From: Bacteroidota bacterium
GTDB lineage: Bacteria > Bacteroidota > Bacteroidia > Bacteroidales > UBA12077
Direction of reading: 5' to 3'
Assembly (NCBI GenBank): GCA_020444275.1
Contig: JAHLLG010000005.1
Location: 152,004-216,003, forward strand
Length of the DNA stretch: 64,000 nt
Each line of letters opens with the position of its first letter. The first letter of the stretch is position 1. Positions 1-64,000 of the stretch are shown here, one piece after another. Below the pieces are notes generated by a model. That model was given only the letters and a program-made list of their open reading frames with translations, did no database searches and had not been told where the DNA came from. Made by a program: the position numbers and the translations under genes.

Positions 1-67
1 TGATGTAAAATCAATCATCCTTGCTTGCCGGAGTTTTAACAAAGGCAAGGACCCCAAATATATTTTC

Positions 68-100
68 AGCCCTTTGTTGCCTCGTGCACAAAGGGCTTTT
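68..100 (+). terminator. Rho-independent terminator
   Basis: A perfect 10-bp stem (AGCCCTTTGT at 68-77 with ACAAAGGGCT at 88-97) with a 10-nt loop is followed by a T run. It would end transcription coming from a gene left of the window. Confidence 0.75.
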
Positions 101-190
101 ATCTTGATAGAGTCATGATTTGAGAATTTAAGGAATAATAGTTAAATTAAATTGTTAGTTATACAAAGAATTCAGATTACTTTCGGAAAC

Positions 191-280
191 TCTGTGTCTT
201 CTTCGTGAAACTTTGTGTCACAATGGTTTGTAATTGTTCCAAGAAGGAACATAAAGGTTTCACAAAGTTACACAAAGACT
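191..280. repeat. Degenerate CTTTGTG / CACAAAG inverted repeat
   Basis: The left arm (191-222) contains CTGTGTCTTCTTCGTGAAAC and CTTTGTGTCAC. The right arm (252-280) contains GGTTTCACAAAG and ACACAAAGAC, roughly its reverse complement. The same degenerate motif recurs at about 1711, 3189, 5950, 9715 and 15129. Otherwise no gene was seen between positions 101 and 442, which is an AT-rich leader. Confidence 0.6.
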
Positions 281-442
281 TTTTGAATAGCTCTTTCAAA
301 GATGTGAACAACATTGATGCTATTAAATGAATTTCAATTCAATATCTAATATTAAAATATTTATTACTAATTTTGATACAGAAACATACAATATTCAAAA
401 CTTTGGTATGTTTTTAGAGGTAGAATTGAAAACTAACTTAAG

Positions 443-1255
443 ATGAAAAAACAAATATCCCTTTTAATAATTGTTGTGCTTTTTATAAACCTACAAGCTA
501 TGGCTGGTTGGGTTATAACACAACAAAGTTACGATTCTGATGAAGGTGTTGAAACTGCTTTGGTTGAAACGATCTATTTACAGGATAATATAATGAAAGT
601 GGTTCAACCCGAAATGGTAACCATGTTCAATTTAAATAATGAAACAATTACCATTATGAGTCCGGTTAAAAAGGTTTACTGGACAGGCAAAGTAGCAGAT
701 TATAAGAAAGAGATCAAAGATGCTATGCGCTCTGCAATGGAAGAGCAACTTAAAAATGCACCAGAAGAACAGAAGGAGATGATTCGTAAAATGTATAAGG
801 GCATGATGGAAAGTATTGACAATCCATCGAAATTCGCTGGCGAGGAACCCGAAGAGTATGAACTGGAAATAGAACAGAAAGGAGATAAAGATCGTGTTGC
901 CGGAAAATTAGCGCATAAATATGCTATAAAAGTAAACGGTTCGGTAAAAGAAGAAGCCTGGTTGTCGGAATCGGATAAACCACACGAAGAATTTGATATT
1001 GGTAAGTTTTATGATCTTTTTGGTGATTTTACCAGTCAGGCAAATTCAAGTGCTTTCTATCAAACCGATGAAAAATATATAGAATTTTCAAAAAAAGGAT
1101 TTCCTTTAAAATCAATAAGTTATTTTGGAGGTTACGAATCCATAAGCGAAGTTACCAACCTTGAAAAAGAAAACCTTGATCCTACAGTATTTAAAGCCCC
1201 AGCTGATTACCAGAAAGTTAGCCTGTTGGAAATAGGATTAGATGAACAAGAATAA
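443..1255 (+). CDS. Secreted hypothetical protein (DUF4412-like)
   Basis: This is a 270-residue protein with a clear N-terminal signal peptide (residues 1-21, hydrophobic core LLIIVVLFI, AMA before the likely cleavage site). It is therefore predicted to be exported to the periplasm or outer membrane. The body begins with short beta-like segments (an ETIYLQDNIMKV stretch near residue 42) and then a Lys/Glu/Met-rich helical stretch at about 87-122. No catalytic motif is recognisable. The overall plan, in which a protein reports on bound metal or lipid through a beta-sandwich, resembles DUF4412-type proteins of Bacteroidota, but that assignment is by general look only. It is a single-gene unit: a terminator lies upstream at 68-100 and another follows at 1287-1333. 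Confidence 0.7.
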   Translation: MKKQISLLIIVVLFINLQAMAGWVITQQSYDSDEGVETALVETIYLQDNIMKVVQPEMVTMFNLNNETITIMSPVKKVYWTGKVADYKKEIKDAMRSAMEEQLKNAPEEQKEMIRKMYKGMMESIDNPSKFAGEEPEEYELEIEQKGDKDRVAGKLAHKYAIKVNGSVKEEAWLSESDKPHEEFDIGKFYDLFGDFTSQANSSAFYQTDEKYIEFSKKGFPLKSISYFGGYESISEVTNLEKENLDPTVFKAPADYQKVSLLEIGLDEQE

Positions 1256-1286
1256 ATGATTCCACAATAAAATATTTTCTATAGTC

Positions 1287-1333
1287 ATTCCCGCGTAACC
1301 TGCCTGTCGGCAGACAGGGCGGGAATCTTTTTT
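1287..1333 (+). terminator. Terminator built from a CATTCCCG-type repeat
   Basis: ATTCCCGC (1287-1294) pairs with GCGGGAAT (1319-1326), followed by CTTTTTTT. Inside lies a second near-palindrome, CCTGCCTGTCGGCAGACAGG (1299-1318), extending the stem with one mismatch. It follows the secreted-protein gene. The ATTCC...GGAAT arms resemble the repeat at 12911-12980. Confidence 0.75.
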
Positions 1334-1371
1334 GTATTATTTTAGATAAAAACGTACATCAAAAAATAGAA

Positions 1372-1404
1372 TTTGGATTTCTAAAAAATTTGTATTTATC
1401 TTTG
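1372..1404 (+). promoter_or_regulatory. Putative promoter of the SAM-riboswitch/metY transcript
   Basis: TTTG (1372-1375) lies 21 nt before TATCTTTG (1397-1404), matching the Bacteroidota -33 TTTG and -7 TAnnTTTG consensus. Transcription would start near 1411, about 30 nt before the riboswitch. Confidence 0.55.
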
Positions 1405-1442
1405 TTGCATCATTTCAAACATCCTTCACAAAGGGCGTTTGA

Positions 1443-1543
1443 TTTATAAAGAAGAGGGGAGAGATTAGGCTCTGTGAACCTCTGGCAACCAGTTCAAAAG
1501 AACGTTGGTGCCAATACCTAACCCGATTAAGGGAAATTATAAA
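1443..1543 (+). promoter_or_regulatory. SAM-I (S-box) riboswitch
   Basis: The sequence carries the S-box core in the right order: a purine-rich AGAGGGGAGAGA stretch, GGCTCTGTGAACCTCTGGCAACC for the P2/P3 region (starting at 1469), then GGTGCCAATACC (1507-1518) and GATTAAGGGA. The ends TTTATAA (1443-1449) and TTATAAA (1537-1543) pair as P1. SAM binding to this RNA class represses methionine and sulfur genes in many bacteria, and the next full-length gene is metY. How this copy acts is not settled by the sequence: a 36-codon ORF begins 17 nt after P1 and a hairpin follows that ORF. Confidence 0.9.
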
Positions 1544-1559
1544 CTAAACGCAAAAAATC

Positions 1560-1670
1560 ATGAAAAGAGAATTTTTTTGTCAACGTTGTTCCGTATTGGG
1601 TTTTGTTATTGCTAACCATTTTTGGTTTAACAATTTTACAATGCCATTATTGCCTATGTGCATGCGCTAG
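1560..1670 (+). CDS. Putative Met/Cys-ended leader peptide (36 aa)
   Basis: A short ORF with an ATG 17 nt after the riboswitch P1 helix. It begins MKREFFCQRC, has a hydrophobic and aromatic middle (FVIANHFWF), and ends MPLLPMCMR before TAG. Three of the last nine residues are Met and one is Cys, which is what a translation-coupled sensor of methionine or cysteine supply would look like. A hairpin (1671-1697) starts directly after the stop. The peptide may act only by being translated. No Shine-Dalgarno is visible, as is normal in this phylum. No conserved domain is recognised. Function is an inference from position and composition, and a chance ORF cannot be excluded. Confidence 0.5.
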   Translation: MKREFFCQRCSVLGFVIANHFWFNNFTMPLLPMCMR

Positions 1671-1697
1671 TCGGAGAGTGGATTAATGTCTTTCCGA
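1671..1697 (+). promoter_or_regulatory. Hairpin directly after the leader ORF stop codon
   Basis: TCGGAGAG (1671-1678) pairs with CTTTCCGA (1690-1697) over 8 bp including one G-U, with an 11-nt loop. A short AGTTTTC follows, so it could be a weak terminator or attenuator element. It sits between the leader ORF and the repeat that precedes metY. Confidence 0.5.
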
Positions 1698-1710
1698 ATA
1701 GTTTTCGACA

Positions 1711-1799
1711 CATTGTGTATTCTTAGTGTAAACTTCGTGTTCTTAGTGCCTTAGTGGTAAAAATGAATAGCCACAAAGTCTCAAAGACACAAAGAAAGC
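1711..1799. repeat. CTTAGTG/CACAAAG palindromic repeat, copy before metY
   Basis: The left arm (1733-1759) reads CTTCGTGTTCTTAGTG then CCTTAGTGGTA. The right arm (1769-1793) reads AGCCACAAAG, TCTCAAAG, ACACAAAG. The arms are imperfect reverse complements and would fold into a long stem in RNA. The element lies wholly in the metY leader, ending about 50 nt before the metY start. Confidence 0.65.
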
Positions 1800-1831
1800 T
1801 CTAAGATTTAGAGAATAGATTACATAGGTGA

Positions 1832-3172
<1,341 letters not shown>

Positions 3173-3188
3173 TTTTAAAATAATTAAG

Positions 3189-3306
3189 AATGCTTTGTGA
3201 AACTTTGTGCTTCTTAGTGTTCTTAGTGGTTAATAAAAATGCTAAGTTTTTGCCACATCCAGGTAATTATCGGGACTCAAAGGAATTCACAAAGATCACG
3301 AAATAA
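3189..3306. repeat. CTTAGTG/CACAAAG repeat in the metY-metX gap
   Basis: CTTTGTGAAACTTTGTG, CTTCTTAGTG, TTCTTAGTGG (3191-3230) are followed by CTCAAAGGAATTCACAAAGA and TCACGAAA (3277-3304) in the opposite sense. It is another member of the repeat found through the met block. The rest of the 3173-3601 gap is AT-rich, and no gene, promoter consensus or terminator could be supported in it. Confidence 0.55.
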
Positions 3307-3601
3307 TAAATTAAAAAAAAAGTAAAAAAATGAATAGAAAAATTTAACTATAAGCAGGATGCCGAGTCTAAAATAGGGTTTGTACGAAGTTAATTATCCT
3401 CTAAAGAATGATCTAAAATCATTCATTAGAAAACGAAGTGTAAGCTAATGAATAAGATTTAAGACATCCCGACTTAGAAAATCTTTAATTTTAAGAATTA
3501 AAATTTTAGATTTTATTCGTCGATTCGGCAAGAATTAAATGATTGACGAATTTGGATTAAAAATTCTATTATATTTCGGCATCCGCTTAATAAAAACTAT
3601 T

Positions 3602-4633
3602 ATGACAGAACATCAATTTCAACACAAAGGAGAATTTAAGCTTGAAAACGGGCAATCATTGCACAATATTCAAATTGCGTATCATACTGCTGGCGAATTA
3701 AATGCAGCAAAAGATAATGTGATTTGGGTTTGTCATGCTATGACTGCTAATTCTGATGTTGCTGACTGGTGGCCAAATATGGTTGGAGATGGATTGTTAT
3801 TTGATACAAGTAAATATTTTATTATTTGTGCAAACTATTTGGGTTCATGTTATGGTACTGCTGGACCCTTATCAATAAATCCAAAAACCAAGCAGAAATA
3901 TTATCACGATTTTCCATTAATTACCATTAGGGATATGGTGAATGCACATGAACTTTTGCGTCAGCAGTTGGGTATTCCTAAAATATTTATGGTAACTGGG
4001 GGATCTATTGGCAGCTTTCAGGCATTGGAATATAGTATTATGTATCCTTCTTTGATTGATAATTTGGTTTTTATTGTAAGCGGAGCTTTTGCTTCTCCAT
4101 GGAATATTGCTTTTAACGAATCGCAGCGGTTGGCAATTCACGCTGATTCTAGTTTTAAAAACAAGCACGATTCGGCTGGGTTACAAGGATTAAAAGCTGC
4201 ACGATCAATTGCTTTGCTAAGTTATCGTAATGCAGCAACCTATAATAAAACACAGCACGACCCGGAAGAAAAACTGGGCGATTTTAAAGCTATTTCATAT
4301 CAGCAATATCAGGGAGACAAGCTAATAAAAAGATTTAATGCCTATTCATATAATTCAATAACAAGATCTTTCGATTCGCATAATGTAGGTCGAGATCGTG
4401 GTGGAATTGAAAAAGCATTAGCAAAAATTCAAGCAAAATCTTTATTGATTGCAATATCTTCAGATATGTTGTTTTTCCCTGATGAAATCAAGGAAGTTCA
4501 CAAACACATTCCAAATTCACAATACATAGAAATTGATTCGCTTTTTGGTCATGATGGTTTTTTAATTGAAACAGAACAGCTAACAGCTGTCATCAGAAAT
4601 TTTTTAAAAAACCAGAACGCTGATAAAGTATAA
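3602..4633 (+). CDS. metX: Homoserine O-acetyltransferase (MetX)
   Basis: The protein is an alpha/beta-hydrolase-fold acyltransferase that makes O-acetylhomoserine from homoserine and acetyl-CoA, the first committed methionine step. From the ATG at 3602 it is 343 residues. The nucleophile is Ser135 in GGSIG. The acid Asp lies in SSDMLFF and the general-base His in GHDGF near the C terminus, completing the triad. NYLGSCYGTAGP (78-89) is the conserved oxyanion/active-site loop region. An in-frame ATG at 3539 would add 21 unconserved residues and is rejected. It sits between metY and hom, consistent with a homoserine-to-homocysteine pathway. The sequence alone does not fully exclude succinyl-CoA as donor. 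Confidence 0.93.
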   Translation: MTEHQFQHKGEFKLENGQSLHNIQIAYHTAGELNAAKDNVIWVCHAMTANSDVADWWPNMVGDGLLFDTSKYFIICANYLGSCYGTAGPLSINPKTKQKYYHDFPLITIRDMVNAHELLRQQLGIPKIFMVTGGSIGSFQALEYSIMYPSLIDNLVFIVSGAFASPWNIAFNESQRLAIHADSSFKNKHDSAGLQGLKAARSIALLSYRNAATYNKTQHDPEEKLGDFKAISYQQYQGDKLIKRFNAYSYNSITRSFDSHNVGRDRGGIEKALAKIQAKSLLIAISSDMLFFPDEIKEVHKHIPNSQYIEIDSLFGHDGFLIETEQLTAVIRNFLKNQNADKV

Positions 4634-4654
4634 ATTAGATTAGTATTAATCAGT

Positions 4655-4682
4655 GATCCGTTGAAAACGGATCCGTTTTTTC
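4655..4682 (+). terminator. Terminator after metX
   Basis: GATCCGTT (4655-4662) pairs perfectly with AACGGATC (4666-4673) around a GAA loop. CGTTTTTTC follows. It separates metX from hom, so these two are probably not one uninterrupted transcript. Confidence 0.8.
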
Positions 4683-4709
4683 TGCGTTCTATTAAAGCTA
4701 ATTAGTAGA

Positions 4710-5897
4710 ATGAATCAAAAAATAAATATTGGACTTTTCGGCTACGGGGTTGTAGGCGAAAGTCTTCATCATGTGCTTAAACACAGCAAAACAGTAGATG
4801 CTGGTGTTAGCAAAATCTGTGTAAAACAGAAAGATAAAAAGAGATCTTTAGCTCCAAACGAATTTACTTTTAACAAGGAGGATATTATCAACGATCGGGA
4901 TATTAACCTGGTTGTAGAACTTATAGATGATGCTGATGAAGCATACGATATTGTAAAGCGTTGTTTGCAAAATAAAAAGAGTGTTGTATCGGGAAATAAA
5001 AAGATGCTCGCTCATCATCTGGAAGAATTAATTCAATTGCAGAAAGAAACCAATACATCCTTACTTTATGATGCTTCAGCTTGTGGAAGTATTCCAATTA
5101 TCAGAAATATTGAAGAATATTATGATAATGATTTGTTAAAATCAGTAACTGGAATTTTAAATGGATCTTCAAATTATATCCTGTCTAAAATTTTTAATGA
5201 AGGATTGGATTATCAAACAGCCTTAAAGCAGGCGCAAGATTTAGGATTTGCTGAGAGTAACCCAAGCTTAGACGTTGATGGATTTGACTCTTTATATAAA
5301 TTAATCATTATTGCCACGCATGCACTGGGAACATTTGTTCCACCCGATAAAGTTTTAAACTATGGCATATCGAATTTGCAAGAAGCAGATATTCAGTTTG
5401 CAAAGGAAAAAAACTATAAGATCAAACTAGTCGCTCAGTTAATAAAATTAGATGATGAAAGCTTTACCATGTTTGTAATTCCACGCCTGGTTCGACCCGG
5501 TAAGTATATTTATAATGTTGAAGATGAGTATAACGGAGTTGTTATTCAGGGTGAATATTACGATAAGCAATTTATGTTTGGTAAAGGAGCTGGTGGATAT
5601 CCCACGGGATCAGCAGTTTTGTCGGATATTACTGCCCGATCGCACAATTATAAATACGAATACAAAAAACAGAAGTACTTTAAAAGATTAGAATATAGAA
5701 CCGATCACGAAATCGAGATTTATTTACGATACAAGGATATTGTTGATTTCAGTTATTTCGAATTTGATAGTATTTCTGAGAAACATTCTGGATTAGAAAA
5801 CAATTATGTGGTTGGTAAGATCAAATTATCGAACCTGCTAAAACTAAGAACTGTGTTGCCGAGGTTAGATGTCTTTTTAGCATATATTCGTAATTAA
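4710..5897 (+). CDS. hom: Homoserine dehydrogenase
   Basis: This enzyme reduces aspartate semialdehyde to homoserine, supplying the substrate for the MetX reaction. It is 395 residues. GYGVVG (11-16) is the Rossmann dinucleotide loop. SGNKKM, GILNGSSNYIL and DVDGFDSLYKL are the conserved substrate and catalytic stretches, and GAGGYPTGSAVLSDI is the signature near residue 292. It is a stand-alone enzyme with no aspartokinase part. After that signature only about 85 residues remain; they do not show an obvious ACT domain, although EIEIYLRYKD could be a diverged one. Feedback inhibition by threonine is therefore uncertain. The position amid met genes suggests a methionine-dedicated isozyme. Confidence 0.92.
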   Translation: MNQKINIGLFGYGVVGESLHHVLKHSKTVDAGVSKICVKQKDKKRSLAPNEFTFNKEDIINDRDINLVVELIDDADEAYDIVKRCLQNKKSVVSGNKKMLAHHLEELIQLQKETNTSLLYDASACGSIPIIRNIEEYYDNDLLKSVTGILNGSSNYILSKIFNEGLDYQTALKQAQDLGFAESNPSLDVDGFDSLYKLIIIATHALGTFVPPDKVLNYGISNLQEADIQFAKEKNYKIKLVAQLIKLDDESFTMFVIPRLVRPGKYIYNVEDEYNGVVIQGEYYDKQFMFGKGAGGYPTGSAVLSDITARSHNYKYEYKKQKYFKRLEYRTDHEIEIYLRYKDIVDFSYFEFDSISEKHSGLENNYVVGKIKLSNLLKLRTVLPRLDVFLAYIRN

Positions 5898-5949
5898 TTT
5901 GACTTTGATATACAGTATTTTGTAAATTTATAAATCATCCGTATTATTT

Positions 5950-6027
5950 AGTGGAATTTTGTGACTTGGTGCCTTTGTGGCAAGAAAAAATAGCCACTAA
6001 GACACAAAAACACTAAGAATCACAAAA
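5950..6027. repeat. CTTTGTGG/CCACTAAG repeat in the hom-metH gap
   Basis: The left arm (5950-5982) has TTTTGTGACTTGGTGCC then TTTGTGGCA. The right arm (5991-6027) has TAGCCACTAAGACACAAAAA then CACTAAGAATCACAAAA. The arms fold together around AGAAAAAA. The element ends only about 10 nt before the metH start codon. Confidence 0.65.
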
Positions 6028-6036
6028 AGAAAAAGA

Positions 6037-9000
6037 ATGAGTTTGCTAGAAAAATTAAAACAAGAACTAAAAGAACGAATCTTTGTGCTCGATGGTGCAA
6101 TGGGCACAATGATTCAATCATATAAATTAACTGAAGAAGATTATCGTGGTCTACGATTCAAAGACATTAAAAAACCAATTAAAGGGAATCATGATATTCT
6201 TTCCATAACTCAACCTAAAGTAATATGTGAAATACATCAATGTTATCTGGAAGCCGGTGCCGATTTAATTGAAACGAATACTTTTAATGCTAATGCAATT
6301 TCTTTGTCCGACTTTGGCATGCAGGACTTAGTCTATGAATTAAATGTTGAGTCGGCAAAATTAGCTAAAAGAGCTATTGAAAAATTTGGTAGAAAAGATA
6401 GTCATCCCCATTATGTTGTAGGTTCAATGGGTCCAACGAACAGGACTGCTTCTTTATCACCAGATGTGAATCGCCCGGGATTTCGAAACATAACTTTCGA
6501 TGAACTGAAAGATGCGTATTCAACACAAGCTAAAGGATTGTTGGATGGCGGAGCAGATATTCTAATGGTTGAGACCATTTTTGATACTTTAAATGCAAAG
6601 GCTGCATTGTTTGCAATTAACGAAATTGCGGAAAGCAGAGAAATTGTAGTGCCAATCATGGTTTCCGGGACGGTTGATAAAAGTGGTAGGCTGCTTTCAG
6701 GTCAGGTAATTGATGCTTTTTATAATTCTGTGTCGCATGTTGAGTTGTTAAGCATTGGTTTAAACTGTGCTTTCGGAGCAAAACGCTTACGGCCATTTAT
6801 TAAAGAGTTATCAGCCAAATCGAAGTTTAATGTAAGTGTTCATCCAAATGCGGGCTTGCCCGATTTGTTTGGTAACTACACCCAGAAAGCCAAGGAAATG
6901 GCCGAGCTGATTGACGAATTCCTGCAGAATGGTTTTGTCAATATTGTGGGCGGATGTTGTGGTACAACTTGTGAGCACATCCGGCAAATTGCCAAAGTAG
7001 CAGCTAAATATGAACCAAGAAAATTGCCTGAAATTCCTTGCAGAACCCAATTGTCGGGGTTGGAGTTGGTAGCTGTTTGCGAAGGACGGAATTTTGTGAA
7101 TATTGGGGAACGTACTAATGTTTCAGGTTCAAAGAAATTTGCCCAGTTAATTCGAGATGAAAACTATGATGCTGCCTTAAAAGTGGCCCGACATCAGGTT
7201 ATAAATGGAGCACAGATTATTGATGTTTCCATGGATGATGCAATGATAGATGCTGAAAAGGTGCTACCGGAATTTTTGCAACTTATTGCATCAGAACCTG
7301 ATATTGCCAAAGTACCTGTGATGATCGATTCATCAAAATGGGCAGTTATTGAAGCCGGCTTAAAATGTGTACAAGGAAAATCAATCGTAAATTCTATAAG
7401 CTTAAAAGAAGGAGAAGAAGACTTTCTTGAAAAAGCGAAAAAGATTCATGCGTATGGAGCTGCTGCTATTGTTATGTTATTTGATGAGAAGGGACAGGCA
7501 GATACTTTCGAGCGTAAAATTGAAATAGCCGAAAGATCTTACAAAATACTTACGGGAAAGGCGAATTTTCCAGCCGAGGATATTATTTTCGATTCGAACG
7601 TTTTAGCCATTGGTACCGGATTGCAGGAACACAACAATTATGCTGTCGATTTTATTAAAGCAGTAAAATGGATAAAAGAGAATCTTCCGTTGGTAAAAAC
7701 AAGTGGTGGTATAAGTAATTTATCATTTGCTTTTCGCGGTAATAATAGGGTTCGGGAAGCTATTCATTCGGTGTTCTTGTATCATGCAATAAACGCAGGT
7801 TTAGATATGGGAATTGTAAATCCGGCAATGCTGGAAATTTATGACGATATCCCCAAAGATCTATTACAACTTACTGAAGATTTGGTCTTAAACAGAAGAG
7901 CTGATGCTACACAACGATTGCTTGCTTTTGCTGATCAAAATAGCTCTCAGGGAAAACAAGAAGAAAACTTTGATGAGTGGCGAAAAAGGCCTGTGCAGGA
8001 AAGGATAAACTATGCGCTTATAAAAGGCAATTTAGATTTTATTGAGCAGGATGTAGAAGAAATACGAAAGAATTTTGAGGCTACCTTGCAAGTGATTGAA
8101 GGTCCTTTAATGGAAGGAATGGGAATTGTAGGAGAACGATTTGGGTCTGGTAAAATGTTTTTGCCACAAGTAGTGAAAAGTGCGCGTGTAATGAAAAAAG
8201 CAGTAGCTTATTTACTGCCTTATATCGAAGAGGAGAAAAAACTTAGTGGTGATATTTCTTCAAAGGGTAAGATTCTAATTGCAACCGTAAAAGGCGATGT
8301 TCATGATATTGGTAAAAACATTGTTAGTGTAGTTCTTTCGTGCAATAATTATGAGATTATCGATTTGGGTGTAATGGTGCCAACTGAAAAAATTATTGAA
8401 ACGGCAATTAATGAGAAAGTCGATATTATTGGATTAAGCGGATTAATTACCCCATCGCTCGATGAAATGATTCAGGTTGCGAAAGAATTGGAAAGAAATA
8501 GTCTGAAGATACCTTTACTAATTGGTGGTGCAACAACATCTAAAATTCATACGGCACTTAGAATTGCACCTGAATATTCTGCTCCGGTTGTTTATGTAAA
8601 AGATGCATCTAGAAGTGTAAATGTGGTTAATAATTTATTATCGGAGAGTTTAAAGAATAACTTCTTAAAAGAATTGAAAATAGATTATGATCAAGCAATT
8701 GATAGATATGAGAAAAACACATCTGGAGCAAAATATTTGAGTTTGGAAGAGGCTCGTAATAACAAGATAGCAATAGACTGGGAAAATTATGAGCCAAAAC
8801 GACCTGCATTCTTGGGGAATAAATTATTAGAGAATTATCCGATTAAACAATTGATTAAATATATCGATTGGACATTCTTTTTTCACCAGTGGGATATTCC
8901 GGGACGTTATCCAAAAATATTTGATGATCCTGTAAAAGGTAGCGAAGCAAAAAAAGTATTCGATGATGCGCAGCTGATGTTAGAAAAGATTGTTGCTAAA

Positions 9001-9708
9001 AATATGTTACAGGCAAATGGTGTTTTTGGATTTTACCCTGCCATTGCCAACAAAGAAGATATTAAGCTATTTGAGGTGAATGGTAAGGAAGTGATCACCG
9101 ATTTTCATTTTATCAGAAATCAGCGAATAAAAAATGAAAACGAACCCAATTTGTGTTTATCTGATTATGTAATCCCGGAAACGGAAAACAAAAAAGATTA
9201 TATAGGACTTTTTGCGGTTACAGCGGGATTGGGTGCTGAAAAATGGGTTGAAGAATTCAAGGAGGCTGGAAATGATTATGATGCCATCATGCTAAAAATT
9301 TTGGCAGATCGCTTAGCCGAAGCTTTTGCTGAAATGTTGCACGAAAAAGTACGCAAAGAATATTGGGGCTATTCGACTGAAGAAAAACTAACGCAGGATG
9401 AAATTTTACATGAGCGTTATCGTGGCATACGCCCGGCCATTGGATATCCATCGCTACCCGATCATACGCTAAAAAAAACTCTTTTTAAACTGATTGATCC
9501 TGAAAATAAATCTGGCATTGAACTTACCGAAAGTAATATGATGATTCCTCAGGCTTCGGTAAGTGGTTTTTATTTTGCACATCCCGAATCACAATATTTT
9601 AATGTGCAAAAAATTTCCAAAGATCAGGTGCAGGATTATTCAGTGCGCTGTGAAATAAGTATTGATGAAGCAGAAAAACGACTAAGTCAGAACTTAAACT
9701 ATAAATAA
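6037..9708 (+). CDS. metH: Cobalamin-dependent methionine synthase (MetH)
   Basis: The enzyme transfers the methyl group of 5-methyl-THF to homocysteine through methylcobalamin. At 1223 residues it is full length with all four modules. The homocysteine/zinc domain (about 1-325) has Cys244 and Cys307-Cys308 as zinc ligands. The pterin domain (about 340-600) contains [15 protein letters not shown]. The cobalamin cap plus Rossmann domain carries DVHDIG at 754-759, with His756 as the lower cobalt ligand. The C-terminal reactivation domain (about 900-1223) contains [19 protein letters not shown]. No cobalamin riboswitch was seen upstream; only the repeat. metF follows and supplies 5-methyl-THF. 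Confidence 0.97.
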
Positions 9709-9714
9709 AAGAAA

Positions 9715-9799
9715 ACTTTGTGAAACTTAGTGCCTTCTTTGTGTTCTTAGTGGTTAGTTGAAAAACAGACCATAAATAAGTCACAATGAATCACTAAGA
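9715..9799. repeat. CTTAGTG/CACTAAG repeat in the metH-metF gap
   Basis: ACTTTGTGAAACTTAGTGCC, TTCTTTGTG and TTCTTAGTGG (9715-9754) are followed by GTCACAATGAATCACTAAG (9780-9798). The element fills the 100-nt gap between metH and metF and ends about a dozen nt before the metF ATG. Confidence 0.6.
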
Positions 9800-9810
9800 A
9801 AAAATAAAAT

Positions 9811-10764
9811 ATGAAAGTAATCGACAAAATAAAAAAAGCTAAAAAGACGCTATTCACATTTGAGCTTTTACCTCCATTAAAAGGTCATACCATAGAAGAA
9901 ATCTATGATGCCATTGATCCTTTAATTCAGTTTGATCCAGCGTATATTAATATCACATACCATCAGCAGGAGGTTCAATATAAAAAAAGACCAGATGGAC
10001 TAATGGAGCAACGAGTAATTCGTAAACGACCGGGAACCGTTGCAATAGCTGCAGCAATCCAAAACAAATATAAAATTACGGTAGTTCCTCATGTTATTTG
10101 CGGTGGATTTACCAAAGAAGAAACCGAGGATGCACTCATCGATCTGCATTTTTTGGGAATTAATAACTTATTGGTTTTACGCGGTGATCCTGAACGAGGT
10201 AAAAGAAAATTTATTCCTGTAAAGGGAGGACATACCTATTCTAGTGAATTAATTGAGCAAATTATGAAGCTAAACCAGGGAAAGTATTTACATGATGATA
10301 TGGAGGATGCCATGCCAACAGATTTCTCCGTTGGTGTTGCGGGTTATCCCGAAAAACATATTGAGGCTCCCAATATGGAAACCGATTTGGAATATTTAAA
10401 AATGAAAATTGATAAAGGTGCAGAATATATCGTAACCCAAATGTTTTTTGATAATCAAAAGTTTTTTGATTTTGTAGAAAAATGTAGAAGCAAAGGAATT
10501 ATTGTTCCGATAATACCAGGACTTAAACCGGTCTCAACATTAAATGACAGTTCTTTGTTGCCTCAAACATTTAATATTGATCTTCCGAACGAGTTAATTT
10601 GTGAAATTAAAAAATGTAAAACGCATAATGAAGTCAGACAACTTGGTGTTGAATGGGCGATTATGCAGTCTAAAGAGCTAGTGCAGAATGGAGTTCCAGG
10701 TATACATTATTACACTCTGGACCAATCAGATAATATTGAAAAAATAGCGCAAGCAGTGTTTTAA
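9811..10764 (+). CDS. metF: 5,10-methylenetetrahydrofolate reductase (MetF)
   Basis: This is a 317-residue FAD enzyme with a TIM barrel that reduces 5,10-methylene-THF to 5-methyl-THF, the methyl donor used by MetH. FTFELLPPLKG near the N terminus contains the Glu that is catalytic in the family. NLLVLRGDPERG (residues 113-124) and the TQMFFDN segment near residue 209 are conserved folate/FAD positions. Length is close to the usual 290-320. It follows metH at a 102-nt distance with the repeat in between, so co-transcription is likely but attenuation possible. Confidence 0.94.
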   Translation: MKVIDKIKKAKKTLFTFELLPPLKGHTIEEIYDAIDPLIQFDPAYINITYHQQEVQYKKRPDGLMEQRVIRKRPGTVAIAAAIQNKYKITVVPHVICGGFTKEETEDALIDLHFLGINNLLVLRGDPERGKRKFIPVKGGHTYSSELIEQIMKLNQGKYLHDDMEDAMPTDFSVGVAGYPEKHIEAPNMETDLEYLKMKIDKGAEYIVTQMFFDNQKFFDFVEKCRSKGIIVPIIPGLKPVSTLNDSSLLPQTFNIDLPNELICEIKKCKTHNEVRQLGVEWAIMQSKELVQNGVPGIHYYTLDQSDNIEKIAQAVF

Positions 10765-10866
10765 GTATTATTACGAATCGGATTTCTTTATTAAATTTAT
10801 GATAATTATAATGAAAAAATGGAAACAAGTTAATAGGTACTTGTTGCTAGTGAAATTAACATTGAT

Positions 10867-11004
10867 ATGATCAGTGATATTCATTTTCAAGAAAATCCAT
10901 TAAATCAACTTATAAATGATTATGATATACTTGGAAAAAGAATCAATATGTTTATAAAATATGTAGAGAACAATTGGAACAAGAAACCAGCAATTAGTAA
11001 CTAA
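10867..11004 (+). CDS. Possible small or remnant ORF (45 aa)
   Basis: An ATG-initiated reading frame starts MISDIHFQEN and ends NNWNKKPAISN. It is hydrophilic with helical character and no recognised family. The same frame stays open about ten codons upstream (VLVASEINID) before stops, which suggests the 3' end of a decayed gene or a chance ORF. Confidence 0.2.
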   Translation: MISDIHFQENPLNQLINDYDILGKRINMFIKYVENNWNKKPAISN

Positions 11005-11043
11005 CAATTTATGTAACATACTAGAACATTTCAAGTTATTAAC

Positions 11044-11051
11044 TATATTTG
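11044..11051 (+). promoter_or_regulatory. Putative -7 element of lepA
   Basis: TATATTTG matches the Bacteroidota TAnnTTTG box. It lies 63 nt before the lepA start codon. Confidence 0.45.
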
Positions 11052-11114
11052 CAAGTTCGGAAACCTTTTGGTTTTATGATTGTAAATTAGTGAAAGATAA
11101 TATTTTATACCTGT

Positions 11115-12902
11115 ATGGATAACATAAGAAATTTTTGCATCATAGCGCATATTGATCATGGGAAGAGTACATTAGCAGATCGATTATTACAATCGACCGG
11201 TTCAGTGACTGATCGGGAGTATCAGGATCAGCTTTTGGATGATATGGATTTGGAGAGAGAGCGTGGAATTACTATTAAAAGCCATGCAATACAAATGAAT
11301 TATAAGCATGAAGGTAAAGATTATATACTTAACCTGATTGACACTCCCGGACACGTAGATTTTTCTTATGAAGTGTCACGTTCTATTAAAGCGTGCGAGG
11401 GCGCTTTGTTAATTGTGGATGCTACGCAAGGAGTGCAGGCGCAAACAATTTCTAATGTGTTTCTGGCGATGGAGCACGATCTGGAAATAATTCCGGTTTT
11501 AAATAAAATGGATTTGGATGCAGCAATGCCAGAAGAAGTGAAGGATCAGATTGAGGAATTAATAGGATGTGATCGGGGTGATATTATAGCTGCTAGCGGG
11601 AAAACAGGTACTGGAGTAGATGAGATTTTAAGTGCTATTGTAAATAAAGTTCCACCTCCGTTGGGAAATCCAAATGCACCACTACAAGCGCTAATTTTTG
11701 ATTCTGTTTTTAATCAATATCGCGGAATTGAAGCTTTCTTTAAAATTCAGCATGGAACCTTAAGAAAAGGTGATCTGGTGAAGTTTGTTGCTACAGGCAA
11801 GGAATATGAAGCCGACGAAATAGGTGTATTAAAATACAAGCAAGAGGCAAGAAAAGAACTAAAAGCCGGTGATGTTGGATATATCATTTCGGGTATAAAA
11901 ACAGCGAAAGAAGTTAAGGTTGGTGATACGCTAACTCATGTTGAACGTCCGTGTGAAAAAGCCATTGAAGGATTTGAGCTTGTAAAACCGATGGTATTTG
12001 CAGGTATTTATCCGGTGGATGCTGACGATTATGAAGATCTGAGAGAAGCAATGGAGAAGTTGCAATTAAATGATGCATCCTTAACTTTCGAACCGGAATC
12101 TTCAGCTGCGTTAGGTTTTGGATTTCGTTGTGGCTTCTTAGGGTTATTACACATGGAAATTGTTCAGGAACGCTTAGATCGTGAGTTCGATATGGATGTG
12201 ATTACTACAGTTCCAAACGTTTCGTATAAGGCATACACAACGAAAGGTGCAATGACCGAAGTGCACAATCCTTCGGGGTTACCTTCTGTAACTGAGCTGG
12301 ATTATATAGAAGAACCTTATATACGAGCACAAATTATTTCGAAAACCGATTATGTTGGTCAGGTTATGAAACTCTGTATCGATAAACGAGGTGAGTTGAA
12401 AAATCAGATTTATCTGCCTAACGAAAGAGTAGAGCTATCTTTTGAAATGCCATTGGCCGAAATCGTGTTTGACTTCTATGATAAGCTGAAAAGTATATCT
12501 AGAGGATATGCATCATTCGATTATCACCAAACAGGTTATAAAAGAGCAAATCTTGCACGATTAGATATTTTATTAAATGGTGAGATGGTTGATGCTTTAT
12601 CCACCTTAATCCACAGAGATAATGCATATTCTTTTGGTCGCAGAATGTGTGAAAAATTAAAGGAATTAATTCCTCGTCAGCAATTTGATATTGCCATTCA
12701 GGCAGCGATTGGTGCAAAAATTATTGCTCGTGAAACAGTGAAAGCAGTTCGTAAAGATGTTACAGCAAAATGCTACGGAGGTGATATCACGCGTAAAAGA
12801 AAGCTCCTGGAAAAACAGAAAAAAGGTAAAAAACGAATGCGCCAGGTTGGTAACGTAGAAGTGCCACAACAAGCGTTTCTGGCAGTTTTAAAATTAGATT
12901 AA
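11115..12902 (+). CDS. lepA: Elongation factor 4 (LepA), ribosomal back-translocase GTPase
   Basis: LepA is a translation GTPase that acts on stalled or mistranslocated ribosomes and affects initiation and ribosome biogenesis. The 595-residue protein has the complete set of G motifs: the P-loop AHIDHGKST (11-19), RGIT in switch I, DTPGH (76-80) and NKMD. The C-terminal part contains the LepA-specific domain ending in [17 protein letters not shown], a basic stretch that binds 23S rRNA in the family. Length is normal. It is monocistronic, with its own -7 box upstream and a terminator after it. Confidence 0.97.
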
Positions 12903-12910
12903 TTATTATA

Positions 12911-12980
12911 TATCATTCCGGCCTTTGCGCCGGAATCTTTTTTTGAGAAACATAGATTTCGAGTCAAACCCGGAATGACA
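12911..12980. repeat. CATTCCGG-type intergenic repeat
   Basis: TCATTCCGGC...GCCGGAATC is followed by GATTTCGAGTCAAACCCGGAATGACA. This matches the general form of a dispersed palindromic intergenic repeat seen in many bacterial genomes. Here the first hairpin doubles as the lepA terminator. A related half element is at 1285-1327. Confidence 0.5.
12915..12944 (+). terminator. Terminator after lepA
   Basis: ATTCCGGC (12915-12922) pairs with GCCGGAAT (12929-12936) around CTTTGC, followed by CTTTTTTT. It is the left half of a longer repeat (12911-12980) whose right part contains GAGTCAAACCCGGAATGACA, also complementary to the TCATTCCGG arm. Confidence 0.85.
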
Positions 12981-13017
12981 AATTTGATAGTGTTTTTTAA
13001 TTCATTACAATTTATCC

Positions 13018-13025
13018 TAATTTTG
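13018..13025 (+). promoter_or_regulatory. Putative -7 element of the CDF transporter gene
   Basis: TAATTTTG matches TAnnTTTG and ends only 4 nt before the ATG at 13030. With the usual spacing the transcript would start at or within a base or two of the start codon, implying a leaderless mRNA. Confidence 0.4.
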
Positions 13026-13029
13026 TTTT

Positions 13030-13995
13030 ATGTCTTACTTAGATCAGAAACATAGAAATCGATTGATTAAAAAAGCCTCCTGGGTTGGAATAGTTGGCAA
13101 TACAATTTTGGCAATAGCAAAAATTTTAGTTGGATTTATTTCGGGCAGTTTAGCTGTAATTGGCGATGGAATTGACACAGCAACCGATATTCTCACTTAT
13201 TTTATTACGCTCTTTGCTGCCAAGATAATGAATAAACCACCCAATTTTAAGTTTCCATATGGTTATAACCGAGCCGAAGCTGTTGCAACAAAGGCATTAA
13301 GCTTTGTTATATTTTTTGCAGGTGCTCAGCTGTTTTATACATCTTTGTTAAGGTTAATTAATAACGAAACTACAGAAATTCCTGCTTTGTTGGCCATCTA
13401 TGTGACCGTTTTTTCAATTTTATCTAAAGCAGGATTGGCTCTTTATCAATTTAAGATCGGTAAAAAAATTGAAAGTAATATGGTAATTGCCAATGCCAAA
13501 AATATGCGTAATGATATTCTGATTTCAGCCTCTGTTCTAGTCGGATTGATATTTACTCATGTATTGCATTTACCTATTTTAGATTCCATAACAGCATTAG
13601 CAGTTAGTTTATGGATAATGAAAGCTGGATTCGAAATTTTCATGGAAACTAGCAGGGAATTGATGGATGGAACTGATAATCCGGAGTTATATTACAAGAT
13701 TTTTGATTTGGTTGAGCAAGTAGGAGCAGTGAATCCACATAGAGTTCGAATTCGTAAACATTCTAATATGTATACTGTTGCATTAGATATCGAGATGGAT
13801 GGAAAACTCTCGATTGAACAGGGACATCAGATGGCAAAGAAAGTGGAAAATATAATTAAAGAAAAACTTGAAAATGTTTATGATGTGCTAGTACACGTGG
13901 AGCCAAAAGGAAATGAGGAAAAAGAAAAATTTGGCCTATCGCGTGGAAATATTGATGATGAATGTGGTAAGAAAAAGAAACGAAATGCAAAATAA
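13030..13995 (+). CDS. Cation diffusion facilitator family transporter
   Basis: A 321-residue inner-membrane metal/proton antiporter with about six hydrophobic segments (16-210) and a cytoplasmic C-terminal ferredoxin-like domain (about 215-300) containing the conserved RVRIRKHSNMYTVALDIEMDG stretch. In TM2 the metal site reads D49-T-A-T-D53, not the HxxxD of zinc transporters. In TM5 it is N158-M-R-N-D162. This pattern departs from the Zn-type site and is closer to that of Fe/Mn-transporting CDF proteins, but specificity is inferred. The tail is basic (GKKKKRNAK). Its 3' end overlaps the aminotransferase start by 11 nt, so the two genes are probably one transcript. Confidence 0.88.
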   Translation: MSYLDQKHRNRLIKKASWVGIVGNTILAIAKILVGFISGSLAVIGDGIDTATDILTYFITLFAAKIMNKPPNFKFPYGYNRAEAVATKALSFVIFFAGAQLFYTSLLRLINNETTEIPALLAIYVTVFSILSKAGLALYQFKIGKKIESNMVIANAKNMRNDILISASVLVGLIFTHVLHLPILDSITALAVSLWIMKAGFEIFMETSRELMDGTDNPELYYKIFDLVEQVGAVNPHRVRIRKHSNMYTVALDIEMDGKLSIEQGHQMAKKVENIIKEKLENVYDVLVHVEPKGNEEKEKFGLSRGNIDDECGKKKKRNAK

Positions 13996-15121
13996 ATATC
14001 AAAAGCCTACTGGCTCATACATCAGTTTTATGAGCAATAAAGTAAAAGAGCATGGTGGTATTAATTTAGCACAAGGTATTCCAGGTTTCAATCCACCAAA
14101 GGAGCTTACACAGATTCTAAGTGAAGTTTCAAACCATAAAATCCACCAATATGCTCCGGGTAATGGCAATAATGAATTGCTTGATTTGTTAGTTGAAAAA
14201 TATCAGAAAGAGTATCGTTTTACAAAAGATGATATCTTAGTAACACAGGGAGGAACGGAAGCTTTATCTCTTTTATATACCTATTTTAATAAAATACTGA
14301 CAAAACCATTTTCTGCGTTGGCTTTCGATCCGGTTTACGAGAGTTACAAATATTTACCCGGAATTTTCAATACAGCTTTTGTTCCATTTGCATTTGGAAA
14401 GGATTCTTCTATAGATTTTGAGAAACTTGAAAACACGTGCGTTAAACATCACGTTAAAGTCATTTTCTTAGGTTCTCCGGGAAATCCATACGGAAAAATC
14501 TGGACAAAGAATGAAATGGATTTACTAATTCAATTAAGCCAGAAACAGAAAATCTTTATTGTGCTTGATGCTGTTTACCGTGAACTTTATTTTGATAAAG
14601 CTCCATACATTCCTTTAGATCAGTTTAGTCCGTACCTTTTTTATACCAATAGTTTTTCTAAATTATTCTCTATTACAGGATGGCGTATTGGATATTTAAT
14701 GGCACATCAGGAGCATATGGATAACATTAAATCTATTCACGATTATACAGGATTATGCGCACCATCTGTGTTGCAACAAGCTATAGTGCAATTTTTAAAG
14801 CAATATAATTTTGGAAATGAATACGTTTCAGCATTACGAAAAAAATTAAGCCGTTCATATAATCACCTGGCAAATGAATTAAAAAAACTTGGTTTTGAAA
14901 TTCCGGAAACCAAAGGAGGATATTTCGTTTGGGCAAAGTTACCCAAAGAATTTCCAGATGGATTCAAATTCGCTATTGACCTTTATGAAGAGAAAAAGGT
15001 GGCGGTAATTCCGGGAGAACATTTTTCTGAAAATGCTACAAATTATATTCGGTTTAATATAGCGCGCGAAAAATCAGAAGTCGACGAAGGAATTGAAAGA
15101 ATTAAAGCATTTTTTACTTAA
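13985..15121 (+). CDS. PLP-dependent aminotransferase (methionine/aromatic type, YbdL-like)
   Basis: A fold-type I aminotransferase of 378 residues, counted from the ATG at 13985. An ATG at 13913 in the same frame would add 24 residues lying inside the preceding gene and lacking the family's N terminus. INLAQGIPGFNPP is the class I substrate-binding motif. QYAPGNGN, LGSPGNPYGKIW and the PLP lysine in NSFSKLFSITGWRIGYL follow in order. The nearest relatives by look are methionine aminotransferase YbdL and kynurenine aminotransferases, which transaminate Met, Phe, Tyr or Trp. A role in the last step of methionine salvage is possible but not shown. Overlap with the CDF gene implies translational coupling. 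Confidence 0.85.
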   Translation: MQNKYQKPTGSYISFMSNKVKEHGGINLAQGIPGFNPPKELTQILSEVSNHKIHQYAPGNGNNELLDLLVEKYQKEYRFTKDDILVTQGGTEALSLLYTYFNKILTKPFSALAFDPVYESYKYLPGIFNTAFVPFAFGKDSSIDFEKLENTCVKHHVKVIFLGSPGNPYGKIWTKNEMDLLIQLSQKQKIFIVLDAVYRELYFDKAPYIPLDQFSPYLFYTNSFSKLFSITGWRIGYLMAHQEHMDNIKSIHDYTGLCAPSVLQQAIVQFLKQYNFGNEYVSALRKKLSRSYNHLANELKKLGFEIPETKGGYFVWAKLPKEFPDGFKFAIDLYEEKKVAVIPGEHFSENATNYIRFNIAREKSEVDEGIERIKAFFT

Positions 15122-15128
15122 TAAAATA

Positions 15129-15165
15129 CTGTGTTTTCTTCGTGTCTTCTCTGTGAACTCTGTGG
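15129..15165. repeat. CTTCGTG-type repeat, single arm
   Basis: CTGTGTTTTCTTCGTGTCTT and CTCTGTGAACTCTGTGG resemble the left arm of the met-region repeat. It lies in the 44-nt space between the convergent aminotransferase and aroA genes. No matching second arm is visible. Confidence 0.45.
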
Positions 15166-16395
15166 TTAAAAAAAACTTGTGATAAATCCTACCTCTTCCA
15201 AGTTTTTCCAATATTTTGGATAACTTTTGGTAACCACTTCCGGATCATCAATTACCAATTCTTTTATTATAATCGATAATGGTGCAAAAGCCAGTGCCAT
15301 TCGATGATCTTCGTAAGTTTTTACAAAATGATTTTCTGGAACTTTTATAATCTCATCTCCTTGCCAACTTATTTCGGTTAAATTTGATTGCAAGTTTATT
15401 CCCAGCTTTTCAAATTCGGTGACTAATGCTTTAATTCGATCTGTTTCTTTAATCGAAAGATTATCTAATCCGGTTAATTTAAAAGGGATATTTTTGGCCA
15501 CCAAGGTAACAGCAAGAGTCTGAGCTAAATCTGGACAATCAGAAAAGTTGTGCTCGAAATATGTACAAGTGGTAGGGGCATTTTTTATTCGAATACCATA
15601 GTTGGTAAATGCTGAATCAACCCCGAGAGTTTTGTATAATTCTGTAAGCACAGAATCTCCTTGCAAACTGTTTTTCTTTAATCCAGTAAGTTCAATCATA
15701 GAGTTCTCCGATAAAGAAACAAGCTCAAACCAATAAGATGCAGAAGACCAATCTGCTTCAACAATTAACTCATTAGTCTTATAACTACCTTTTTTTACTT
15801 TTATAACATTTTCGATCCATTCAACTTCTGCTCCAAAATGGCGCATCAATTTTATGGTCATCCATATATAATCTCTCGATAGAATTTTTCCTTCAATACT
15901 TAATTCAAAATCATTATCCAGGCATGGTGCTATCATTAATAATGCACTAATATATTGGCTGCTTATATTTCCGGGTATTGATATGGGTTTTGAACTTAGC
16001 TCCGATCCTGATATTTTTATCGGTGGAAAGCCTTCATTTTCTGTGTATTGAATTGTTGCACCAAGTTCTTGCAGAATCTGTACTAAAGCATAAATTGGAC
16101 GTTGTTTCATTCTGTTGCTACCAGTCAATATTCTTTCGCCATCTTGTATTGATAAAAATGCAGTTAAAAAACGCATAGCAGTTCCAGCGGCACCAATATC
16201 AATAGTTGGATCATTTACATTTTTCAATGCATTTATTAATACTTGTGTGTCTTTGCTTTCTGATAAATTCTTGATTTTGCATCTTTCCGCACAAAGTGCA
16301 CCAATAATTAAAGCTCTGTTAGAAATACTTTTTGATGCCGGTAACGACATAAAACTTTTTATTTCGTTTAGGGGTGCAACGACTTTTATTTTCAT
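15166..16395 (-). CDS. aroA: 3-phosphoshikimate 1-carboxyvinyltransferase (EPSP synthase)
   Basis: The sixth shikimate-pathway enzyme transfers the enolpyruvyl group of PEP to shikimate 3-phosphate. The protein is 409 residues, slightly shorter than the usual 425-440. SLPASKSISNRALI near residue 17 holds the Lys, Ser and Arg that bind S3P and PEP. GAAGTAMRFLTAFL stands where many enzymes have GNAGTA/GTSGTT. KETDRIKAL near residue 318 and YEDHRMALAFAP near the C terminus hold further active-site residues. The start lies 1 nt after the aroB stop, so the two form an operon. The GAAGTAMR variant places Ala where class I enzymes have Asn or Thr, which bears on the glyphosate class. Confidence 0.93.
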   Translation of the reverse strand: MKIKVVAPLNEIKSFMSLPASKSISNRALIIGALCAERCKIKNLSESKDTQVLINALKNVNDPTIDIGAAGTAMRFLTAFLSIQDGERILTGSNRMKQRPIYALVQILQELGATIQYTENEGFPPIKISGSELSSKPISIPGNISSQYISALLMIAPCLDNDFELSIEGKILSRDYIWMTIKLMRHFGAEVEWIENVIKVKKGSYKTNELIVEADWSSASYWFELVSLSENSMIELTGLKKNSLQGDSVLTELYKTLGVDSAFTNYGIRIKNAPTTCTYFEHNFSDCPDLAQTLAVTLVAKNIPFKLTGLDNLSIKETDRIKALVTEFEKLGINLQSNLTEISWQGDEIIKVPENHFVKTYEDHRMALAFAPLSIIIKELVIDDPEVVTKSYPKYWKNLEEVGFITSFF

Positions 16396-16396
16396 A

Positions 16397-17461
16397 TTAG
16401 ATTGATGTATGCCAGATTAACGTATCTAAAATATCTTCCTCTGTGCAATGAGAGTTGATTTTAATCTTTCCAAAATCTTCAAGTAAAGTAAGGTTAATTG
16501 TTCCGCCCTCATTTTTCTTGTCATGTTTTATGAATTCACTCAATTTCTTAAAGTCAGATTTTGAAATTTTTGGCTTAGAGAATGTTTCAGTCAAATAGTG
16601 AACTATAGGATTCATTTTTTCAATAGGGAAACCAGTAAGCTTATGCGAAAGGTACAGTTCGCAAATCATTCCCTGTGCCACCGCTTCTCCATGCAATAAC
16701 TCTTTCGGTGTGTTCATAAATAAGCTTTCAAATGCATGCCCAAATGTATGACCAAAATTTAGTGCCTTTCGAATACCTTTTTCGTTAGGATCCTCTTCAA
16801 CAAAACGATTCTTTATTTTTATTGATCTGTCAATAAGGTGATTAAGTTCTTTGTAACCTGTCTTTTTGATATCATGTTTAATCAGAAAATCCCAGTCTTT
16901 TTCATCAGAAATAAGCGTGTGCTTTAACATTTCAGCCCAACCAGACATGATATTTCGTTTATCGAGTGTTTGGTTAAAAGAGCTATCAATGATCACATAT
17001 TTTGGATGATTGAAAACGCCAATTTCATTTTTGAGCCCAAGAAAGTTCACTCCAGTTTTACCTCCAATAGATGCATCAACCTGCGATAGTAGCGTTGTGG
17101 GAATATTCATAAAATCCATTCCTCGTTTAAAAGTCGATGCTGCAAAACCACCTAAATCACCAATTATTCCTCCTCCTAAATTAAGTAATACGGAATGTCT
17201 GTCTGCTCCTTTTTGAGTAAGTATTTGCCAAACTTTTTCTACTGTTTTTATCGATTTGTTTTTTTCACCACTCTCAATTTCAATAATTACACTATCAAAT
17301 TTTCGAATCGCATTTTCAATTTTGGGTAAGCAAAACTTTTTGGTGTTCTCATCAACCAAAATAAAAAGATTTTGAGTAAGATACGTTTCCAATATTTTAC
17401 TAAGTACTTTATCAGTTTCCAGGGAAATAACCAGAGTGGAAAAAGGGGTTTTAACTTTCAT
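16397..17461 (-). CDS. aroB: 3-dehydroquinate synthase
   Basis: The second shikimate-pathway enzyme uses NAD and a divalent metal to cyclise DAHP. The length of 354 residues is normal. GGGIIGDLGGFAASTFKRG is the NAD/glycine-rich motif with the conserved metal-site surroundings. PTTLLSQVDASIGGKTGVN follows, and LNFGHTFGHAFES provides metal-binding His residues. It is first in a minus-strand pair with aroA. A 9-bp inverted repeat with a 4-nt loop lies 10-31 nt upstream of its ATG. Confidence 0.95.
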   Translation of the reverse strand: MKVKTPFSTLVISLETDKVLSKILETYLTQNLFILVDENTKKFCLPKIENAIRKFDSVIIEIESGEKNKSIKTVEKVWQILTQKGADRHSVLLNLGGGIIGDLGGFAASTFKRGMDFMNIPTTLLSQVDASIGGKTGVNFLGLKNEIGVFNHPKYVIIDSSFNQTLDKRNIMSGWAEMLKHTLISDEKDWDFLIKHDIKKTGYKELNHLIDRSIKIKNRFVEEDPNEKGIRKALNFGHTFGHAFESLFMNTPKELLHGEAVAQGMICELYLSHKLTGFPIEKMNPIVHYLTETFSKPKISKSDFKKLSEFIKHDKKNEGGTINLTLLEDFGKIKINSHCTEEDILDTLIWHTSI

Positions 17462-17470
17462 TTGATACTA

Positions 17471-17492
17471 TACTTTTAAAACCTTAAAAGTA
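17471..17492 (-). promoter_or_regulatory. Inverted repeat upstream of aroB
   Basis: TACTTTTAA (17471-17479) and TTAAAAGTA (17484-17492) are perfect reverse complements around AACC. The element ends 10 nt from the aroB start codon, so it could form a leader hairpin or serve as an operator. Confidence 0.4.
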
Positions 17493-17596
17493 CTAAATAA
17501 ATGGTTAGCACAAAATCAATAAATCCGAATTCTCAGGGTTAATAATTATGTATAGCAGAGAAAGTTGCTTATCTTTACAATCCTTTTTTTAGAAAT

Positions 17597-18058
17597 ATGG
17601 TTTTTGATAATAGAGAAATAGTTTTTAAGCTTAACAAAAGAAGATATATTCTTATTTTGGTTTATATAACAACAATGTCTGTTGTTATCTTTTCAGGACT
17701 TTTTGATGAAAGACTTATAATTGGATTGGCAATCGCCATAAGTCTTTTATATATTGTGTATAATGTATTTATTTATCAGTTAAATAACAGTTATTTTTCC
17801 TATAACGAAAATAAGGATAAGTTGATGTTCCGATTTGCTTCGTTACGTCCTTTCGATAGCAGAAAACAAGCTATAGATATTCGCAAGAAGGATTTTAAAG
17901 GTTTCATTATAAAGAAATCTTTTATGAATTTTAGGGAAGATTTAATATTAAAAGTATCAACCAAAAAAGGATTAGCTAATTATCCGCCAATTAGTTTAAC
18001 AGCTCTTTCGGCAAAGCATAAAGATATGCTTCTAAACTCTCTTAATCAATTTGTTTGA
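17597..18058 (+). CDS. Hypothetical two-TM membrane protein
   Basis: A 153-residue protein. Two hydrophobic segments lie at about 15-34 and 38-59, with a short linker (FDERLI), giving a hairpin anchor. The remaining 95 residues are soluble, basic and predicted mostly beta, with the FRFASLRPFDSRKQ and DIRKKDFKGFIIKK segments, and could be a PH-like fold facing the cytoplasm. No family is recognised with confidence. A TATCTTTA sequence shortly upstream (near 17568) is a weak -7 candidate. It stands alone between the divergent aroB and the downstream glutamate dehydrogenase gene. Confidence 0.65.
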   Translation: MVFDNREIVFKLNKRRYILILVYITTMSVVIFSGLFDERLIIGLAIAISLLYIVYNVFIYQLNNSYFSYNENKDKLMFRFASLRPFDSRKQAIDIRKKDFKGFIIKKSFMNFREDLILKVSTKKGLANYPPISLTALSAKHKDMLLNSLNQFV

Positions 18059-18186
18059 TAGATAGATGGTCATGTTAAAATTACCAATAATCTAAAAGCA
18101 AAGTCACAGATTTCTATAAGCAAAAAATGTGTTTAATATCATATTTTAAGATGATGATTTTCTTGCATAAATTAATTTTTAAAATA

Positions 18187-18194
18187 TACATTTG
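18187..18194 (+). promoter_or_regulatory. Putative -7 element of the first gdh gene
   Basis: TACATTTG matches TAnnTTTG. A TTG lies about 21 nt upstream. The leader to the ATG at 18250 would be about 50 nt. Confidence 0.5.
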
Positions 18195-18249
18195 CCAAAC
18201 AATTTTATAATGTATTATTTATAGTATTCATCAATAAATTATATACAAA

Positions 18250-19590
18250 ATGAATGTAGATAAATTAATGCTTCAATTGGAGCAAAAACATCCGGGAGAA
18301 TCTGAATATCTTCAGGCCGTACGCGAAGTATTAGAATCAATCGAGGAAGTTTACAATCAAAACCCTCAATTCGAAGCAGCAGGTATCATCGAGCGCATCG
18401 TTGAGCCAGATCGTATTTTAACCTTTAAGGTGCCTTGGGTAGGCGACGATGGAAAAGTAAACGTTAACTTAGGTTACCGTGTACAATTTAATAACGCTAT
18501 TGGACCATACAAAGGTGGCTTACGTTTTCACCCAAGTGTAACTTTAAGCGGATTAAAATTCTTAGGATTCGAGCAAATCTTCAAGAATTCATTAACAACC
18601 CTACCAATGGGTGGTGGTAAAGGAGGATCTGATTTCAATCCAAAAGGAAAATCAGATGCGGAAGTAATGCGTTTTTGCCAGTCATTCATGATGGAATTAT
18701 GGAAACTGATCGGACCAGAGACAGATGTACCAGCAGGAGACATCGGAGTAGGTGGCCGTGAGATTGGTTTCTTATATGGAATGTACAGAAAATTAGCAAG
18801 AGAAAATACAGGAGTATTAACCGGAAAAGGTGGTAACTGGGGAGGAAGTTTAATTCGTCCTGAGGCAACAGGTTTCGGTAATGTATACTTTGCCAAAGAG
18901 ATGTTAGCAACTAAAGGAGAATCATTCGAAGGTAAAACAGTTGCTATTTCTGGTTTTGGTAACGTATCTTGGGGTGCAACAATGAAAGCTACTGAGTTAG
19001 GAGCAAAAGTTGTATGTATTTCAGGTCCTGATGGGTATATCTACGATCCAGACGGAATCAATAACGAAGAGAAATTTAATTATATGTTAGAGTTAAGAGC
19101 TTCGAACAATGATGTTGTTGCTCCTTACGCTGAAAGATTCCCTAATGCAACATTCTATGCAGGTAAAAAACCTTGGGAACAAAAAGTTGATATCGCTCTT
19201 CCATGTGCAATTCAGAACGAATTAAACGAAGAAGATGCTAAGAAATTAGTAGCTAACGGATGTATTTGTATTTCAGAAGGTGCTAACATGCCATGTACGC
19301 CAGAGGCAATTGAAGTAATTCAGGATAATAAGTTACTTTACGGTCCTGGTAAAGCTGCTAACGCAGGTGGTGTTGCAACTTCAGGATTAGAAATGTCACA
19401 AAACTCTATGAAGTTAAGCTGGAGTAGAGAAGAAGTTGATGAGAAATTACACGGAATTATGTGTAACATCCACGAAGCATGTGTTAAGTATGGAAAAGAT
19501 GCCGATGGTCATGTTGACTATGTAAAAGGCGCTAACATTGCTGGTTTCTTGAAAGTTGCCAACGCAATGCTAGATCAAGGTGTAATTTAA
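18250..19590 (+). CDS. gdhA: Glutamate dehydrogenase, NAD-type coenzyme loop
   Basis: A hexameric family-I glutamate dehydrogenase (446 residues) interconverting glutamate and 2-oxoglutarate plus ammonia. [11 protein letters not shown] and [18 protein letters not shown] contain the substrate-binding lysines. [13 protein letters not shown] carries the catalytic Asp. The Rossmann part starts at SGFGNVSWGA (234-243). The loop after beta-2 reads SGPDGYIYDPDGI (from 258), the same form as the NAD-specific Clostridium symbiosum enzyme, so NAD use (catabolic direction) is inferred. The gene at 21077 is a same-length paralogue with an NADP-type loop. It has its own promoter and terminator. Codon use appears biased in the way of a highly expressed gene. 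Confidence 0.93.
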   Translation: MNVDKLMLQLEQKHPGESEYLQAVREVLESIEEVYNQNPQFEAAGIIERIVEPDRILTFKVPWVGDDGKVNVNLGYRVQFNNAIGPYKGGLRFHPSVTLSGLKFLGFEQIFKNSLTTLPMGGGKGGSDFNPKGKSDAEVMRFCQSFMMELWKLIGPETDVPAGDIGVGGREIGFLYGMYRKLARENTGVLTGKGGNWGGSLIRPEATGFGNVYFAKEMLATKGESFEGKTVAISGFGNVSWGATMKATELGAKVVCISGPDGYIYDPDGINNEEKFNYMLELRASNNDVVAPYAERFPNATFYAGKKPWEQKVDIALPCAIQNELNEEDAKKLVANGCICISEGANMPCTPEAIEVIQDNKLLYGPGKAANAGGVATSGLEMSQNSMKLSWSREEVDEKLHGIMCNIHEACVKYGKDADGHVDYVKGANIAGFLKVANAMLDQGVI

Positions 19591-19632
19591 TTAAAATATA
19601 TCCTGATAAAACAGGAACATTATTAAGAGAGA

Positions 19633-19668
19633 AAATGAGGTGTCTGATTCAGGCACCTCATTTTTATT
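19633..19668 (+). terminator. Terminator after the first gdh gene
   Basis: AAATGAGGTGTCTG (19633-19646) pairs with CAGGCACCTCATTT (19650-19663), 14 bp with one G-U, loop ATT, then TTATTTT. Confidence 0.88.
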
Positions 19669-19747
19669 TTAGGTGCAAACTACTTGTTCAATGATATCAA
19701 TAATCTAGAATAAAATCATTAATTTCATGTAAAATTTGCACAAAATA

Positions 19748-20872
19748 ATGAACGATAAAGACTTAAAGTATAAAATCGCATTAAGCTTAATTCCAAAAGT
19801 TGGTCATATTACCGCTAAAAAACTGGTGGCGTATGTTGGTAGCTTCGAGGGTGTTTTTAAAGAGAAGAAATGTACTCTACAAAAAATTCCAGGAATTGGA
19901 GCAAAGTTATCAGATCTTATTGCCAAAGCAGATGTATTAACAAAAGCCGAAGAAGAGATTAAGTTTATAAACAAAAACAACATCAATGTACTGTTTTATT
20001 TAGATAAGCATTATCCTGAACGCCTAAAAAATTGTGATGACGCACCTATACTTCTGTATACTTTAGGTAAAGTCGATTTAAATGTTCAAAAAGTAATTAG
20101 TATCGTAGGAACAAGAAAAGCTACCGTTGAAGGGATGTCGTTTTGCGAAAAATTAGTAAAGGATTTAAAGAATAGAGAACATAATCCAATTATAGTAAGT
20201 GGTCTGGCTTATGGAATTGATGCAACAGCACATAATGCAGCACTTAAGAACGGATTGCTTACGATAGCAGTGCTCGGACATGGCTTAGATATTATTTATC
20301 CGGCTTCGCATAAAAAAATGGCAAGAGATATTTTGACACAGGGAATGCTGGTAACAGACTTTCCGAGTAAATCAATACGTGATAAGAATAATTTTGTAAA
20401 ACGGAACCGGATAATTGCCGGTTTGTCCGATGCTACAATTGTTATTGAATCCGGAGAAAAAGGAGGAGCTTTGGTAACAGCTGATATTGCTAACTCATAT
20501 AACCGAGACGTGTTTGCTGTGCCAGGTCGGGTAACTGATAATTATTCACTAGGGTGTAATAACTTAATTAAAACAAATAAAGCAGCTATGTTAACATCAG
20601 TCGAAGATCTGGAATATCTAATGGGATGGGAAGTAGGGGAAAATAAAACCGATGCTGTTCAAAAAAATCTGTTTGTAAATCTTACCAAAGAACAAAAAAA
20701 TATTGTTGGTATACTCGAAAAAGAGCCTGAACTTTCCATTGATAATATATGCATAAGATGCAATATGCCAACAAGTAAGGTGTCACCCATTCTTCTTGAT
20801 TTAGAATTCATGGGTGTGCTGAAAGCCTTACCGGGTAAAACATACAAGTTGATTTCTACAATTTATCTATGA
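19748..20872 (+). CDS. dprA: DNA-processing protein A (DprA/Smf)
   Basis: DprA protects incoming single-stranded DNA and loads RecA during natural transformation; it is also kept in species not known to be competent. The ATG at 19748 gives 374 residues; a TTG four codons upstream is less likely. An HhH/SAM-like N-terminal part (about 1-60, LSLIPKVGHITAKKLV) precedes the Rossmann core with ISIVGTRKATVEG, SGLAYGIDATAH, GHGLDIIYP, NFVKRNRIIAGLSDATIVIE and GGALVTA. A winged-helix DML1-like domain ends the protein. It lies between the two glutamate dehydrogenase genes without apparent functional linkage. Confidence 0.94.
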   Translation: MNDKDLKYKIALSLIPKVGHITAKKLVAYVGSFEGVFKEKKCTLQKIPGIGAKLSDLIAKADVLTKAEEEIKFINKNNINVLFYLDKHYPERLKNCDDAPILLYTLGKVDLNVQKVISIVGTRKATVEGMSFCEKLVKDLKNREHNPIIVSGLAYGIDATAHNAALKNGLLTIAVLGHGLDIIYPASHKKMARDILTQGMLVTDFPSKSIRDKNNFVKRNRIIAGLSDATIVIESGEKGGALVTADIANSYNRDVFAVPGRVTDNYSLGCNNLIKTNKAAMLTSVEDLEYLMGWEVGENKTDAVQKNLFVNLTKEQKNIVGILEKEPELSIDNICIRCNMPTSKVSPILLDLEFMGVLKALPGKTYKLISTIYL

Positions 20873-21010
20873 CAAAAGTCAGAAATGTTCTTAAACATAT
20901 TGCATTTTTTGAGTGGTTAAATCACCCGTTAATTCTAACATGCAGGGATATAAGTAGTTTTATAACATACCCTCATTTTGAGCTATAGCACAGTTCTGTA
21001 TTTTCTTTAA

Positions 21011-22417
<1,407 letters not shown>

Positions 22418-22439
22418 AACAATTTATTTAAAATATAAG

Positions 22440-22470
22440 AAAGGGAGATATTTTTGTCTCCCTTTTTTTA
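22440..22470 (+). terminator. Terminator after the second gdh gene
   Basis: AAAGGGAGA (22440-22448) pairs with TCTCCCTTT (22457-22465) around an 8-nt loop, followed by TTTT. Confidence 0.88.
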
Positions 22471-22568
22471 TTAGGGTTTATCATGACTTGTTCATCTTAA
22501 ATAAATGATTAATGTTTTACGACATATAGAATTAACATAAGGAGTTAAATATTACATCAGAATTTTTT

Positions 22569-22576
22569 TATGTTTG
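22569..22576 (+). promoter_or_regulatory. Putative -7 element of the TatD-family gene
   Basis: TATGTTTG matches TAnnTTTG, 16 nt before the ATG at 22592. It supports the ATG over an in-frame TTG at 22574. Confidence 0.45.
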
Positions 22577-22591
22577 CAGCGTTTAAAATTT

Positions 22592-23359
22592 ATGCAATTA
22601 ATAGATACACATACCCATATTTTTTTACCGGAGTTTGATGATGATCGCGACCAGGTTATTAAAAATGCTCAGGAAAATGGTATTAGTCAGATTTTACTAC
22701 CCAATGTTGATCATACAACTACAACAAGTTTGTTAAAACTAGCTGATAAGTATCCTGATTTTTGTTTGCCCATGATGGGCCTGCATCCAACATCGGTTGA
22801 TGAAAATTACCAAAAGGAATTAAAGAAAGTTGAGGACTGGTTAGCAAAACGAAAATTCTACGCCATTGGAGAAATTGGTATTGATCTCTATTGGGATAAA
22901 ACCTATAAGTCGCAGCAAGAAGATGCTTTTTTACATCAAATTAATTTAGCAAAAAAATACAACTTACCTATCGTAATTCATGCCAGAGAATCGTTCGACG
23001 AAATCTTTAAAATTGTTGAAAAAGAAATGGACGATAATCTTACCGGAGTTTTTCATGCTTTTACAGGTAATGAAAAGCAAGCTGACCAGATAGTTGACTG
23101 GGGATTTAAAATTGGTATTGGCGGTATTGTTACATTTAAAAATGCTGGTTTAGATAAGGTTGTAAGTAATATTGATATTAATCATATCGTTTTAGAAACA
23201 GATTCACCATATTTGGCACCTGTTCCTAAACGGGGGAAACGAAACGAAAGTGCATACATAATATACATAGCTCAAAAAATAGCTGAAATAAAAAATATCG
23301 CAATTGAAGAAGTTGCACGGATAACTACAAATAATGCGCAGCAATTATTTAGGTTATAG
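22592..23359 (+). CDS. TatD-family metal-dependent hydrolase
   Basis: A TIM-barrel metal hydrolase of 255 residues related to TatD and YcfH/YjjV. Family members are 3'-5' DNases/RNases or D-aminoacyl-tRNA-processing-like hydrolases acting in the cytoplasm. DTHTHIFLPEFDDDRD at the N terminus gives the HxH metal site. GEIGIDLYWD contains the conserved Glu. VIHARESFDEIF and GVFHAFTG give further metal-site His. LETDSPYLAPVPKRGKRNES contains the conserved Asp and C-terminal signature. Ten nucleotides separate it from the asparaginase gene, so they likely share a transcript. Confidence 0.92.
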   Translation: MQLIDTHTHIFLPEFDDDRDQVIKNAQENGISQILLPNVDHTTTTSLLKLADKYPDFCLPMMGLHPTSVDENYQKELKKVEDWLAKRKFYAIGEIGIDLYWDKTYKSQQEDAFLHQINLAKKYNLPIVIHARESFDEIFKIVEKEMDDNLTGVFHAFTGNEKQADQIVDWGFKIGIGGIVTFKNAGLDKVVSNIDINHIVLETDSPYLAPVPKRGKRNESAYIIYIAQKIAEIKNIAIEEVARITTNNAQQLFRL

Positions 23360-23368
23360 AACTAGAAT

Positions 23369-24406
23369 ATGAAAGATATAAAGTCAAAATCGATATTAAT
23401 AATTTATACTGGTGGTACAATTGGTATGATCAAGGATTCCGAAACTGGAGTTCTTGCACCATTCGATTTTGATCATATTATGGAAGAAGTGCCCGAGCTA
23501 AAAAGATTTGGGTTTAAACTTTCAACTATTTCGTTTTCGCCAATTATTGATTCATCGAATCTAAACCCTGGTATTTGGGTTAAAATGGCAGAAATAATAA
23601 AAGATAATTATGCTAACTACGATGGATTTGTAGTGTTGCATGGAACAGATACCATGGCTTATTCAGCATCTGCACTTAGTTTTATGCTGGAAAATTTGAG
23701 CAAGCCTGTTATATTTACCGGCTCTCAACTGCCTATCGGAACATTACGTACCGATGGTAAAGAGAATCTTATTTCAGCTATTGAAATTGCAGCAACCGAA
23801 AAGAATGGACAGCCTTTGGCACCGGAGGTTTGCGTCTATTTTGAGAATAAACTGATGAGGGGTAACAGAACAACAAAGTACAGTTCTGATCATTTTAATG
23901 CATTCGAATCACCGAATTATCCAAATTTGGCTGAAGCGGGCATAAATCTCAAATTTAATTATGGTGCCATTCATTATGCTACGAATATTAAAGAGCTGAA
24001 AATTCATACGCAACTGGATTCAAATATAGCCATACTGAAATTGTTTCCAGGAATAAGCAAGGAAACAGTGCATGCAATATTAAATATAAATAGCAGTAAA
24101 GCAATCATATTAGAAACGTATGGAGCAGGAAATGCCCCGACCGAAAAATGGTTTTTAGATGCAATAAAAAATGCTATTAAAAACGGAAAGATTATTTTGA
24201 ATGTAACGCAGTGTGTTGCAGGAAGTGTTGATATGACCAAGTATGAAACAGGAAATGAACTGTTGAAAACTGGTGTTGTAAGTGGTTACGATATTACAAC
24301 AGAAGCTGCAGTTGCTAAATTAATGTTGATATTAGGACAAAATTTAAATATAGACAAAATCAAAATAGCGTTAAATCAATCTATAAGTGGTGAAATAACG
24401 AAATAA
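23369..24406 (+). CDS. ansA: Type I (cytoplasmic) L-asparaginase
   Basis: The enzyme hydrolyses asparagine to aspartate and ammonia. It is 345 residues with no signal peptide, hence cytoplasmic type I. YTGGTIGMI (residues 12-20) carries the first catalytic Thr. LHGTDTMAYSASALSFMLE contains the second Thr-Asp pair. Late in the protein, ILETYGAGNAP is the conserved allosteric/dimer region of type I enzymes. It is cotranscribed with the TatD-family gene. The ammonia and glutamate theme of the area (two glutamate dehydrogenases nearby) is suggestive but may be chance. Confidence 0.93.
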   Translation: MKDIKSKSILIIYTGGTIGMIKDSETGVLAPFDFDHIMEEVPELKRFGFKLSTISFSPIIDSSNLNPGIWVKMAEIIKDNYANYDGFVVLHGTDTMAYSASALSFMLENLSKPVIFTGSQLPIGTLRTDGKENLISAIEIAATEKNGQPLAPEVCVYFENKLMRGNRTTKYSSDHFNAFESPNYPNLAEAGINLKFNYGAIHYATNIKELKIHTQLDSNIAILKLFPGISKETVHAILNINSSKAIILETYGAGNAPTEKWFLDAIKNAIKNGKIILNVTQCVAGSVDMTKYETGNELLKTGVVSGYDITTEAAVAKLMLILGQNLNIDKIKIALNQSISGEITK

Positions 24407-24466
24407 ATTATTTGATTTTGCTTAATTTTTTGTATTTTGTGCCCCTAAATTGGGGCGATGTGTATT

Positions 24467-24554
24467 GGAGAAATGGCCGAGTGGTCGAAGGCGCACGCCT
24501 GGAAAGTGTGTATACCTCACAAGGGTATCGGGGGTTCGAATCCCTCTTTCTCCG
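24467..24554 (+). tRNA. tRNA-Ser (anticodon GGA)
   Basis: The acceptor stem GGAGAAA (24467-24473) pairs with TTTCTCC (24547-24553) with discriminator G. The anticodon arm CACGC-CTGGAAA-GTGTG puts GGA at 24501-24503. A long variable arm precedes the GGGGGTTCGAATCCCTC T arm, as expected for a class II tRNA. CCA is not encoded. A small GCCCC/GGGGC hairpin (24441-24456) lies just upstream. Confidence 0.95.
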
Positions 24555-24632
24555 CAATAATTTTTAATTAGTGAATTTTTTAATAATTTTACAAACATAA
24601 AAATCGTTAATAATTTAAACAGAAAACAAACC

Positions 24633-25478
24633 ATGAAAAAATTATTTGCATTTATAGCAGTTTTTGGGATGCTTTTATTAGGAGCGTCATTCTACACAGT
24701 TGCTCAAGAAGAAACAACTGATGAAATGGCTGTTGAACAAGCTGATTCAATGGAGATGGAAGAAGCAATGGAAGACACAGCTGTTGTTGCAGAAGCTAGT
24801 GCTGAGGTAGCAGAAGATGTTGCTGAACCAGCAGAAGAAACTAAGTCTTTGCACAAACAAATTAAAATGAAGTTTATCGAAGGAGGCCCTGGATTTATGG
24901 GTGTTGTTCTTCTTTGTTTAATTCTTGGTTTAGCAATCGCTATCGAAAGAATTATCTACCTTAACTTAGCTTCTACAAATACAAACAAGCTTTTATTAGC
25001 TGTTGAAGAAGCATTAAACCAAGGTGGTATTGAAGCAGCAAAAGAAGTTTGTAGAAATACAAAAGGTCCTGTTGCTAGTATCTTTTATCAAGGTCTTGAT
25101 AGAATGGACGAAGGAATCGAAGTTGTTGAGAAATCAGTAGTTTCTTATGGTTCTGTTCAAATGGGATTATTAGAAAAAGGTATTACCTGGATTTCATTAT
25201 TTATTGCTACAGCTCCTATGTTAGGTTTCATGGGTACAGTAATTGGTATGATTGGAGCATTTGACTCAATCGAAGCTGCTGGTGATATCTCTCCATCGTT
25301 AGTTGCTGGAGGTATTAAAGTTGCCTTGATTACAACCGTATCTGGTTTGATCGTTGCTGTTATTTTACAAGTATTTTATAACTATATTATTTCAAAGATT
25401 GATGGTATCGTTAATGATATGGAAGATGCATCTATCGCTTTAATTGATATACTAGTAAAATACAACCTTAAAAAATAA
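24633..25478 (+). CDS. exbB: MotA/TolQ/ExbB proton-channel protein
   Basis: This is the stator/channel component that, with ExbD, uses the proton gradient to energise TonB-dependent outer-membrane uptake or related envelope work. The 281-residue protein starts with a signal-like hydrophobic segment (1-24). An extremely Glu/Asp/Ala-rich region follows (about 26-70, such as EETTDEMAVEQADSMEMEEA), then TM1 (about 86-105), a cytoplasmic loop with GPVASIFYQGLDRMDEG, and the TolQ-type TM2/TM3 region (WISLFIATAPMLGFMGTVIGMIGAF then a long hydrophobic segment). It is first in a four-gene operon with a membrane protein and two ExbD proteins. Confidence 0.9.
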   Translation: MKKLFAFIAVFGMLLLGASFYTVAQEETTDEMAVEQADSMEMEEAMEDTAVVAEASAEVAEDVAEPAEETKSLHKQIKMKFIEGGPGFMGVVLLCLILGLAIAIERIIYLNLASTNTNKLLLAVEEALNQGGIEAAKEVCRNTKGPVASIFYQGLDRMDEGIEVVEKSVVSYGSVQMGLLEKGITWISLFIATAPMLGFMGTVIGMIGAFDSIEAAGDISPSLVAGGIKVALITTVSGLIVAVILQVFYNYIISKIDGIVNDMEDASIALIDILVKYNLKK

Positions 25479-25486
25479 AATAAATT

Positions 25487-25918
25487 ATGACTAAAATATT
25501 AAGGATACTTTTAATTGTCCTACTTGCTATCTCTGCAATTTTAGCTGTGCTATTTTATGCAGGAGGTGAGGATATGAGCGGTGCTCCAGCTTACACAAAC
25601 ATATTTCTAATATGGGGTGCAATATTAGCTGGAATTGCTGCAGGATTCGCAGTTATATTTCCAATTATTCAAATGATAACTAATCCTAGAAACGCTAAAA
25701 AAGGATTATTAGGAATAATCGCTTTAGTTGTTGTCTTAGGTATTGCTTATATAATGTCATCAACAGAACAGTTGGGAATTACAAACGCTGATTTAATTAA
25801 GTATGACGTTCCTTCAACATTAAAGTATGCAGGAACCATGATTAATTCAATATACGTATTGGCAGGTGTAGCTATTTTGTCAATGGTATATACTGAAGTT
25901 TCTAAAGCATTTAAGTAA
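25487..25918 (+). CDS. Four-TM membrane protein of the ExbBD operon
   Basis: A 143-residue protein with four hydrophobic segments: about 5-24, 37-63, 74-93 and 114-138. TNPRNAKKG forms a short basic loop after TM2. It has no recognised catalytic motif. Its position 8 nt after exbB and before two exbD genes implies that it is part of the same energy-transducing complex or a chaperone for it. Function is not known to me; the call rests on operon membership and topology. Confidence 0.8.
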   Translation: MTKILRILLIVLLAISAILAVLFYAGGEDMSGAPAYTNIFLIWGAILAGIAAGFAVIFPIIQMITNPRNAKKGLLGIIALVVVLGIAYIMSSTEQLGITNADLIKYDVPSTLKYAGTMINSIYVLAGVAILSMVYTEVSKAFK

Positions 25919-25968
25919 ACTTTTTAAGTAAGCTTTATAAACTTACTTGAACTAAATAAAAAATATTT

Positions 25969-26550
25969 ATGGCAAGATCAAAAGAAACTCCCGAAATTAA
26001 CGGTGGTTCAATGGCGGATATAGCCTTCCTTTTATTGATCTTCTTCCTTGTAGCAACTACAATGGATATTGATACTGGTCTGCAAAGACAGATGCCTCCA
26101 TATAACCCTGATGCTGAACAAAGTGATGATCAGATTAAGGAGCGTAACGTTTATGTGGTTTTAATTAACTCAAACGACCAGTTATTAGTTGAAGGGCAAC
26201 AAATGAACGTACATCAGCTTAGAGAAAAAGCAAAAGAGTTCATTATGAACCCTCAAAACAAGGATAATCTACCAGAAAAACGACCTGTGGAGATTGACTT
26301 ACTTGGAGAAGTTATGGTTTCGAAAGGTATCATCTCTTTACAGAACGATAGAGGTACTTCATATGATATGTACATCAAAGTGCAGAATGAGTTGATTGCT
26401 GCATATAATGAAGTAAGAGATGAAGAAGCAATGAGCAGGTTTGGTAGAAACTATGAAGATTTAACAGAGGATAAACGAGATGCAATAAAGGAATTTATTC
26501 CTCAAATTATATCTGAAGCTGAACCTAAAAATATCGGAGGAGGTAAATAA
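25969..26550 (+). CDS. exbD: ExbD/TolR-family biopolymer transport protein
   Basis: A 193-residue protein with one N-terminal TM segment. NGGSMADIAFLLLIFFLVATTMDIDTG contains the membrane Asp (Asp17) that carries protons in ExbD/TolR/MotB. The periplasmic part is longer than the usual 80-110 residues, with an added acidic and basic C-terminal stretch (RDEEAMSRFGRNYEDLTEDKRD). It is third in the operon and followed by a second exbD 1 nt later, so the complex may use two different ExbD chains. Confidence 0.9.
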   Translation: MARSKETPEINGGSMADIAFLLLIFFLVATTMDIDTGLQRQMPPYNPDAEQSDDQIKERNVYVVLINSNDQLLVEGQQMNVHQLREKAKEFIMNPQNKDNLPEKRPVEIDLLGEVMVSKGIISLQNDRGTSYDMYIKVQNELIAAYNEVRDEEAMSRFGRNYEDLTEDKRDAIKEFIPQIISEAEPKNIGGGK

Positions 26551-26551
26551 T

Positions 26552-27028
26552 ATGGCTAAATTCGAACGTAAAGGAAAAGGCGGAATGCCTCAAGTTTCAA
26601 CAGCTTCGTTACCCGATATCGTATTTATGCTACTGTTCTTCTTTATGGTTAGTACAGTACTTAGAGAAAGCACAATGATGGTGGAGCAAAGCCTGCCTGG
26701 TGCAACTGAGGTAAAGAAGATGGAACGAAAATCTTTGGTAACTACAATCAATATTGGTGAACCAGCACTTGGTTATAAGGCAATTTACGGTAGTGAGCCA
26801 AGAATTCAGTTGAATGATGCATTTGCAAAGGTTGCAAACATTAGAGACTTTATTACAGCTGAAAGAGAAAAGATGGATGAAAAAGAACGTCCTTTAATGA
26901 CTGTATCTCTAAAAGTTGATAAAGAAACCAAAATGGGTATTGTAGTTGATGTAAAGCAGGAGCTTAGAAAAGCTAGTGCTTTAAAAATTAATTACTCTGC
27001 ACGAAACCTTGAGACTATTGAAGATTAG
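26552..27028 (+). CDS. exbD: ExbD/TolR-family biopolymer transport protein, second copy
   Basis: A 158-residue single-TM protein. A basic N terminus (MAKFERKGKGG) precedes STASLPDIVFMLLFFFMVSTVLRES with Asp22 as the channel residue. The periplasmic domain is shorter than that of the upstream copy and contains the KVDKETKMGIVVDVKQELRKA segment near the C terminus. It is the last gene of the operon, followed by a terminator. The two ExbD proteins are quite diverged, which fits a hetero-oligomeric motor rather than a recent duplication. Confidence 0.9.
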   Translation: MAKFERKGKGGMPQVSTASLPDIVFMLLFFFMVSTVLRESTMMVEQSLPGATEVKKMERKSLVTTINIGEPALGYKAIYGSEPRIQLNDAFAKVANIRDFITAEREKMDEKERPLMTVSLKVDKETKMGIVVDVKQELRKASALKINYSARNLETIED

Positions 27029-27053
27029 TAAAATAAAATCTTAAATATATTAA

Positions 27054-27085
27054 AAAGGGAGATGAAGTTTTCATCTCCTTTTTTA
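27054..27085 (+). terminator. Terminator of the exbB-exbD operon
   Basis: GGAGATGAA (27058-27066) pairs with TTCATCTCC (27070-27078) with a 3-nt loop, preceded by A-rich and followed by T-rich sequence. Confidence 0.88.
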
Positions 27086-27136
27086 TTATTTTCTCTTTAG
27101 ATCCAAGAAAAGTTTATGGTTTTATTGAATAAAACT

Positions 27137-27144
27137 TATATTTG
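27137..27144 (+). promoter_or_regulatory. Putative -7 element
   Basis: TATATTTG matches TAnnTTTG and would drive the small secreted-protein gene starting at 27225. Confidence 0.45.
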
Positions 27145-27224
27145 TATTAATTATCTTAGTATATTAACAGATAATTTATAACTAAGCAGAAATTATATAG
27201 GTTTAGTTGACAAATTAAAATACT

Positions 27225-27620
27225 ATGAGAAAGATTGTATATGTAATCTTTATTGTGTTAGTAGTTCAATTGGTACCAAAAGAGTCCTTAGCTCAAAAAG
27301 ACATTTTTATTAAAGAGTTTCAGTTCGAATTAAAGAAACTTAGTGCCAACCAATATGAGAATGAATATTTTTTAACCATTACCTTAAATAAAAACTCGTT
27401 ATATAAATTTACAGTTCTTAATCATATCGGTGATTTCCCGGGAGTAGCTGTAGTGGAAATTCTGGAGAATGATAAAGTGGTTGCTACAAATTATATTAAT
27501 GGGAAGTATTACGAGAAATTTATGTTTAAATGCACCAAAACAGGTTTTTACGACATTCTAATTCATTACCAGGATAACAAACTAGGTTCATCTTTAATTA
27601 AACTGTTTCTGGTGCAATAA
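27225..27620 (+). CDS. Small secreted hypothetical protein
   Basis: A 131-residue protein with a signal peptide (1-23, KESLAQ at its end). The mature part of about 107 residues alternates polar and hydrophobic residues in a beta-sandwich-like manner (YFLTITLNKNSLYKFTVLNH, AVVEILENDKVVATNYING, YDILIHYQDN). It has no recognised family or catalytic residues. It resembles the small lipocalin- or PPC-like periplasmic domains of Bacteroidota only in general character. It is monocistronic, with the minus-strand YihY gene converging on it. The gap from 27621 to 27768 contains a 9-bp hairpin (27743-27770) but no clear T run. Confidence 0.65.
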   Translation: MRKIVYVIFIVLVVQLVPKESLAQKDIFIKEFQFELKKLSANQYENEYFLTITLNKNSLYKFTVLNHIGDFPGVAVVEILENDKVVATNYINGKYYEKFMFKCTKTGFYDILIHYQDNKLGSSLIKLFLVQ

Positions 27621-27768
27621 TAGAATACCCCGTGTTTACACGCATTCTGACAGAACGTAGGAAATCATTAGGTTTATTAACAAACGAAATTGGTTTGCAT
27701 CATTCTAATGGCAGCATAAAACGTTAAATATCAATTACCTTGAATGAAACAGAATTTAGAATGTTTCA

Positions 27769-28674
27769 TTATTTATCTTTTACCTCATTTATTTCTATTT
27801 TTACTGCATTTTCTTGAGGTTCAATAGTGTGCGAAAACATTTCTGCATATTGCTGTGTAATCTCAGCTCCAAAAAAGAATATAAGCGAAGAATAAAAAAT
27901 CCAAAGCAGAATTACCACAAGCGAACCTGCCGCACCGTACATTACACCAATATTACTATTTGCTATGGCTATACCTATTAGCCATTTACCCAGAAAGAAT
28001 AAAATTGTAGTAATCAAAGATCCCATCCACGTTACTTTCCATTTTATTTTTACATCGGGCAGAAATTTGTAAATTAATGCAAAGATGAGTAAAATAACTC
28101 CAAACGAAATAATAACATTCCCTATTTCTAATAAACTTACCGTAATATCAGGTAATACGCTGTTAATATAATCTTTGAGAATAGCTAATGCTGTATCAAT
28201 TAATAAAGATACTAAGAGGATAAAGCCTAAACTAAGAATTAAACCTAACGATAATAAACGGTCGTACAGCAGTTTTAATAACCCACTCGATGGTTTTACA
28301 CGTATCCTCCATATATGATTTAATGATTTTTGAAGTACAGTAAAAAAAGTGGTAGATGTAAATATGAAAATAATAAATCCCACTATTGTTCCTACTAAAT
28401 TCTTAGTCGTTCCCTGATAATTTTTTACTAACTCTTCAATGTATTCTGTACCTTGATTACCAATCAACTGATCTATTTCAATAAAAATTTTCTGCTGTAT
28501 TTCTTCTTGTCCAAGAAGCAGTCCCGTAGCCGATACAATTATTATAATAATAGGCGCCATGGCAAAAATGGCAAAATAAGCAGTAGTTCCGGCCAATCTT
28601 ACCGGATCATCTTTTTTAAATTTTTTGGCTGCTTTGCTTAGTAGCTTAACGCTTTGCTTGAATCGCTTTTTCAT
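27769..28674 (-). CDS. YihY/BrkB-family inner-membrane protein
   Basis: A 301-residue polytopic protein with about six hydrophobic segments. The family signatures are seen in order: FKKDDPVRLAGTTAYFAIFAMAP near the N terminus, a SLNHIWRIRVKPSSG stretch after TM2, and AAGSLVVILLWIFYSSLIFFFGAEITQQYAE near the C terminus. Members are often annotated as ribonuclease BN in error; their true function is uncertain, with a transport role suspected. The gene is alone on the minus strand. The C-terminal tail is acidic and basic and probably cytoplasmic. Confidence 0.88.
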   Translation of the reverse strand: MKKRFKQSVKLLSKAAKKFKKDDPVRLAGTTAYFAIFAMAPIIIIIVSATGLLLGQEEIQQKIFIEIDQLIGNQGTEYIEELVKNYQGTTKNLVGTIVGFIIFIFTSTTFFTVLQKSLNHIWRIRVKPSSGLLKLLYDRLLSLGLILSLGFILLVSLLIDTALAILKDYINSVLPDITVSLLEIGNVIISFGVILLIFALIYKFLPDVKIKWKVTWMGSLITTILFFLGKWLIGIAIANSNIGVMYGAAGSLVVILLWIFYSSLIFFFGAEITQQYAEMFSHTIEPQENAVKIEINEVKDK

Positions 28675-28994
28675 CGATAACTAAATTAAATTACACTAGT
28701 CATTATTTTTGATTAAATATTTACAAATAGTTTTCCAGATTTTACCATCGGAGCATAAATGCCAGTTTTTAATGTACTTGTTCGAAATGGGAGTAGATGA
28801 ATAACTTTAATATTTGTAGAACAACATGCACATTGTATTCATTAATGAGATGTTTTTCCACAAAAGGCCGCACATGGAATTGTAGGTTATATTGCTTTTT
28901 AACTTCTTATTGAGTCTGTCTTTTGGAAAGCCGGGGCATCTTATGGCATGATATTTCTTTAGTACCTTATTAAATAAATATAAATAAAATTAAA
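28675..28994. other. Intergenic region between divergent genes
   Basis: A 320-nt gap between the minus-strand YihY gene and the plus-strand barrel gene. It should contain both promoters, but no good TAnnTTTG box or stable hairpin was found in it. Confidence 0.4.
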
Positions 28995-29651
28995 ATGATT
29001 ATAATAAGACAATTCAAATTACTTACCATAATTATATTCTTTGGATTTACAATTATGTCGCAGGCTCAGGAGAGTAATTTTGGATTAAAGGGAGGGGTAA
29101 ATTTTTCTGTTCTTAATACCGATAATGTTCAGAACAACTTATGGAAACTTGGTTTTAACGGAGGTGTTGTAGGTGAATTTATGATTAACAAAAGTGTGGG
29201 TGTTCAGTCAGAAATTATTTATTCCATTAAAGGTGGTAAAAGCATGTACGACGAAAATTTTCTGGGACTTAATATCATAGATGGAGAAACAAGACTAGCT
29301 TTGAGTTATATTGAAGTACCTATGTACCTTTCGTACTACTTAAGTCAGGGTTTTAATGTGCATGTGGGCCCGTATGTTGGTTTTTTAATGAATACTAAAG
29401 TTGAAACCGATGCGGAGATATTAGAGTTTGCAAATGTGGATGATGCAGATCAAATTGATAACGATTATTTTAATAAGATAGATTATGGATTTTCCGGAGG
29501 TATAACCTTTGTTTTTGACCCTCTTTTTTTAGGTGTTGATTATAGCATGGGATTGCAACAAGTCGCAAATAGTGAAGAGGCTACAAACGAAATATTGGGT
29601 AATGCTAAAAATCATGCTTTACAATTATATATTGGAGTATACTTAAAATAA
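28995..29651 (+). CDS. PorT-like outer-membrane beta-barrel protein
   Basis: A 218-residue protein with a signal sequence (about 1-25, ending in SQAQ). The mature protein is built of alternating amphipathic strands, each rich in Gly and aromatic residues: [74 protein letters not shown], and [12 protein letters not shown]. The chain ends in [10 protein letters not shown], an aromatic/hydrophobic C terminus as in small eight-stranded barrels. It matches the outer-membrane beta-barrel (PorT/OMP_b-brl_2) type common in this phylum. The function is not known. It is followed closely by a DUF1328 gene and an AI-2E transporter gene. Confidence 0.85.
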
Positions 29652-29679
29652 AATATTTATTAACCAAAAAATTTCAATT

Positions 29680-29847
29680 ATGTTACGTTGGATTCTAATT
29701 TTTTTGATAATAGCATTAGTTGCTGCACTATTCGGATTTACTGGAATTGCTGTCGGGGCAGCATATATTGCTAAAATTTTGTTTTTTATATTTCTAGTGT
29801 TATTTATTATTAGTTTAATTTTTGGACTTATACGAGGATTTAAATAG
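29680..29847 (+). CDS. DUF1328 (YtjA)-family small membrane protein
   Basis: A 55-residue protein starting [20 protein letters not shown] and ending [12 protein letters not shown]. It has two hydrophobic segments with the central [15 protein letters not shown] that marks the DUF1328 family (E. coli YtjA). Members are small envelope proteins often induced by stress; no biochemical role is known. Only 6 nt separate it from the AI-2E-family gene and 28 nt from the barrel gene, so it is very likely translated as part of that operon. A simple ORF length cutoff misses it. Confidence 0.88.
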
Positions 29848-29853
29848 AACAAG

Positions 29854-30978
29854 ATGGTTATTAAATCGCCACTGGTTAAATTTTTACTATTTTTATTAAT
29901 TCCAATTCTTTTTCTGTATGGAATAATTGTAGCTAAAGATTTTCTTTACCCTTTAGCCTTTGCAGCATTATTTGCCTATTTATTATATCCTGTTGTAAAT
30001 TTTCTGGAAAAAAATAGTTTCCCCAGGGTTCTGGCCATTCTAACTGCTTTACTTTTAGCAATTGTTGTCGTATTTGGTGTGTTTAGTCTTTTTTACACAC
30101 AGGTTAGCAATATGTTGGATGATTTTGACACGTTGAAAAATACTGCGAACAACAATATAGAACAGTTACAATATAATTTACAAAACTATCTGGGGTTAAA
30201 AAATAACCGCATAGAGGATTTTTTAAAAGATCATATTAATGATTTTTTTGAAACCGGAGGAGGTGGAATAGGTATAATATTTTCTGCTACAACAGGCACA
30301 GTGATACGAATTGTAATTTTACCCATTTATATTTTCTTATTTCTTTATTACCGTACAAAGTTCGCCTACTTTATACTTAAAATTACCCGCGAAGAAAACA
30401 AGAAAACAGCTATCAAAATTCTAAGAGATATTTCTTCAGTAGCTGCCCGATATATGGGTGGTGTCACACTTGTTGTGTTTATTCTATGTGTTTTAAATTC
30501 AGTGGGACTTATAATAATTGGTATTAAGTATGCTATTATTCTCGGCATTATATCTGCTTTTTTTAACTATATACCATATTTTGGAACTCTAATAGGAGGC
30601 TCTGTACCTTTCTTATTTGTGTTACTTACTACACAAACACCGATCGAAAATGCCATTCAGGTAGGTATTCTTTTCATAATAATTCAGTTTACCGAAAATA
30701 ATATACTAACACCAAATATTGTAGGAGGTAATGTTAAGATTAATCCATTTTTTATAATCATCGGATTAGTTTTTGGAAGCACTGTATGGGGCATACCTGG
30801 TATGTTGGTAATAATTCCATTTTTGGCAATATTAAGAATAATATTGAATAGTATTCCAACATTACAACCATATGCCTTCTTACTCGGACCGGGTGGTACC
30901 AGGAAACATGCCTGGAGCTTAAAAAAAATAAGAGCAAAACTTCGGTTTAGTAAAAAGAGAGAAAGTAGTAATAATTAA
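29854..30978 (+). CDS. AI-2E family transporter (PerM-like)
   Basis: A 374-residue polytopic inner-membrane protein. The usual plan is present: TM1-TM2 at the N terminus with LYPLAFAALFAYLLYPVVNFLEK, TM3, a long soluble loop (about 92-140), then TM4-8 containing FNYIPYFGTLIGGSVPFL and a QFTENNILTPNIVGG stretch, which is the family signature. The latter is followed by VFGSTVWGIPGMLVIIPFLA. Members export diverse small molecules or act as Na+/H+ antiporters; AI-2 transport itself is shown only for few. The gene follows a DUF1328 gene and converges with a second family member on the minus strand. Confidence 0.9.
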   Translation: MVIKSPLVKFLLFLLIPILFLYGIIVAKDFLYPLAFAALFAYLLYPVVNFLEKNSFPRVLAILTALLLAIVVVFGVFSLFYTQVSNMLDDFDTLKNTANNNIEQLQYNLQNYLGLKNNRIEDFLKDHINDFFETGGGGIGIIFSATTGTVIRIVILPIYIFLFLYYRTKFAYFILKITREENKKTAIKILRDISSVAARYMGGVTLVVFILCVLNSVGLIIIGIKYAIILGIISAFFNYIPYFGTLIGGSVPFLFVLLTTQTPIENAIQVGILFIIIQFTENNILTPNIVGGNVKINPFFIIIGLVFGSTVWGIPGMLVIIPFLAILRIILNSIPTLQPYAFLLGPGGTRKHAWSLKKIRAKLRFSKKRESSNN

Positions 30979-30990
30979 GAAATTAACTTT

Positions 30991-32094
30991 TTATTTCTTT
31001 CTAAAAAGTTTCTTCTTAGCCTTATTAAATAAGGAAGTTCCTGTTGTAGTATTTCCAAAATCACTGCTTAAAAGTATACTATAGGTTTTTAGTGAATCTA
31101 CACTGTCAAATAACACTTTAATAATTGCTATAAGCGGAATGAATAATATCATGCCGGATATTCCCCAAAATACTGCTCCTGTAATTAATCCGATAATGGC
31201 AACTAAAGGATTTAAACTTACTTTTGATCCCACAATTTTTGGTGTTAAAATGTTACCCTCTATTGCCTGTATGAATATATACCATAAGACTACAAATACT
31301 GCAGTCCAAATATTATCATTATTAATAAGTGCATATATAGTAGGAAGCAAACCTCCTATAAATGTACCTATATATGGAATAATTGCCAGGATGGCCGCAA
31401 AATATCCGAATAGAAACGGATAATCTAAACCAATAAAATAGAGACCTATACCGTTTAAAGTTCCTAATATTAGAATGACAATAATTAATCCATAAAAATA
31501 ATTCTGAGCAACATTTTGAATGTTCTTCATTATATCAGATGCATATTCTTTTCTATCTCTTGCAAAATGGTTAAGTACAAAAGTTTTAAATGAATTTCTG
31601 TAAAGTAAAAAAAGAAAAGCATAAACCATTACTAATCCCGCATTAACCAGAAATGTTGTGGATGAAGTAATCGTATTTTCAATAAGATGATTGGACTTTA
31701 GAAATGAACTGGATTCTTCTTGCACAATTTCCTTTAATTCAATACCCTCGGGCATTATAAATTTATCAATTTGCTGAGTTAATTTATTTATGGATGATTC
31801 AATAATATCTCCAAAATTCCTTACTTCTTGAAAAAGCTGATAAAACTGAGTCCCAAAAAAATAGAATATGCTACTTAACAGGCTTATCATCAATATAAAA
31901 GTTAATGATATAGATATGATATTGGGTAATTTCCTATTAAAGAAAGAACAAGCAGGATTAAGCAGTAAAGCCAGAAAAAAACCATAAAAGATGGGTACCA
32001 ATATAGTTTTGGCAAAATACATAACCGTAACGATTACTACCAGAATAAAGAGGGATTTACTTATATCATATTTTTGAGTTTCTGACTTGGTCAT
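30991..32094 (-). CDS. AI-2E family transporter (PerM-like), second member
   Basis: A 367-residue paralogue of the preceding gene in the opposite direction, its stop 12 nt away. AKTILVPIFYGFFLALLLNPACSFFNRK, AIIPYIGTFIGGLLPT and IQAIEGNILTPKIVGSKVSLNP carry the family signature (Q/E-xxEGN/TENN-ILTPxIVG). The long soluble loop (about 85-145) differs from that of its neighbour, so the two are distant paralogues and not a recent tandem copy. A lysine-rich C terminus (KKKLFRKK) is probably cytoplasmic. Confidence 0.9.
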   Translation of the reverse strand: MTKSETQKYDISKSLFILVVIVTVMYFAKTILVPIFYGFFLALLLNPACSFFNRKLPNIISISLTFILMISLLSSIFYFFGTQFYQLFQEVRNFGDIIESSINKLTQQIDKFIMPEGIELKEIVQEESSSFLKSNHLIENTITSSTTFLVNAGLVMVYAFLFLLYRNSFKTFVLNHFARDRKEYASDIMKNIQNVAQNYFYGLIIVILILGTLNGIGLYFIGLDYPFLFGYFAAILAIIPYIGTFIGGLLPTIYALINNDNIWTAVFVVLWYIFIQAIEGNILTPKIVGSKVSLNPLVAIIGLITGAVFWGISGMILFIPLIAIIKVLFDSVDSLKTYSILLSSDFGNTTTGTSLFNKAKKKLFRKK

Positions 32095-32166
32095 AAAATA
32101 TGGTTTTCTTATTTACTCGCAAAATTCAAACCACATGCAACATGATGTCTTATAAAACAATTATCT

Positions 32167-32256
32167 GTAAAAGTTGTGTAAAAATTCCACACTTTTACAT
32201 AATTCTGGTTATTAATTCTACTTTTTATTGTAAAAATAAGTGTGTATAAGCTTATA
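32167..32256. promoter_or_regulatory. Inverted repeats between divergent AI-2E and YtxH genes
   Basis: GTAAAAGTTGTG (32167-32178) and CACACTTTTAC (32188-32198) form an 11-bp stem with one bulge. TATAAGCTTATA (32245-32256) is a perfect 12-bp palindrome. Both lie in the shared upstream region of the divergent genes and could be operators or hairpins. Confidence 0.35.
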
Positions 32257-32326
32257 ATAGATTTTGGCAAGGTTTTTAAGGATTAATATAGTAACTTATA
32301 AATTGTTAAATTAAAAAATTTACGTG

Positions 32327-32665
32327 ATGGGAAAGTCAGATACAGTATTAGGATTTTTAGCAGGAGCAGCAGCAGGAGCTGTTGTTGGAGTTTTGTTTGC
32401 ACCCGATAAAGGTAGCACAACAAGAGAAAAAATTAAAGATAAAACAGAAAAGTTAGGTTCTGATGTGTCGGAAGGTGTTAATCATCAAATGAATGATTTA
32501 AAAGATTATATATCTGAATTTGTTGAGGAAGTGACCGAACGATTTAGTTCTTTAGAAAATGAAGTAAGAGAACAGGCAAAAGAAGCTGAAAGAAAAGGAA
32601 CTTCTGCTGCAAAAGGTGCTGCTTCTAAGGCAAAGAGCCAGAAACAAAGAAGTAAGCAAAGCTAA
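32327..32665 (+). CDS. YtxH domain-containing protein
   Basis: A 112-residue protein. The Gly/Ala-rich single membrane segment (VLGFLAGAAAGAVVGVLFAPDKGS, residues 6-29) with the LFAPDKGS motif is characteristic of YtxH. A long charged helical region follows, of the sort found in coiled-coil desiccation- or stress-related proteins, and the C terminus is Lys/Ser/Ala rich. A GTG one codon upstream is an alternative start. It is the first of three small genes, all with membrane-associated products. Confidence 0.87.
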   Translation: MGKSDTVLGFLAGAAAGAVVGVLFAPDKGSTTREKIKDKTEKLGSDVSEGVNHQMNDLKDYISEFVEEVTERFSSLENEVREQAKEAERKGTSAAKGAASKAKSQKQRSKQS

Positions 32666-32748
32666 ATTTATAATTAATTTTTTAACTTATTAAAGATTTC
32701 AGGTGTACTGTTGAGTAAATAGTATATCGATTATTAAATACAAGCACA

Positions 32749-33117
32749 ATGAAGAATACATCGCTCGAAAAACAAGTCACAGAACTGAAATCTGTTTTAA
32801 TGAGCTATCTTGAAGCAAGGTTAGATTTGGGGAAAGCTGTCTTACTTGAGAAAATGAGTAAAATAGGAACCTTTTTTTTAACCATTATGTCCTTTGTAAT
32901 TGTAATTGCCAGTTTTCTTTTATTGCTGGCATTTGCCTTTAGTTATTGGTATGGTAATACACATGGAAGTGTTCATGTTGGTTTCTTGATATCTGCAGGT
33001 TTCTACGTGTTGGTTGGCATTATATTATTTGTATTTAGAAAACCACTGTTTTCTAACAGTATTATCCAAAATCTTGGTAAAGTTCTGTTCGATAAGGAAT
33101 CAGAGGGTGAATTATAA
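32749..33117 (+). CDS. Phage-holin-family/YqjE-like membrane protein
   Basis: A 122-residue protein with an amphipathic N-terminal helix (EKQVTELKSVLMSYLEARLDLGKAVLLEKMSKIG), then two TM segments (about 41-63 and 79-98) and an acidic C terminus. This plan is the actinobacteriophage-holin-like/YqjE family, a host gene family despite the name. In E. coli yqjE sits between yqjD and yqjK in a stationary-phase operon; the present YtxH/holin-like/small-basic-protein order is the same by analogy. Confidence 0.82.
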   Translation: MKNTSLEKQVTELKSVLMSYLEARLDLGKAVLLEKMSKIGTFFLTIMSFVIVIASFLLLLAFAFSYWYGNTHGSVHVGFLISAGFYVLVGIILFVFRKPLFSNSIIQNLGKVLFDKESEGEL

Positions 33118-33164
33118 AGTATTAAGATGCCAGATAAACATGACTTACACTAAATTGAATGAAT

Positions 33165-33389
33165 ATGAGTAAATCATCATACAGACCTAAAAATATAACT
33201 GAACTAAAGCTCTTAAAGCAACAGTTGCGTTCAAACGTACGGTTGGAAGAAGAAGTTATTGGATTTGGAATTGAAAGAATGCGAAATACTTTTGCTGATG
33301 CAGCAAAATCTGCTGCAAAAATTTACTTGCAGGGATTGGCCATAAAGTTATTAACCAAGGTTGTACAATCAAGAATGAGAATAAAATAG
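33165..33389 (+). CDS. Small basic hypothetical protein
   Basis: A 74-residue protein counted from the second ATG, or 76 from that at 33159. It has a helical and basic N-terminal half (ITELKLLKQQLRSNVRLEEEVIG) and an amphipathic C-terminal helix (AAKSAAKIYLQGLAIKLLTKVVQSRMRIK) that could lie on a membrane. No family is recognised. It is the third gene of the YtxH operon and is followed by a terminator. Confidence 0.65.
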   Translation: MSKSSYRPKNITELKLLKQQLRSNVRLEEEVIGFGIERMRNTFADAAKSAAKIYLQGLAIKLLTKVVQSRMRIK

Positions 33390-33411
33390 TGCATTTGTAA
33401 AAATATGCTAG

Positions 33412-33459
33412 AACTACCGAGCAAAGCTTTTGTTTAGCACTGTGGCCGGTAGTTTTTTT
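33412..33459 (+). terminator. Terminator after the YtxH operon
   Basis: AACTACCG (33412-33419) pairs with CGGTAGTT (33447-33454), with a 27-nt apex that may fold further, then TTTTT. It ends 16 nt before the tamB start. Confidence 0.75.
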
Positions 33460-33474
33460 GTATCATAAATTGTA

Positions 33475-36400
33475 ATGCGTAAAGGAATAATTACATACAT
33501 AAAACTTACTCTAAAAATAGTGTTAGTAACTATCTTAACACTCATTCTGATACTGCTTATTGGAACCTTGGTATTTCAGTTTCCAAATGTTCAGAACTAT
33601 GTTGCAAATGCGGCAGTTCATAAAATAGAAGAAAAAACCGGTGTGCATGTAACTGTAGATAAGATTGCTGTGTCGCTTTACGGGAGAGTTAATATAAAAG
33701 GTTTTTTTGCTCAGGATAACAAGGAGGACACCCTCTTATTTGCCGAAAGTTTAAAGGTTAAAGTGAGTCTTTTAAAAATTTTGAACAAAACAATTCAGGT
33801 AAATAAGGTTCGTTTAGAAAATGCTCAAATACGCCTTGTAATGCAAGATGAAGATTCTACCATGAACTTTTCTCCTTATCTTAAAGCATTTAAGAAACCA
33901 AAAGATTCAAAAGTTAAAAGTCCCAAAGGGAAGAAAGATAAATTCGCTGTCGTACTTAAAAAGGTTCAGCTGAAGAATGTGCGATTTTTCTATAAAAGCA
34001 TTCCAGATCAAAACAGTATTCGTGTAAATACAGGCGATTTTGATGTTAAACTGAATCGTACAGATCTGGATAAGAAAATAATTGATATTAAAAGCATGTC
34101 TTTTAATGAAACTGTAATAGACATGCTGGTAAATAATAAAAAATATACAAATGAAGCGAGTCCATTTTCTTGGGATGTTACACTTGAAAGGGATCTAAGC
34201 TTAACTCATGTTAATTTTAAATTAAAAGATAATTTCAGTGCACAGAAACTCGAATTTAAGAATATTAACCTGAATGTAACTGCACGAAAGCTCGATTTAA
34301 AGAATAATAACATTCAACTAGGTGATTTAGAGCTGCTTAACTCAAGATTTTATGTTCAAAAAAATTTAATGTCTTCAGAAGATTCAGCAAGAGTTGAAGC
34401 GCTAAAAGTACTTCAAGCTAAGAATCAATTTGATTGGACAATTCGAGCCCGTAAGGTGAAATTAAAAAACAACTCATTTGGCTTTAATAAGGAAAACCAG
34501 ACTGAAAGGGTAGGTCAAATTAATTTTGCTGATTTACAATTCAACCGAGTAAGTGGACTTTTTGAAAGCCTTGAACTCTACAAATACCATTTATCGTTCC
34601 GTTTGAAAGATTTTAGCTTGTCAGAAAAGTCAGGATTTCAGTTAAATCAATTGGCAGCAACTTTAGACTTTAATTCTAATGGTACAGTTATACAAAATCT
34701 TCTGTTGGAAACACCATACTCGAAAATCTCACAGAACGTATTATTACAATATAACTCGGTTGAGAAACTGCAAAAAGATATTAGCCACGTTAGTTTTAAG
34801 CTAAGGATGGATTCCTCATGGATAGGAGTGCCTGATTTACATTATTTCTTACCTCGGGAGATGGATACGATTCGTTATATATCGGCTATCAAACACCGAA
34901 TTTATATAGCCTCACATATAGCAGCTCAACAGGATACATTAAGAATTAATCTGCTGAAAGCTAATTATGATAGCACGTTTATGAGTTTGAGCGGCTATGT
35001 TAATAATTATAAGCAGTTTTCAGATAATACTTTTGCAGAAATTGAAGTAAAAGATTTTAAAACAACTCGCAAGGATATTAATGCATTCCTTCCAGATAGT
35101 ATGTTGCCTGATAAAATGGTCTTACCATCTAAAATTAATCTGGTTACACGCTTTAAGGGTACAAAAAATATCTTTAACACCAGTACTCAGATTCGTTCTA
35201 ATTATGGTGAAATGTTAGTTAAGGTCCAAACAAATAAGAGTAAAGGAAACAGAAGATCATTTAATAGTGAAGTAAGCCTGAAAGATTTTGATTTGGGGCA
35301 ATTAATTTCTAACAATACATTGGGGCATATTACACAACGAACAGAAGTAAGCGGAACTATTCCATTAAAGGAGTATACTGATGTTATAGCAGATATTAAC
35401 ATCAACGTAAGTAATATTTCACTTCTCGATTATGAGTACAAGAATATTTCTCTAACCGGAGCTTTAACACGTGAAGAAATAAATACAAATATCAATTACT
35501 CCGATTCAAATTTAATATTTTCCTTAAGTGGATTAATGAATAGAAAGGATTCAGTTCCAGCCTATGATCTGAATTTAAACCTGAAAGGGGCAGATCTGCA
35601 AGCCTTAAAGCTAACCAATACAAACTTAAGAACCAGAGGTAAGTTCAAGGCTAAGATTTCAGGTAGTACTATCAATAATTCTAACGGCGAAATAGTCCTT
35701 TCAGATTTAATTCTGTTTAAAGATGATCAAATTTTTGATGTCGATTCAGTTCATGCATCATTAACGAATACAAAACATGCTAGTAAGATCAGTTTGGAAT
35801 CACCATTTCTTAAAGTAAATTACTTCGGAACCATAAAACCACAGCAAGTTTATCCTATTGTTAAGCAGTATTTCAGAAAGTATGTTCCCTGGAGTGCAGA
35901 TACAACAATAAACATTCAGGATAAAGGACAATTTGATTTTTCTTTAGAACTTACTCAGTCTGATATGCTAACAGAGGCACTAATTCCTGGACTTAAGTCG
36001 ATGCTTCCGGTTAGTGCTAAGGCAAGTTATGATTCAAAACGTAATGCATTTGAGGTGTTAATTGATATGCCTGCCATGGAGTACAATAATTTTAGTATCG
36101 AAGATTTTATATTTAATTTAAATGAAAGTGATTCAACGCAGCTTATTTATAACCTGAATTTTGCAAGAATCAGTGCAGATCCATTGGTAATTGGTAAAAC
36201 AGAATTTTACGGGAATGCAAACGACGACTCAATAAAACTTGAACTTAAAATCCCCGGAGAAAGTAATAAAACAAAGTACTCATTAGGAGTATTTCTTACA
36301 GAAGCTAATAAGTGCCCTAAAATGGAATTTATACCTGGCGGGTTCATTTTAAATTACACAAAGTATTACTCTCCTGAGAAAAGTTATGTGATCTTTAAAC

Positions 36401-38493
36401 CGGAACAACTGGAGCTCAATAATGTCAGGTTTTACTCAGAAGATCAATCGTTACAAATAAAAAACGATACGGTACAAAAAGAAGAATACCTGTTTGAGTT
36501 GTCTAATTTCTCTATCAATAATTTAACCGAAATCATAGAAACCGAATCGGAATTAATCGAAGGAATCTTAAATGGTAAAGTATCTGTAGGAAACCAAGAA
36601 GAGAATAAATTGTTTAATGCAGATTTAATTATGCACGATGTGTTCATCAGCAAATACAGAGTGTTTAATACAATAAGCTTGAAAGCAAATAATGTGCAAG
36701 AAAACCGAATAGAAGTTTATACTAAATTCTTGGGTGATAACGATGAATTAGAGCTAAACGGATTTCTGAGCAGGGAGAAGGATGAAAGTCATCTGGATTT
36801 TGATATGCAAATTAAACAACTCAACCTGGATTATTTCCGGGATTTTACTTCAGAATTATTCGATACATTAAGTGGATTTGTTCATGGAGATATTAAACTG
36901 CAAGGAAATCTTAAGTCTCCGCAACTTCAAGCAGAGGTTTCTGTTGATGATGTTAAGATTAAACCCGATTATTTGAATACAACCTTTTATATTGATGATG
37001 AGAAGATAAACGTAAACAATAACACGGTTCTATTCAGTCGATTTGCTTTAAAGGATTATCAGAATAATGTAACATACATTAATGGAGCAGTAGATTTTAA
37101 AGATATAGGAAAGCCGGAGTTTGACCTTTCAGTGGATTCAAAGAACTTTAGGTTTTTAAATACAGATTATCAGGACGGACGTTTATATTATGGTAAAGTT
37201 AATGCAAACTTGCAAGCCGATATTACGGGTAATCCAGCTCAACCAAATGTTGACTTAACAGTTAACCTGGGGGATGATTCTGAATTTCATTTTGTAATTC
37301 CCGAGTTAAATAATGCATCGGTTGAAGAGGAAGGAATTGTTCGTTTTGTAGATAAAAAAGATACATTGTGGACCGGTATTTTTGATCGAACAACCGAAGT
37401 TCAGGATAGTCTGAAAACCTTGCGGGGGAAAGGAATTAATTTATCCGCAAATATAGAGATCGAATCCGGAATGGATATTTACATAGAAATTGATCCGGCA
37501 TCCAATGAGGAATTATTTATAAATGGTAACGCAAACCTGAGTTTTAGAAAAAGAAGAGCAGAAACTCCAACACTAAATGGAAGGTTTGAGATAGCTGATG
37601 GAACCTATACATTAACATTATATGAACTTATCAGACGAACTTTTACTATTCAAGAGGGCAGTTACCTTATGTGGAATGGAAATATTCAGAATCCGGTAAC
37701 TAATATAACAACTACTTACCAGGTTCGTACATCGCCAGTTCCATTAATTTCAAATGAAACAGCCGGTTTCAGTGCAGAAAACACATCAAAATATTCAAAT
37801 AATACACCATTCTTAGTAAACCTTAATATTGAAGGCAACATGTTAAAGCCTAATCTTAACTTTAATTTGAGTACACCCGCAGGACAGGCGGATGCTATAG
37901 TTCAGGCTAAATTAGTCCAGTTAAACCAAAATGAATCTCAATTACATAAGCAGGTGTTTTCTTTGTTGTTGTTTAATAGTTTTATCGAAAGCACATCTGC
38001 ATCCAATAAAACATCGACTTATGAATTAAATGCAACTGCACGTACCAGTGTAAGTAAATTACTTACAAGGCAAATTAGCAGTTTTGCAGATCGATACATC
38101 AAATATGTTGATTTGGATGTTGGCGTAAACTCGTATTACAACAGAGTAGGAGATCAGGCAAGTGGACAAACAGAAGTATCACTCGATGTGTCTAAACGTT
38201 TATTGAATGATCATTTGACTGTTAAACTGGGTGGGGATTTTAATGTAGAGAATAGAAGCAGTGAAAGGCAAAATCAGAACTTAAGTAACATTGCAGGAGA
38301 TGTGATCATTGAGTACCGAATTGATGATGATGGAACATACCGAATTCAAGGATTTAATAAAACAGAATATGATGATTTTTTTGATGGTGAAGTAAATAAA
38401 ACCGGTGCGGCATTTATTTTTAATAAAGATTTTTATAAACTAAATCAACTATTTAAGTCTGATACAACCAAGAGTAAAAAAGAAGATCAATAG
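33475..38493 (+). CDS. tamB: Translocation and assembly module subunit TamB
   Basis: A very large AsmA-like bridge protein of 1672 residues. An N-terminal signal anchor (about 10-32, LKIVLVTILTLILILLIGTLVFQF) fixes it in the inner membrane; the rest crosses the periplasm as a long beta-taco. NIEKKTGVHVTVDKIAVS-type sequence near residue 50 is the AsmA-like start. The C-terminal 350 residues form the TamB (DUF490) domain, with NANLSFRKR, NGRFEIADGTYTLTLYELIRRTFTIQEG and the conserved NPVTNITTTYQVRT segment. The protein transports lipids or helps insert outer-membrane proteins with its partner. The stop abuts the start of the TamL gene, showing strict coupling. Confidence 0.93.
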   Translation: MRKGIITYIKLTLKIVLVTILTLILILLIGTLVFQFPNVQNYVANAAVHKIEEKTGVHVTVDKIAVSLYGRVNIKGFFAQDNKEDTLLFAESLKVKVSLLKILNKTIQVNKVRLENAQIRLVMQDEDSTMNFSPYLKAFKKPKDSKVKSPKGKKDKFAVVLKKVQLKNVRFFYKSIPDQNSIRVNTGDFDVKLNRTDLDKKIIDIKSMSFNETVIDMLVNNKKYTNEASPFSWDVTLERDLSLTHVNFKLKDNFSAQKLEFKNINLNVTARKLDLKNNNIQLGDLELLNSRFYVQKNLMSSEDSARVEALKVLQAKNQFDWTIRARKVKLKNNSFGFNKENQTERVGQINFADLQFNRVSGLFESLELYKYHLSFRLKDFSLSEKSGFQLNQLAATLDFNSNGTVIQNLLLETPYSKISQNVLLQYNSVEKLQKDISHVSFKLRMDSSWIGVPDLHYFLPREMDTIRYISAIKHRIYIASHIAAQQDTLRINLLKANYDSTFMSLSGYVNNYKQFSDNTFAEIEVKDFKTTRKDINAFLPDSMLPDKMVLPSKINLVTRFKGTKNIFNTSTQIRSNYGEMLVKVQTNKSKGNRRSFNSEVSLKDFDLGQLISNNTLGHITQRTEVSGTIPLKEYTDVIADININVSNISLLDYEYKNISLTGALTREEINTNINYSDSNLIFSLSGLMNRKDSVPAYDLNLNLKGADLQALKLTNTNLRTRGKFKAKISGSTINNSNGEIVLSDLILFKDDQIFDVDSVHASLTNTKHASKISLESPFLKVNYFGTIKPQQVYPIVKQYFRKYVPWSADTTINIQDKGQFDFSLELTQSDMLTEALIPGLKSMLPVSAKASYDSKRNAFEVLIDMPAMEYNNFSIEDFIFNLNESDSTQLIYNLNFARISADPLVIGKTEFYGNANDDSIKLELKIPGESNKTKYSLGVFLTEANKCPKMEFIPGGFILNYTKYYSPEKSYVIFKPEQLELNNVRFYSEDQSLQIKNDTVQKEEYLFELSNFSINNLTEIIETESELIEGILNGKVSVGNQEENKLFNADLIMHDVFISKYRVFNTISLKANNVQENRIEVYTKFLGDNDELELNGFLSREKDESHLDFDMQIKQLNLDYFRDFTSELFDTLSGFVHGDIKLQGNLKSPQLQAEVSVDDVKIKPDYLNTTFYIDDEKINVNNNTVLFSRFALKDYQNNVTYINGAVDFKDIGKPEFDLSVDSKNFRFLNTDYQDGRLYYGKVNANLQADITGNPAQPNVDLTVNLGDDSEFHFVIPELNNASVEEEGIVRFVDKKDTLWTGIFDRTTEVQDSLKTLRGKGINLSANIEIESGMDIYIEIDPASNEELFINGNANLSFRKRRAETPTLNGRFEIADGTYTLTLYELIRRTFTIQEGSYLMWNGNIQNPVTNITTTYQVRTSPVPLISNETAGFSAENTSKYSNNTPFLVNLNIEGNMLKPNLNFNLSTPAGQADAIVQAKLVQLNQNESQLHKQVFSLLLFNSFIESTSASNKTSTYELNATARTSVSKLLTRQISSFADRYIKYVDLDVGVNSYYNRVGDQASGQTEVSLDVSKRLLNDHLTVKLGGDFNVENRSSERQNQNLSNIAGDVIIEYRIDDDGTYRIQGFNKTEYDDFFDGEVNKTGAAFIFNKDFYKLNQLFKSDTTKSKKEDQ

Positions 38494-40833
38494 ATGAAGT
38501 TGAAAATAAAATATTATAGATCAGCCATAAGGTTTATGGATTATATGTTGCTGCTAAGTTTCTTAATGCTGCTAATCTCTTCATGTTCATCTACAAAAAC
38601 GTTAAAGAATAATGAATTTCTTTATCAAGCGAATAAATTGGAGATAAAAGATAGAGGTAAATTTCAGGAATTGGGATTAAAAAGAAATTTGAAAAAGCAA
38701 GTTAAGCCAGAACCTAACGATCGTTTTTTTGGTGTAGCACCTGTAAAACTTTGGATTTATAATTTGGTGGGCGACAGCATACCGGAAAAAGGAGTAAGAA
38801 GCTGGATTCGAAGAAAATTTGGACAAGCTCCGGTTATTTATAAATCATTTTATGCCCAGCAAAACAAAAATGCCATTCAGGAATATTTATTTAATAATGG
38901 ATACTTTAATGCCTCTGCAAATTCAAGCGTGAATAACAAGGGAAAAAAGATAACCGTTTTGTACAGTCTGCAATTAAACAGACAATTTACATATGATACC
39001 ATTGTGTTTCCAAAAGTTAAAGATTCACTAACAAGATATATCAATGAATCAAAGAGTGAATCTTTATTAAAAAGCGGTAAAGCATATAAATTAAAAGAGC
39101 TCGAAGATGAAAGAATTCGCATTAATGCGTTTTTAAAGAACAAAGGGTTTTATTTTTTTGATCCAAACTTTTTGATTTTTGAAGTTGATTCTAACGATTA
39201 CAAAGCCTCAGTAGCAATAGATTTAAAGGTTAAGACCAATATTCCGCAAAATGCAAGCCAACAGTATTACATTAATAAAATTACTGTGGATAGCGATTAT
39301 TCATTGAATAAACTTAAAGAAAACAAGGATACATTAATGGTTGATAACCTTATGTTACTTTATACCGATAAGGTTTTAAAGCCCAAAATAATACAAAATT
39401 CTATTATGTTTAATACGGGTGATCTTTATAACTACAATGCCTATACACAAACATTAAATAAGTTTTCGGGTTTAGGGATCTATAAATTTACCAACATCAG
39501 GTATAAACAAACACAATCCGATTCAACGTTACTCAATGCAAATATATATCTTACAAAATCAGTTCCAAGGTCGGTTCGAACAGTAGTTAGGGCCGTTACC
39601 AAATCGAATGATTATTTAGGACCTGAGATTACACTCAGCTATCGTGACAGGAATTTATTGAACGGAGCAGAATTATTTACACTTAATCTGAATTCATCTT
39701 TTGAAACACAGTTTGGAAACGAAAATGAAGGAGGAAACTCTTACGAGGTGGGTTTCGATGCAAACTTATCTGTCCCAAGGTTTATCTTTCCCATTATTGA
39801 TCTGAATAAGTACTTGTCTGAGAAATATACTCCTAAAACCAATTTGAGAGTAGGATACAGCTATCACTTTCGAACAAAGTATTTTAAAATGAATACCTTC
39901 AACTTGCTTTATGGATACAACTGGAACGAAACATTAACGAAAAGTCACGATTTAAAAACAATTAATCTGAGTTATTCCAGACTAACCGATCGTACCAATG
40001 CATTTGAAGAAATATTATCAGAAAATGAACTATTACGTCAGAGCTTTGAAGAAAAGCTGATGCTAAGCTTATCTTATACCTATAAAATAAATACTTCCCT
40101 TAGCTCTGATTTGGGCGATGGTATATTCCTAACAGTTAATCCCGAAATAGCAGGCCAGCTGCTTAGTTTGTATAATTATTTTGTGCGAGGCTACTTCCCA
40201 AGTTCTGAAAATCCTTCAAAAATACTGGGTATAAAATATTCTCAATTTGCAAGAATATCTGCTGATTTTAGGTGGAATAAAACCCTTCGTGAGGGCAGTA
40301 TGCTTGCAACAAGGTTTTTTGCCGGTGTTGGTTCAGCATATGGAAACTCGGATGTCTTGCCGTATATAAAACAATTTTATATTGGCGGAGCCAGTGATAT
40401 AAGAGCTTTTTTTTCACATACAGTTGGACCGGGTAGCTATTATCCACCAGACAGTATTGAAAATAATTATTTCGATCAGGTTGGCGAAATCAAACTGGAA
40501 AGTAATATCGAATACCGGTTTGATATAATAAGTTTTTTGAAAGGTGCTGTTTTTATTGATGCCGGAAATATTTGGCTGTTAGAACCAAACCCGCAGAAAC
40601 CAGGAGGCGAGTTTAATATTAATTCCGTATTTGACCAATTGGCTATCGGTGGTGGCTTTGGTTTGAGATTGGATGCATCCGTTTTAGTTTTACGTTTAGA
40701 TTTAGGAGTGCCGCTTCGAAAGCCCTGGTTAGCTGCAAATGATAGATGGGTAATTGATGATTTCAATCTTGGAAGTGCCGCGTGGAGAAGAAATAACCTT
40801 GTTTTAAATATTGCCATTGGATATCCATTTTAA
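38494..40833 (+). CDS. tamL: BamA/TamA-family outer-membrane lipoprotein (TamL)
   Basis: A 779-residue Omp85-family barrel. The N terminus has a lipoprotein signal with LISSC and Cys31, so it is lipidated, as described for TamL of the Bacteroidota. POTRA domains occupy about 45-370. The C-terminal 16-stranded barrel includes the conserved DFRWNKTL region and the QFYIGGASDIRAF segment, corresponding to the Omp85 RGF/Y loop motif, here R-A-F. It ends ...LNIAIGYPF, with terminal Phe as is usual for barrels. It is directly coupled to tamB; together they should form a trans-envelope machine for barrel or lipid insertion. A terminator follows. Confidence 0.92.
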   Translation: MKLKIKYYRSAIRFMDYMLLLSFLMLLISSCSSTKTLKNNEFLYQANKLEIKDRGKFQELGLKRNLKKQVKPEPNDRFFGVAPVKLWIYNLVGDSIPEKGVRSWIRRKFGQAPVIYKSFYAQQNKNAIQEYLFNNGYFNASANSSVNNKGKKITVLYSLQLNRQFTYDTIVFPKVKDSLTRYINESKSESLLKSGKAYKLKELEDERIRINAFLKNKGFYFFDPNFLIFEVDSNDYKASVAIDLKVKTNIPQNASQQYYINKITVDSDYSLNKLKENKDTLMVDNLMLLYTDKVLKPKIIQNSIMFNTGDLYNYNAYTQTLNKFSGLGIYKFTNIRYKQTQSDSTLLNANIYLTKSVPRSVRTVVRAVTKSNDYLGPEITLSYRDRNLLNGAELFTLNLNSSFETQFGNENEGGNSYEVGFDANLSVPRFIFPIIDLNKYLSEKYTPKTNLRVGYSYHFRTKYFKMNTFNLLYGYNWNETLTKSHDLKTINLSYSRLTDRTNAFEEILSENELLRQSFEEKLMLSLSYTYKINTSLSSDLGDGIFLTVNPEIAGQLLSLYNYFVRGYFPSSENPSKILGIKYSQFARISADFRWNKTLREGSMLATRFFAGVGSAYGNSDVLPYIKQFYIGGASDIRAFFSHTVGPGSYYPPDSIENNYFDQVGEIKLESNIEYRFDIISFLKGAVFIDAGNIWLLEPNPQKPGGEFNINSVFDQLAIGGGFGLRLDASVLVLRLDLGVPLRKPWLAANDRWVIDDFNLGSAAWRRNNLVLNIAIGYPF

Positions 40834-40847
40834 AAGTAATATGAAGC

Positions 40848-40877
40848 AAAAGTCTACATAATTATTGTGGACTTTTT
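40848..40877 (+). terminator. Terminator after tamL
   Basis: AAAAGTCTACA (40848-40858) pairs with TGTGGACTTTT (40866-40876), one G-U, loop TAATTAT, ending in a T run. The remaining 260 nt to mlaE (40878-41138) hold the mla leader, in which I see no clear promoter box. Confidence 0.75.
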
Positions 40878-41138
40878 ACCCAAATCACACTCCTTTATTA
40901 AAATATCCTTATGTAATGGATTAATCCTTTATTATAATTATTTAATCATTAAATGTCTATTAATTAGATAGATGTGTCCTTTTGGCAGATTGTAATAACA
41001 AATCTCTGGCTAAATAAGAGAATATATTCTTAAAAGTGAATACTCTTTGCAGCACCAATTAAAAAAACAGTACAACGAATAATGAGTCGGATAAAAGCTT
41101 TAACGTGCTGTTATTTTTAAATTTTATATAAAAGGCTT

Positions 41139-41915
41139 ATGCAAATAAGAACAAATGCTCTGGTAAGTTCAGTTAAAAACTTTTTAATTGAAGTAGGTGG
41201 AATAATAGATTTCACAGTGCTTGTATTTAAGCAATTCTTTAAAAAACCAAGAGAGCATAAAGAAATGATAAAACAAGCATATTATGCCGGTAATAAAACG
41301 TTTCCGTTGATCGCTATTACAGGTTTTATAATGGGGTTGGTGTTAACACTTCAATCCAGGCCTGTTTTGGTTGAATTTGGAGCAGAGTCTTTATTACCCG
41401 GAATGATTTCAGTTTCTATTATAAGAGAAATTGGTCCTGTAATAACAGCATTGTTATGTGCAGGTAAAATTGGTTCCGGATACGGTGCAGAGATAGGATC
41501 TATGAGAGTAACCGAGCAGATTGATGCTATGGAAGTTTCAGGAATAAATCCTGTAAGTTATATAGTAGCCTCCAGAATAATGGCTACAACAATCATGGTC
41601 CCGATTTTAGTTTTACTTGCCGATGCTATTGCCATATACGGTTCTTATGTTGCAGTAAATATGTACAGCGATGTTAATTTTCAGTTGTTTTATAATCAGG
41701 CTTATAATACCCTGTCATTTAAAGATTTAATTCCAGCCACTTTTAAAACGATAATCTTCGGATTTATGATCGGCTTAATCGGTAGTTACAAAGGATATTA
41801 TTCAAAAAGAGGAACAGAGGCAGTTGGAGCTGCAGCTAATTCAGCGGTGGTAACATCATCATTGGCAATTTTTGTGATAGATCTGGTTGTAGTGCAAGTA
41901 ACAGAGTTATTTTAA
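41139..41915 (+). CDS. mlaE: MlaE-type ABC transporter permease
   Basis: A 258-residue inner-membrane permease of the phospholipid-trafficking MCE systems. An amphipathic N-terminal helix precedes five TM segments. The family signatures are IREIGPVITALLCAGKIGSGYGAEIGSMRVTEQIDAMEVSGI, whose E-I-G-S-M-R segment is the coupling region, and ATFKTIIFGFMIGLIGSYKGYYSKRGTEAVG near the C terminus. The next two genes encode the ATPase and MCE subunits, giving a minimal mlaEFD operon. No MlaB or MlaC homologue was seen in the neighbourhood. Confidence 0.93.
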   Translation: MQIRTNALVSSVKNFLIEVGGIIDFTVLVFKQFFKKPREHKEMIKQAYYAGNKTFPLIAITGFIMGLVLTLQSRPVLVEFGAESLLPGMISVSIIREIGPVITALLCAGKIGSGYGAEIGSMRVTEQIDAMEVSGINPVSYIVASRIMATTIMVPILVLLADAIAIYGSYVAVNMYSDVNFQLFYNQAYNTLSFKDLIPATFKTIIFGFMIGLIGSYKGYYSKRGTEAVGAAANSAVVTSSLAIFVIDLVVVQVTELF

Positions 41916-41927
41916 GAATAAAAAGTT

Positions 41928-42659
41928 ATGGAAGCAGTCATTAAAATACGAAATCTTTATAAATCGTTTGGTACCAACGAAGTACTGAAAAATATAAATC
42001 TTACACTAAATAAAGGTGAAAATATTGTAATTCTGGGAAGATCGGGAATTGGAAAATCTGTTTTAGCTAAATGCATTGTTGGTTTATTACAGTTTGATAA
42101 AGGTAGTATAGAAATCTTTAATCAGGATATTTCATCCTTAAGTTCTGATGAGCTCGATGGGATAAGAAAGAAAATGGGATATCTTTTTCAGGGTGGTGCT
42201 TTGTATGATTCCAAAACGGTACGGGAAAACCTGGAGTTTCCATTGCAACGGAGTCGTTTTGCAGAGGCAGATAACATTGATACAAATACTCGTGTCGAAG
42301 AAGTGCTCGAAAATGTGGGACTATTAGATGCTCAACATAAAATGCCGGCCGAGTTATCCGGAGGAATGAAAAAACGGGTTGGACTGGCCAGAACGCTAAT
42401 TCTACAACCCGAAATAATTTTTTATGATGAGCCAACAACAGGGCTCGATCCGGTAACATCTAAAGAAATTAGCCAATTGATGGTAAGAGTGCAGAACAAA
42501 TATAAAACGTCATCACTTATAATAACGCATGATTTAAAATGCGCAAAAACCACTGCAAACAATATTAAACTATTGAGGAATGGTAATTTTTATGCTGAAG
42601 GAACCTATAACGAATTGGAAAATAGTGAGGATGAGGTTGTAAAACAATATTTTAATTAA
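41928..42659 (+). CDS. mlaF: MlaF-type ABC transporter ATP-binding protein
   Basis: The 243-residue ATPase energises MlaE. Walker A is GRSGIGKS (37-44). The Q loop is GYLFQGGALYDS. The signature is LSGGMKKRVGLART, and Walker B is IIFYDEPTTGLDPVT with the D-loop. The switch His lies in IITHDLK. The LSGG-MKKR form is common to MlaF proteins. It starts 12 nt after the mlaE stop and precedes mlaD by 31 nt. Confidence 0.93.
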   Translation: MEAVIKIRNLYKSFGTNEVLKNINLTLNKGENIVILGRSGIGKSVLAKCIVGLLQFDKGSIEIFNQDISSLSSDELDGIRKKMGYLFQGGALYDSKTVRENLEFPLQRSRFAEADNIDTNTRVEEVLENVGLLDAQHKMPAELSGGMKKRVGLARTLILQPEIIFYDEPTTGLDPVTSKEISQLMVRVQNKYKTSSLIITHDLKCAKTTANNIKLLRNGNFYAEGTYNELENSEDEVVKQYFN

Positions 42660-42690
42660 TGATAGCTACATTTTAAAAAGAACAAATGGT

Positions 42691-43635
42691 ATGAAAAATA
42701 ATAATAATCACCAGCTTAAACTTGGAATCTTGATAACAGCCGGACTCTTGTTTTTTGTTGTTTCTGTGTATTTGCTGGGCAAACAACAAAATATGTTTAG
42801 CTCGGACATAAAAGTAAAAGCTCATTTTACGAACATAAAAGGACTACAGGTTGGCAATAATGTCAGGTTTTCAGGAATTAACATTGGAACAGTAACAGAT
42901 ATACATATATTAAACGATTCTGTAATTGAGGTTGAAATGGCTATAGAAAAAGAAGTTACCAAGTTTATAAAGAAGGATTCGAAAGTAGAGATATCTAACG
43001 ATGGTTTGATGGGCAATAAATTGATCACAATTAATCCCGGAAATAGAAGTACATTGGGGATATCAGAAGGAGATGAATTGTTATCAAAAAACAAAATAAC
43101 TTCTGATGAATTGTTGGAAGAAACCAAAAATATTATTATGACAACTAAAACTGTCGCAGGAAATTTAAAGGAAATTACCGAGAAGCTGAATAATGGGAAT
43201 GGCGATTTTTCAAAATTGCTGAATGAAGATGAGATAACAAGCAATTTGAAAAAGGTAAGCGGAGAAATGGTTGGTTTGAGTTCAGATTTAAGAAAAATTT
43301 CTTATAAAATAAATAATGGACACGGAGATATAGGAAGGTTATTAAACGAAGACGGTATTACACGGCAAGCGAATGAAGCTATAAGCAAACTGGATAGTAT
43401 TGCTTTTATAGGTCAGCAAACAATGAATAACCTGCATAAAACATCTGTTGAAATAAACGAAGGTAACGGAGTAATTAATAAATTAATTTATGATACAGTT
43501 TTATCATACAAGTTGGATACAACCATGGTAAAATTGAACCAGGGTATTGATGAGGCAAAACAAGCTGCGTCAACTATAGATAATAGCTGGATCCTAAACG
43601 TTTTTTCGAAAAAGGATAAAAAAAGAGATAAATAA
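42691..43635 (+). CDS. mlaD: MlaD/MCE-family lipid-transport protein
   Basis: A 314-residue periplasmic subunit tethered by one N-terminal TM (about 10-28). The MCE domain (about 37-120) contains AHFTNIKGLQVGNNVRFSGINIGTVTDI and GLMGNKLITINPG. Its hexamer forms the lipid channel above MlaE. The remaining 190 residues are a coiled-coil, Asn/Gly-interrupted tail with two repeats, DFSKLLNEDEIT and DIGRLLNEDGIT, preceded by KINNGHG-like sequence. Such NGxGxxxxLLxD repeats are typical of extended MCE proteins that reach toward the outer membrane. It is the third gene of the operon. Confidence 0.92.
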   Translation: MKNNNNHQLKLGILITAGLLFFVVSVYLLGKQQNMFSSDIKVKAHFTNIKGLQVGNNVRFSGINIGTVTDIHILNDSVIEVEMAIEKEVTKFIKKDSKVEISNDGLMGNKLITINPGNRSTLGISEGDELLSKNKITSDELLEETKNIIMTTKTVAGNLKEITEKLNNGNGDFSKLLNEDEITSNLKKVSGEMVGLSSDLRKISYKINNGHGDIGRLLNEDGITRQANEAISKLDSIAFIGQQTMNNLHKTSVEINEGNGVINKLIYDTVLSYKLDTTMVKLNQGIDEAKQAASTIDNSWILNVFSKKDKKRDK

Positions 43636-43734
43636 AGATACCAAGAAATAATTTTTAGTGGAAATCAGAACCCACTTAAAAAAACGAGGCGGAACTGAAA
43701 AGCCAAACGAGTAAGATTAAAAAATGGTAAGAGT

Positions 43735-44214
43735 ATGAAAAAGCTTATAAGTTTAATATTAGTCATTTTTAGTCTTGGGTATTTTGCTAACGCCCAGGTA
43801 AATCCACACGCAATAGGTTTACGTTTAGGTGGTGATGGTAGTGTAAATGGAGCTGAGCTTTCTTATCAGCACGGTTTAAATAGTATAAACAGGCTCGAAA
43901 TGGACTTTGGCTTTGGAGCTAGCCCAAACCATACCAGAACCTATATGGCTACAGTTTTTCACTGGGATTTCAATATCGTAAGCGGATTTAATTGGTTTAT
44001 TGGACCTGGTGGAGCGGTTGGTTTTTATGCCTACGATAATGAAGATAATTATGTAAATGTTGCCGTAGGAGGACAATTTGGATTTGAGTATGATTTTAAT
44101 GTGCTTGATGTTCCTCTTTTAGTGAGTATTGATGGACGACCAATGTGGGATTTTGTAGGCGATAATCCCGGATTAGGTTGGGGAGCATCATTAGGTATAC
44201 GATATACATGGTAA
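43735..44214 (+). CDS. Small outer-membrane barrel-like protein
   Basis: A 159-residue secreted protein with a signal peptide (1-20, FANAQ). The mature part has Gly/aromatic-rich alternating strands such as GLRLGGDGSVNGAELSYQHGL, NRLEMDFGFGASPNHTRTYMATVFHW, WFIGPGGAVGFYAYDN and VNVAVGGQFGFEYDF. It ends in GASLGIRYTW, an aromatic C-terminal residue. This suggests a small eight-stranded barrel. It follows mlaD after a 99-nt gap, so it may be the operon's outer-membrane partner, but that is inferred from position only. A strong terminator follows. Confidence 0.8.
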   Translation: MKKLISLILVIFSLGYFANAQVNPHAIGLRLGGDGSVNGAELSYQHGLNSINRLEMDFGFGASPNHTRTYMATVFHWDFNIVSGFNWFIGPGGAVGFYAYDNEDNYVNVAVGGQFGFEYDFNVLDVPLLVSIDGRPMWDFVGDNPGLGWGASLGIRYTW

Positions 44215-44230
44215 TAAATATCATGCTCTA

Positions 44231-44269
44231 AAAAAGGAGGTTTTCTATTGCGAAAACCTCCTTTTTATT
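44231..44269 (+). terminator. Strong terminator after the mla region
   Basis: AAAAAGGAGGTTTTC (44231-44245) and GAAAACCTCCTTTTT (44252-44266) are perfect reverse complements (15 bp) with a 6-nt loop and flanking A and T runs. The symmetry allows bidirectional use, also serving the minus-strand rhodanese gene. Confidence 0.9.
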
Positions 44270-44310
44270 TTAATGTGTTTGGGATGTCTTTGGTTGTTAG
44301 TGCAAATCGC

Positions 44311-44715
44311 TTAATCTTCAACCAATTTATAAGGCCATCTTTTATAACCACCCCAATTCATCATTTTTGTGTACCCTTGTTCTTCCAACTTTTTAATAAC
44401 AGACTGTGCTCTTCCTCCCGTTTCACAATACAAAATCAGATATTGTTCTTTCGGAAGTTCATCTAATTTATCCATAATTACCGATGATGGATAAGATTTT
44501 GCCGTTGGTATGTGTCCTGCTTTATATTTATCTTTCGGCCTTACATCTATTATCCATATTGAAGAATCAGGATTAATAGTGAGTTCTTTTAATTTCTCAG
44601 GAGGTAAATATTTTTTTAATGGTTCTCCGTCTTTGGAAGTATATCCTTCATAACATGATGGTAATAAAATCACAAAACTTAAAACTACAGTTAGTAAAAC
44701 ATATTTTTTCATCAT
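44311..44715 (-). CDS. Rhodanese-domain lipoprotein
   Basis: A 134-residue protein with a lipoprotein signal (LLPSC, Cys21), so it is membrane-anchored outside the cytoplasm. A single rhodanese domain follows. WIIDVRPKDKYKAGHIPTAKSYP is the CH2A-like first half and ILYCETGGRAQSVIKKL is the active-site loop with Cys97. Such proteins move sulfur or act as persulfide relays, and an envelope location suggests handling of sulfide or thiosulfate. It is monocistronic on the minus strand, and the bidirectional terminator at 44231 lies at its 3' side. The second Met (44712) is an alternative start. Confidence 0.88.
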   Translation of the reverse strand: MMKKYVLLTVVLSFVILLPSCYEGYTSKDGEPLKKYLPPEKLKELTINPDSSIWIIDVRPKDKYKAGHIPTAKSYPSSVIMDKLDELPKEQYLILYCETGGRAQSVIKKLEEQGYTKMMNWGGYKRWPYKLVED

Positions 44716-44960
44716 TAAATTTTCCTTTTTTTATATTTTGAACACCCGGCTTATGGTTACTTGGACTTATATCGTAAAAAGCTGGTATTCATTATAGATT
44801 ATTATGTATTATAACTAAGGTAAAGAATCTTGCATGGAAAGTCAATTAATTGCAAATTAATCTGAGTTGTAGTTATAAAAATCCACGTTACGTTTTTGCA
44901 GATAATAAGACTTGCTTTTAATCAGTCTAAAAAATTACGTTAAGAATGTTTTTAAAAGGC

Positions 44961-44987
44961 AAAAACGGGGGCAAACCAAAGCCCCCG
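44961..44987 (-). terminator. Terminator of the tRNA-Arg gene
   Basis: On the minus strand CGGGGGC...GCCCCCG (7-bp stem, 8-nt loop; plus-strand arms 44966-44972 and 44981-44987) is followed by TTTTT. It lies 34 nt downstream of the minus-strand tRNA. Confidence 0.85.
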
Positions 44988-45020
44988 AAATTTAAAATAC
45001 TAATAATAAATTACTTAAAG

Positions 45021-45094
45021 TGACCCAAGGAGGACTCGAACCCCCAACCCTCAGAGCCGAAATCTGATATTCTATCCAATTGAACTATTGGGCC
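45021..45094 (-). tRNA. tRNA-Arg (anticodon TCG)
   Basis: Read on the minus strand, the acceptor stem GGCCCAA pairs with TTGGGTC (one G-U) with discriminator A. The anticodon arm TCAGA-TTTCGGC-TCTGA gives anticodon TCG, reading CGA codons. The T arm GGGGGTTCGAGTCCTCC is standard. CCA is not encoded in place. Confidence 0.93.
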
Positions 45095-45193
45095 ATCTTA
45101 TGTGGTGCAAATTTAAAAAAAATATTTACTCCCGAAACTATTTTCATGAAAGTATTAATCTAAACTGATTACCATTAATTCATAAACTTTTTC

Positions 45194-45201
45194 TAATTTC
45201 G
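45194..45201 (+). promoter_or_regulatory. Putative -7 element of leuS
   Basis: TAATTTCG is a one-base variant of TAnnTTTG, 38 nt before the leuS start. Confidence 0.4.
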
Positions 45202-45238
45202 CAGATTGATAAATTAATTCTTATAACGATATAATACT

Positions 45239-48022
45239 ATGGAATATAATTTCAGAAACATAGAGCAAAAGTGGCAAAAAACTTGGGATGAAAAGGATAC
45301 ATATAAAGCTGAAATTGATAAGGATAAACCTAAATATTACGTGTTAGATATGTTTCCTTATCCATCCGGAGCGGGTTTGCATGTTGGACATCCTTTAGGA
45401 TATATAGCTTCCGACATATATTCCAGGTATAAGCGATTGAATGGTTATAATGTATTACATCCAATGGGATACGATGCTTTCGGATTACCTGCAGAGCAAT
45501 ATGCCATTCAAACCGGTCAGCATCCGGCAATAACTACAGATAAAAATATTAAGCGATATAAAGAACAGTTAGTAAAAATTGGTTTTTCGTACGATTGGGA
45601 TCGAGAAATAAGAACCTGTGATCCGGATTACTACAAGTGGACACAGTGGGTGTTTATTGAATTATTCGAGCATTGGTTTAATAAAAAAACGCAAAAAGCA
45701 GAACCAATAGCTGAATTGATTAAGACATTTGAGAGTGAAGGGAATAAAGATGTTGATGCAGCATGCGATGAAACAAGTCTTTTTACTGCCGATGAATGGA
45801 AAAAGAAGTCTGAAAAGCAACAACAGGAAATTCTATTAAATTATAGACTTGCTTACCTGGCAGATACTATGGTAAACTGGTGTGCTGAGTTAGGAACAGT
45901 GTTAGCTAATGATGAAGTAAAAGAGGGATTCTCCGTTCGAGGCGGATATCCTGTGGTTCAGAAAAAAATGAAGCAGTGGTCGCTTCGAATATCTGCGTAT
46001 GCAGAAAGATTATTAAACAATTTGGAAAAACTTGAATGGACAGATTCTTTAAAAGAGATTCAAAGAAACTGGATAGGACGATCTGAAGGTGCCGAAATGA
46101 AATTTAAGTTGAAAGATTCCGATTTAGAAATGGAAATCTTCACTACTCGTCCTGACACTAGCTGGGGGGTTACATTTATGGTATTAGCTCCGGAGAGTGA
46201 ACTGGTTCCACAAGTAACAACTGACGAATATAAAGATAAGGTCGATGAATATATTAAGGAAACTAAAAAGCGTTCAGAACGCGAACGATTAGCTGATGCT
46301 AAAACAGTTAGTGGGCAGTTTACAGGAGGTTATGCAATAAATCCTTTAACAAATCAGGAGATTCCTATTTACATTAGTGATTATGTATTAATGGGATACG
46401 GAACAGGTGCAATTATGGCTGTTCCAGGGCACGATAGCCGCGACTTTAAATTTGCACGTCATTTTAATTTGCCAATTATTCAGGTTGTTGTGAAAGATGG
46501 AGAAGAGCCTACTGATCCTCAAACCTGGGATGACTCTTATGACGGAAAAGAGGGTAAAATGATTCATTCAGGATTTATTAATGGTCTTGATGTAAACGAA
46601 GCCATTGAAAAAACCATTCAGCATATTGAAAAAGAAGGAATAGGAAACAGGAAGGTTAATTTCCGGTTACGTGATGCTATTTTTAGTCGACAGCGTTATT
46701 GGGGAGAACCATTCCCGGTTTATTTTAAAGATGGAATCCCATATCCGGTTAAGAAGGAAAACCTGCCTCTTGAATTGCCCGAAGTAGATGCTTATTTACC
46801 TACCGATAAAGGTGAACCTCCATTAGGCAGAGCAAAAGATTGGCACACAGAAGAGGGCTATCCATACGAATTAAGTACCATGCCTGGCTTTGCAGGATCA
46901 TCTGCATATTATCTGCGATATATGGATCCACACAACAACAATGCGTTAGTTTCAAAAGAGGCAAATGAATATTGGCAAGATGTTGATTTGTATATCGGAG
47001 GAACCGAGCATGCAACCGGTCACCTGATCTATTCAAGATTCTGGAATAAGTTTCTGTTTGATATTGGCTGGGTTTGTAAGGATGAACCATTCAAGAAATT
47101 GATAAATCAGGGTATGATTCAAGGTAGATCGAATTTTGTTTATCGGGTAAAAGGTACCAATAAATTTGTTTCGTATAATTTACGAAATGAGTATGAGGTA
47201 ACGCCGATTCATGCAGATGTAAATATTGTAAATAATGATATCCTGGATACAGAAGCTTTTAAAAATTGGAATCCGGAGTATAAAGATGCTGAGTTTATTC
47301 TTGAAGACAATAAGTATGTTTGCGGGTATGCAGTGGAGAAAATGTCAAAATCATTATATAATGTGGTAAACCCGGATGATATCATTGAGCAATATGGAGC
47401 CGATACGTTAAGAATGTATGAAATGTTCCTGGGGCCTTTAGAGATGTCCAAACCTTGGGATACTAACGGAATTGATGGAGTACACAAGTTCTTGCGTAAG
47501 TTCTGGAGATTATTCCACGATAATGATTTTAATTTCTCTGTTTCAGAAGATGAGCCAACGGAAGACGAATTGAAGATACTTCATAAAACCATTAAAAAAG
47601 TTACTGAAGATATCGAAAGATTCTCTTTCAACACATCAGTTAGCGCCTTTATGATTTGTGTAAATGAGTTAACTGATCTAAAGTGCAATAAAAAAGCAGT
47701 TTTAGAACCACTTGCAATAATATTGTCTCCTTTTGCACCGCATATTACAGAAGAAATTTGGTCGCTTTGTGGAAATATAGGAAGTATAACTGTGGCGGAT
47801 TTCCCAACATATGAGGAAAAATATTTGGTGGAGAGTTCATTCGAATATCCTGTTTCATTCAATGGCAAAATGCGTTTTAAAATAAAGCTACCAATGGATA
47901 TTTCAGCAAAAGATGCAGAAAAACAGGTGTTAGGGCATGAATTAGCTCAAAAATGGATCGAAGGCAAAACACCAAGGAAAGTAATCTTTGTTCCGAAAAA
48001 GATCATTAATATTGTCATATAA
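45239..48022 (+). CDS. leuS: Leucyl-tRNA synthetase
   Basis: A class Ia synthetase of 927 residues, longer than the about 860-880 of enterobacterial and Bacillus enzymes. HVGH (48-51) in [18 protein letters not shown] is the HIGH motif. KMSKS is at 701-705. The CP1 editing domain lies between about 225 and 430 and includes the [19 protein letters not shown] region. The extra length includes an acidic and charged stretch at about 152-205 ([26 protein letters not shown]), which looks like a lineage-specific insertion, and others near 610-680 are possible. It is preceded by a divergent tRNA-Arg gene and followed by a YitT-family gene 18 nt later. Confidence 0.97.
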
Positions 48023-48040
48023 GTTTATATATAAATTATC

Positions 48041-48895
48041 ATGAATAATTATTTTAAAACTTTTAGATCTTATTCAATTATAACACTAGGTTTATTTATT
48101 AATGCCCTGGGATGGACAGCATTTTTAATTCCTGCAGAAATCACCGGTGGTGGAATTACTGGTGTTGCTACACTTATATTTTATGCGAGCAAGATTCCTG
48201 TTTGGATACCATATCTTCTAATAAATGGAGTTTTAATCTTGATTAGTATTAAGGTGTTAGGTAAAAATTTTGGGATTAAAACGATCTATTCAACCGCTGT
48301 ATTGACCTTGTTTTTCTCAGTGTTACAGGGAATTATTACCGAGCCAATTGTGAATGAAAACTTTATGTCGGCTGTGGTGGGTGGTATTATGGCTGGTGTT
48401 GGTGTTGGGATTGTATTTAGTCAGGGAGGAAGTACAGGTGGTACCGATATTATTGCCATGATGATTAATAAATATCGTAACATTAGCCCGGGAAAAATAA
48501 TCCTTTATGCGGATGTTATTATCATTTCTTCTTCGTTTTTAATTTTTGGTTCCATTGAAAAAATAGTTTATGGTTATGTGACTATGGCTATAGGGGCATA
48601 TGCAATTGATCTGGTGCTTACGGGTGCCAAGAGAACAGTCCAGTTGTTTATATTTTCAAAAAGCTATGAAAAAATAGCAGAGACAATTGCAAAAGATATG
48701 AATCGTGGAATTACGCTTATTGATGGAACGGGATGGTATTCTAAAAAGGAATCTAAAATAATTATGGTGTTGGTTAAGAAACAGGAATCCAACAATTTAC
48801 TACGGATTATCAAAGAAATTGATCCAGATGCATTTATTTCTTTGAACAGTGTTATGGGCGTGTATGGTTTAGGTTTCGACAGAATAAAAGTGTAA
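48041..48895 (+). CDS. YitT-family membrane protein
   Basis: A 284-residue protein with five or six N-terminal TM segments (DUF161-type) containing ALGWTAFLIPAEITGGGITG and SQGGSTGGTDIIAMMINKY. The C-terminal soluble DUF2179 domain (about 220-284) has MNRGITLIDGTGWYSKKESKIIMVLVKKQE and ends in DAFISLNSVMGVYGLGFD, the recognised family signature. The molecular role is not established; a transporter is assumed in the family. The 18-nt spacing to leuS suggests read-through. Confidence 0.9.
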   Translation: MNNYFKTFRSYSIITLGLFINALGWTAFLIPAEITGGGITGVATLIFYASKIPVWIPYLLINGVLILISIKVLGKNFGIKTIYSTAVLTLFFSVLQGIITEPIVNENFMSAVVGGIMAGVGVGIVFSQGGSTGGTDIIAMMINKYRNISPGKIILYADVIIISSSFLIFGSIEKIVYGYVTMAIGAYAIDLVLTGAKRTVQLFIFSKSYEKIAETIAKDMNRGITLIDGTGWYSKKESKIIMVLVKKQESNNLLRIIKEIDPDAFISLNSVMGVYGLGFDRIKV

Positions 48896-48948
48896 TTTAT
48901 TGAATTTAAGTAATTTATTTTATAATTTAGGCGCAAATACTTAATTGT

Positions 48949-50205
48949 ATGCAAGTTAAGAAAATCTCAGCTTTTGGAATTGGAATTGCGGTTGTAATAC
49001 TGCTTAGTATTTTTAAGTCTACTGAAAGTAGTATAATCACACGAAACAAGAATATCTATGCCGTTGGTATCGACGAAAATATAATCTATCATGATATACA
49101 AAAGGAGTATGGCATTACGCTCGATTCCTTTGAGGTTGTTCAAAACAGAATACATAGAAATTATAACCTAGCGCGGTTGCTAACTGAAGCCGGATTGGAA
49201 AGTGATATCGTTAACAAAGCTACATTCAGAGCATCGGAAGTTTTCAACATACGAAATATTAAAGCTGGAAATGACTACAAGCTATATTTTACAAAAGATA
49301 GCTCTAAAACCTTAAAATATTTTGTTTATAAGCATAGTCCGGTTGATTATCTGAAGATAGCGTTAAGAGATGAACCCGTTGCAGAAAAAGGGCAAAAAGA
49401 AATAACTTTAGTAAGAAAAACGTGCTCTGGAAAAGTTTCTTCTTCGCTTTGGGAAACCATGATCGAAAATCATATCGATCCTATGATGGCGATCCGCCTA
49501 TCAGAAATTTATGCCTGGACTGTTGACTTTTTTGGTCTTGAAGAGGGCGATCAGTTTAAAGTTATTTATGATGAGCAATTAGTTGATAGCATACCAATTG
49601 GTATAGGTAATATTTATGCGGCAAGCTTTGTGCATAGTGGTGAAGAGATGTTGGCATTTGAATTTGAGCAGGATGGTTCGAAAGGTTTTTATGACGAAAA
49701 TGGAAAAAGTTTGCGAAGAGAGTTTCTGAAAGCACCATTGAGATTTTCAAGAATTAGCTCTGGGTATTCTAACAGCAGGTTCCATCCAATATTAAAAATA
49801 TATCGTCCCCATCGTGGAGTGGATTATGCTGCACCAACGGGAACACCAATACATAGCATTGGTGATGGCACCATTGTAGGAAAAGGATACACAAAAGCGG
49901 CGGGTTACTATATAAAAGTAAAACATAATAGTGTATACACTACCGGATATAATCATTTATCGAGATACCCTCGCGGAATAAAAAAAGGACAACGCGTTAA
50001 GCAAGGTGATATTATTGGTTATGTTGGTAGCACAGGATATGCTACTGGCCCACACCTCGATTTTAGAATGTGGAAAAACGGATATGCTGTTAATCCGCTT
50101 AGAGTTAAAGCTCCGCCTGTTAAACCTATTCCGCAAGAAGAGTTACCCGATTATCAATATACTATTAGCGCCTTAAAGAACGAGTTATTAAATGCTGATT
50201 CTTAA
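48949..50205 (+). CDS. M23-family peptidoglycan DD-metalloendopeptidase, variant zinc site
   Basis: A 418-residue envelope protein with an N-terminal signal anchor (about 5-23). An OapA/LysM-like periplasmic part (about 40-270) is followed by the LytM domain (about 275-390). The first zinc ligands are His288 and Asp292 in RPHRGVDYAAPTGTPIHS. The second motif reads GPHLDFRMW, so Asp371 stands where canonical M23 enzymes have the zinc His of GPHLHF; His369 is the catalytic His. The protein may use Asp as the third ligand or be a non-enzymatic activator. It would cut peptidoglycan cross-links or regulate amidases. It lies 53 nt after the YitT gene. Confidence 0.9.
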   Translation: MQVKKISAFGIGIAVVILLSIFKSTESSIITRNKNIYAVGIDENIIYHDIQKEYGITLDSFEVVQNRIHRNYNLARLLTEAGLESDIVNKATFRASEVFNIRNIKAGNDYKLYFTKDSSKTLKYFVYKHSPVDYLKIALRDEPVAEKGQKEITLVRKTCSGKVSSSLWETMIENHIDPMMAIRLSEIYAWTVDFFGLEEGDQFKVIYDEQLVDSIPIGIGNIYAASFVHSGEEMLAFEFEQDGSKGFYDENGKSLRREFLKAPLRFSRISSGYSNSRFHPILKIYRPHRGVDYAAPTGTPIHSIGDGTIVGKGYTKAAGYYIKVKHNSVYTTGYNHLSRYPRGIKKGQRVKQGDIIGYVGSTGYATGPHLDFRMWKNGYAVNPLRVKAPPVKPIPQEELPDYQYTISALKNELLNADS

Positions 50206-50450
50206 GAAATAGTATTTTAATATTCTTCTATCTTATTTTTACAATACGTGTTGAGCAGATAAATAGGTCTTTTTTTAAGGGATAAATGAATTCATATTAG
50301 CTTCCTCTTAACTGGATTATTAATTTACGAGAATTTTGTATGGTTCAGATAATCAGCATGTATGGCTCATACAGTCTTGTTTGGCTTGAATTTTGTATTG
50401 TCTTATCCGAAATATTATTTAATGTAGATTAAGAAGAAAGGAAGTACAAG

Positions 50451-51557
50451 ATGAAAAAGAATATATTAATTATATTATTGGGTGTAGTAATAAATGCATC
50501 GGGTTTTGCTCAAGATATAACTACGGTTAGAGCAAATGAAGACATTAGCGATAATCTGGATTTAGAAGCAGTTGCTTCTGTTTTTGGCGATTCAAAAGAT
50601 TTAGAAGACTTTGAATATAAATTAAATGATCCTGAACTAAGAATCTCAAATCTAGATTTAAACAGAGATGGTTATGTTGATTATCTCAGAGTTGTAGAAA
50701 ACTCAGAGAACCAGACAGTTCTTATTACAATACAAGCGGTATTAGGTAAAGACCTTTATCAGGATGTTGCAACCATTGATGTAGAAAGAGATCGTAATGG
50801 CAGATCTTCTGTTCAGGTGGTTGGCGATGTGTATATGTATGGCCCTGATTATATTATTGAGCCTGTTTATGTGTATTCACCTCCGGTATTAGTCTATTTA
50901 TGGGGACCAACATATCGACACTGGCATTCGCCTTATTACTGGGGATATTATCCTTCTCATTATCATAGATGGCATACACATTCATGTAATGTTTATCGCC
51001 GCAATGTTCATGTACATATAAATACACATCACAATTATTATTATCCAAGATCGAGAAGAAGTTCAACAGCTGTTCATATGCATAATAAAACCAGAAGAAA
51101 CGATTATGGACGAGCTTATCCTAATCGATCATTTAGTTCGCGTAATAGTGACGTAAGAAATACACGCGATTTAAATGCACGAAGAGGAGTAGGTTCAAGT
51201 GTTTCAAGCAGGCAACCGGGTAGCTCTGTACGATCTGCAAAATCCAGATCAAGTAATGCAAGTTACTCAAGCAATCCGGGTAGTAGCAGAAGTTCTTCTG
51301 GCAGGACATATAACAGTCGCAAATCTTATTCTCGCTCAAGTGCTTCAAGTGAACAGGTAACCAGATCAAGTAATTCAAGATCTTACAACAAAAGCGGACA
51401 TTCATCCTCAAGATCAGGAGATGTTCGATCTGGTAAATCGAGTTCGGGTAAGAGTGTAAACAGATCAGGTGCGAATTCAAGATCAGGAAATAATCGCAGT
51501 GGTGCAGGAAGAAATAGTTCAACAAGTTCTGGTAGTGGAAGAGGCAAAAGAAGATAA
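50451..51557 (+). CDS. Secreted low-complexity protein with Ca-loop-like motif and Ser/Arg-rich tail
   Basis: A 368-residue secreted protein with a signal peptide (1-20, GFAQ). An ordered N-terminal domain (about 21-145) contains DLNRDGYVD (69-77), an EF-hand/dockerin-like loop, followed by YLRVVE. A His/Tyr/Trp-rich segment (about 148-205, for example YYWGYYPSHYHRWHTH) comes next. The last 160 residues are almost only Ser, Arg, Asn, Gly and Tyr with repeated SRSS/RSGN runs. It is predicted to be extracellular or surface-located and intrinsically disordered in its C-terminal half, where it is strongly basic. No enzyme motif is seen. A barrel-like lipoprotein gene follows 39 nt downstream, likely in the same operon. 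Confidence 0.7.
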   Translation: MKKNILIILLGVVINASGFAQDITTVRANEDISDNLDLEAVASVFGDSKDLEDFEYKLNDPELRISNLDLNRDGYVDYLRVVENSENQTVLITIQAVLGKDLYQDVATIDVERDRNGRSSVQVVGDVYMYGPDYIIEPVYVYSPPVLVYLWGPTYRHWHSPYYWGYYPSHYHRWHTHSCNVYRRNVHVHINTHHNYYYPRSRRSSTAVHMHNKTRRNDYGRAYPNRSFSSRNSDVRNTRDLNARRGVGSSVSSRQPGSSVRSAKSRSSNASYSSNPGSSRSSSGRTYNSRKSYSRSSASSEQVTRSSNSRSYNKSGHSSSRSGDVRSGKSSSGKSVNRSGANSRSGNNRSGAGRNSSTSSGSGRGKRR

Positions 51558-51596
51558 AAATTCTTAAATTTGAATACATACTAAAAACCTTGAATT

Positions 51597-52316
51597 ATGA
51601 ATAGAAAGAAAACTACCACAAAGAAGAGGCATGTTGTATATGTGCTTTTAGTGCTCCTTGGTTTTATAACTTCGTGTTCACCGGAGTATATTCCCAATAT
51701 GGTTAACTCTCCTATGTTAAGTAATCAGGGTGAATTCCAGGCAACTATTGCAACCGGTACTAGTAATTTCGATGCTCAAACTGCATTTGCTATTACCGAT
51801 AATATCGGAATAATGGTTAACGGAAGCTATGGCAACGAAACCAACGACTCAACAGACGATTTTCATAAGCACTTGTTTTTTGAAGGTGGACTTGGTTACT
51901 ACGATAAAATTGGAAGTAAAGGAAGATATGAAATATATGGAGGTTTTGGAACTGGTAAGGTAGAAGGTTATTTTGATGGCGCTTGGGTTGGTTCTGAAAT
52001 AACTGATGCCAATTATAATAGGATATTTATTCAACCTGGTATAGGCATTTCCACAGGAATTTATGATGGAAGTTTTTCTCCCAGAATAGTATTTGTTCAA
52101 ATGAATCCAAACGGACCTGCCTTTGAAAACGGAAGTTATAATACCTTTTTCGAACCGGTTATTACCTCAAAGATTGGTTATAAGTATGTCAAATTTGTTA
52201 TTCAGATGGGAGCCTCATTTCAGATCGGAGAAGAGGAATTAAATTACGAACACCAACACTTTATTTTCAATTTTGGTTTTAACTTTAACTTTGGAAGAAA
52301 GTATTACGATTTATAA
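51597..52316 (+). CDS. Outer-membrane barrel-like lipoprotein
   Basis: A 239-residue protein. The N terminus is basic, followed by a lipoprotein signal with ITSC and Cys27. The rest alternates like a beta-barrel: LSNQGEFQATIATGTSNFDAQTAFAITDNIGIMVNGSYG, FFEGGLGYYDKIGSKGRYEIYGGFGTGKVEG and FIFNFGFNFNFGRKYYDL at the C terminus. Function is unknown. It lies 39 nt after the Ser/Arg-rich protein gene. Its 3' end overlaps the convergent purN end by 13 nt. Confidence 0.75.
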   Translation: MNRKKTTTKKRHVVYVLLVLLGFITSCSPEYIPNMVNSPMLSNQGEFQATIATGTSNFDAQTAFAITDNIGIMVNGSYGNETNDSTDDFHKHLFFEGGLGYYDKIGSKGRYEIYGGFGTGKVEGYFDGAWVGSEITDANYNRIFIQPGIGISTGIYDGSFSPRIVFVQMNPNGPAFENGSYNTFFEPVITSKIGYKYVKFVIQMGASFQIGEEELNYEHQHFIFNFGFNFNFGRKYYDL

Positions 52317-52879
52317 TGATCAAGGATTTTCTTAATAATTTTTGGAAAGTGTACGTATTCTAATTCGTGCACTTTCTTTGCAATATCTTCAGGCTTATCG
52401 TCAGGTAAAACAGGGCATTTTGCTTGAAAAATGATATTTCCTTTATCATATTCTTTGTTTACATAATGAATTGTAATGCCGGTTTCTTGTTCTTTATTTT
52501 CAACAACTGCTTTGTGAACATTCATGCCATACATCCCTTTCCCCCCATATTTAGGCAGTAGTGCAGGGTGAAGGTTAATAATACGATTTGGGTAAGCATC
52601 AATCAAATACTCCGGTATTAGCCATAAGAATCCAGCAAGAACAATTAAATCAATTTGTTGTTGTTTAAGTATATCTAGTATTTTTTCTGTTTCGTAAAAT
52701 TCTGTTCGAGAAAAAATATAGTAGTCAATATCATGATTTATAGCTCTTTGAATAACATAGGCGTTTTTATTGTTCGAAAAAATTGATGAGGTTTCAATTT
52801 TTTTATTTTCTTTGCAAAACTTTATAATGTTCTCGGCATTAGTGCCAGAACCCGAAGCAAATATTGCTATTTTGTTCAT
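52304..52879 (-). CDS. purN: Phosphoribosylglycinamide formyltransferase (PurN)
   Basis: The folate-dependent enzyme formylates GAR in purine synthesis. It is 191 residues (usual 190-210). FASGSGTNAENII (7-19) is the phosphoribosyl-binding motif. The active-site stretch RIINLHPALLPKYGGKGMYG (from 98) contains the catalytic N-x-H pair (Asn-Leu-His, residues 101-103). A downstream catalytic Asp lies in the EYDKGNIIFQ segment. It is monocistronic on the minus strand, divergent from acpP. Confidence 0.95.
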   Translation of the reverse strand: MNKIAIFASGSGTNAENIIKFCKENKKIETSSIFSNNKNAYVIQRAINHDIDYYIFSRTEFYETEKILDILKQQQIDLIVLAGFLWLIPEYLIDAYPNRIINLHPALLPKYGGKGMYGMNVHKAVVENKEQETGITIHYVNKEYDKGNIIFQAKCPVLPDDKPEDIAKKVHELEYVHFPKIIKKILDHYKS

Positions 52880-52971
52880 TTTTATGATGTTATAGTAGTT
52901 TCAATGCTCTCAATATCGGAGCTATAATTAAAAAATTATTACAAAAATGGCTTTTAAAAATCAAAAAAAGC

Positions 52972-52979
52972 TATTTTTG
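52972..52979 (+). promoter_or_regulatory. Putative -7 element of the acpP operon
   Basis: TATTTTTG matches TAnnTTTG. The leader to the acpP ATG at 53079 would be about 95 nt, long and AT-rich. Confidence 0.4.
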
Positions 52980-53078
52980 CAACAAAAAAATAGAGAAATA
53001 TTTTTGATTTATCACAGTTAATTATATTTCTTTGCACTGTTAAAAATTAAACTTAATTATTAATTAAAACTAAAAGTT

Positions 53079-53315
53079 ATGTCTGATACTGCATCAAGAG
53101 TAAAAGCGATTATCGTTGATAAGTTAGGAGTAGACGAAAATGAAGTTACACCAGAAGCAAGTTTTACAAACGACTTAGGTGCTGACTCTCTTGACACTGT
53201 TGAGTTAATCATGGAATTCGAAAAGGAATTTAATATTTCTATTCCGGATGATCAAGCTGAGACTATTGGCACTGTTGGTGATGCTATTAATTATATTGAA
53301 GAGCACGCTAAGTAA
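53079..53315 (+). CDS. acpP: Acyl carrier protein
   Basis: The 78-residue acidic carrier of fatty acid synthesis. Ser37 in [10 protein letters not shown] is the phosphopantetheine site. Helices I-IV are intact and the protein ends INYIEEHAK. It is placed 39 nt before fabF, the normal Bacteroidota and general bacterial order. Strong expression is suggested by its clean codon usage. Confidence 0.97.
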
Positions 53316-53354
53316 TTTTTAATATCATTAAATCTTGTTTTAAATTTTATTGCT

Positions 53355-54608
53355 ATGGAATTCAAACGTGTTGTTATAACAGGCCTTGGAGCAATTACGC
53401 CTCTGGGAAACAATGTTGAAGAATATTGGAAGAACTTAATGGATGGAGTAAGTGGTTCAGACCATATAACGCTCTTTGATGCTTCAAAATTTAAAACAAG
53501 ATTTGCTTGCGAAGTGAAAAACTTCGATCCTAAAGATCACTTCGACAGAAAAGAGGCAAGAAAACTGGATCGTTTTGCTCAGTTTGCATTAGTTGCTGCT
53601 GATCAAGCTATGCAGGATTCTAAACTTGATCTGGAAGCTATCGATCACGATAGTGCAGGAGTTATTTGGGGATCTGGTATTGGTGGAATCAATACCTTTT
53701 TGGAAGAAGTAAGGAATTATGTCACTGGTGATGGAACACCACGATTTAGTCCTTTCTTTATTCCAAAAATGATCTCGGATATTGCTTCAGGACACATTTC
53801 TATGAAATACAATTTCCGTGGTCCAAACTTTACTACAGTTTCTGCATGTGCATCATCAACAAATGCAATGATTGATGCATTAAACTATATTCGTTTAGGA
53901 AAAGCTAATATTATAATCACCGGTGGATCCGAAGCTTCTATTAATGAAGCTGGTATGGGCGGTTTTAGTTCAATGCAGGCTATATCATCAAGAAATGATG
54001 AGTATAAAACAGCTTCACGTCCGTTCTGTAAAACCCGCGATGGTTTCGTTATGGGTGAAGGTGGTGCTGCTTTAATTTTTGAGGAATTAGAGCATGCGAA
54101 AAAGCGTGGTGCTAAAATTTATGCTGAAGTTGCCGGTGGAGGTTTGTCTGCCGACGCACATCACTTAACTGCTCCTCATCCTGAGGGTCTTGGAGCAATG
54201 AATGTTATGAAAAATGCTTTAAATGATGCTGGAATGAAACCTGAGGATATTGATTATATCAATGTGCATGGTACAGCAACTCCTCGTGGCGATATCGCCG
54301 AATTATTAGGAATTAAAGAGGTATTTAAAGATCATGCATTCAAAATGAACGTTAGTTCTACCAAATCTATGACTGGTCACTTATTAGGTGCAGCTGGCGC
54401 TATTGAAACTTTAGCGGCTTTATGTGCAATCCATAATGGAGTAATTCCTCCAACAATAAACCTTCAGGAAAAAGATCCTGAGATTGATCCTCAGTGGAAC
54501 CTGACTCTGGACAAAGCACAAAAAAGAGAAGTAAAAGCAGCACTGAGTAATACATTCGGATTTGGAGGACACAATGCATCCGTTATTGTAAAGAAATATA
54601 CAGAATAA
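53355..54608 (+). CDS. fabF: 3-oxoacyl-ACP synthase II (FabF)
   Basis: An elongating ketosynthase condensing acyl-ACP with malonyl-ACP. The 417-residue protein has the Cys-His-His triad: Cys165 in VSACASSTNA, His in NVHGTATPRGD and His in GHLLGAAG. NTFGFGGHNAS near the C terminus is the family signature. It is followed by rnc after 5 nt, so acpP-fabF-rnc form one transcript. Confidence 0.97.
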   Translation: MEFKRVVITGLGAITPLGNNVEEYWKNLMDGVSGSDHITLFDASKFKTRFACEVKNFDPKDHFDRKEARKLDRFAQFALVAADQAMQDSKLDLEAIDHDSAGVIWGSGIGGINTFLEEVRNYVTGDGTPRFSPFFIPKMISDIASGHISMKYNFRGPNFTTVSACASSTNAMIDALNYIRLGKANIIITGGSEASINEAGMGGFSSMQAISSRNDEYKTASRPFCKTRDGFVMGEGGAALIFEELEHAKKRGAKIYAEVAGGGLSADAHHLTAPHPEGLGAMNVMKNALNDAGMKPEDIDYINVHGTATPRGDIAELLGIKEVFKDHAFKMNVSSTKSMTGHLLGAAGAIETLAALCAIHNGVIPPTINLQEKDPEIDPQWNLTLDKAQKREVKAALSNTFGFGGHNASVIVKKYTE

Positions 54609-54613
54609 GGTTT

Positions 54614-55345
54614 GTGTTATTAGCTTTACCACCTGCAAAATATTATTTTTCAAGCAATAAAAAGTTTTATAAGCTGATTTATCAGCTAACAGGTGTTTAT
54701 CCCTCTAATCTACAAGTATTTCAAATTGCATTTACACATAAATCAGCTTCCAGAAGCCTGGAAAAATCCAGAAGGCTCAATAATGAAAGACTGGAATTTC
54801 TTGGCGATGCTATTTTAGCTTCTGTTGTGGCAGATTTTTTGTATTCGTATTTTCCGTTTAAAAAAGAAGGTTTTTTAACCAAACTTCGAGCTCGTATTGT
54901 GAGTCGCGATCAATTAAATGATATTGCTTTGAAAATGGGCTTGCAATATCATATCGTAGCCCAGAATCGCATAAACGGAACAAAAAATATCTATGGTAAT
55001 GCTTTAGAGGCCCTCATTGGTGCTATCTATGTCGATAAAGGATATAAAAAGACCAAAGATTTTGTTATTCAAAAGATTATTAATAACAATATTGATTTGG
55101 TAAAACTTGCATTTACCGATTCCGACTATAAAAGCCAGGTAATTGAGTGGGCACAAAAAAATAAAATCGAAATTATTTTCGAAGATGAGGAGATTGAAAG
55201 TACCGACCACAATAATTTATATTTTACCTCAACTATAAAAGTTGACGATCATATTTTGGGCAACGGTAAAGGGTTATCGAAAAAAGAGGCACAACAAAAT
55301 GCTTCAAAAGAGGCTCTTTCGCATACCGATGACTTTGAATACTAA
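54614..55345 (+). CDS. rnc: Ribonuclease III
   Basis: The double-strand-specific RNase processing rRNA and mRNA. It is 243 residues with a GTG start at 54614, only 5 nt after fabF; no upstream ATG fits. NNERLEFLGDAIL (56-68) is the signature with the catalytic Glu/Asp. The second acidic site is in YGNALEALIGAIYVDKG. A C-terminal dsRNA-binding domain (about 165-240) includes GNGKGLSKKEAQQNASKEAL. The N terminus is longer than usual by about 20 residues with LLALPPAKYYFSSNKKF, common in this phylum. Confidence 0.95.
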   Translation: MLLALPPAKYYFSSNKKFYKLIYQLTGVYPSNLQVFQIAFTHKSASRSLEKSRRLNNERLEFLGDAILASVVADFLYSYFPFKKEGFLTKLRARIVSRDQLNDIALKMGLQYHIVAQNRINGTKNIYGNALEALIGAIYVDKGYKKTKDFVIQKIINNNIDLVKLAFTDSDYKSQVIEWAQKNKIEIIFEDEEIESTDHNNLYFTSTIKVDDHILGNGKGLSKKEAQQNASKEALSHTDDFEY

Positions 55346-55404
55346 TCGTAAACTATTTTCATTATCTTTAGCTTGAATTAAAAATTACTTCTTACATTTT
55401 TTTT

Positions 55405-55833
55405 ATGAAAAAGAAGAAAGTTCATAAGCTCGTTCTCGATGAGGTCGCTGATTTCTATTTAGTTGCTATTGCATCACACGAAAATGATTACAGATTAACC
55501 TGGGCGCTGAATCAAAACCTTAATCTTAAATTGATTAAAATAGATGATTTTACCTGCAATCATCCAAAACATAAACTGGTTACAAACTACTCCATGTGCA
55601 AGTTCGATGATGAACATAATCACTTAAAGTATAATCTGATCTCTAACAAATCAGAGAAAGGATTTTTACTTCCCGATTTAAAGAATATTGATTTTATTTT
55701 GCGTATTTCTGGAGATATTGATCAGGATAGTTTAGATAGCTTAGTGCAAAAGTTAAAGAAAATTGATATTGTAATTACTGCTTTTGTTATTCAAGAAATT
55801 CCCGACCGATATAATAAAATGTTTATATTCTAA
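55405..55833 (+). CDS. IPExxxVDY-family protein
   Basis: A 142-residue soluble protein of a family restricted largely to Bacteroidota and usually found after rnc. A beta-alpha architecture is suggested by VHKLVLDEVADFYLVAIASHENDYRLTWALNQNLNLKLIKIDDF. It contains a mid-protein cluster of charged residues (SMCKFDDEHNHLKYNLISN) and ends in ITAFVIQEIPDRYNKMFIF. No enzymatic motif is known. It is the last gene of the acpP-fabF-rnc set; a terminator follows. Confidence 0.8.
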   Translation: MKKKKVHKLVLDEVADFYLVAIASHENDYRLTWALNQNLNLKLIKIDDFTCNHPKHKLVTNYSMCKFDDEHNHLKYNLISNKSEKGFLLPDLKNIDFILRISGDIDQDSLDSLVQKLKKIDIVITAFVIQEIPDRYNKMFIF

Positions 55834-55846
55834 TTTTTGTAATAGA

Positions 55847-55876
55847 AAAAGAGAGGCGATAACCTCTCTTTTCTTA
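55847..55876 (+). terminator. Terminator after the acpP-rnc operon
   Basis: AAAAGAGAGG (55847-55856) pairs with CCTCTCTTTT (55863-55872), loop CGATAA. Confidence 0.87.
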
Positions 55877-56021
55877 ACCCTAAAATTTAAACCTATGTGA
55901 CAATTTTTCTTGCACTCCTGTGTTGTAATTGTCTTGTACAAAAGTATAGTGACCTTTGGTTAAGTTTATTAAACCTATGTTAAATAATGTTAAATAATTC
56001 ATTTAGAATACTTCTAGCGGT

Positions 56022-56029
56022 TATATTTG
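56022..56029 (+). promoter_or_regulatory. Putative -7 element of the histidine kinase gene
   Basis: TATATTTG matches TAnnTTTG and ends 7 nt before the ATG at 56037, implying an almost leaderless transcript. Confidence 0.4.
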
Positions 56030-56036
56030 TACTGCT

Positions 56037-57623
56037 ATGCAAAAAAAGACGCTTTGGATTATAACAGTTATTTTATCTATAACATTGATTTGTCTTATAT
56101 TTGTTCAGTTATACTGGATAAATAATGCCATTACCATTAAAGAAGAGCAGTTTCAACAATTGGTAAATAAAGCGTTGGATAATATTGTTAAGGATATTGA
56201 AAACCGGGAAATGGTTTCTCAGGTTGTTCAGGAAATGGATCCCTTCCAGGATGTTTCACCTTCGGGTCATCCTTCTATAAATTACCGGTCCAATAAATTA
56301 ACTGAGACTACCTTTGGTTTGGCTGTTACCGATCAGGAAAAGGAAATTTTTGTATTGCACAACACCGATTCGTTAAATATTGGTTCGCAGCTTAAGATGC
56401 TAAGTAATAGCGTAATGCAACTAAATACAAAATCATCGTTAACATTTGATAATAACAAAAATAAGTCAACATTTAACTCATTCATACCCAATGTCGATTT
56501 AAACGAAAAATTAAGTAATCGTACGGTTTTTGTCGAGAATGTAGTTAATAAATTAATTCAGATAGACGTTGATATTGAAGACCGAATTGATAAAGAAACC
56601 ATTGAAACAATTATCAAGAATACATTTGCTGAGTTAGGTATTGATATCGGTTACGAATATGTGGTAACAAAAAACCGTTTTAAAACCGTATATAGCTCAA
56701 AAAATTATGATCCCAAGGTAAAGTACAAGAATTTTTCGGCTAAGCTTTTCCCAAACGATATTCAGGGCAAAAACAATTTTTTGTATGTATATTTTCCTGA
56801 GCAACGGAACTTTATTTTAAAGTCGACAGGATTTATGGCTTTTTCATCAATCCTGTTAACTATTATAATTTTACTGGGATTTTCACTATCAATACATATT
56901 ATGTTTAAACAAAAACGTCTTTCGCAGATAAAGAACGATTTTGTAAATAATATGACACACGAGTTAAAAACCCCGATTTCTACCATATCACTTGCTTCGC
57001 AAATGTTGAAAGATGATTCAATTCCGGTTGAATCAAAAAACCTTGCATATATATCAAATATCATTGATGATGAGAGTAAACGGTTGAGTTATCAGGTAGA
57101 AAAGGTGCTGAAAACAGCCCTGTTTGAACAGGGGCAGATCAAGTTAAAGCGTCGCGAGCTCGATATTCATAAAATCATTAATAATGTATTGAAAAACTTC
57201 GATATACAAGTTAAATCTCGTGATGGTAAACTGGTGAAGGATCTTAAAGCCGATAATCCATTTTTATCGGTTGATGAAGTTCATTTTACCAATATTATTT
57301 TTAACTTGCTCGATAATGCTGTAAAATATAGCGATCAGGAACCTAACATTACTGTATCGACAAAGCAAAACGGAAAAGGAATTTTAATTGCTGTGGCCGA
57401 TCAGGGAATAGGAATTAAAAAGCAGGATCAGAAAAGAATATTTGATCAGTTTTACAGGGTTTCGACAGGTAATGTGCACGATGTAAAGGGCTTTGGGTTA
57501 GGTTTAAGCTATGTAAAAAAGATTGTTGAAGCACATCAAGGAGAAATTAAATTAAAATCAGAATATCGAAAAGGTACTACGTTTGAAATATTTATTCCAA
57601 ATAACAATATAAACCATGGATGA
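56037..57623 (+). CDS. Sensor histidine kinase
   Basis: A 528-residue two-TM sensor. TM1 is at about 5-28, the periplasmic sensor domain at about 29-265 with no recognised ligand motif, TM2 at about 266-289 and the kinase core after it. The H box NNMTHELKTPIST places the phospho-accepting His at 308. The N box is NLLDNAVKYSD, the G1 box VADQGIGIKKQDQKRIFDQFYR and the G2 box GFGLGLSYVKKI. The stop overlaps the start of the cognate response regulator gene by 8 nt, so they form a two-component pair. The stimulus is unknown. Confidence 0.93.
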   Translation: MQKKTLWIITVILSITLICLIFVQLYWINNAITIKEEQFQQLVNKALDNIVKDIENREMVSQVVQEMDPFQDVSPSGHPSINYRSNKLTETTFGLAVTDQEKEIFVLHNTDSLNIGSQLKMLSNSVMQLNTKSSLTFDNNKNKSTFNSFIPNVDLNEKLSNRTVFVENVVNKLIQIDVDIEDRIDKETIETIIKNTFAELGIDIGYEYVVTKNRFKTVYSSKNYDPKVKYKNFSAKLFPNDIQGKNNFLYVYFPEQRNFILKSTGFMAFSSILLTIIILLGFSLSIHIMFKQKRLSQIKNDFVNNMTHELKTPISTISLASQMLKDDSIPVESKNLAYISNIIDDESKRLSYQVEKVLKTALFEQGQIKLKRRELDIHKIINNVLKNFDIQVKSRDGKLVKDLKADNPFLSVDEVHFTNIIFNLLDNAVKYSDQEPNITVSTKQNGKGILIAVADQGIGIKKQDQKRIFDQFYRVSTGNVHDVKGFGLGLSYVKKIVEAHQGEIKLKSEYRKGTTFEIFIPNNNINHG

Positions 57624-58308
57624 GAAAAATGTTAAAATATTATTAGCCGAAGATGATGAAAATCTTGGTGCTTTGCTTAGAGAATATCTTGTGGCAAAAG
57701 GTTTAAATACGACTTTGTTTGTTAACGGTGAGTTAGCGCTTAATGGATTTAAAAACGATACATACGATTTATGCATCCTGGATGTTATGATGCCAAAGAT
57801 GGATGGCTTCACTGTGGCTCGCGAAATCAGGAAATTAAATGCTGATGTGCCATTTATATTTTTAACAGCAAAATCGCTAAAAGATGACATCATTGAAGGT
57901 TTTTCCGTGGGTGCTGATGATTATATGACAAAACCTTTTAGTATGGAAGAATTGTTGTACAGGATCAAAGCCATTTTGCGTCGAACAAACAAAAATAGTT
58001 CTTCGGAAACAGAAAAGACATATACTATTGGCGATTACGAATTCGATACCCAAAAGCAAATACTGAAATACGGAGATCGTGAGCAAAAGCTTACAACAAA
58101 AGAATCCGATTTACTAAAATTGTTATGCAATAACATGAATAATGTGTTGGAACGAAATTTTGCACTTAAAACAATTTGGCAGGAAGATAGTTATTTTAAT
58201 GCACGAAGCATGGATGTGTATATTACCAAACTTCGAAAATATTTAAAAGATGATCCGTCCATTCAGATTCTGAATATTCATGGTAAAGGATACAAGCTTA
58301 TTGTATAA
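57616..58308 (+). CDS. OmpR/PhoB-family response regulator
   Basis: A 230-residue DNA-binding regulator. The receiver domain (about 5-120) holds the acidic pair in LLAEDDEN, phospho-acceptor Asp56 in CILDVMMPKMDGF, the conserved Thr in FLTAKS and Lys in MTKPFSMEEL. A winged-helix output domain (about 130-228) contains TTKESDLLKLLCNNMNNVLER and RSMDVYITKLRKYLKDDPSIQILNIHGKGYKL. The cognate kinase lies directly upstream and overlaps. Confidence 0.95.
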   Translation: MDEKNVKILLAEDDENLGALLREYLVAKGLNTTLFVNGELALNGFKNDTYDLCILDVMMPKMDGFTVAREIRKLNADVPFIFLTAKSLKDDIIEGFSVGADDYMTKPFSMEELLYRIKAILRRTNKNSSSETEKTYTIGDYEFDTQKQILKYGDREQKLTTKESDLLKLLCNNMNNVLERNFALKTIWQEDSYFNARSMDVYITKLRKYLKDDPSIQILNIHGKGYKLIV

Positions 58309-58319
58309 TTTGTTAGCTT

Positions 58320-58859
58320 ATGGCAGATAATAAAAAGAAAGCGTTACGTAAAACGATTCGTGAAGTAAAAAAGAGATATTCCATTCAGGAGAAAATATCG
58401 AAATCAGAAACCATTCTGAAAAAAATTGAACAGTTGGATGTTTTCCTGCAATCCAAAATTGTAATGGTCTATTGGTCAATGCCCGATGAAGTGCATACCC
58501 ACGATTTTATTTTAAAATGGTACAATAAAAAAACCATTATCCTGCCTGTTGTTAAAGATGATGAACTGGAGCTAAGAGTGTTTACGGGTATTGAAAATAT
58601 GTCTGTAGGCAAAGCATTTAATATTGGTGAGCCTACAGGAAAACCTTATACTGATATTCAATCGATTGATTTAATCCTGGTTCCGGGTGTGGCATTCGAT
58701 CATCAGAATAACCGATTGGGACGAGGCAAAGCATATTACGATAAGCTCTTGAAGTCGGTAAATGCAAGCAAAGTTGGCATCTGTTTCGATTTCCAGATAG
58801 TAGATTCGGTTCCGGTTGATGAGCATGATATAAAAATGGACCGGGTAATTTCTGATTAA
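58320..58859 (+). CDS. 5-formyltetrahydrofolate cyclo-ligase
   Basis: The 179-residue ATP-dependent enzyme converts 5-formyl-THF to 5,10-methenyl-THF, returning folate to the one-carbon pool. A basic N-terminal helix with LRKTIREVKKRYS starts the family fold. VMVYWSMPDEVHT and LILVPGVAFDHQNNRLGRGKAYYDKLL contain the family's ATP/folate site (R-L-G-R-G-K-A-Y-Y-D). The stop shares one base with the start of the next gene. It lies 11 nt after the response regulator. Confidence 0.9.
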   Translation: MADNKKKALRKTIREVKKRYSIQEKISKSETILKKIEQLDVFLQSKIVMVYWSMPDEVHTHDFILKWYNKKTIILPVVKDDELELRVFTGIENMSVGKAFNIGEPTGKPYTDIQSIDLILVPGVAFDHQNNRLGRGKAYYDKLLKSVNASKVGICFDFQIVDSVPVDEHDIKMDRVISD

Positions 58860-59380
58860 TGCAAAAACGAACCATACACTCTAAATATCTTTTTTCTAAC
58901 AACGGTAATCAGAAAATAACTAATACACCGATTATTGTTGGTTATCATTTGAGAACACCCGAAAACCTGGGCAACATTATTCGTTTAGCAGATAATACAG
59001 GATGTAAAAAAGTGTTGTTTGTTATCGATAATGAAAATTTGAGAACCTCAAAAATTAAGAAAACAGCAGCCTCGAGTTTTGATAAAGTAGATTGGAGTTT
59101 CTGCTCGCAGGATGAATTAAAAAAGTATATTCCAAAAGACTACCGCTGGGTAGCCGTTGAAACAGCCAGCGATTCTAAAAATATTTTTAACACCAAACTA
59201 CCCAAAAAAGCAGTTTTTATTGTAGGTAACGAAATACATGGTGTTCATACTTCTATGCTTGAACTATGCAATGAAATAGTTCATATTCCTTTAGCTGGAA
59301 AAAACACCTCCATGAATGTTTCACATGCACTGGCAGTTGCCTTATTTGAATGGCAACGACAAATCACTCAAAAACAGTAA
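58859..59380 (+). CDS. SpoU/TrmH-family RNA methyltransferase
   Basis: A 173-residue SPOUT-fold SAM-dependent methyltransferase that 2'-O-methylates tRNA or rRNA. The three family motifs are present: TPENLGNIIRLADNTGC (motif 1), FIVGNEIHGVHTSMLELCNEIVHIPLAG (motif 2) and NTSMNVSHALAVALFEW (motif 3). Length fits the minimal catalytic domain without an extended RNA-binding tail. It overlaps the cyclo-ligase gene by one base. Confidence 0.9.
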   Translation: MQKRTIHSKYLFSNNGNQKITNTPIIVGYHLRTPENLGNIIRLADNTGCKKVLFVIDNENLRTSKIKKTAASSFDKVDWSFCSQDELKKYIPKDYRWVAVETASDSKNIFNTKLPKKAVFIVGNEIHGVHTSMLELCNEIVHIPLAGKNTSMNVSHALAVALFEWQRQITQKQ

Positions 59381-59440
59381 ACTGCCGCTCTACAAGTCAT
59401 AGTGTGTATAATCCAATACAATGTATTGCAATAGCTGCAT

Positions 59441-59494
59441 CTTACTTTTAATTAACAATTCACGCCGTGACTATCAGTTAATTAAAACAGTAAG
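59441..59494. promoter_or_regulatory. Long inverted repeat downstream of the methyltransferase gene
   Basis: CTTACTTTTAATTAAC (59441-59456) faces GTTAATTAAAACAGTAAG (59477-59494): an 11-bp perfect stem, a 2-nt bulge, then 5 bp more. The apex contains CACGCCGTG (59461-59469), itself a small palindrome. No T run follows, so a simple terminator is unlikely. Confidence 0.5.
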
Positions 59495-59560
59495 CTATTT
59501 CACAACGCTTCCCGGGTTTGTTATACTTTTTGATAATCAATAAATTATCGTATGGTTTTG

Positions 59561-59568
59561 TAATTTTG
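59561..59568 (+). promoter_or_regulatory. Putative -7 element upstream of the Asp-rich peptide gene
   Basis: TAATTTTG matches TAnnTTTG, 68 nt before the peptide ATG at 59637. It could drive the peptide and the downstream histidine kinase together. Confidence 0.45.
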
Positions 59569-59636
59569 ATGTTGGTTGAACAAAAATTTATATTAACTTT
59601 AAAACTCCATTTTGTTTAACCAAAAAATGAACTACT

Positions 59637-59729
59637 ATGAAATTAGAAGAATTAGAAAAAGACCTGTTAACGTTTGTTCCGGATGATGACCCTGATGGTG
59701 GTGATGATGATGATGATAATCCTGGTTAA
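59637..59729 (+). CDS. Tiny Asp-rich peptide (30 aa)
   Basis: A 30-codon ORF with an ATG start and TAA stop, 24 nt before the TPR histidine kinase. The first half is a charged amphipathic helix (MKLEELEKDLLTF); the second half is VPDDDPDGGDDDDDNPG with eight or more Asp residues encoded partly by a (GAT)5 run. A leader-like charged helix, then a Gly-Gly, then an acidic tail is reminiscent of peptide precursors exported or matured at GG, but no transporter or maturase gene is adjacent. The alternative ORF starting at 59627 in another frame is short and stops at 19 codons. Function is unknown; a signal or ligand for the neighbouring kinase is a hypothesis. Confidence 0.45.
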   Translation: MKLEELEKDLLTFVPDDDPDGGDDDDDNPG

Positions 59730-59753
59730 GTTATTGAACAACACTTAAAAACG

Positions 59754-61844
59754 ATGAGACTGTCTATAGAAATACTTGTGGTATGCTGCTTTTGTGCAAT
59801 AGCCAACCTGAATGCTAATGCACAAAATAGTGCTATTGACAGTCTTCGTTTGTCTGTACTCAGAATGCCTGATGATACCTTAAAAGTGATTCAGCTTGCC
59901 AAAATATCCAAGGAGTATTCAAAAAACCAGGTAGATACTGCGGTGCGATTAGGAAATAAAGCATTATGGTTAGCGCAGGAGCTAGATTACCTATACGGAG
60001 AAGCTTATAGTTATTTTATTTTAGGAATTGTATATAATTATAGCAATGAATATAAACAGGCTGTTGAAAGTCTTAAAAAAGCCTATGCTCTTTTTGACAC
60101 ATTGGATAATAAACCATACCAGGCAAGAGCACTCAATTCTTTGGGCAATGTGTATAAGCGTAAAGGAGACCTCACTTTAGCTACAGAAAGCTATATTCAA
60201 TCGTTAAATATTTCTAAAGAGATTTCCGATACAATAGTAATTTCTGCTGTGTATAATAATATTGCTGGTTTATATGGAATGATGGGGGAGTATGATAAAG
60301 CGTTAGAGTATCAAATGCAAAACCTGGAATTAAAGAGGCAAATGAACTTTAAGCATAGAATTCCGGTATCGTTAATGAATATTGGTAATACCTACAGGGC
60401 AAAGAAAAATTATAGCATGGCTCTGAACTATTATAACCAGGCATTGGAATTAAGTGATGACATCGAAAATAAACATGAAAAGTCTCTTCTATTATATAAT
60501 ATTGCACAGGTTTACGTGGAAACGGAACGATATGATATTGCTAAGCAATATTACATTAATTCGGTTACTCTAGCCAGGGAGGTTGGGAATAAAGAACAGT
60601 TAGCACGTTCTTTAAAAGGCCATGGAGAAGTTTTATGCGAAACAGGTAATTTTAAGGAAGGTGAACAATGCTTGCTGGAAGGTTATACGTTAGCACAGGA
60701 AATTGGCAGTTTAACAATGCAAAGATCTCTTACTTCAAAATTGCAGGTGATATACAGAGACCAGCAGCAATACCAAAAGAGTTTGGCCTACTTTGAAATT
60801 TACAATGAGTTAAAGGATAGTATCCTAAATATTGAAAAAATGAAAGAGATAGCTGCCCTGGAACAGCACTACGAGGCAGATAAGCGGGAACAACAGATTG
60901 CATTTTTAGAGAAAGAGCAGCAGGTGCAGGAACTGGAGTTGGCCAAATCAGAGGCTGAAAGCAAACAAAAAAGTTTTCAGCGTAATGTGCTTGTTTTATT
61001 ATTGGTGCTTACTTTTGGGGTAGTGTTCTATTACATCAGAACAAGTAAAAAGCGCAAAAGATTAAACCAGCTTTTAATTAAGCAGAATAAGAAAATTACC
61101 GAGCAACGTACCGAAATTGTTAAGCAAAATGATGCGTTGGTTGAGTCCAATAAAACCAAAGATCGCCTGTTTCAGATCATTGCCCACGATTTAAGAAGTC
61201 CGCTGGTTTCCATGGATAGCATTACGCAGCTTATTCCATACTGGGTGGAGGAACAAGACTACGAATCGCTTAAGAAACTTTCAAGCACATTAGAACTTTC
61301 ACTGCAAAATGTATTATCACTTATCGACAACTTGTTAAATTGGGCACTAAACCAGCAGGGGAAATTCCCATACTCACCCGAAAATCTTAATCTGAAAGAA
61401 AATATTAGCGAAGCAGTGGAGGTATACAAGCCTATTGCTGAAATTAAGAATATCAATTTAAAATTTTCCTATGCAAAAAGTGTGGTAGTTTTTGCCGATC
61501 GAAATATGCTGTTTACCATTATGCGTAACCTGTTGAACAATGCCATAAAGTTTACTCCCGAAAATGGCGAAATTGAGGTAGGTATCGAAAGTAATGCACA
61601 ATTTGCTAAAGTTTGGGTTAAAGACTCTGGTGTTGGAATACCTGAAGCAAAGCAGGAAAAAGTATTCGAGATTGCCAATGGAAAAGAGAAAGGTACCAAA
61701 GGCGAGGTGGGTAAAGGATTAGGATTATTCTTTTGCAAAGAATTTGTAAATATGAATAACGGTGATATTTACCTTGAAAGCCACGAAAATAAAGGAACAA
61801 CCATAACGTTTACCTTGCCTCTGTTCAATATCGAAAAAAATTAA
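59754..61844 (+). CDS. TPR-repeat sensor histidine kinase
   Basis: A 696-residue membrane kinase. A signal peptide (1-23, NANAQ) precedes a periplasmic domain (about 25-380) of TPR repeats, seen as recurrent ALNSLGNVYKRKGDL, AVYNNIAGLYGMMGEYDKAL and SLMNIGNTYRAKKNYSMALNYYNQAL. A short coiled coil (LEKEQQVQELELAKSEAESKQ) leads to TM 412-430. The kinase core has H478 in IAHDLRSPLVS, NLLNNAIKFTPENGEIEV (N box), VKDSGVGIPEAKQEKVFE (G1) and GLGLFFCKEFV (G2). TPR sensors bind peptides or proteins, so it may read a secreted peptide. No response regulator gene is adjacent. Confidence 0.93.
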   Translation: MRLSIEILVVCCFCAIANLNANAQNSAIDSLRLSVLRMPDDTLKVIQLAKISKEYSKNQVDTAVRLGNKALWLAQELDYLYGEAYSYFILGIVYNYSNEYKQAVESLKKAYALFDTLDNKPYQARALNSLGNVYKRKGDLTLATESYIQSLNISKEISDTIVISAVYNNIAGLYGMMGEYDKALEYQMQNLELKRQMNFKHRIPVSLMNIGNTYRAKKNYSMALNYYNQALELSDDIENKHEKSLLLYNIAQVYVETERYDIAKQYYINSVTLAREVGNKEQLARSLKGHGEVLCETGNFKEGEQCLLEGYTLAQEIGSLTMQRSLTSKLQVIYRDQQQYQKSLAYFEIYNELKDSILNIEKMKEIAALEQHYEADKREQQIAFLEKEQQVQELELAKSEAESKQKSFQRNVLVLLLVLTFGVVFYYIRTSKKRKRLNQLLIKQNKKITEQRTEIVKQNDALVESNKTKDRLFQIIAHDLRSPLVSMDSITQLIPYWVEEQDYESLKKLSSTLELSLQNVLSLIDNLLNWALNQQGKFPYSPENLNLKENISEAVEVYKPIAEIKNINLKFSYAKSVVVFADRNMLFTIMRNLLNNAIKFTPENGEIEVGIESNAQFAKVWVKDSGVGIPEAKQEKVFEIANGKEKGTKGEVGKGLGLFFCKEFVNMNNGDIYLESHENKGTTITFTLPLFNIEKN

Positions 61845-61924
61845 GTCCTTTACGGTTTTAAGATTCACTATCCAAATTCTTATCTTTATATTCAATTAAC
61901 ATGAAAATCTAAACGTAACTTATT

Positions 61925-62401
61925 ATGGCAAAACGTGATAATGCAATTAAAGATATTGTAGACTTTGATAAACTTGAAGATATTATTAAAGCGTGTAAAA
62001 TATGCCGTGTTGGAATGGTCGACGGAGATTCACCATATGTCCTGGCTATGAATTTTGGTTATGATGATCAAACCATTTGGCTGCACTGCGCTAAAGAGGG
62101 GAAAAAAGTGGATGTGCTGAAAAGAAACAATAAAGTGTGTATCGAATTTGATACAGACCATAAACTATTTGCAAGGCACGAACATGTGGCCTGCTCATGG
62201 CGATTTGCATACCGCGGTGTTTTGGTTCATGGTCATGCTTTGTTTGTTGACGATTATGATGAAAAAGTAAAAGGACTAAATATTTTCATGAAAAACTATT
62301 CCGATCGGGAGTTTGAATATTCCAAACCGTCGGTTGATAATATTTTAATCATAAAAATTCCTATTGAATCGATTACAGGTCGTTCATTTGAATATTTATA
62401 G
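61925..62401 (+). CDS. Pyridoxamine-5'-phosphate-oxidase-like flavoprotein (NimA-type)
   Basis: A 158-residue split-barrel flavin-binding protein. KACKICRVGMVDGDSPYVLAMNFGYDDQTIWLHCAKEGKKVDVLKRNNKVCIEFD covers the FMN/ligand-binding half and matches the Nim family of Bacteroidota (R-x-GM-x-DGD-x-PY, HCA-xEGKK). Nim proteins reduce nitroaromatics in some strains; most are general flavin enzymes of unknown natural substrate. It is placed 17 nt upstream of the thioesterase gene. Confidence 0.85.
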   Translation: MAKRDNAIKDIVDFDKLEDIIKACKICRVGMVDGDSPYVLAMNFGYDDQTIWLHCAKEGKKVDVLKRNNKVCIEFDTDHKLFARHEHVACSWRFAYRGVLVHGHALFVDDYDEKVKGLNIFMKNYSDREFEYSKPSVDNILIIKIPIESITGRSFEYL

Positions 62402-62418
62402 AGAAAGGAAAAGTTAAA

Positions 62419-62895
62419 ATGAAGAAAATAAATAATCCATATGCACCTTTAGAAGGGTACAATTGTTTTGGTTGTTCGCCACACAATACGTTAGGTCTGC
62501 AAATGGAATTTTATGAAGATGGCGAATATATTCTTTCCAGTTGGAAACCAAAAGAGCATTTGGCCGGTTATGGAAATATTTTACATGGTGGAATTCAATC
62601 TACCTTATTGGACGAAATTGCCAGTTGGGTAGTTTATGTAAAAGTGAAAACAGCAGGAGTTACCGCTACTTTAAATGTAAAATACAAGAGTACAGTATTT
62701 ACAGATAAAGGAAATCTTACAGTAAGAGCTCGACTAAAAGATCAAAACAAACGATTTGCAACCATTCATGCCGATATTTTGGATGCTGAACAAAAAGTCT
62801 GTGCCGAAGCCGAGGTAAAATATTTTCTCTTCCCCGAAGAAATCGCAAAACGCAGATACAACTATCCGGGTATTGAAAAGTTTTATGACGAGTAG
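62419..62895 (+). CDS. PaaI-family hotdog thioesterase
   Basis: A 158-residue hotdog-fold acyl-CoA thioesterase. The N terminus has two Cys (NCFGCSPHN), then the hotdog core. NILHGGIQSTLLDEIASWVVY contains the HGG and Asp (LDE) catalytic positions. TATLNVKYKSTVFTDKG is the following beta strand pair, and the tail ends YNYPGIEKFYDE. It removes acyl groups from CoA, but the acyl chain specificity cannot be read here. It is downstream of the NimA-like gene. Confidence 0.87.
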   Translation: MKKINNPYAPLEGYNCFGCSPHNTLGLQMEFYEDGEYILSSWKPKEHLAGYGNILHGGIQSTLLDEIASWVVYVKVKTAGVTATLNVKYKSTVFTDKGNLTVRARLKDQNKRFATIHADILDAEQKVCAEAEVKYFLFPEEIAKRRYNYPGIEKFYDE

Positions 62896-62915
62896 TCTTT
62901 GGCTACGCTCAGACT
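62894..62915. repeat. REP-like palindrome (left of the transposase region)
   Basis: AGTCT (62894-62898) faces AGACT (62911-62915) with GGCTACGCTC inside, just after the thioesterase stop. It resembles the CGCTCAG-type palindromic elements found across Bacteroidota genomes; a related element is at 63945-63960. Confidence 0.45.
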
Positions 62916-62977
62916 GACCTTGATGAAAATATTGTTAACTAACACGCTATATATAAAAATGATATAGAGAGGAATCA

Positions 62978-63092
62978 AGGTGTAGAGCACCGAAACCTAT
63001 ATAGCAATATGTAATAATTTAAAACAAAGGTGCAGCGCACCGAAACCTTTATAGCATGTATTAATTGAAAATCAAGTTGCATCGCACCGAAA
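62978..63092 (+). repeat. Three GGTGC-N3-GCACC palindromes upstream of the transposase
   Basis: Copies at 62978-63006, 63028-63056 and 63075-63092 share AGGTGYAGMGCACCGAAACC followed by TATAGCA in the first two; the third is a diverged form (GTTGCATCGCACCGAAA). The GGTGC...GCACC core folds into a hairpin. All three have the same orientation relative to the gene that follows. Confidence 0.85.
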
Positions 63093-63137
63093 TATTTTCG
63101 TAGTTTTAGGTTGTAAATAAACAATCAAATATAAATT

Positions 63138-63605
63138 ATGGCAAATACCTATTCCCAATCCTATTTTCATTTGATTTTCTCACCTAAAAACAGACATGCC
63201 TTAATTCAAAAATCCTGGAAAAACGAATTGGAAAAATATATAACCGGGATTGTTCAAAACAATAAGCATAAACTATTAGCAATTGGATCAATGCCTGACC
63301 ACATGCATATTTTTATTGGGTATAATTTAAATCATCGTATTTGTGATTTGGTTGAAGAGATTAAAACATCAAGTAATAAGTGGATAAAAGATAATAGACT
63401 ATCAACATTCAAATTTGAATGGCAAAGGGGATATGGAGCTTTCACGCATTCTCATTCTCAATTAGATGCCATAATAAAATATGTCTTAAACCAGGAACAA
63501 CATCACAAGAAAAAAACTTTTAAAGAAGAATATTTAGAGATATTAAGGAAGAACGATATAAAATATAATGATGATTATTTATTCGATTTCTTTGATAACT
63601 TCTAA
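63138..63605 (+). CDS. IS200/IS605-type HUH transposase, probable RAYT
   Basis: A 155-residue single-domain Y1 HUH endonuclease. His55-Met56-His57 in PDHMHIF is the HUH metal site, and Tyr115 in YVLNQEQHH is the nucleophile with Gln119 nearby. It lacks an accessory TnpB gene. Three palindromes precede it and four follow, two inverted and two direct. This is the layout of a REP-associated tyrosine transposase (RAYT) which spreads palindromic repeats, in contrast to an IS200 element with its own distinct ends. Transposition activity cannot be judged from the sequence. The gene is full length with no frameshift. Confidence 0.87.
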   Translation: MANTYSQSYFHLIFSPKNRHALIQKSWKNELEKYITGIVQNNKHKLLAIGSMPDHMHIFIGYNLNHRICDLVEEIKTSSNKWIKDNRLSTFKFEWQRGYGAFTHSHSQLDAIIKYVLNQEQHHKKKTFKEEYLEILRKNDIKYNDDYLFDFFDNF

Positions 63606-63610
63606 TTGTT

Positions 63611-63690
63611 TATAGGAATATCTCGGTGCGCTGCACCTTAGTTGTAAGCGTTGCTTCTAATTCTATAAATCTTTCGGTGCTACGCACCTT
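63611..63690 (-). repeat. Two inverted-orientation palindromes downstream of the transposase
   Basis: TCTCGGTGCGCTGCACCTTA (core 63625-63637) and CTTTCGGTGCTACGCACCTT (core 63676-63688) are the reverse-complement form of the upstream repeats, including a leading TATA-G or CTATAAA tag. Confidence 0.8.
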
Positions 63691-63833
63691 TTATGTTACG
63701 AAATTCTTGTATCTGTAAGTTTTCACTTTTTGGTCAATGGTAATCTATAAAAGTTTTGGTTTATTATTATTCAGCTATTAGGCAGAGGGTAATTAATTGT
63801 GAATTGAAAAGAAACGTGTATGGATATATTTTA

Positions 63834-63901
63834 AGGTGCAGAGCACCGAAACCTCTATAGCAAAATTTAGTATGTATGCAAGATAGAGGTGCAGCGCACC
63901 G
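63834..63901 (+). repeat. Two further direct-orientation palindromes
   Basis: AGGTGCAGAGCACCGAAACC plus TCTATAGCA (63834-63862) matches the upstream set almost base for base. AGGTGCAGCGCACCG (63887-63901) is a shorter copy. Confidence 0.82.
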
Positions 63902-63944
63902 TAATATTTATAATAATTTTCGGGGAATATTATCACATAGAAAA

Positions 63945-63960
63945 ACTCCCTGAGCGGAGT
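63945..63960. repeat. REP-like palindrome (right edge)
   Basis: ACTCC (63945-63949) faces GGAGT (63956-63960) around CTGAGC, followed by CGAAGG. Read on the minus strand it contains CCGCTCAG, shared with the CGCTCAG element at 62894-62915. The window ends soon after. Confidence 0.45.
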
Positions 63961-64000
63961 CGAAGGAAGGTTTGCGCGGTGTCTACCAAATATCCAAATG

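Follow-up and report, generated by a model that had tools for sequence, protein, structure and literature searches.

In many Bacteroidales-like bacteria the SAM riboswitch sits directly in front of a short open reading frame whose last codons are rich in methionine, sometimes in cysteine, which suggests a two-sensor control of methionine synthesis. Of 139 S-box loci from 48 families of the order, 104 carry an ATG 9-18 nt after the aptamer. In 96 of these it opens a short ORF and in 8 it opens metH. Among leaders of at least 14 codons, 56 of 87 contain Met-x-Met (MxM) in the last 12 codons, compared with 14 of 2318 control ORFs. Support for such control comes from comparative sequence evidence only; the function of the leader is inferred.

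An S-box, a leader ORF and a hairpin upstream of metY

We analyzed a stretch of 64,000 nucleotides, here called the window, in which these elements precede a methionine gene cluster (Table 1). A preliminary description had placed an S-box, a 36-codon ORF and an 8-bp hairpin upstream of metY, and this is confirmed. Only its spacing of 17 nt between the riboswitch and the ORF depends on where P1 is cut, as the start codon lies 14 nt after the end of the Rfam match and 8 nt after an extended P1 helix in the predicted fold. The hairpin begins at the base following the stop codon. On its own a 36-codon ORF means little, as the first 6000 bases contain 53 ORFs of at least 25 codons. The window hairpin is only modestly better than shuffled sequences (z -1.42, 17 of 200 as good; p 0.03 in a narrower test). 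What lifts the arrangement above chance is its conservation in relatives. The peptide has no Pfam or NCBIfam match at E<=1.

Table 1 Features of the window discussed in the text (positions are those of the window).
Feature	Positions	Strand	Support
Inverted repeat of the GTCATTCCCGC type, between the upstream DUF4412 gene and the promoter	1283-1330		
Promoter-like Bacteroidota-type pattern: TTTG (1372-1375) and TATCTTTG (1397-1404)	1372-1404	+	Pattern match
P1 helix with extension 1435-1441 / 1545-1551	1435-1551	+	Predicted fold
SAM-I (S-box) riboswitch aptamer	1441-1545	+	RF00162, 70.7 bits (gathering score 44.4), E 1.7e-14, full model 1-108; only S-box found in this genome
Leader ORF, MKREFFCQRCSVLGFVIANHFWFNNFTMPLLPMCMR, 36 codons, ends MPLLPMCMR	1560-1670 (ATG 1560, TAG 1668-1670)	+	Frame and Met codons conserved
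Putative regulatory codons: Met, Met, Cys, Met	1641-1643, 1656-1658, 1659-1661, 1662-1664	+	Each the same codon in 11 of 11 genus leaders
Leader segment and metY translation start region, complementary to each other; possible sequestration in this genome, not general	1635-1661 and 1820-1846	+	-19.2 kcal/mol
Hairpin TCGGAGAG / CTTTCCGA, 11-nt loop	1671-1697 (1671-1678 with 1690-1697)	+	Helices near the stop with other sequences in other families
Similar ttagtgttcttagtg-like patches on both sides of metY, perhaps a dispersed repeat	1733-1797 and 3190-3240		By eye
metY, O-acetylhomoserine aminocarboxypropyltransferase	1847-3172	+	TIGR01326, 661.8 bits, E 3.4e-199, above cut-off
metX, homoserine O-acetyltransferase (true start may be internal)	3539-4633	+	TIGR01392, 353.2 bits, below its curated cut-off of 500; NF001209, 335.1 bits, above its cut-off of 331
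Homoserine dehydrogenase	4710-5897	+	NF004976, E 2.8e-92, above cut-off
DUF805 RNA	43653-43721	+	RF03081, 70.8 bits, above its gathering score

Conservation of the leader in the order and in a second order

In order to determine how widespread the arrangement is, we searched for S-boxes in 98 relatives (32 with an S-box), 393 genomes of the order (114) and 395 genomes of the phylum (314). We read 139 loci of the order, from 122 genomes, and 65 loci outside it; two sub-threshold matches in the order were left out. We call the order Bacteroidales because 7 of the 12 record titles found with the leader motif say so, while the others say Bacteroidota (2), Bacteroidetes, Marinilabiliales and Chlorobiota. 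In five loci the Rfam end was reset to the P1 3' strand because the match stopped short, and where several ATGs lay at +9..+18 the one nearest +14 was taken.

The first ATGs peak at 13-16 nt after the aptamer. The per-base ATG frequency at +9..+18 is 0.077 compared with 0.024 further downstream, and outside the order only 10 of 65 loci have an ATG at +9..+18. The short ORFs occur in 33 families. The 8 long ORFs come from 5 families and 8 of 8 carry the LVLDGAMG-type start of metH; one was checked by profile search (methionine synthase, E 1.2e-241 on a fragment). The remaining 35 loci have no ATG at that spot. The predicted gap between P1 and the AUG is similar in both groups, with a median of 7 nt (range 0-23) in 83 of 84 leaders and 4-12 nt in 7 of 8 direct metH cases. 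This suggests that the S-box may act on initiation of whichever ORF comes first. Upstream, TAnnTTTG was found within 120 nt in 74 of 91 leader or direct loci and TTG-N18..22-TAnnTTTG in 52 of 91, although no shuffle control was made for these patterns.

The last 12 codons of the 96 leaders contain 202 Met codons of 1119 in frame, but 5 and 8 of 1023 in the other two frames. MxM occurs 71, 0 and 0 times. With one leader per family (33) the Met counts are 62 of 386 compared with 1 and 3 of 353. The Cys count in frame +1 (206) exceeds that in frame (81), which we attribute to ATG followed by C or T reading TGC or TGT when shifted, so that Cys enrichment as such is not shown by this count. Of the 87 leaders of at least 14 codons, 80 have a Met in the last 12 and 67 have two or more, compared with 612 and 100 of 2318 other ATG ORFs of 14-50 codons in the same loci. 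By family, MxM is found in 23 of 32 and any Met in 30 of 32. Typical ends are MPLMPMCMR, SMDMRCMR, AATMPRMR, SPMRMR, HCMRMRSC and NMCMCWRY. Three leaders, from one family, end in CCCCCCC or CCCFCCC. Leaders that do not fit are included in these counts, and 7 of 87 have no Met in the last 12 codons.

Selection on the leader is confined to the named frame. Over the last 30 codons of 11 genus leaders, pN/pS is 0.39 in frame and 0.88 and 1.25 out of frame, although these pairwise counts are not corrected for shared ancestry. The three terminal Met codons and the Cys codon are invariant, while neighboring Pro, Leu, Thr and Arg codons also change synonymously.

For the later tests we used 84 of the 96 leaders (at least 14 codons and a Met or Cys in the last 14). 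Short motifs labeled the downstream genes of 69 of these as metY (40), aspartokinase (18), metH (8) and metX (3). Of the 15 unlabeled genes, profile searches identified five, namely two HcyBio homocysteine biosynthesis genes (PF01837), one metY, one aspartokinase and one cystathionine-synthase-like gene. By their start sequences eight more are HcyBio-like (three), metY-like (one), aspartokinase-like (one) and metH-like (three). Two were left unassigned, one of which follows a poly-Cys leader and has no Pfam or NCBIfam match.

Riboswitch and leader can occur separately. A degenerate DNA pattern for the MPxxPMxM end matched 13 of 98 relatives, once each, with no match to the reversed control. 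Twelve matches lie just after S-boxes. In the thirteenth, genome G012, two searches found no S-box, yet an ORF ending MPLMPMCML (locus L224, about 1447-1570) and a weak hairpin at its stop (z -1.34, 17 of 200 shuffles as good) are kept, with 140 nt from the stop codon to the ATG of metH. The leader can therefore be kept without the riboswitch, in one genome so far. Conversely, genome G015 has metY but no S-box match, and no Met-ended short ORF was seen before it. Of twelve genus and family members without an S-box match that were searched with MetY, seven had a match, and only that of G015 was near full length (80% identity).

One locus outside the order had a similar leader, so we searched 40 relatives of that genome. 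In its genus (24 genomes, one of which had only a sub-threshold partial S-box match and was left out) 23 of 23 top-scoring S-box loci read have a leader that starts at +9..+11 and ends in Met/Cys codons. Met codons number 54 of 276 in frame compared with 3 and 1 out of frame, and MxM occurs 25, 0 and 0 times. Ten of the 23 were checked for the next gene and ten looked like metY. Seven loci of other families in this search have no ATG at 5-29 nt opening an ORF of 6 codons or more. Of 20 further S-boxes from 13 genomes of the genus, 18 have no such ORF, one has a leader ending RMYMRVC and one a 9-codon ORF without terminal Met. By their start sequences 13 of the 20 precede metE and 5 metF, and one of each was checked by profile. 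So the leader is not an automatic by-product of an S-box.

The hairpin at the stop codon and the read-out

A helix whose 5' arm begins within 24 nt of the start of the last Met/Cys codon has p<=0.05 against shuffles in 32 of 84 leaders (4.2 expected at that level) and in 17 of 31 families. In 20 of 84 the arm begins within one base of the end of the stop codon, and the sequences differ between families. A more general folding test yielded a family mean z of -1.2 there, -0.6 further downstream and -0.2 inside the leader. The hairpin does not reach p<=0.05 in the other 14 families. Within the genus the pairing is kept in 89.8% of cells, but covariation is not significant (233 of 500 shuffles as good). 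In the second order, using a 120-nt segment and a longer maximum loop (80 nt), only 5 of 23 loci pass, although several of the rest share a GTCGTC/GACGAC-like stem at the stop codon. In the genus the sequence is alike up to the end of the hairpin in 8 of 11 leaders (L021, L027 and L224 differ in the 3' arm) and unlike after it, although the next gene may be metY, aspartokinase or metX. This argues for a read-out finished by that point.

The hairpin mostly lacks a U tract. Neither its 3' arm nor its 5' arm has a second partner downstream (1 of 79 loci each at p<=0.04), while the Met-codon region gave 9 of 79 and the leader start, as control, 3 of 79. The classical terminator/antiterminator pair is thus missing. 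No intrinsic terminator was found at window 1000-2200. Terminator-like sites after leaders are only in mild excess (20 of 84, 6.8 expected; between S-box and leader stop 9 of 84, 3.8 expected). In contrast, S-boxes of the order without an ATG at that spot have such sites in 21 of 35 loci (2.3 expected), and loci outside the order in 22 of 65 (4.9 expected).

A possible two-input attenuator and its alternatives

Taken together, these data are best explained by a two-input attenuator for methionine synthesis, a reading to which we assign a probability of roughly two in three in the absence of expression, ribosome or RNA data. When SAM is bound, P1 would close a few nucleotides before the leader AUG and block initiation of the leader, as it would for metH where metH itself starts at that spot. 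When SAM is low the leader would be translated, and its last Met (or Cys) codons would make the ribosome stall when Met-tRNA (or Cys-tRNA) is scarce. The stalled ribosome would cover part of the 5' arm of the hairpin. Assuming usual footprint sizes, a ribosome with the last Met codon in its A site reaches about 12 nt further, whereas one waiting at the preceding Met codon would reach less far. Without a stalled ribosome the hairpin would form and expression of the downstream genes would be cut, most likely by premature, perhaps Rho-assisted, transcription termination. This last step is inference, and the position of the hairpin is supported in only about half of the families. The genes would be fully on only when both SAM and charged Met-tRNA are low. 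The preliminary description had proposed that stacking a SAM riboswitch and a peptide that could sense Met-tRNA or Cys-tRNA charging would give dual control of metY, and the conserved frame and terminal residues support this by sequence comparison only; the leaders before aspartokinase, metH, metX and HcyBio genes, the poly-Cys versions and the leader without an S-box go beyond it. Slightly more likely than not, the arrangement is a natural RNA logic gate, widespread in the order and present in another order of its class, in which SAM and charged Met-/Cys-tRNA are read in series, the read-out is a hairpin without a classical terminator, and the two sensors can be lost or gained separately.

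Translational attenuation, in which the Met-codon stretch pairs with the start region of the structural gene until a stalled ribosome frees it as in ermC-type leaders, is unlikely as a general read-out. The pairing in the window is striking (rank 0.015 against start regions of other families). Of 79 loci with a usable downstream gene, 14 have p<=0.05 against shuffles and 11 rank at or below 0.05 by swapping (p 0.002). One family pairs better with its own gene starts than with those of other families (-13.6 against -9.1, p 0.0009; within-family swap -13.2), and 3 of 11 families tested have p<0.05. However, the mean swap rank is 0.48, the middle of the leader as control also gives 8 of 79 (p 0.044), and 8 of 11 families with at least 3 loci show nothing. 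Masking the Met region freed the gene start best in 11 of 76 loci with 9.9 expected, and the mean gain in accessibility was 0.02.

An arrest peptide that stalls the ribosome in response to Met, SAM or another sulfur compound, independent of tRNA charging, is somewhat less likely still. P-M-x-M occurs in leaders of five families, more than Met content alone needs, and the two Pro residues are kept in 11 of 11 genus leaders. Nevertheless, other families end in SMDMRCMR, TMPRMR, SMRMR or poly-Cys with no common peptide, as expected for codon sensing. A plain relay, in which the S-box controls a leader whose translation merely protects the mRNA (polarity) and the Met/Cys codons sense nothing, is improbable. 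A riboswitch-controlled uORF needed for downstream expression is described for ppe2 of M. tuberculosis (PMC11260477), but a relay does not explain the terminal Met enrichment, the poly-Cys ends or the retention of the leader in G012. That a nucleotide motif containing ATGNNNATGCG is conserved and the frame incidental is largely refuted, since, although ATGCGC is common at leader ends and sometimes part of the hairpin, MxM is found only in frame, poly-Cys versions exist and synonymous changes surround invariant ATG codons.

The window carries a full SAM-I aptamer above the gathering score before a Met-pathway gene, but the first AUG after it opens a Met/Cys leader instead of the gene or a terminator. 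Like attenuators of the trp, his, leu and thr type of Proteobacteria, as these are generally understood, the leader is a short ORF with codons for the product of the pathway near its stop and, in about half of the families, apparently a hairpin there. It differs in lacking the second and third helix and mostly the U tract, in using Met/Cys and in following a riboswitch. Cysteine-run leader peptides of Actinobacteria also have Cys runs near the stop codon and no conserved terminator, and a Rho-dependent read-out was proposed for them (PMC1262725); they lie upstream of cys or cbs genes and carry Cys rather than mainly Met codons, with no riboswitch in the sections consulted. In ppe2 a riboswitch acts on translation of a short upstream ORF, as is inferred here, but this is a B12 switch coupled by overlapping stop-start codons, and we saw no mention of regulatory codons for the product of the pathway (PMC11260477). 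The SAM-II metA leader of Sinorhizobium meliloti combines a SAM switch with a start codon and a terminator before the start codon that is used; the riboswitch class is different, AUG1 was found not to be used in the natural context, and no Met/Cys leader peptide is mentioned in the sections consulted (PMC9373788). Short ORFs in long 5' UTRs reminiscent of leader peptides are mentioned for B. thetaiotaomicron (PMC7366714). We also consulted PMC2965389 and PMC3766115, and found no description of an S-box followed by a Met/Cys leader peptide in a partial search of open-licence papers.

Riboswitches and leader peptides are usually treated as alternative solutions to the same problem. Here they are stacked in one leader RNA for the same pathway, in 23 of the 48 sampled S-box-bearing families of the order by the strict Met-x-Met end (30 by any Met in the last 12 codons) and in one genus of another order. 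G012, with the leader but no S-box found, and genomes whose other S-boxes have no leader provide natural controls. If the proposed mechanism holds, it would show how bacteria that probably do mostly without Shine-Dalgarno initiation use S-boxes, would make Met starvation and SAM sufficiency separable inputs, and would offer a natural AND gate.
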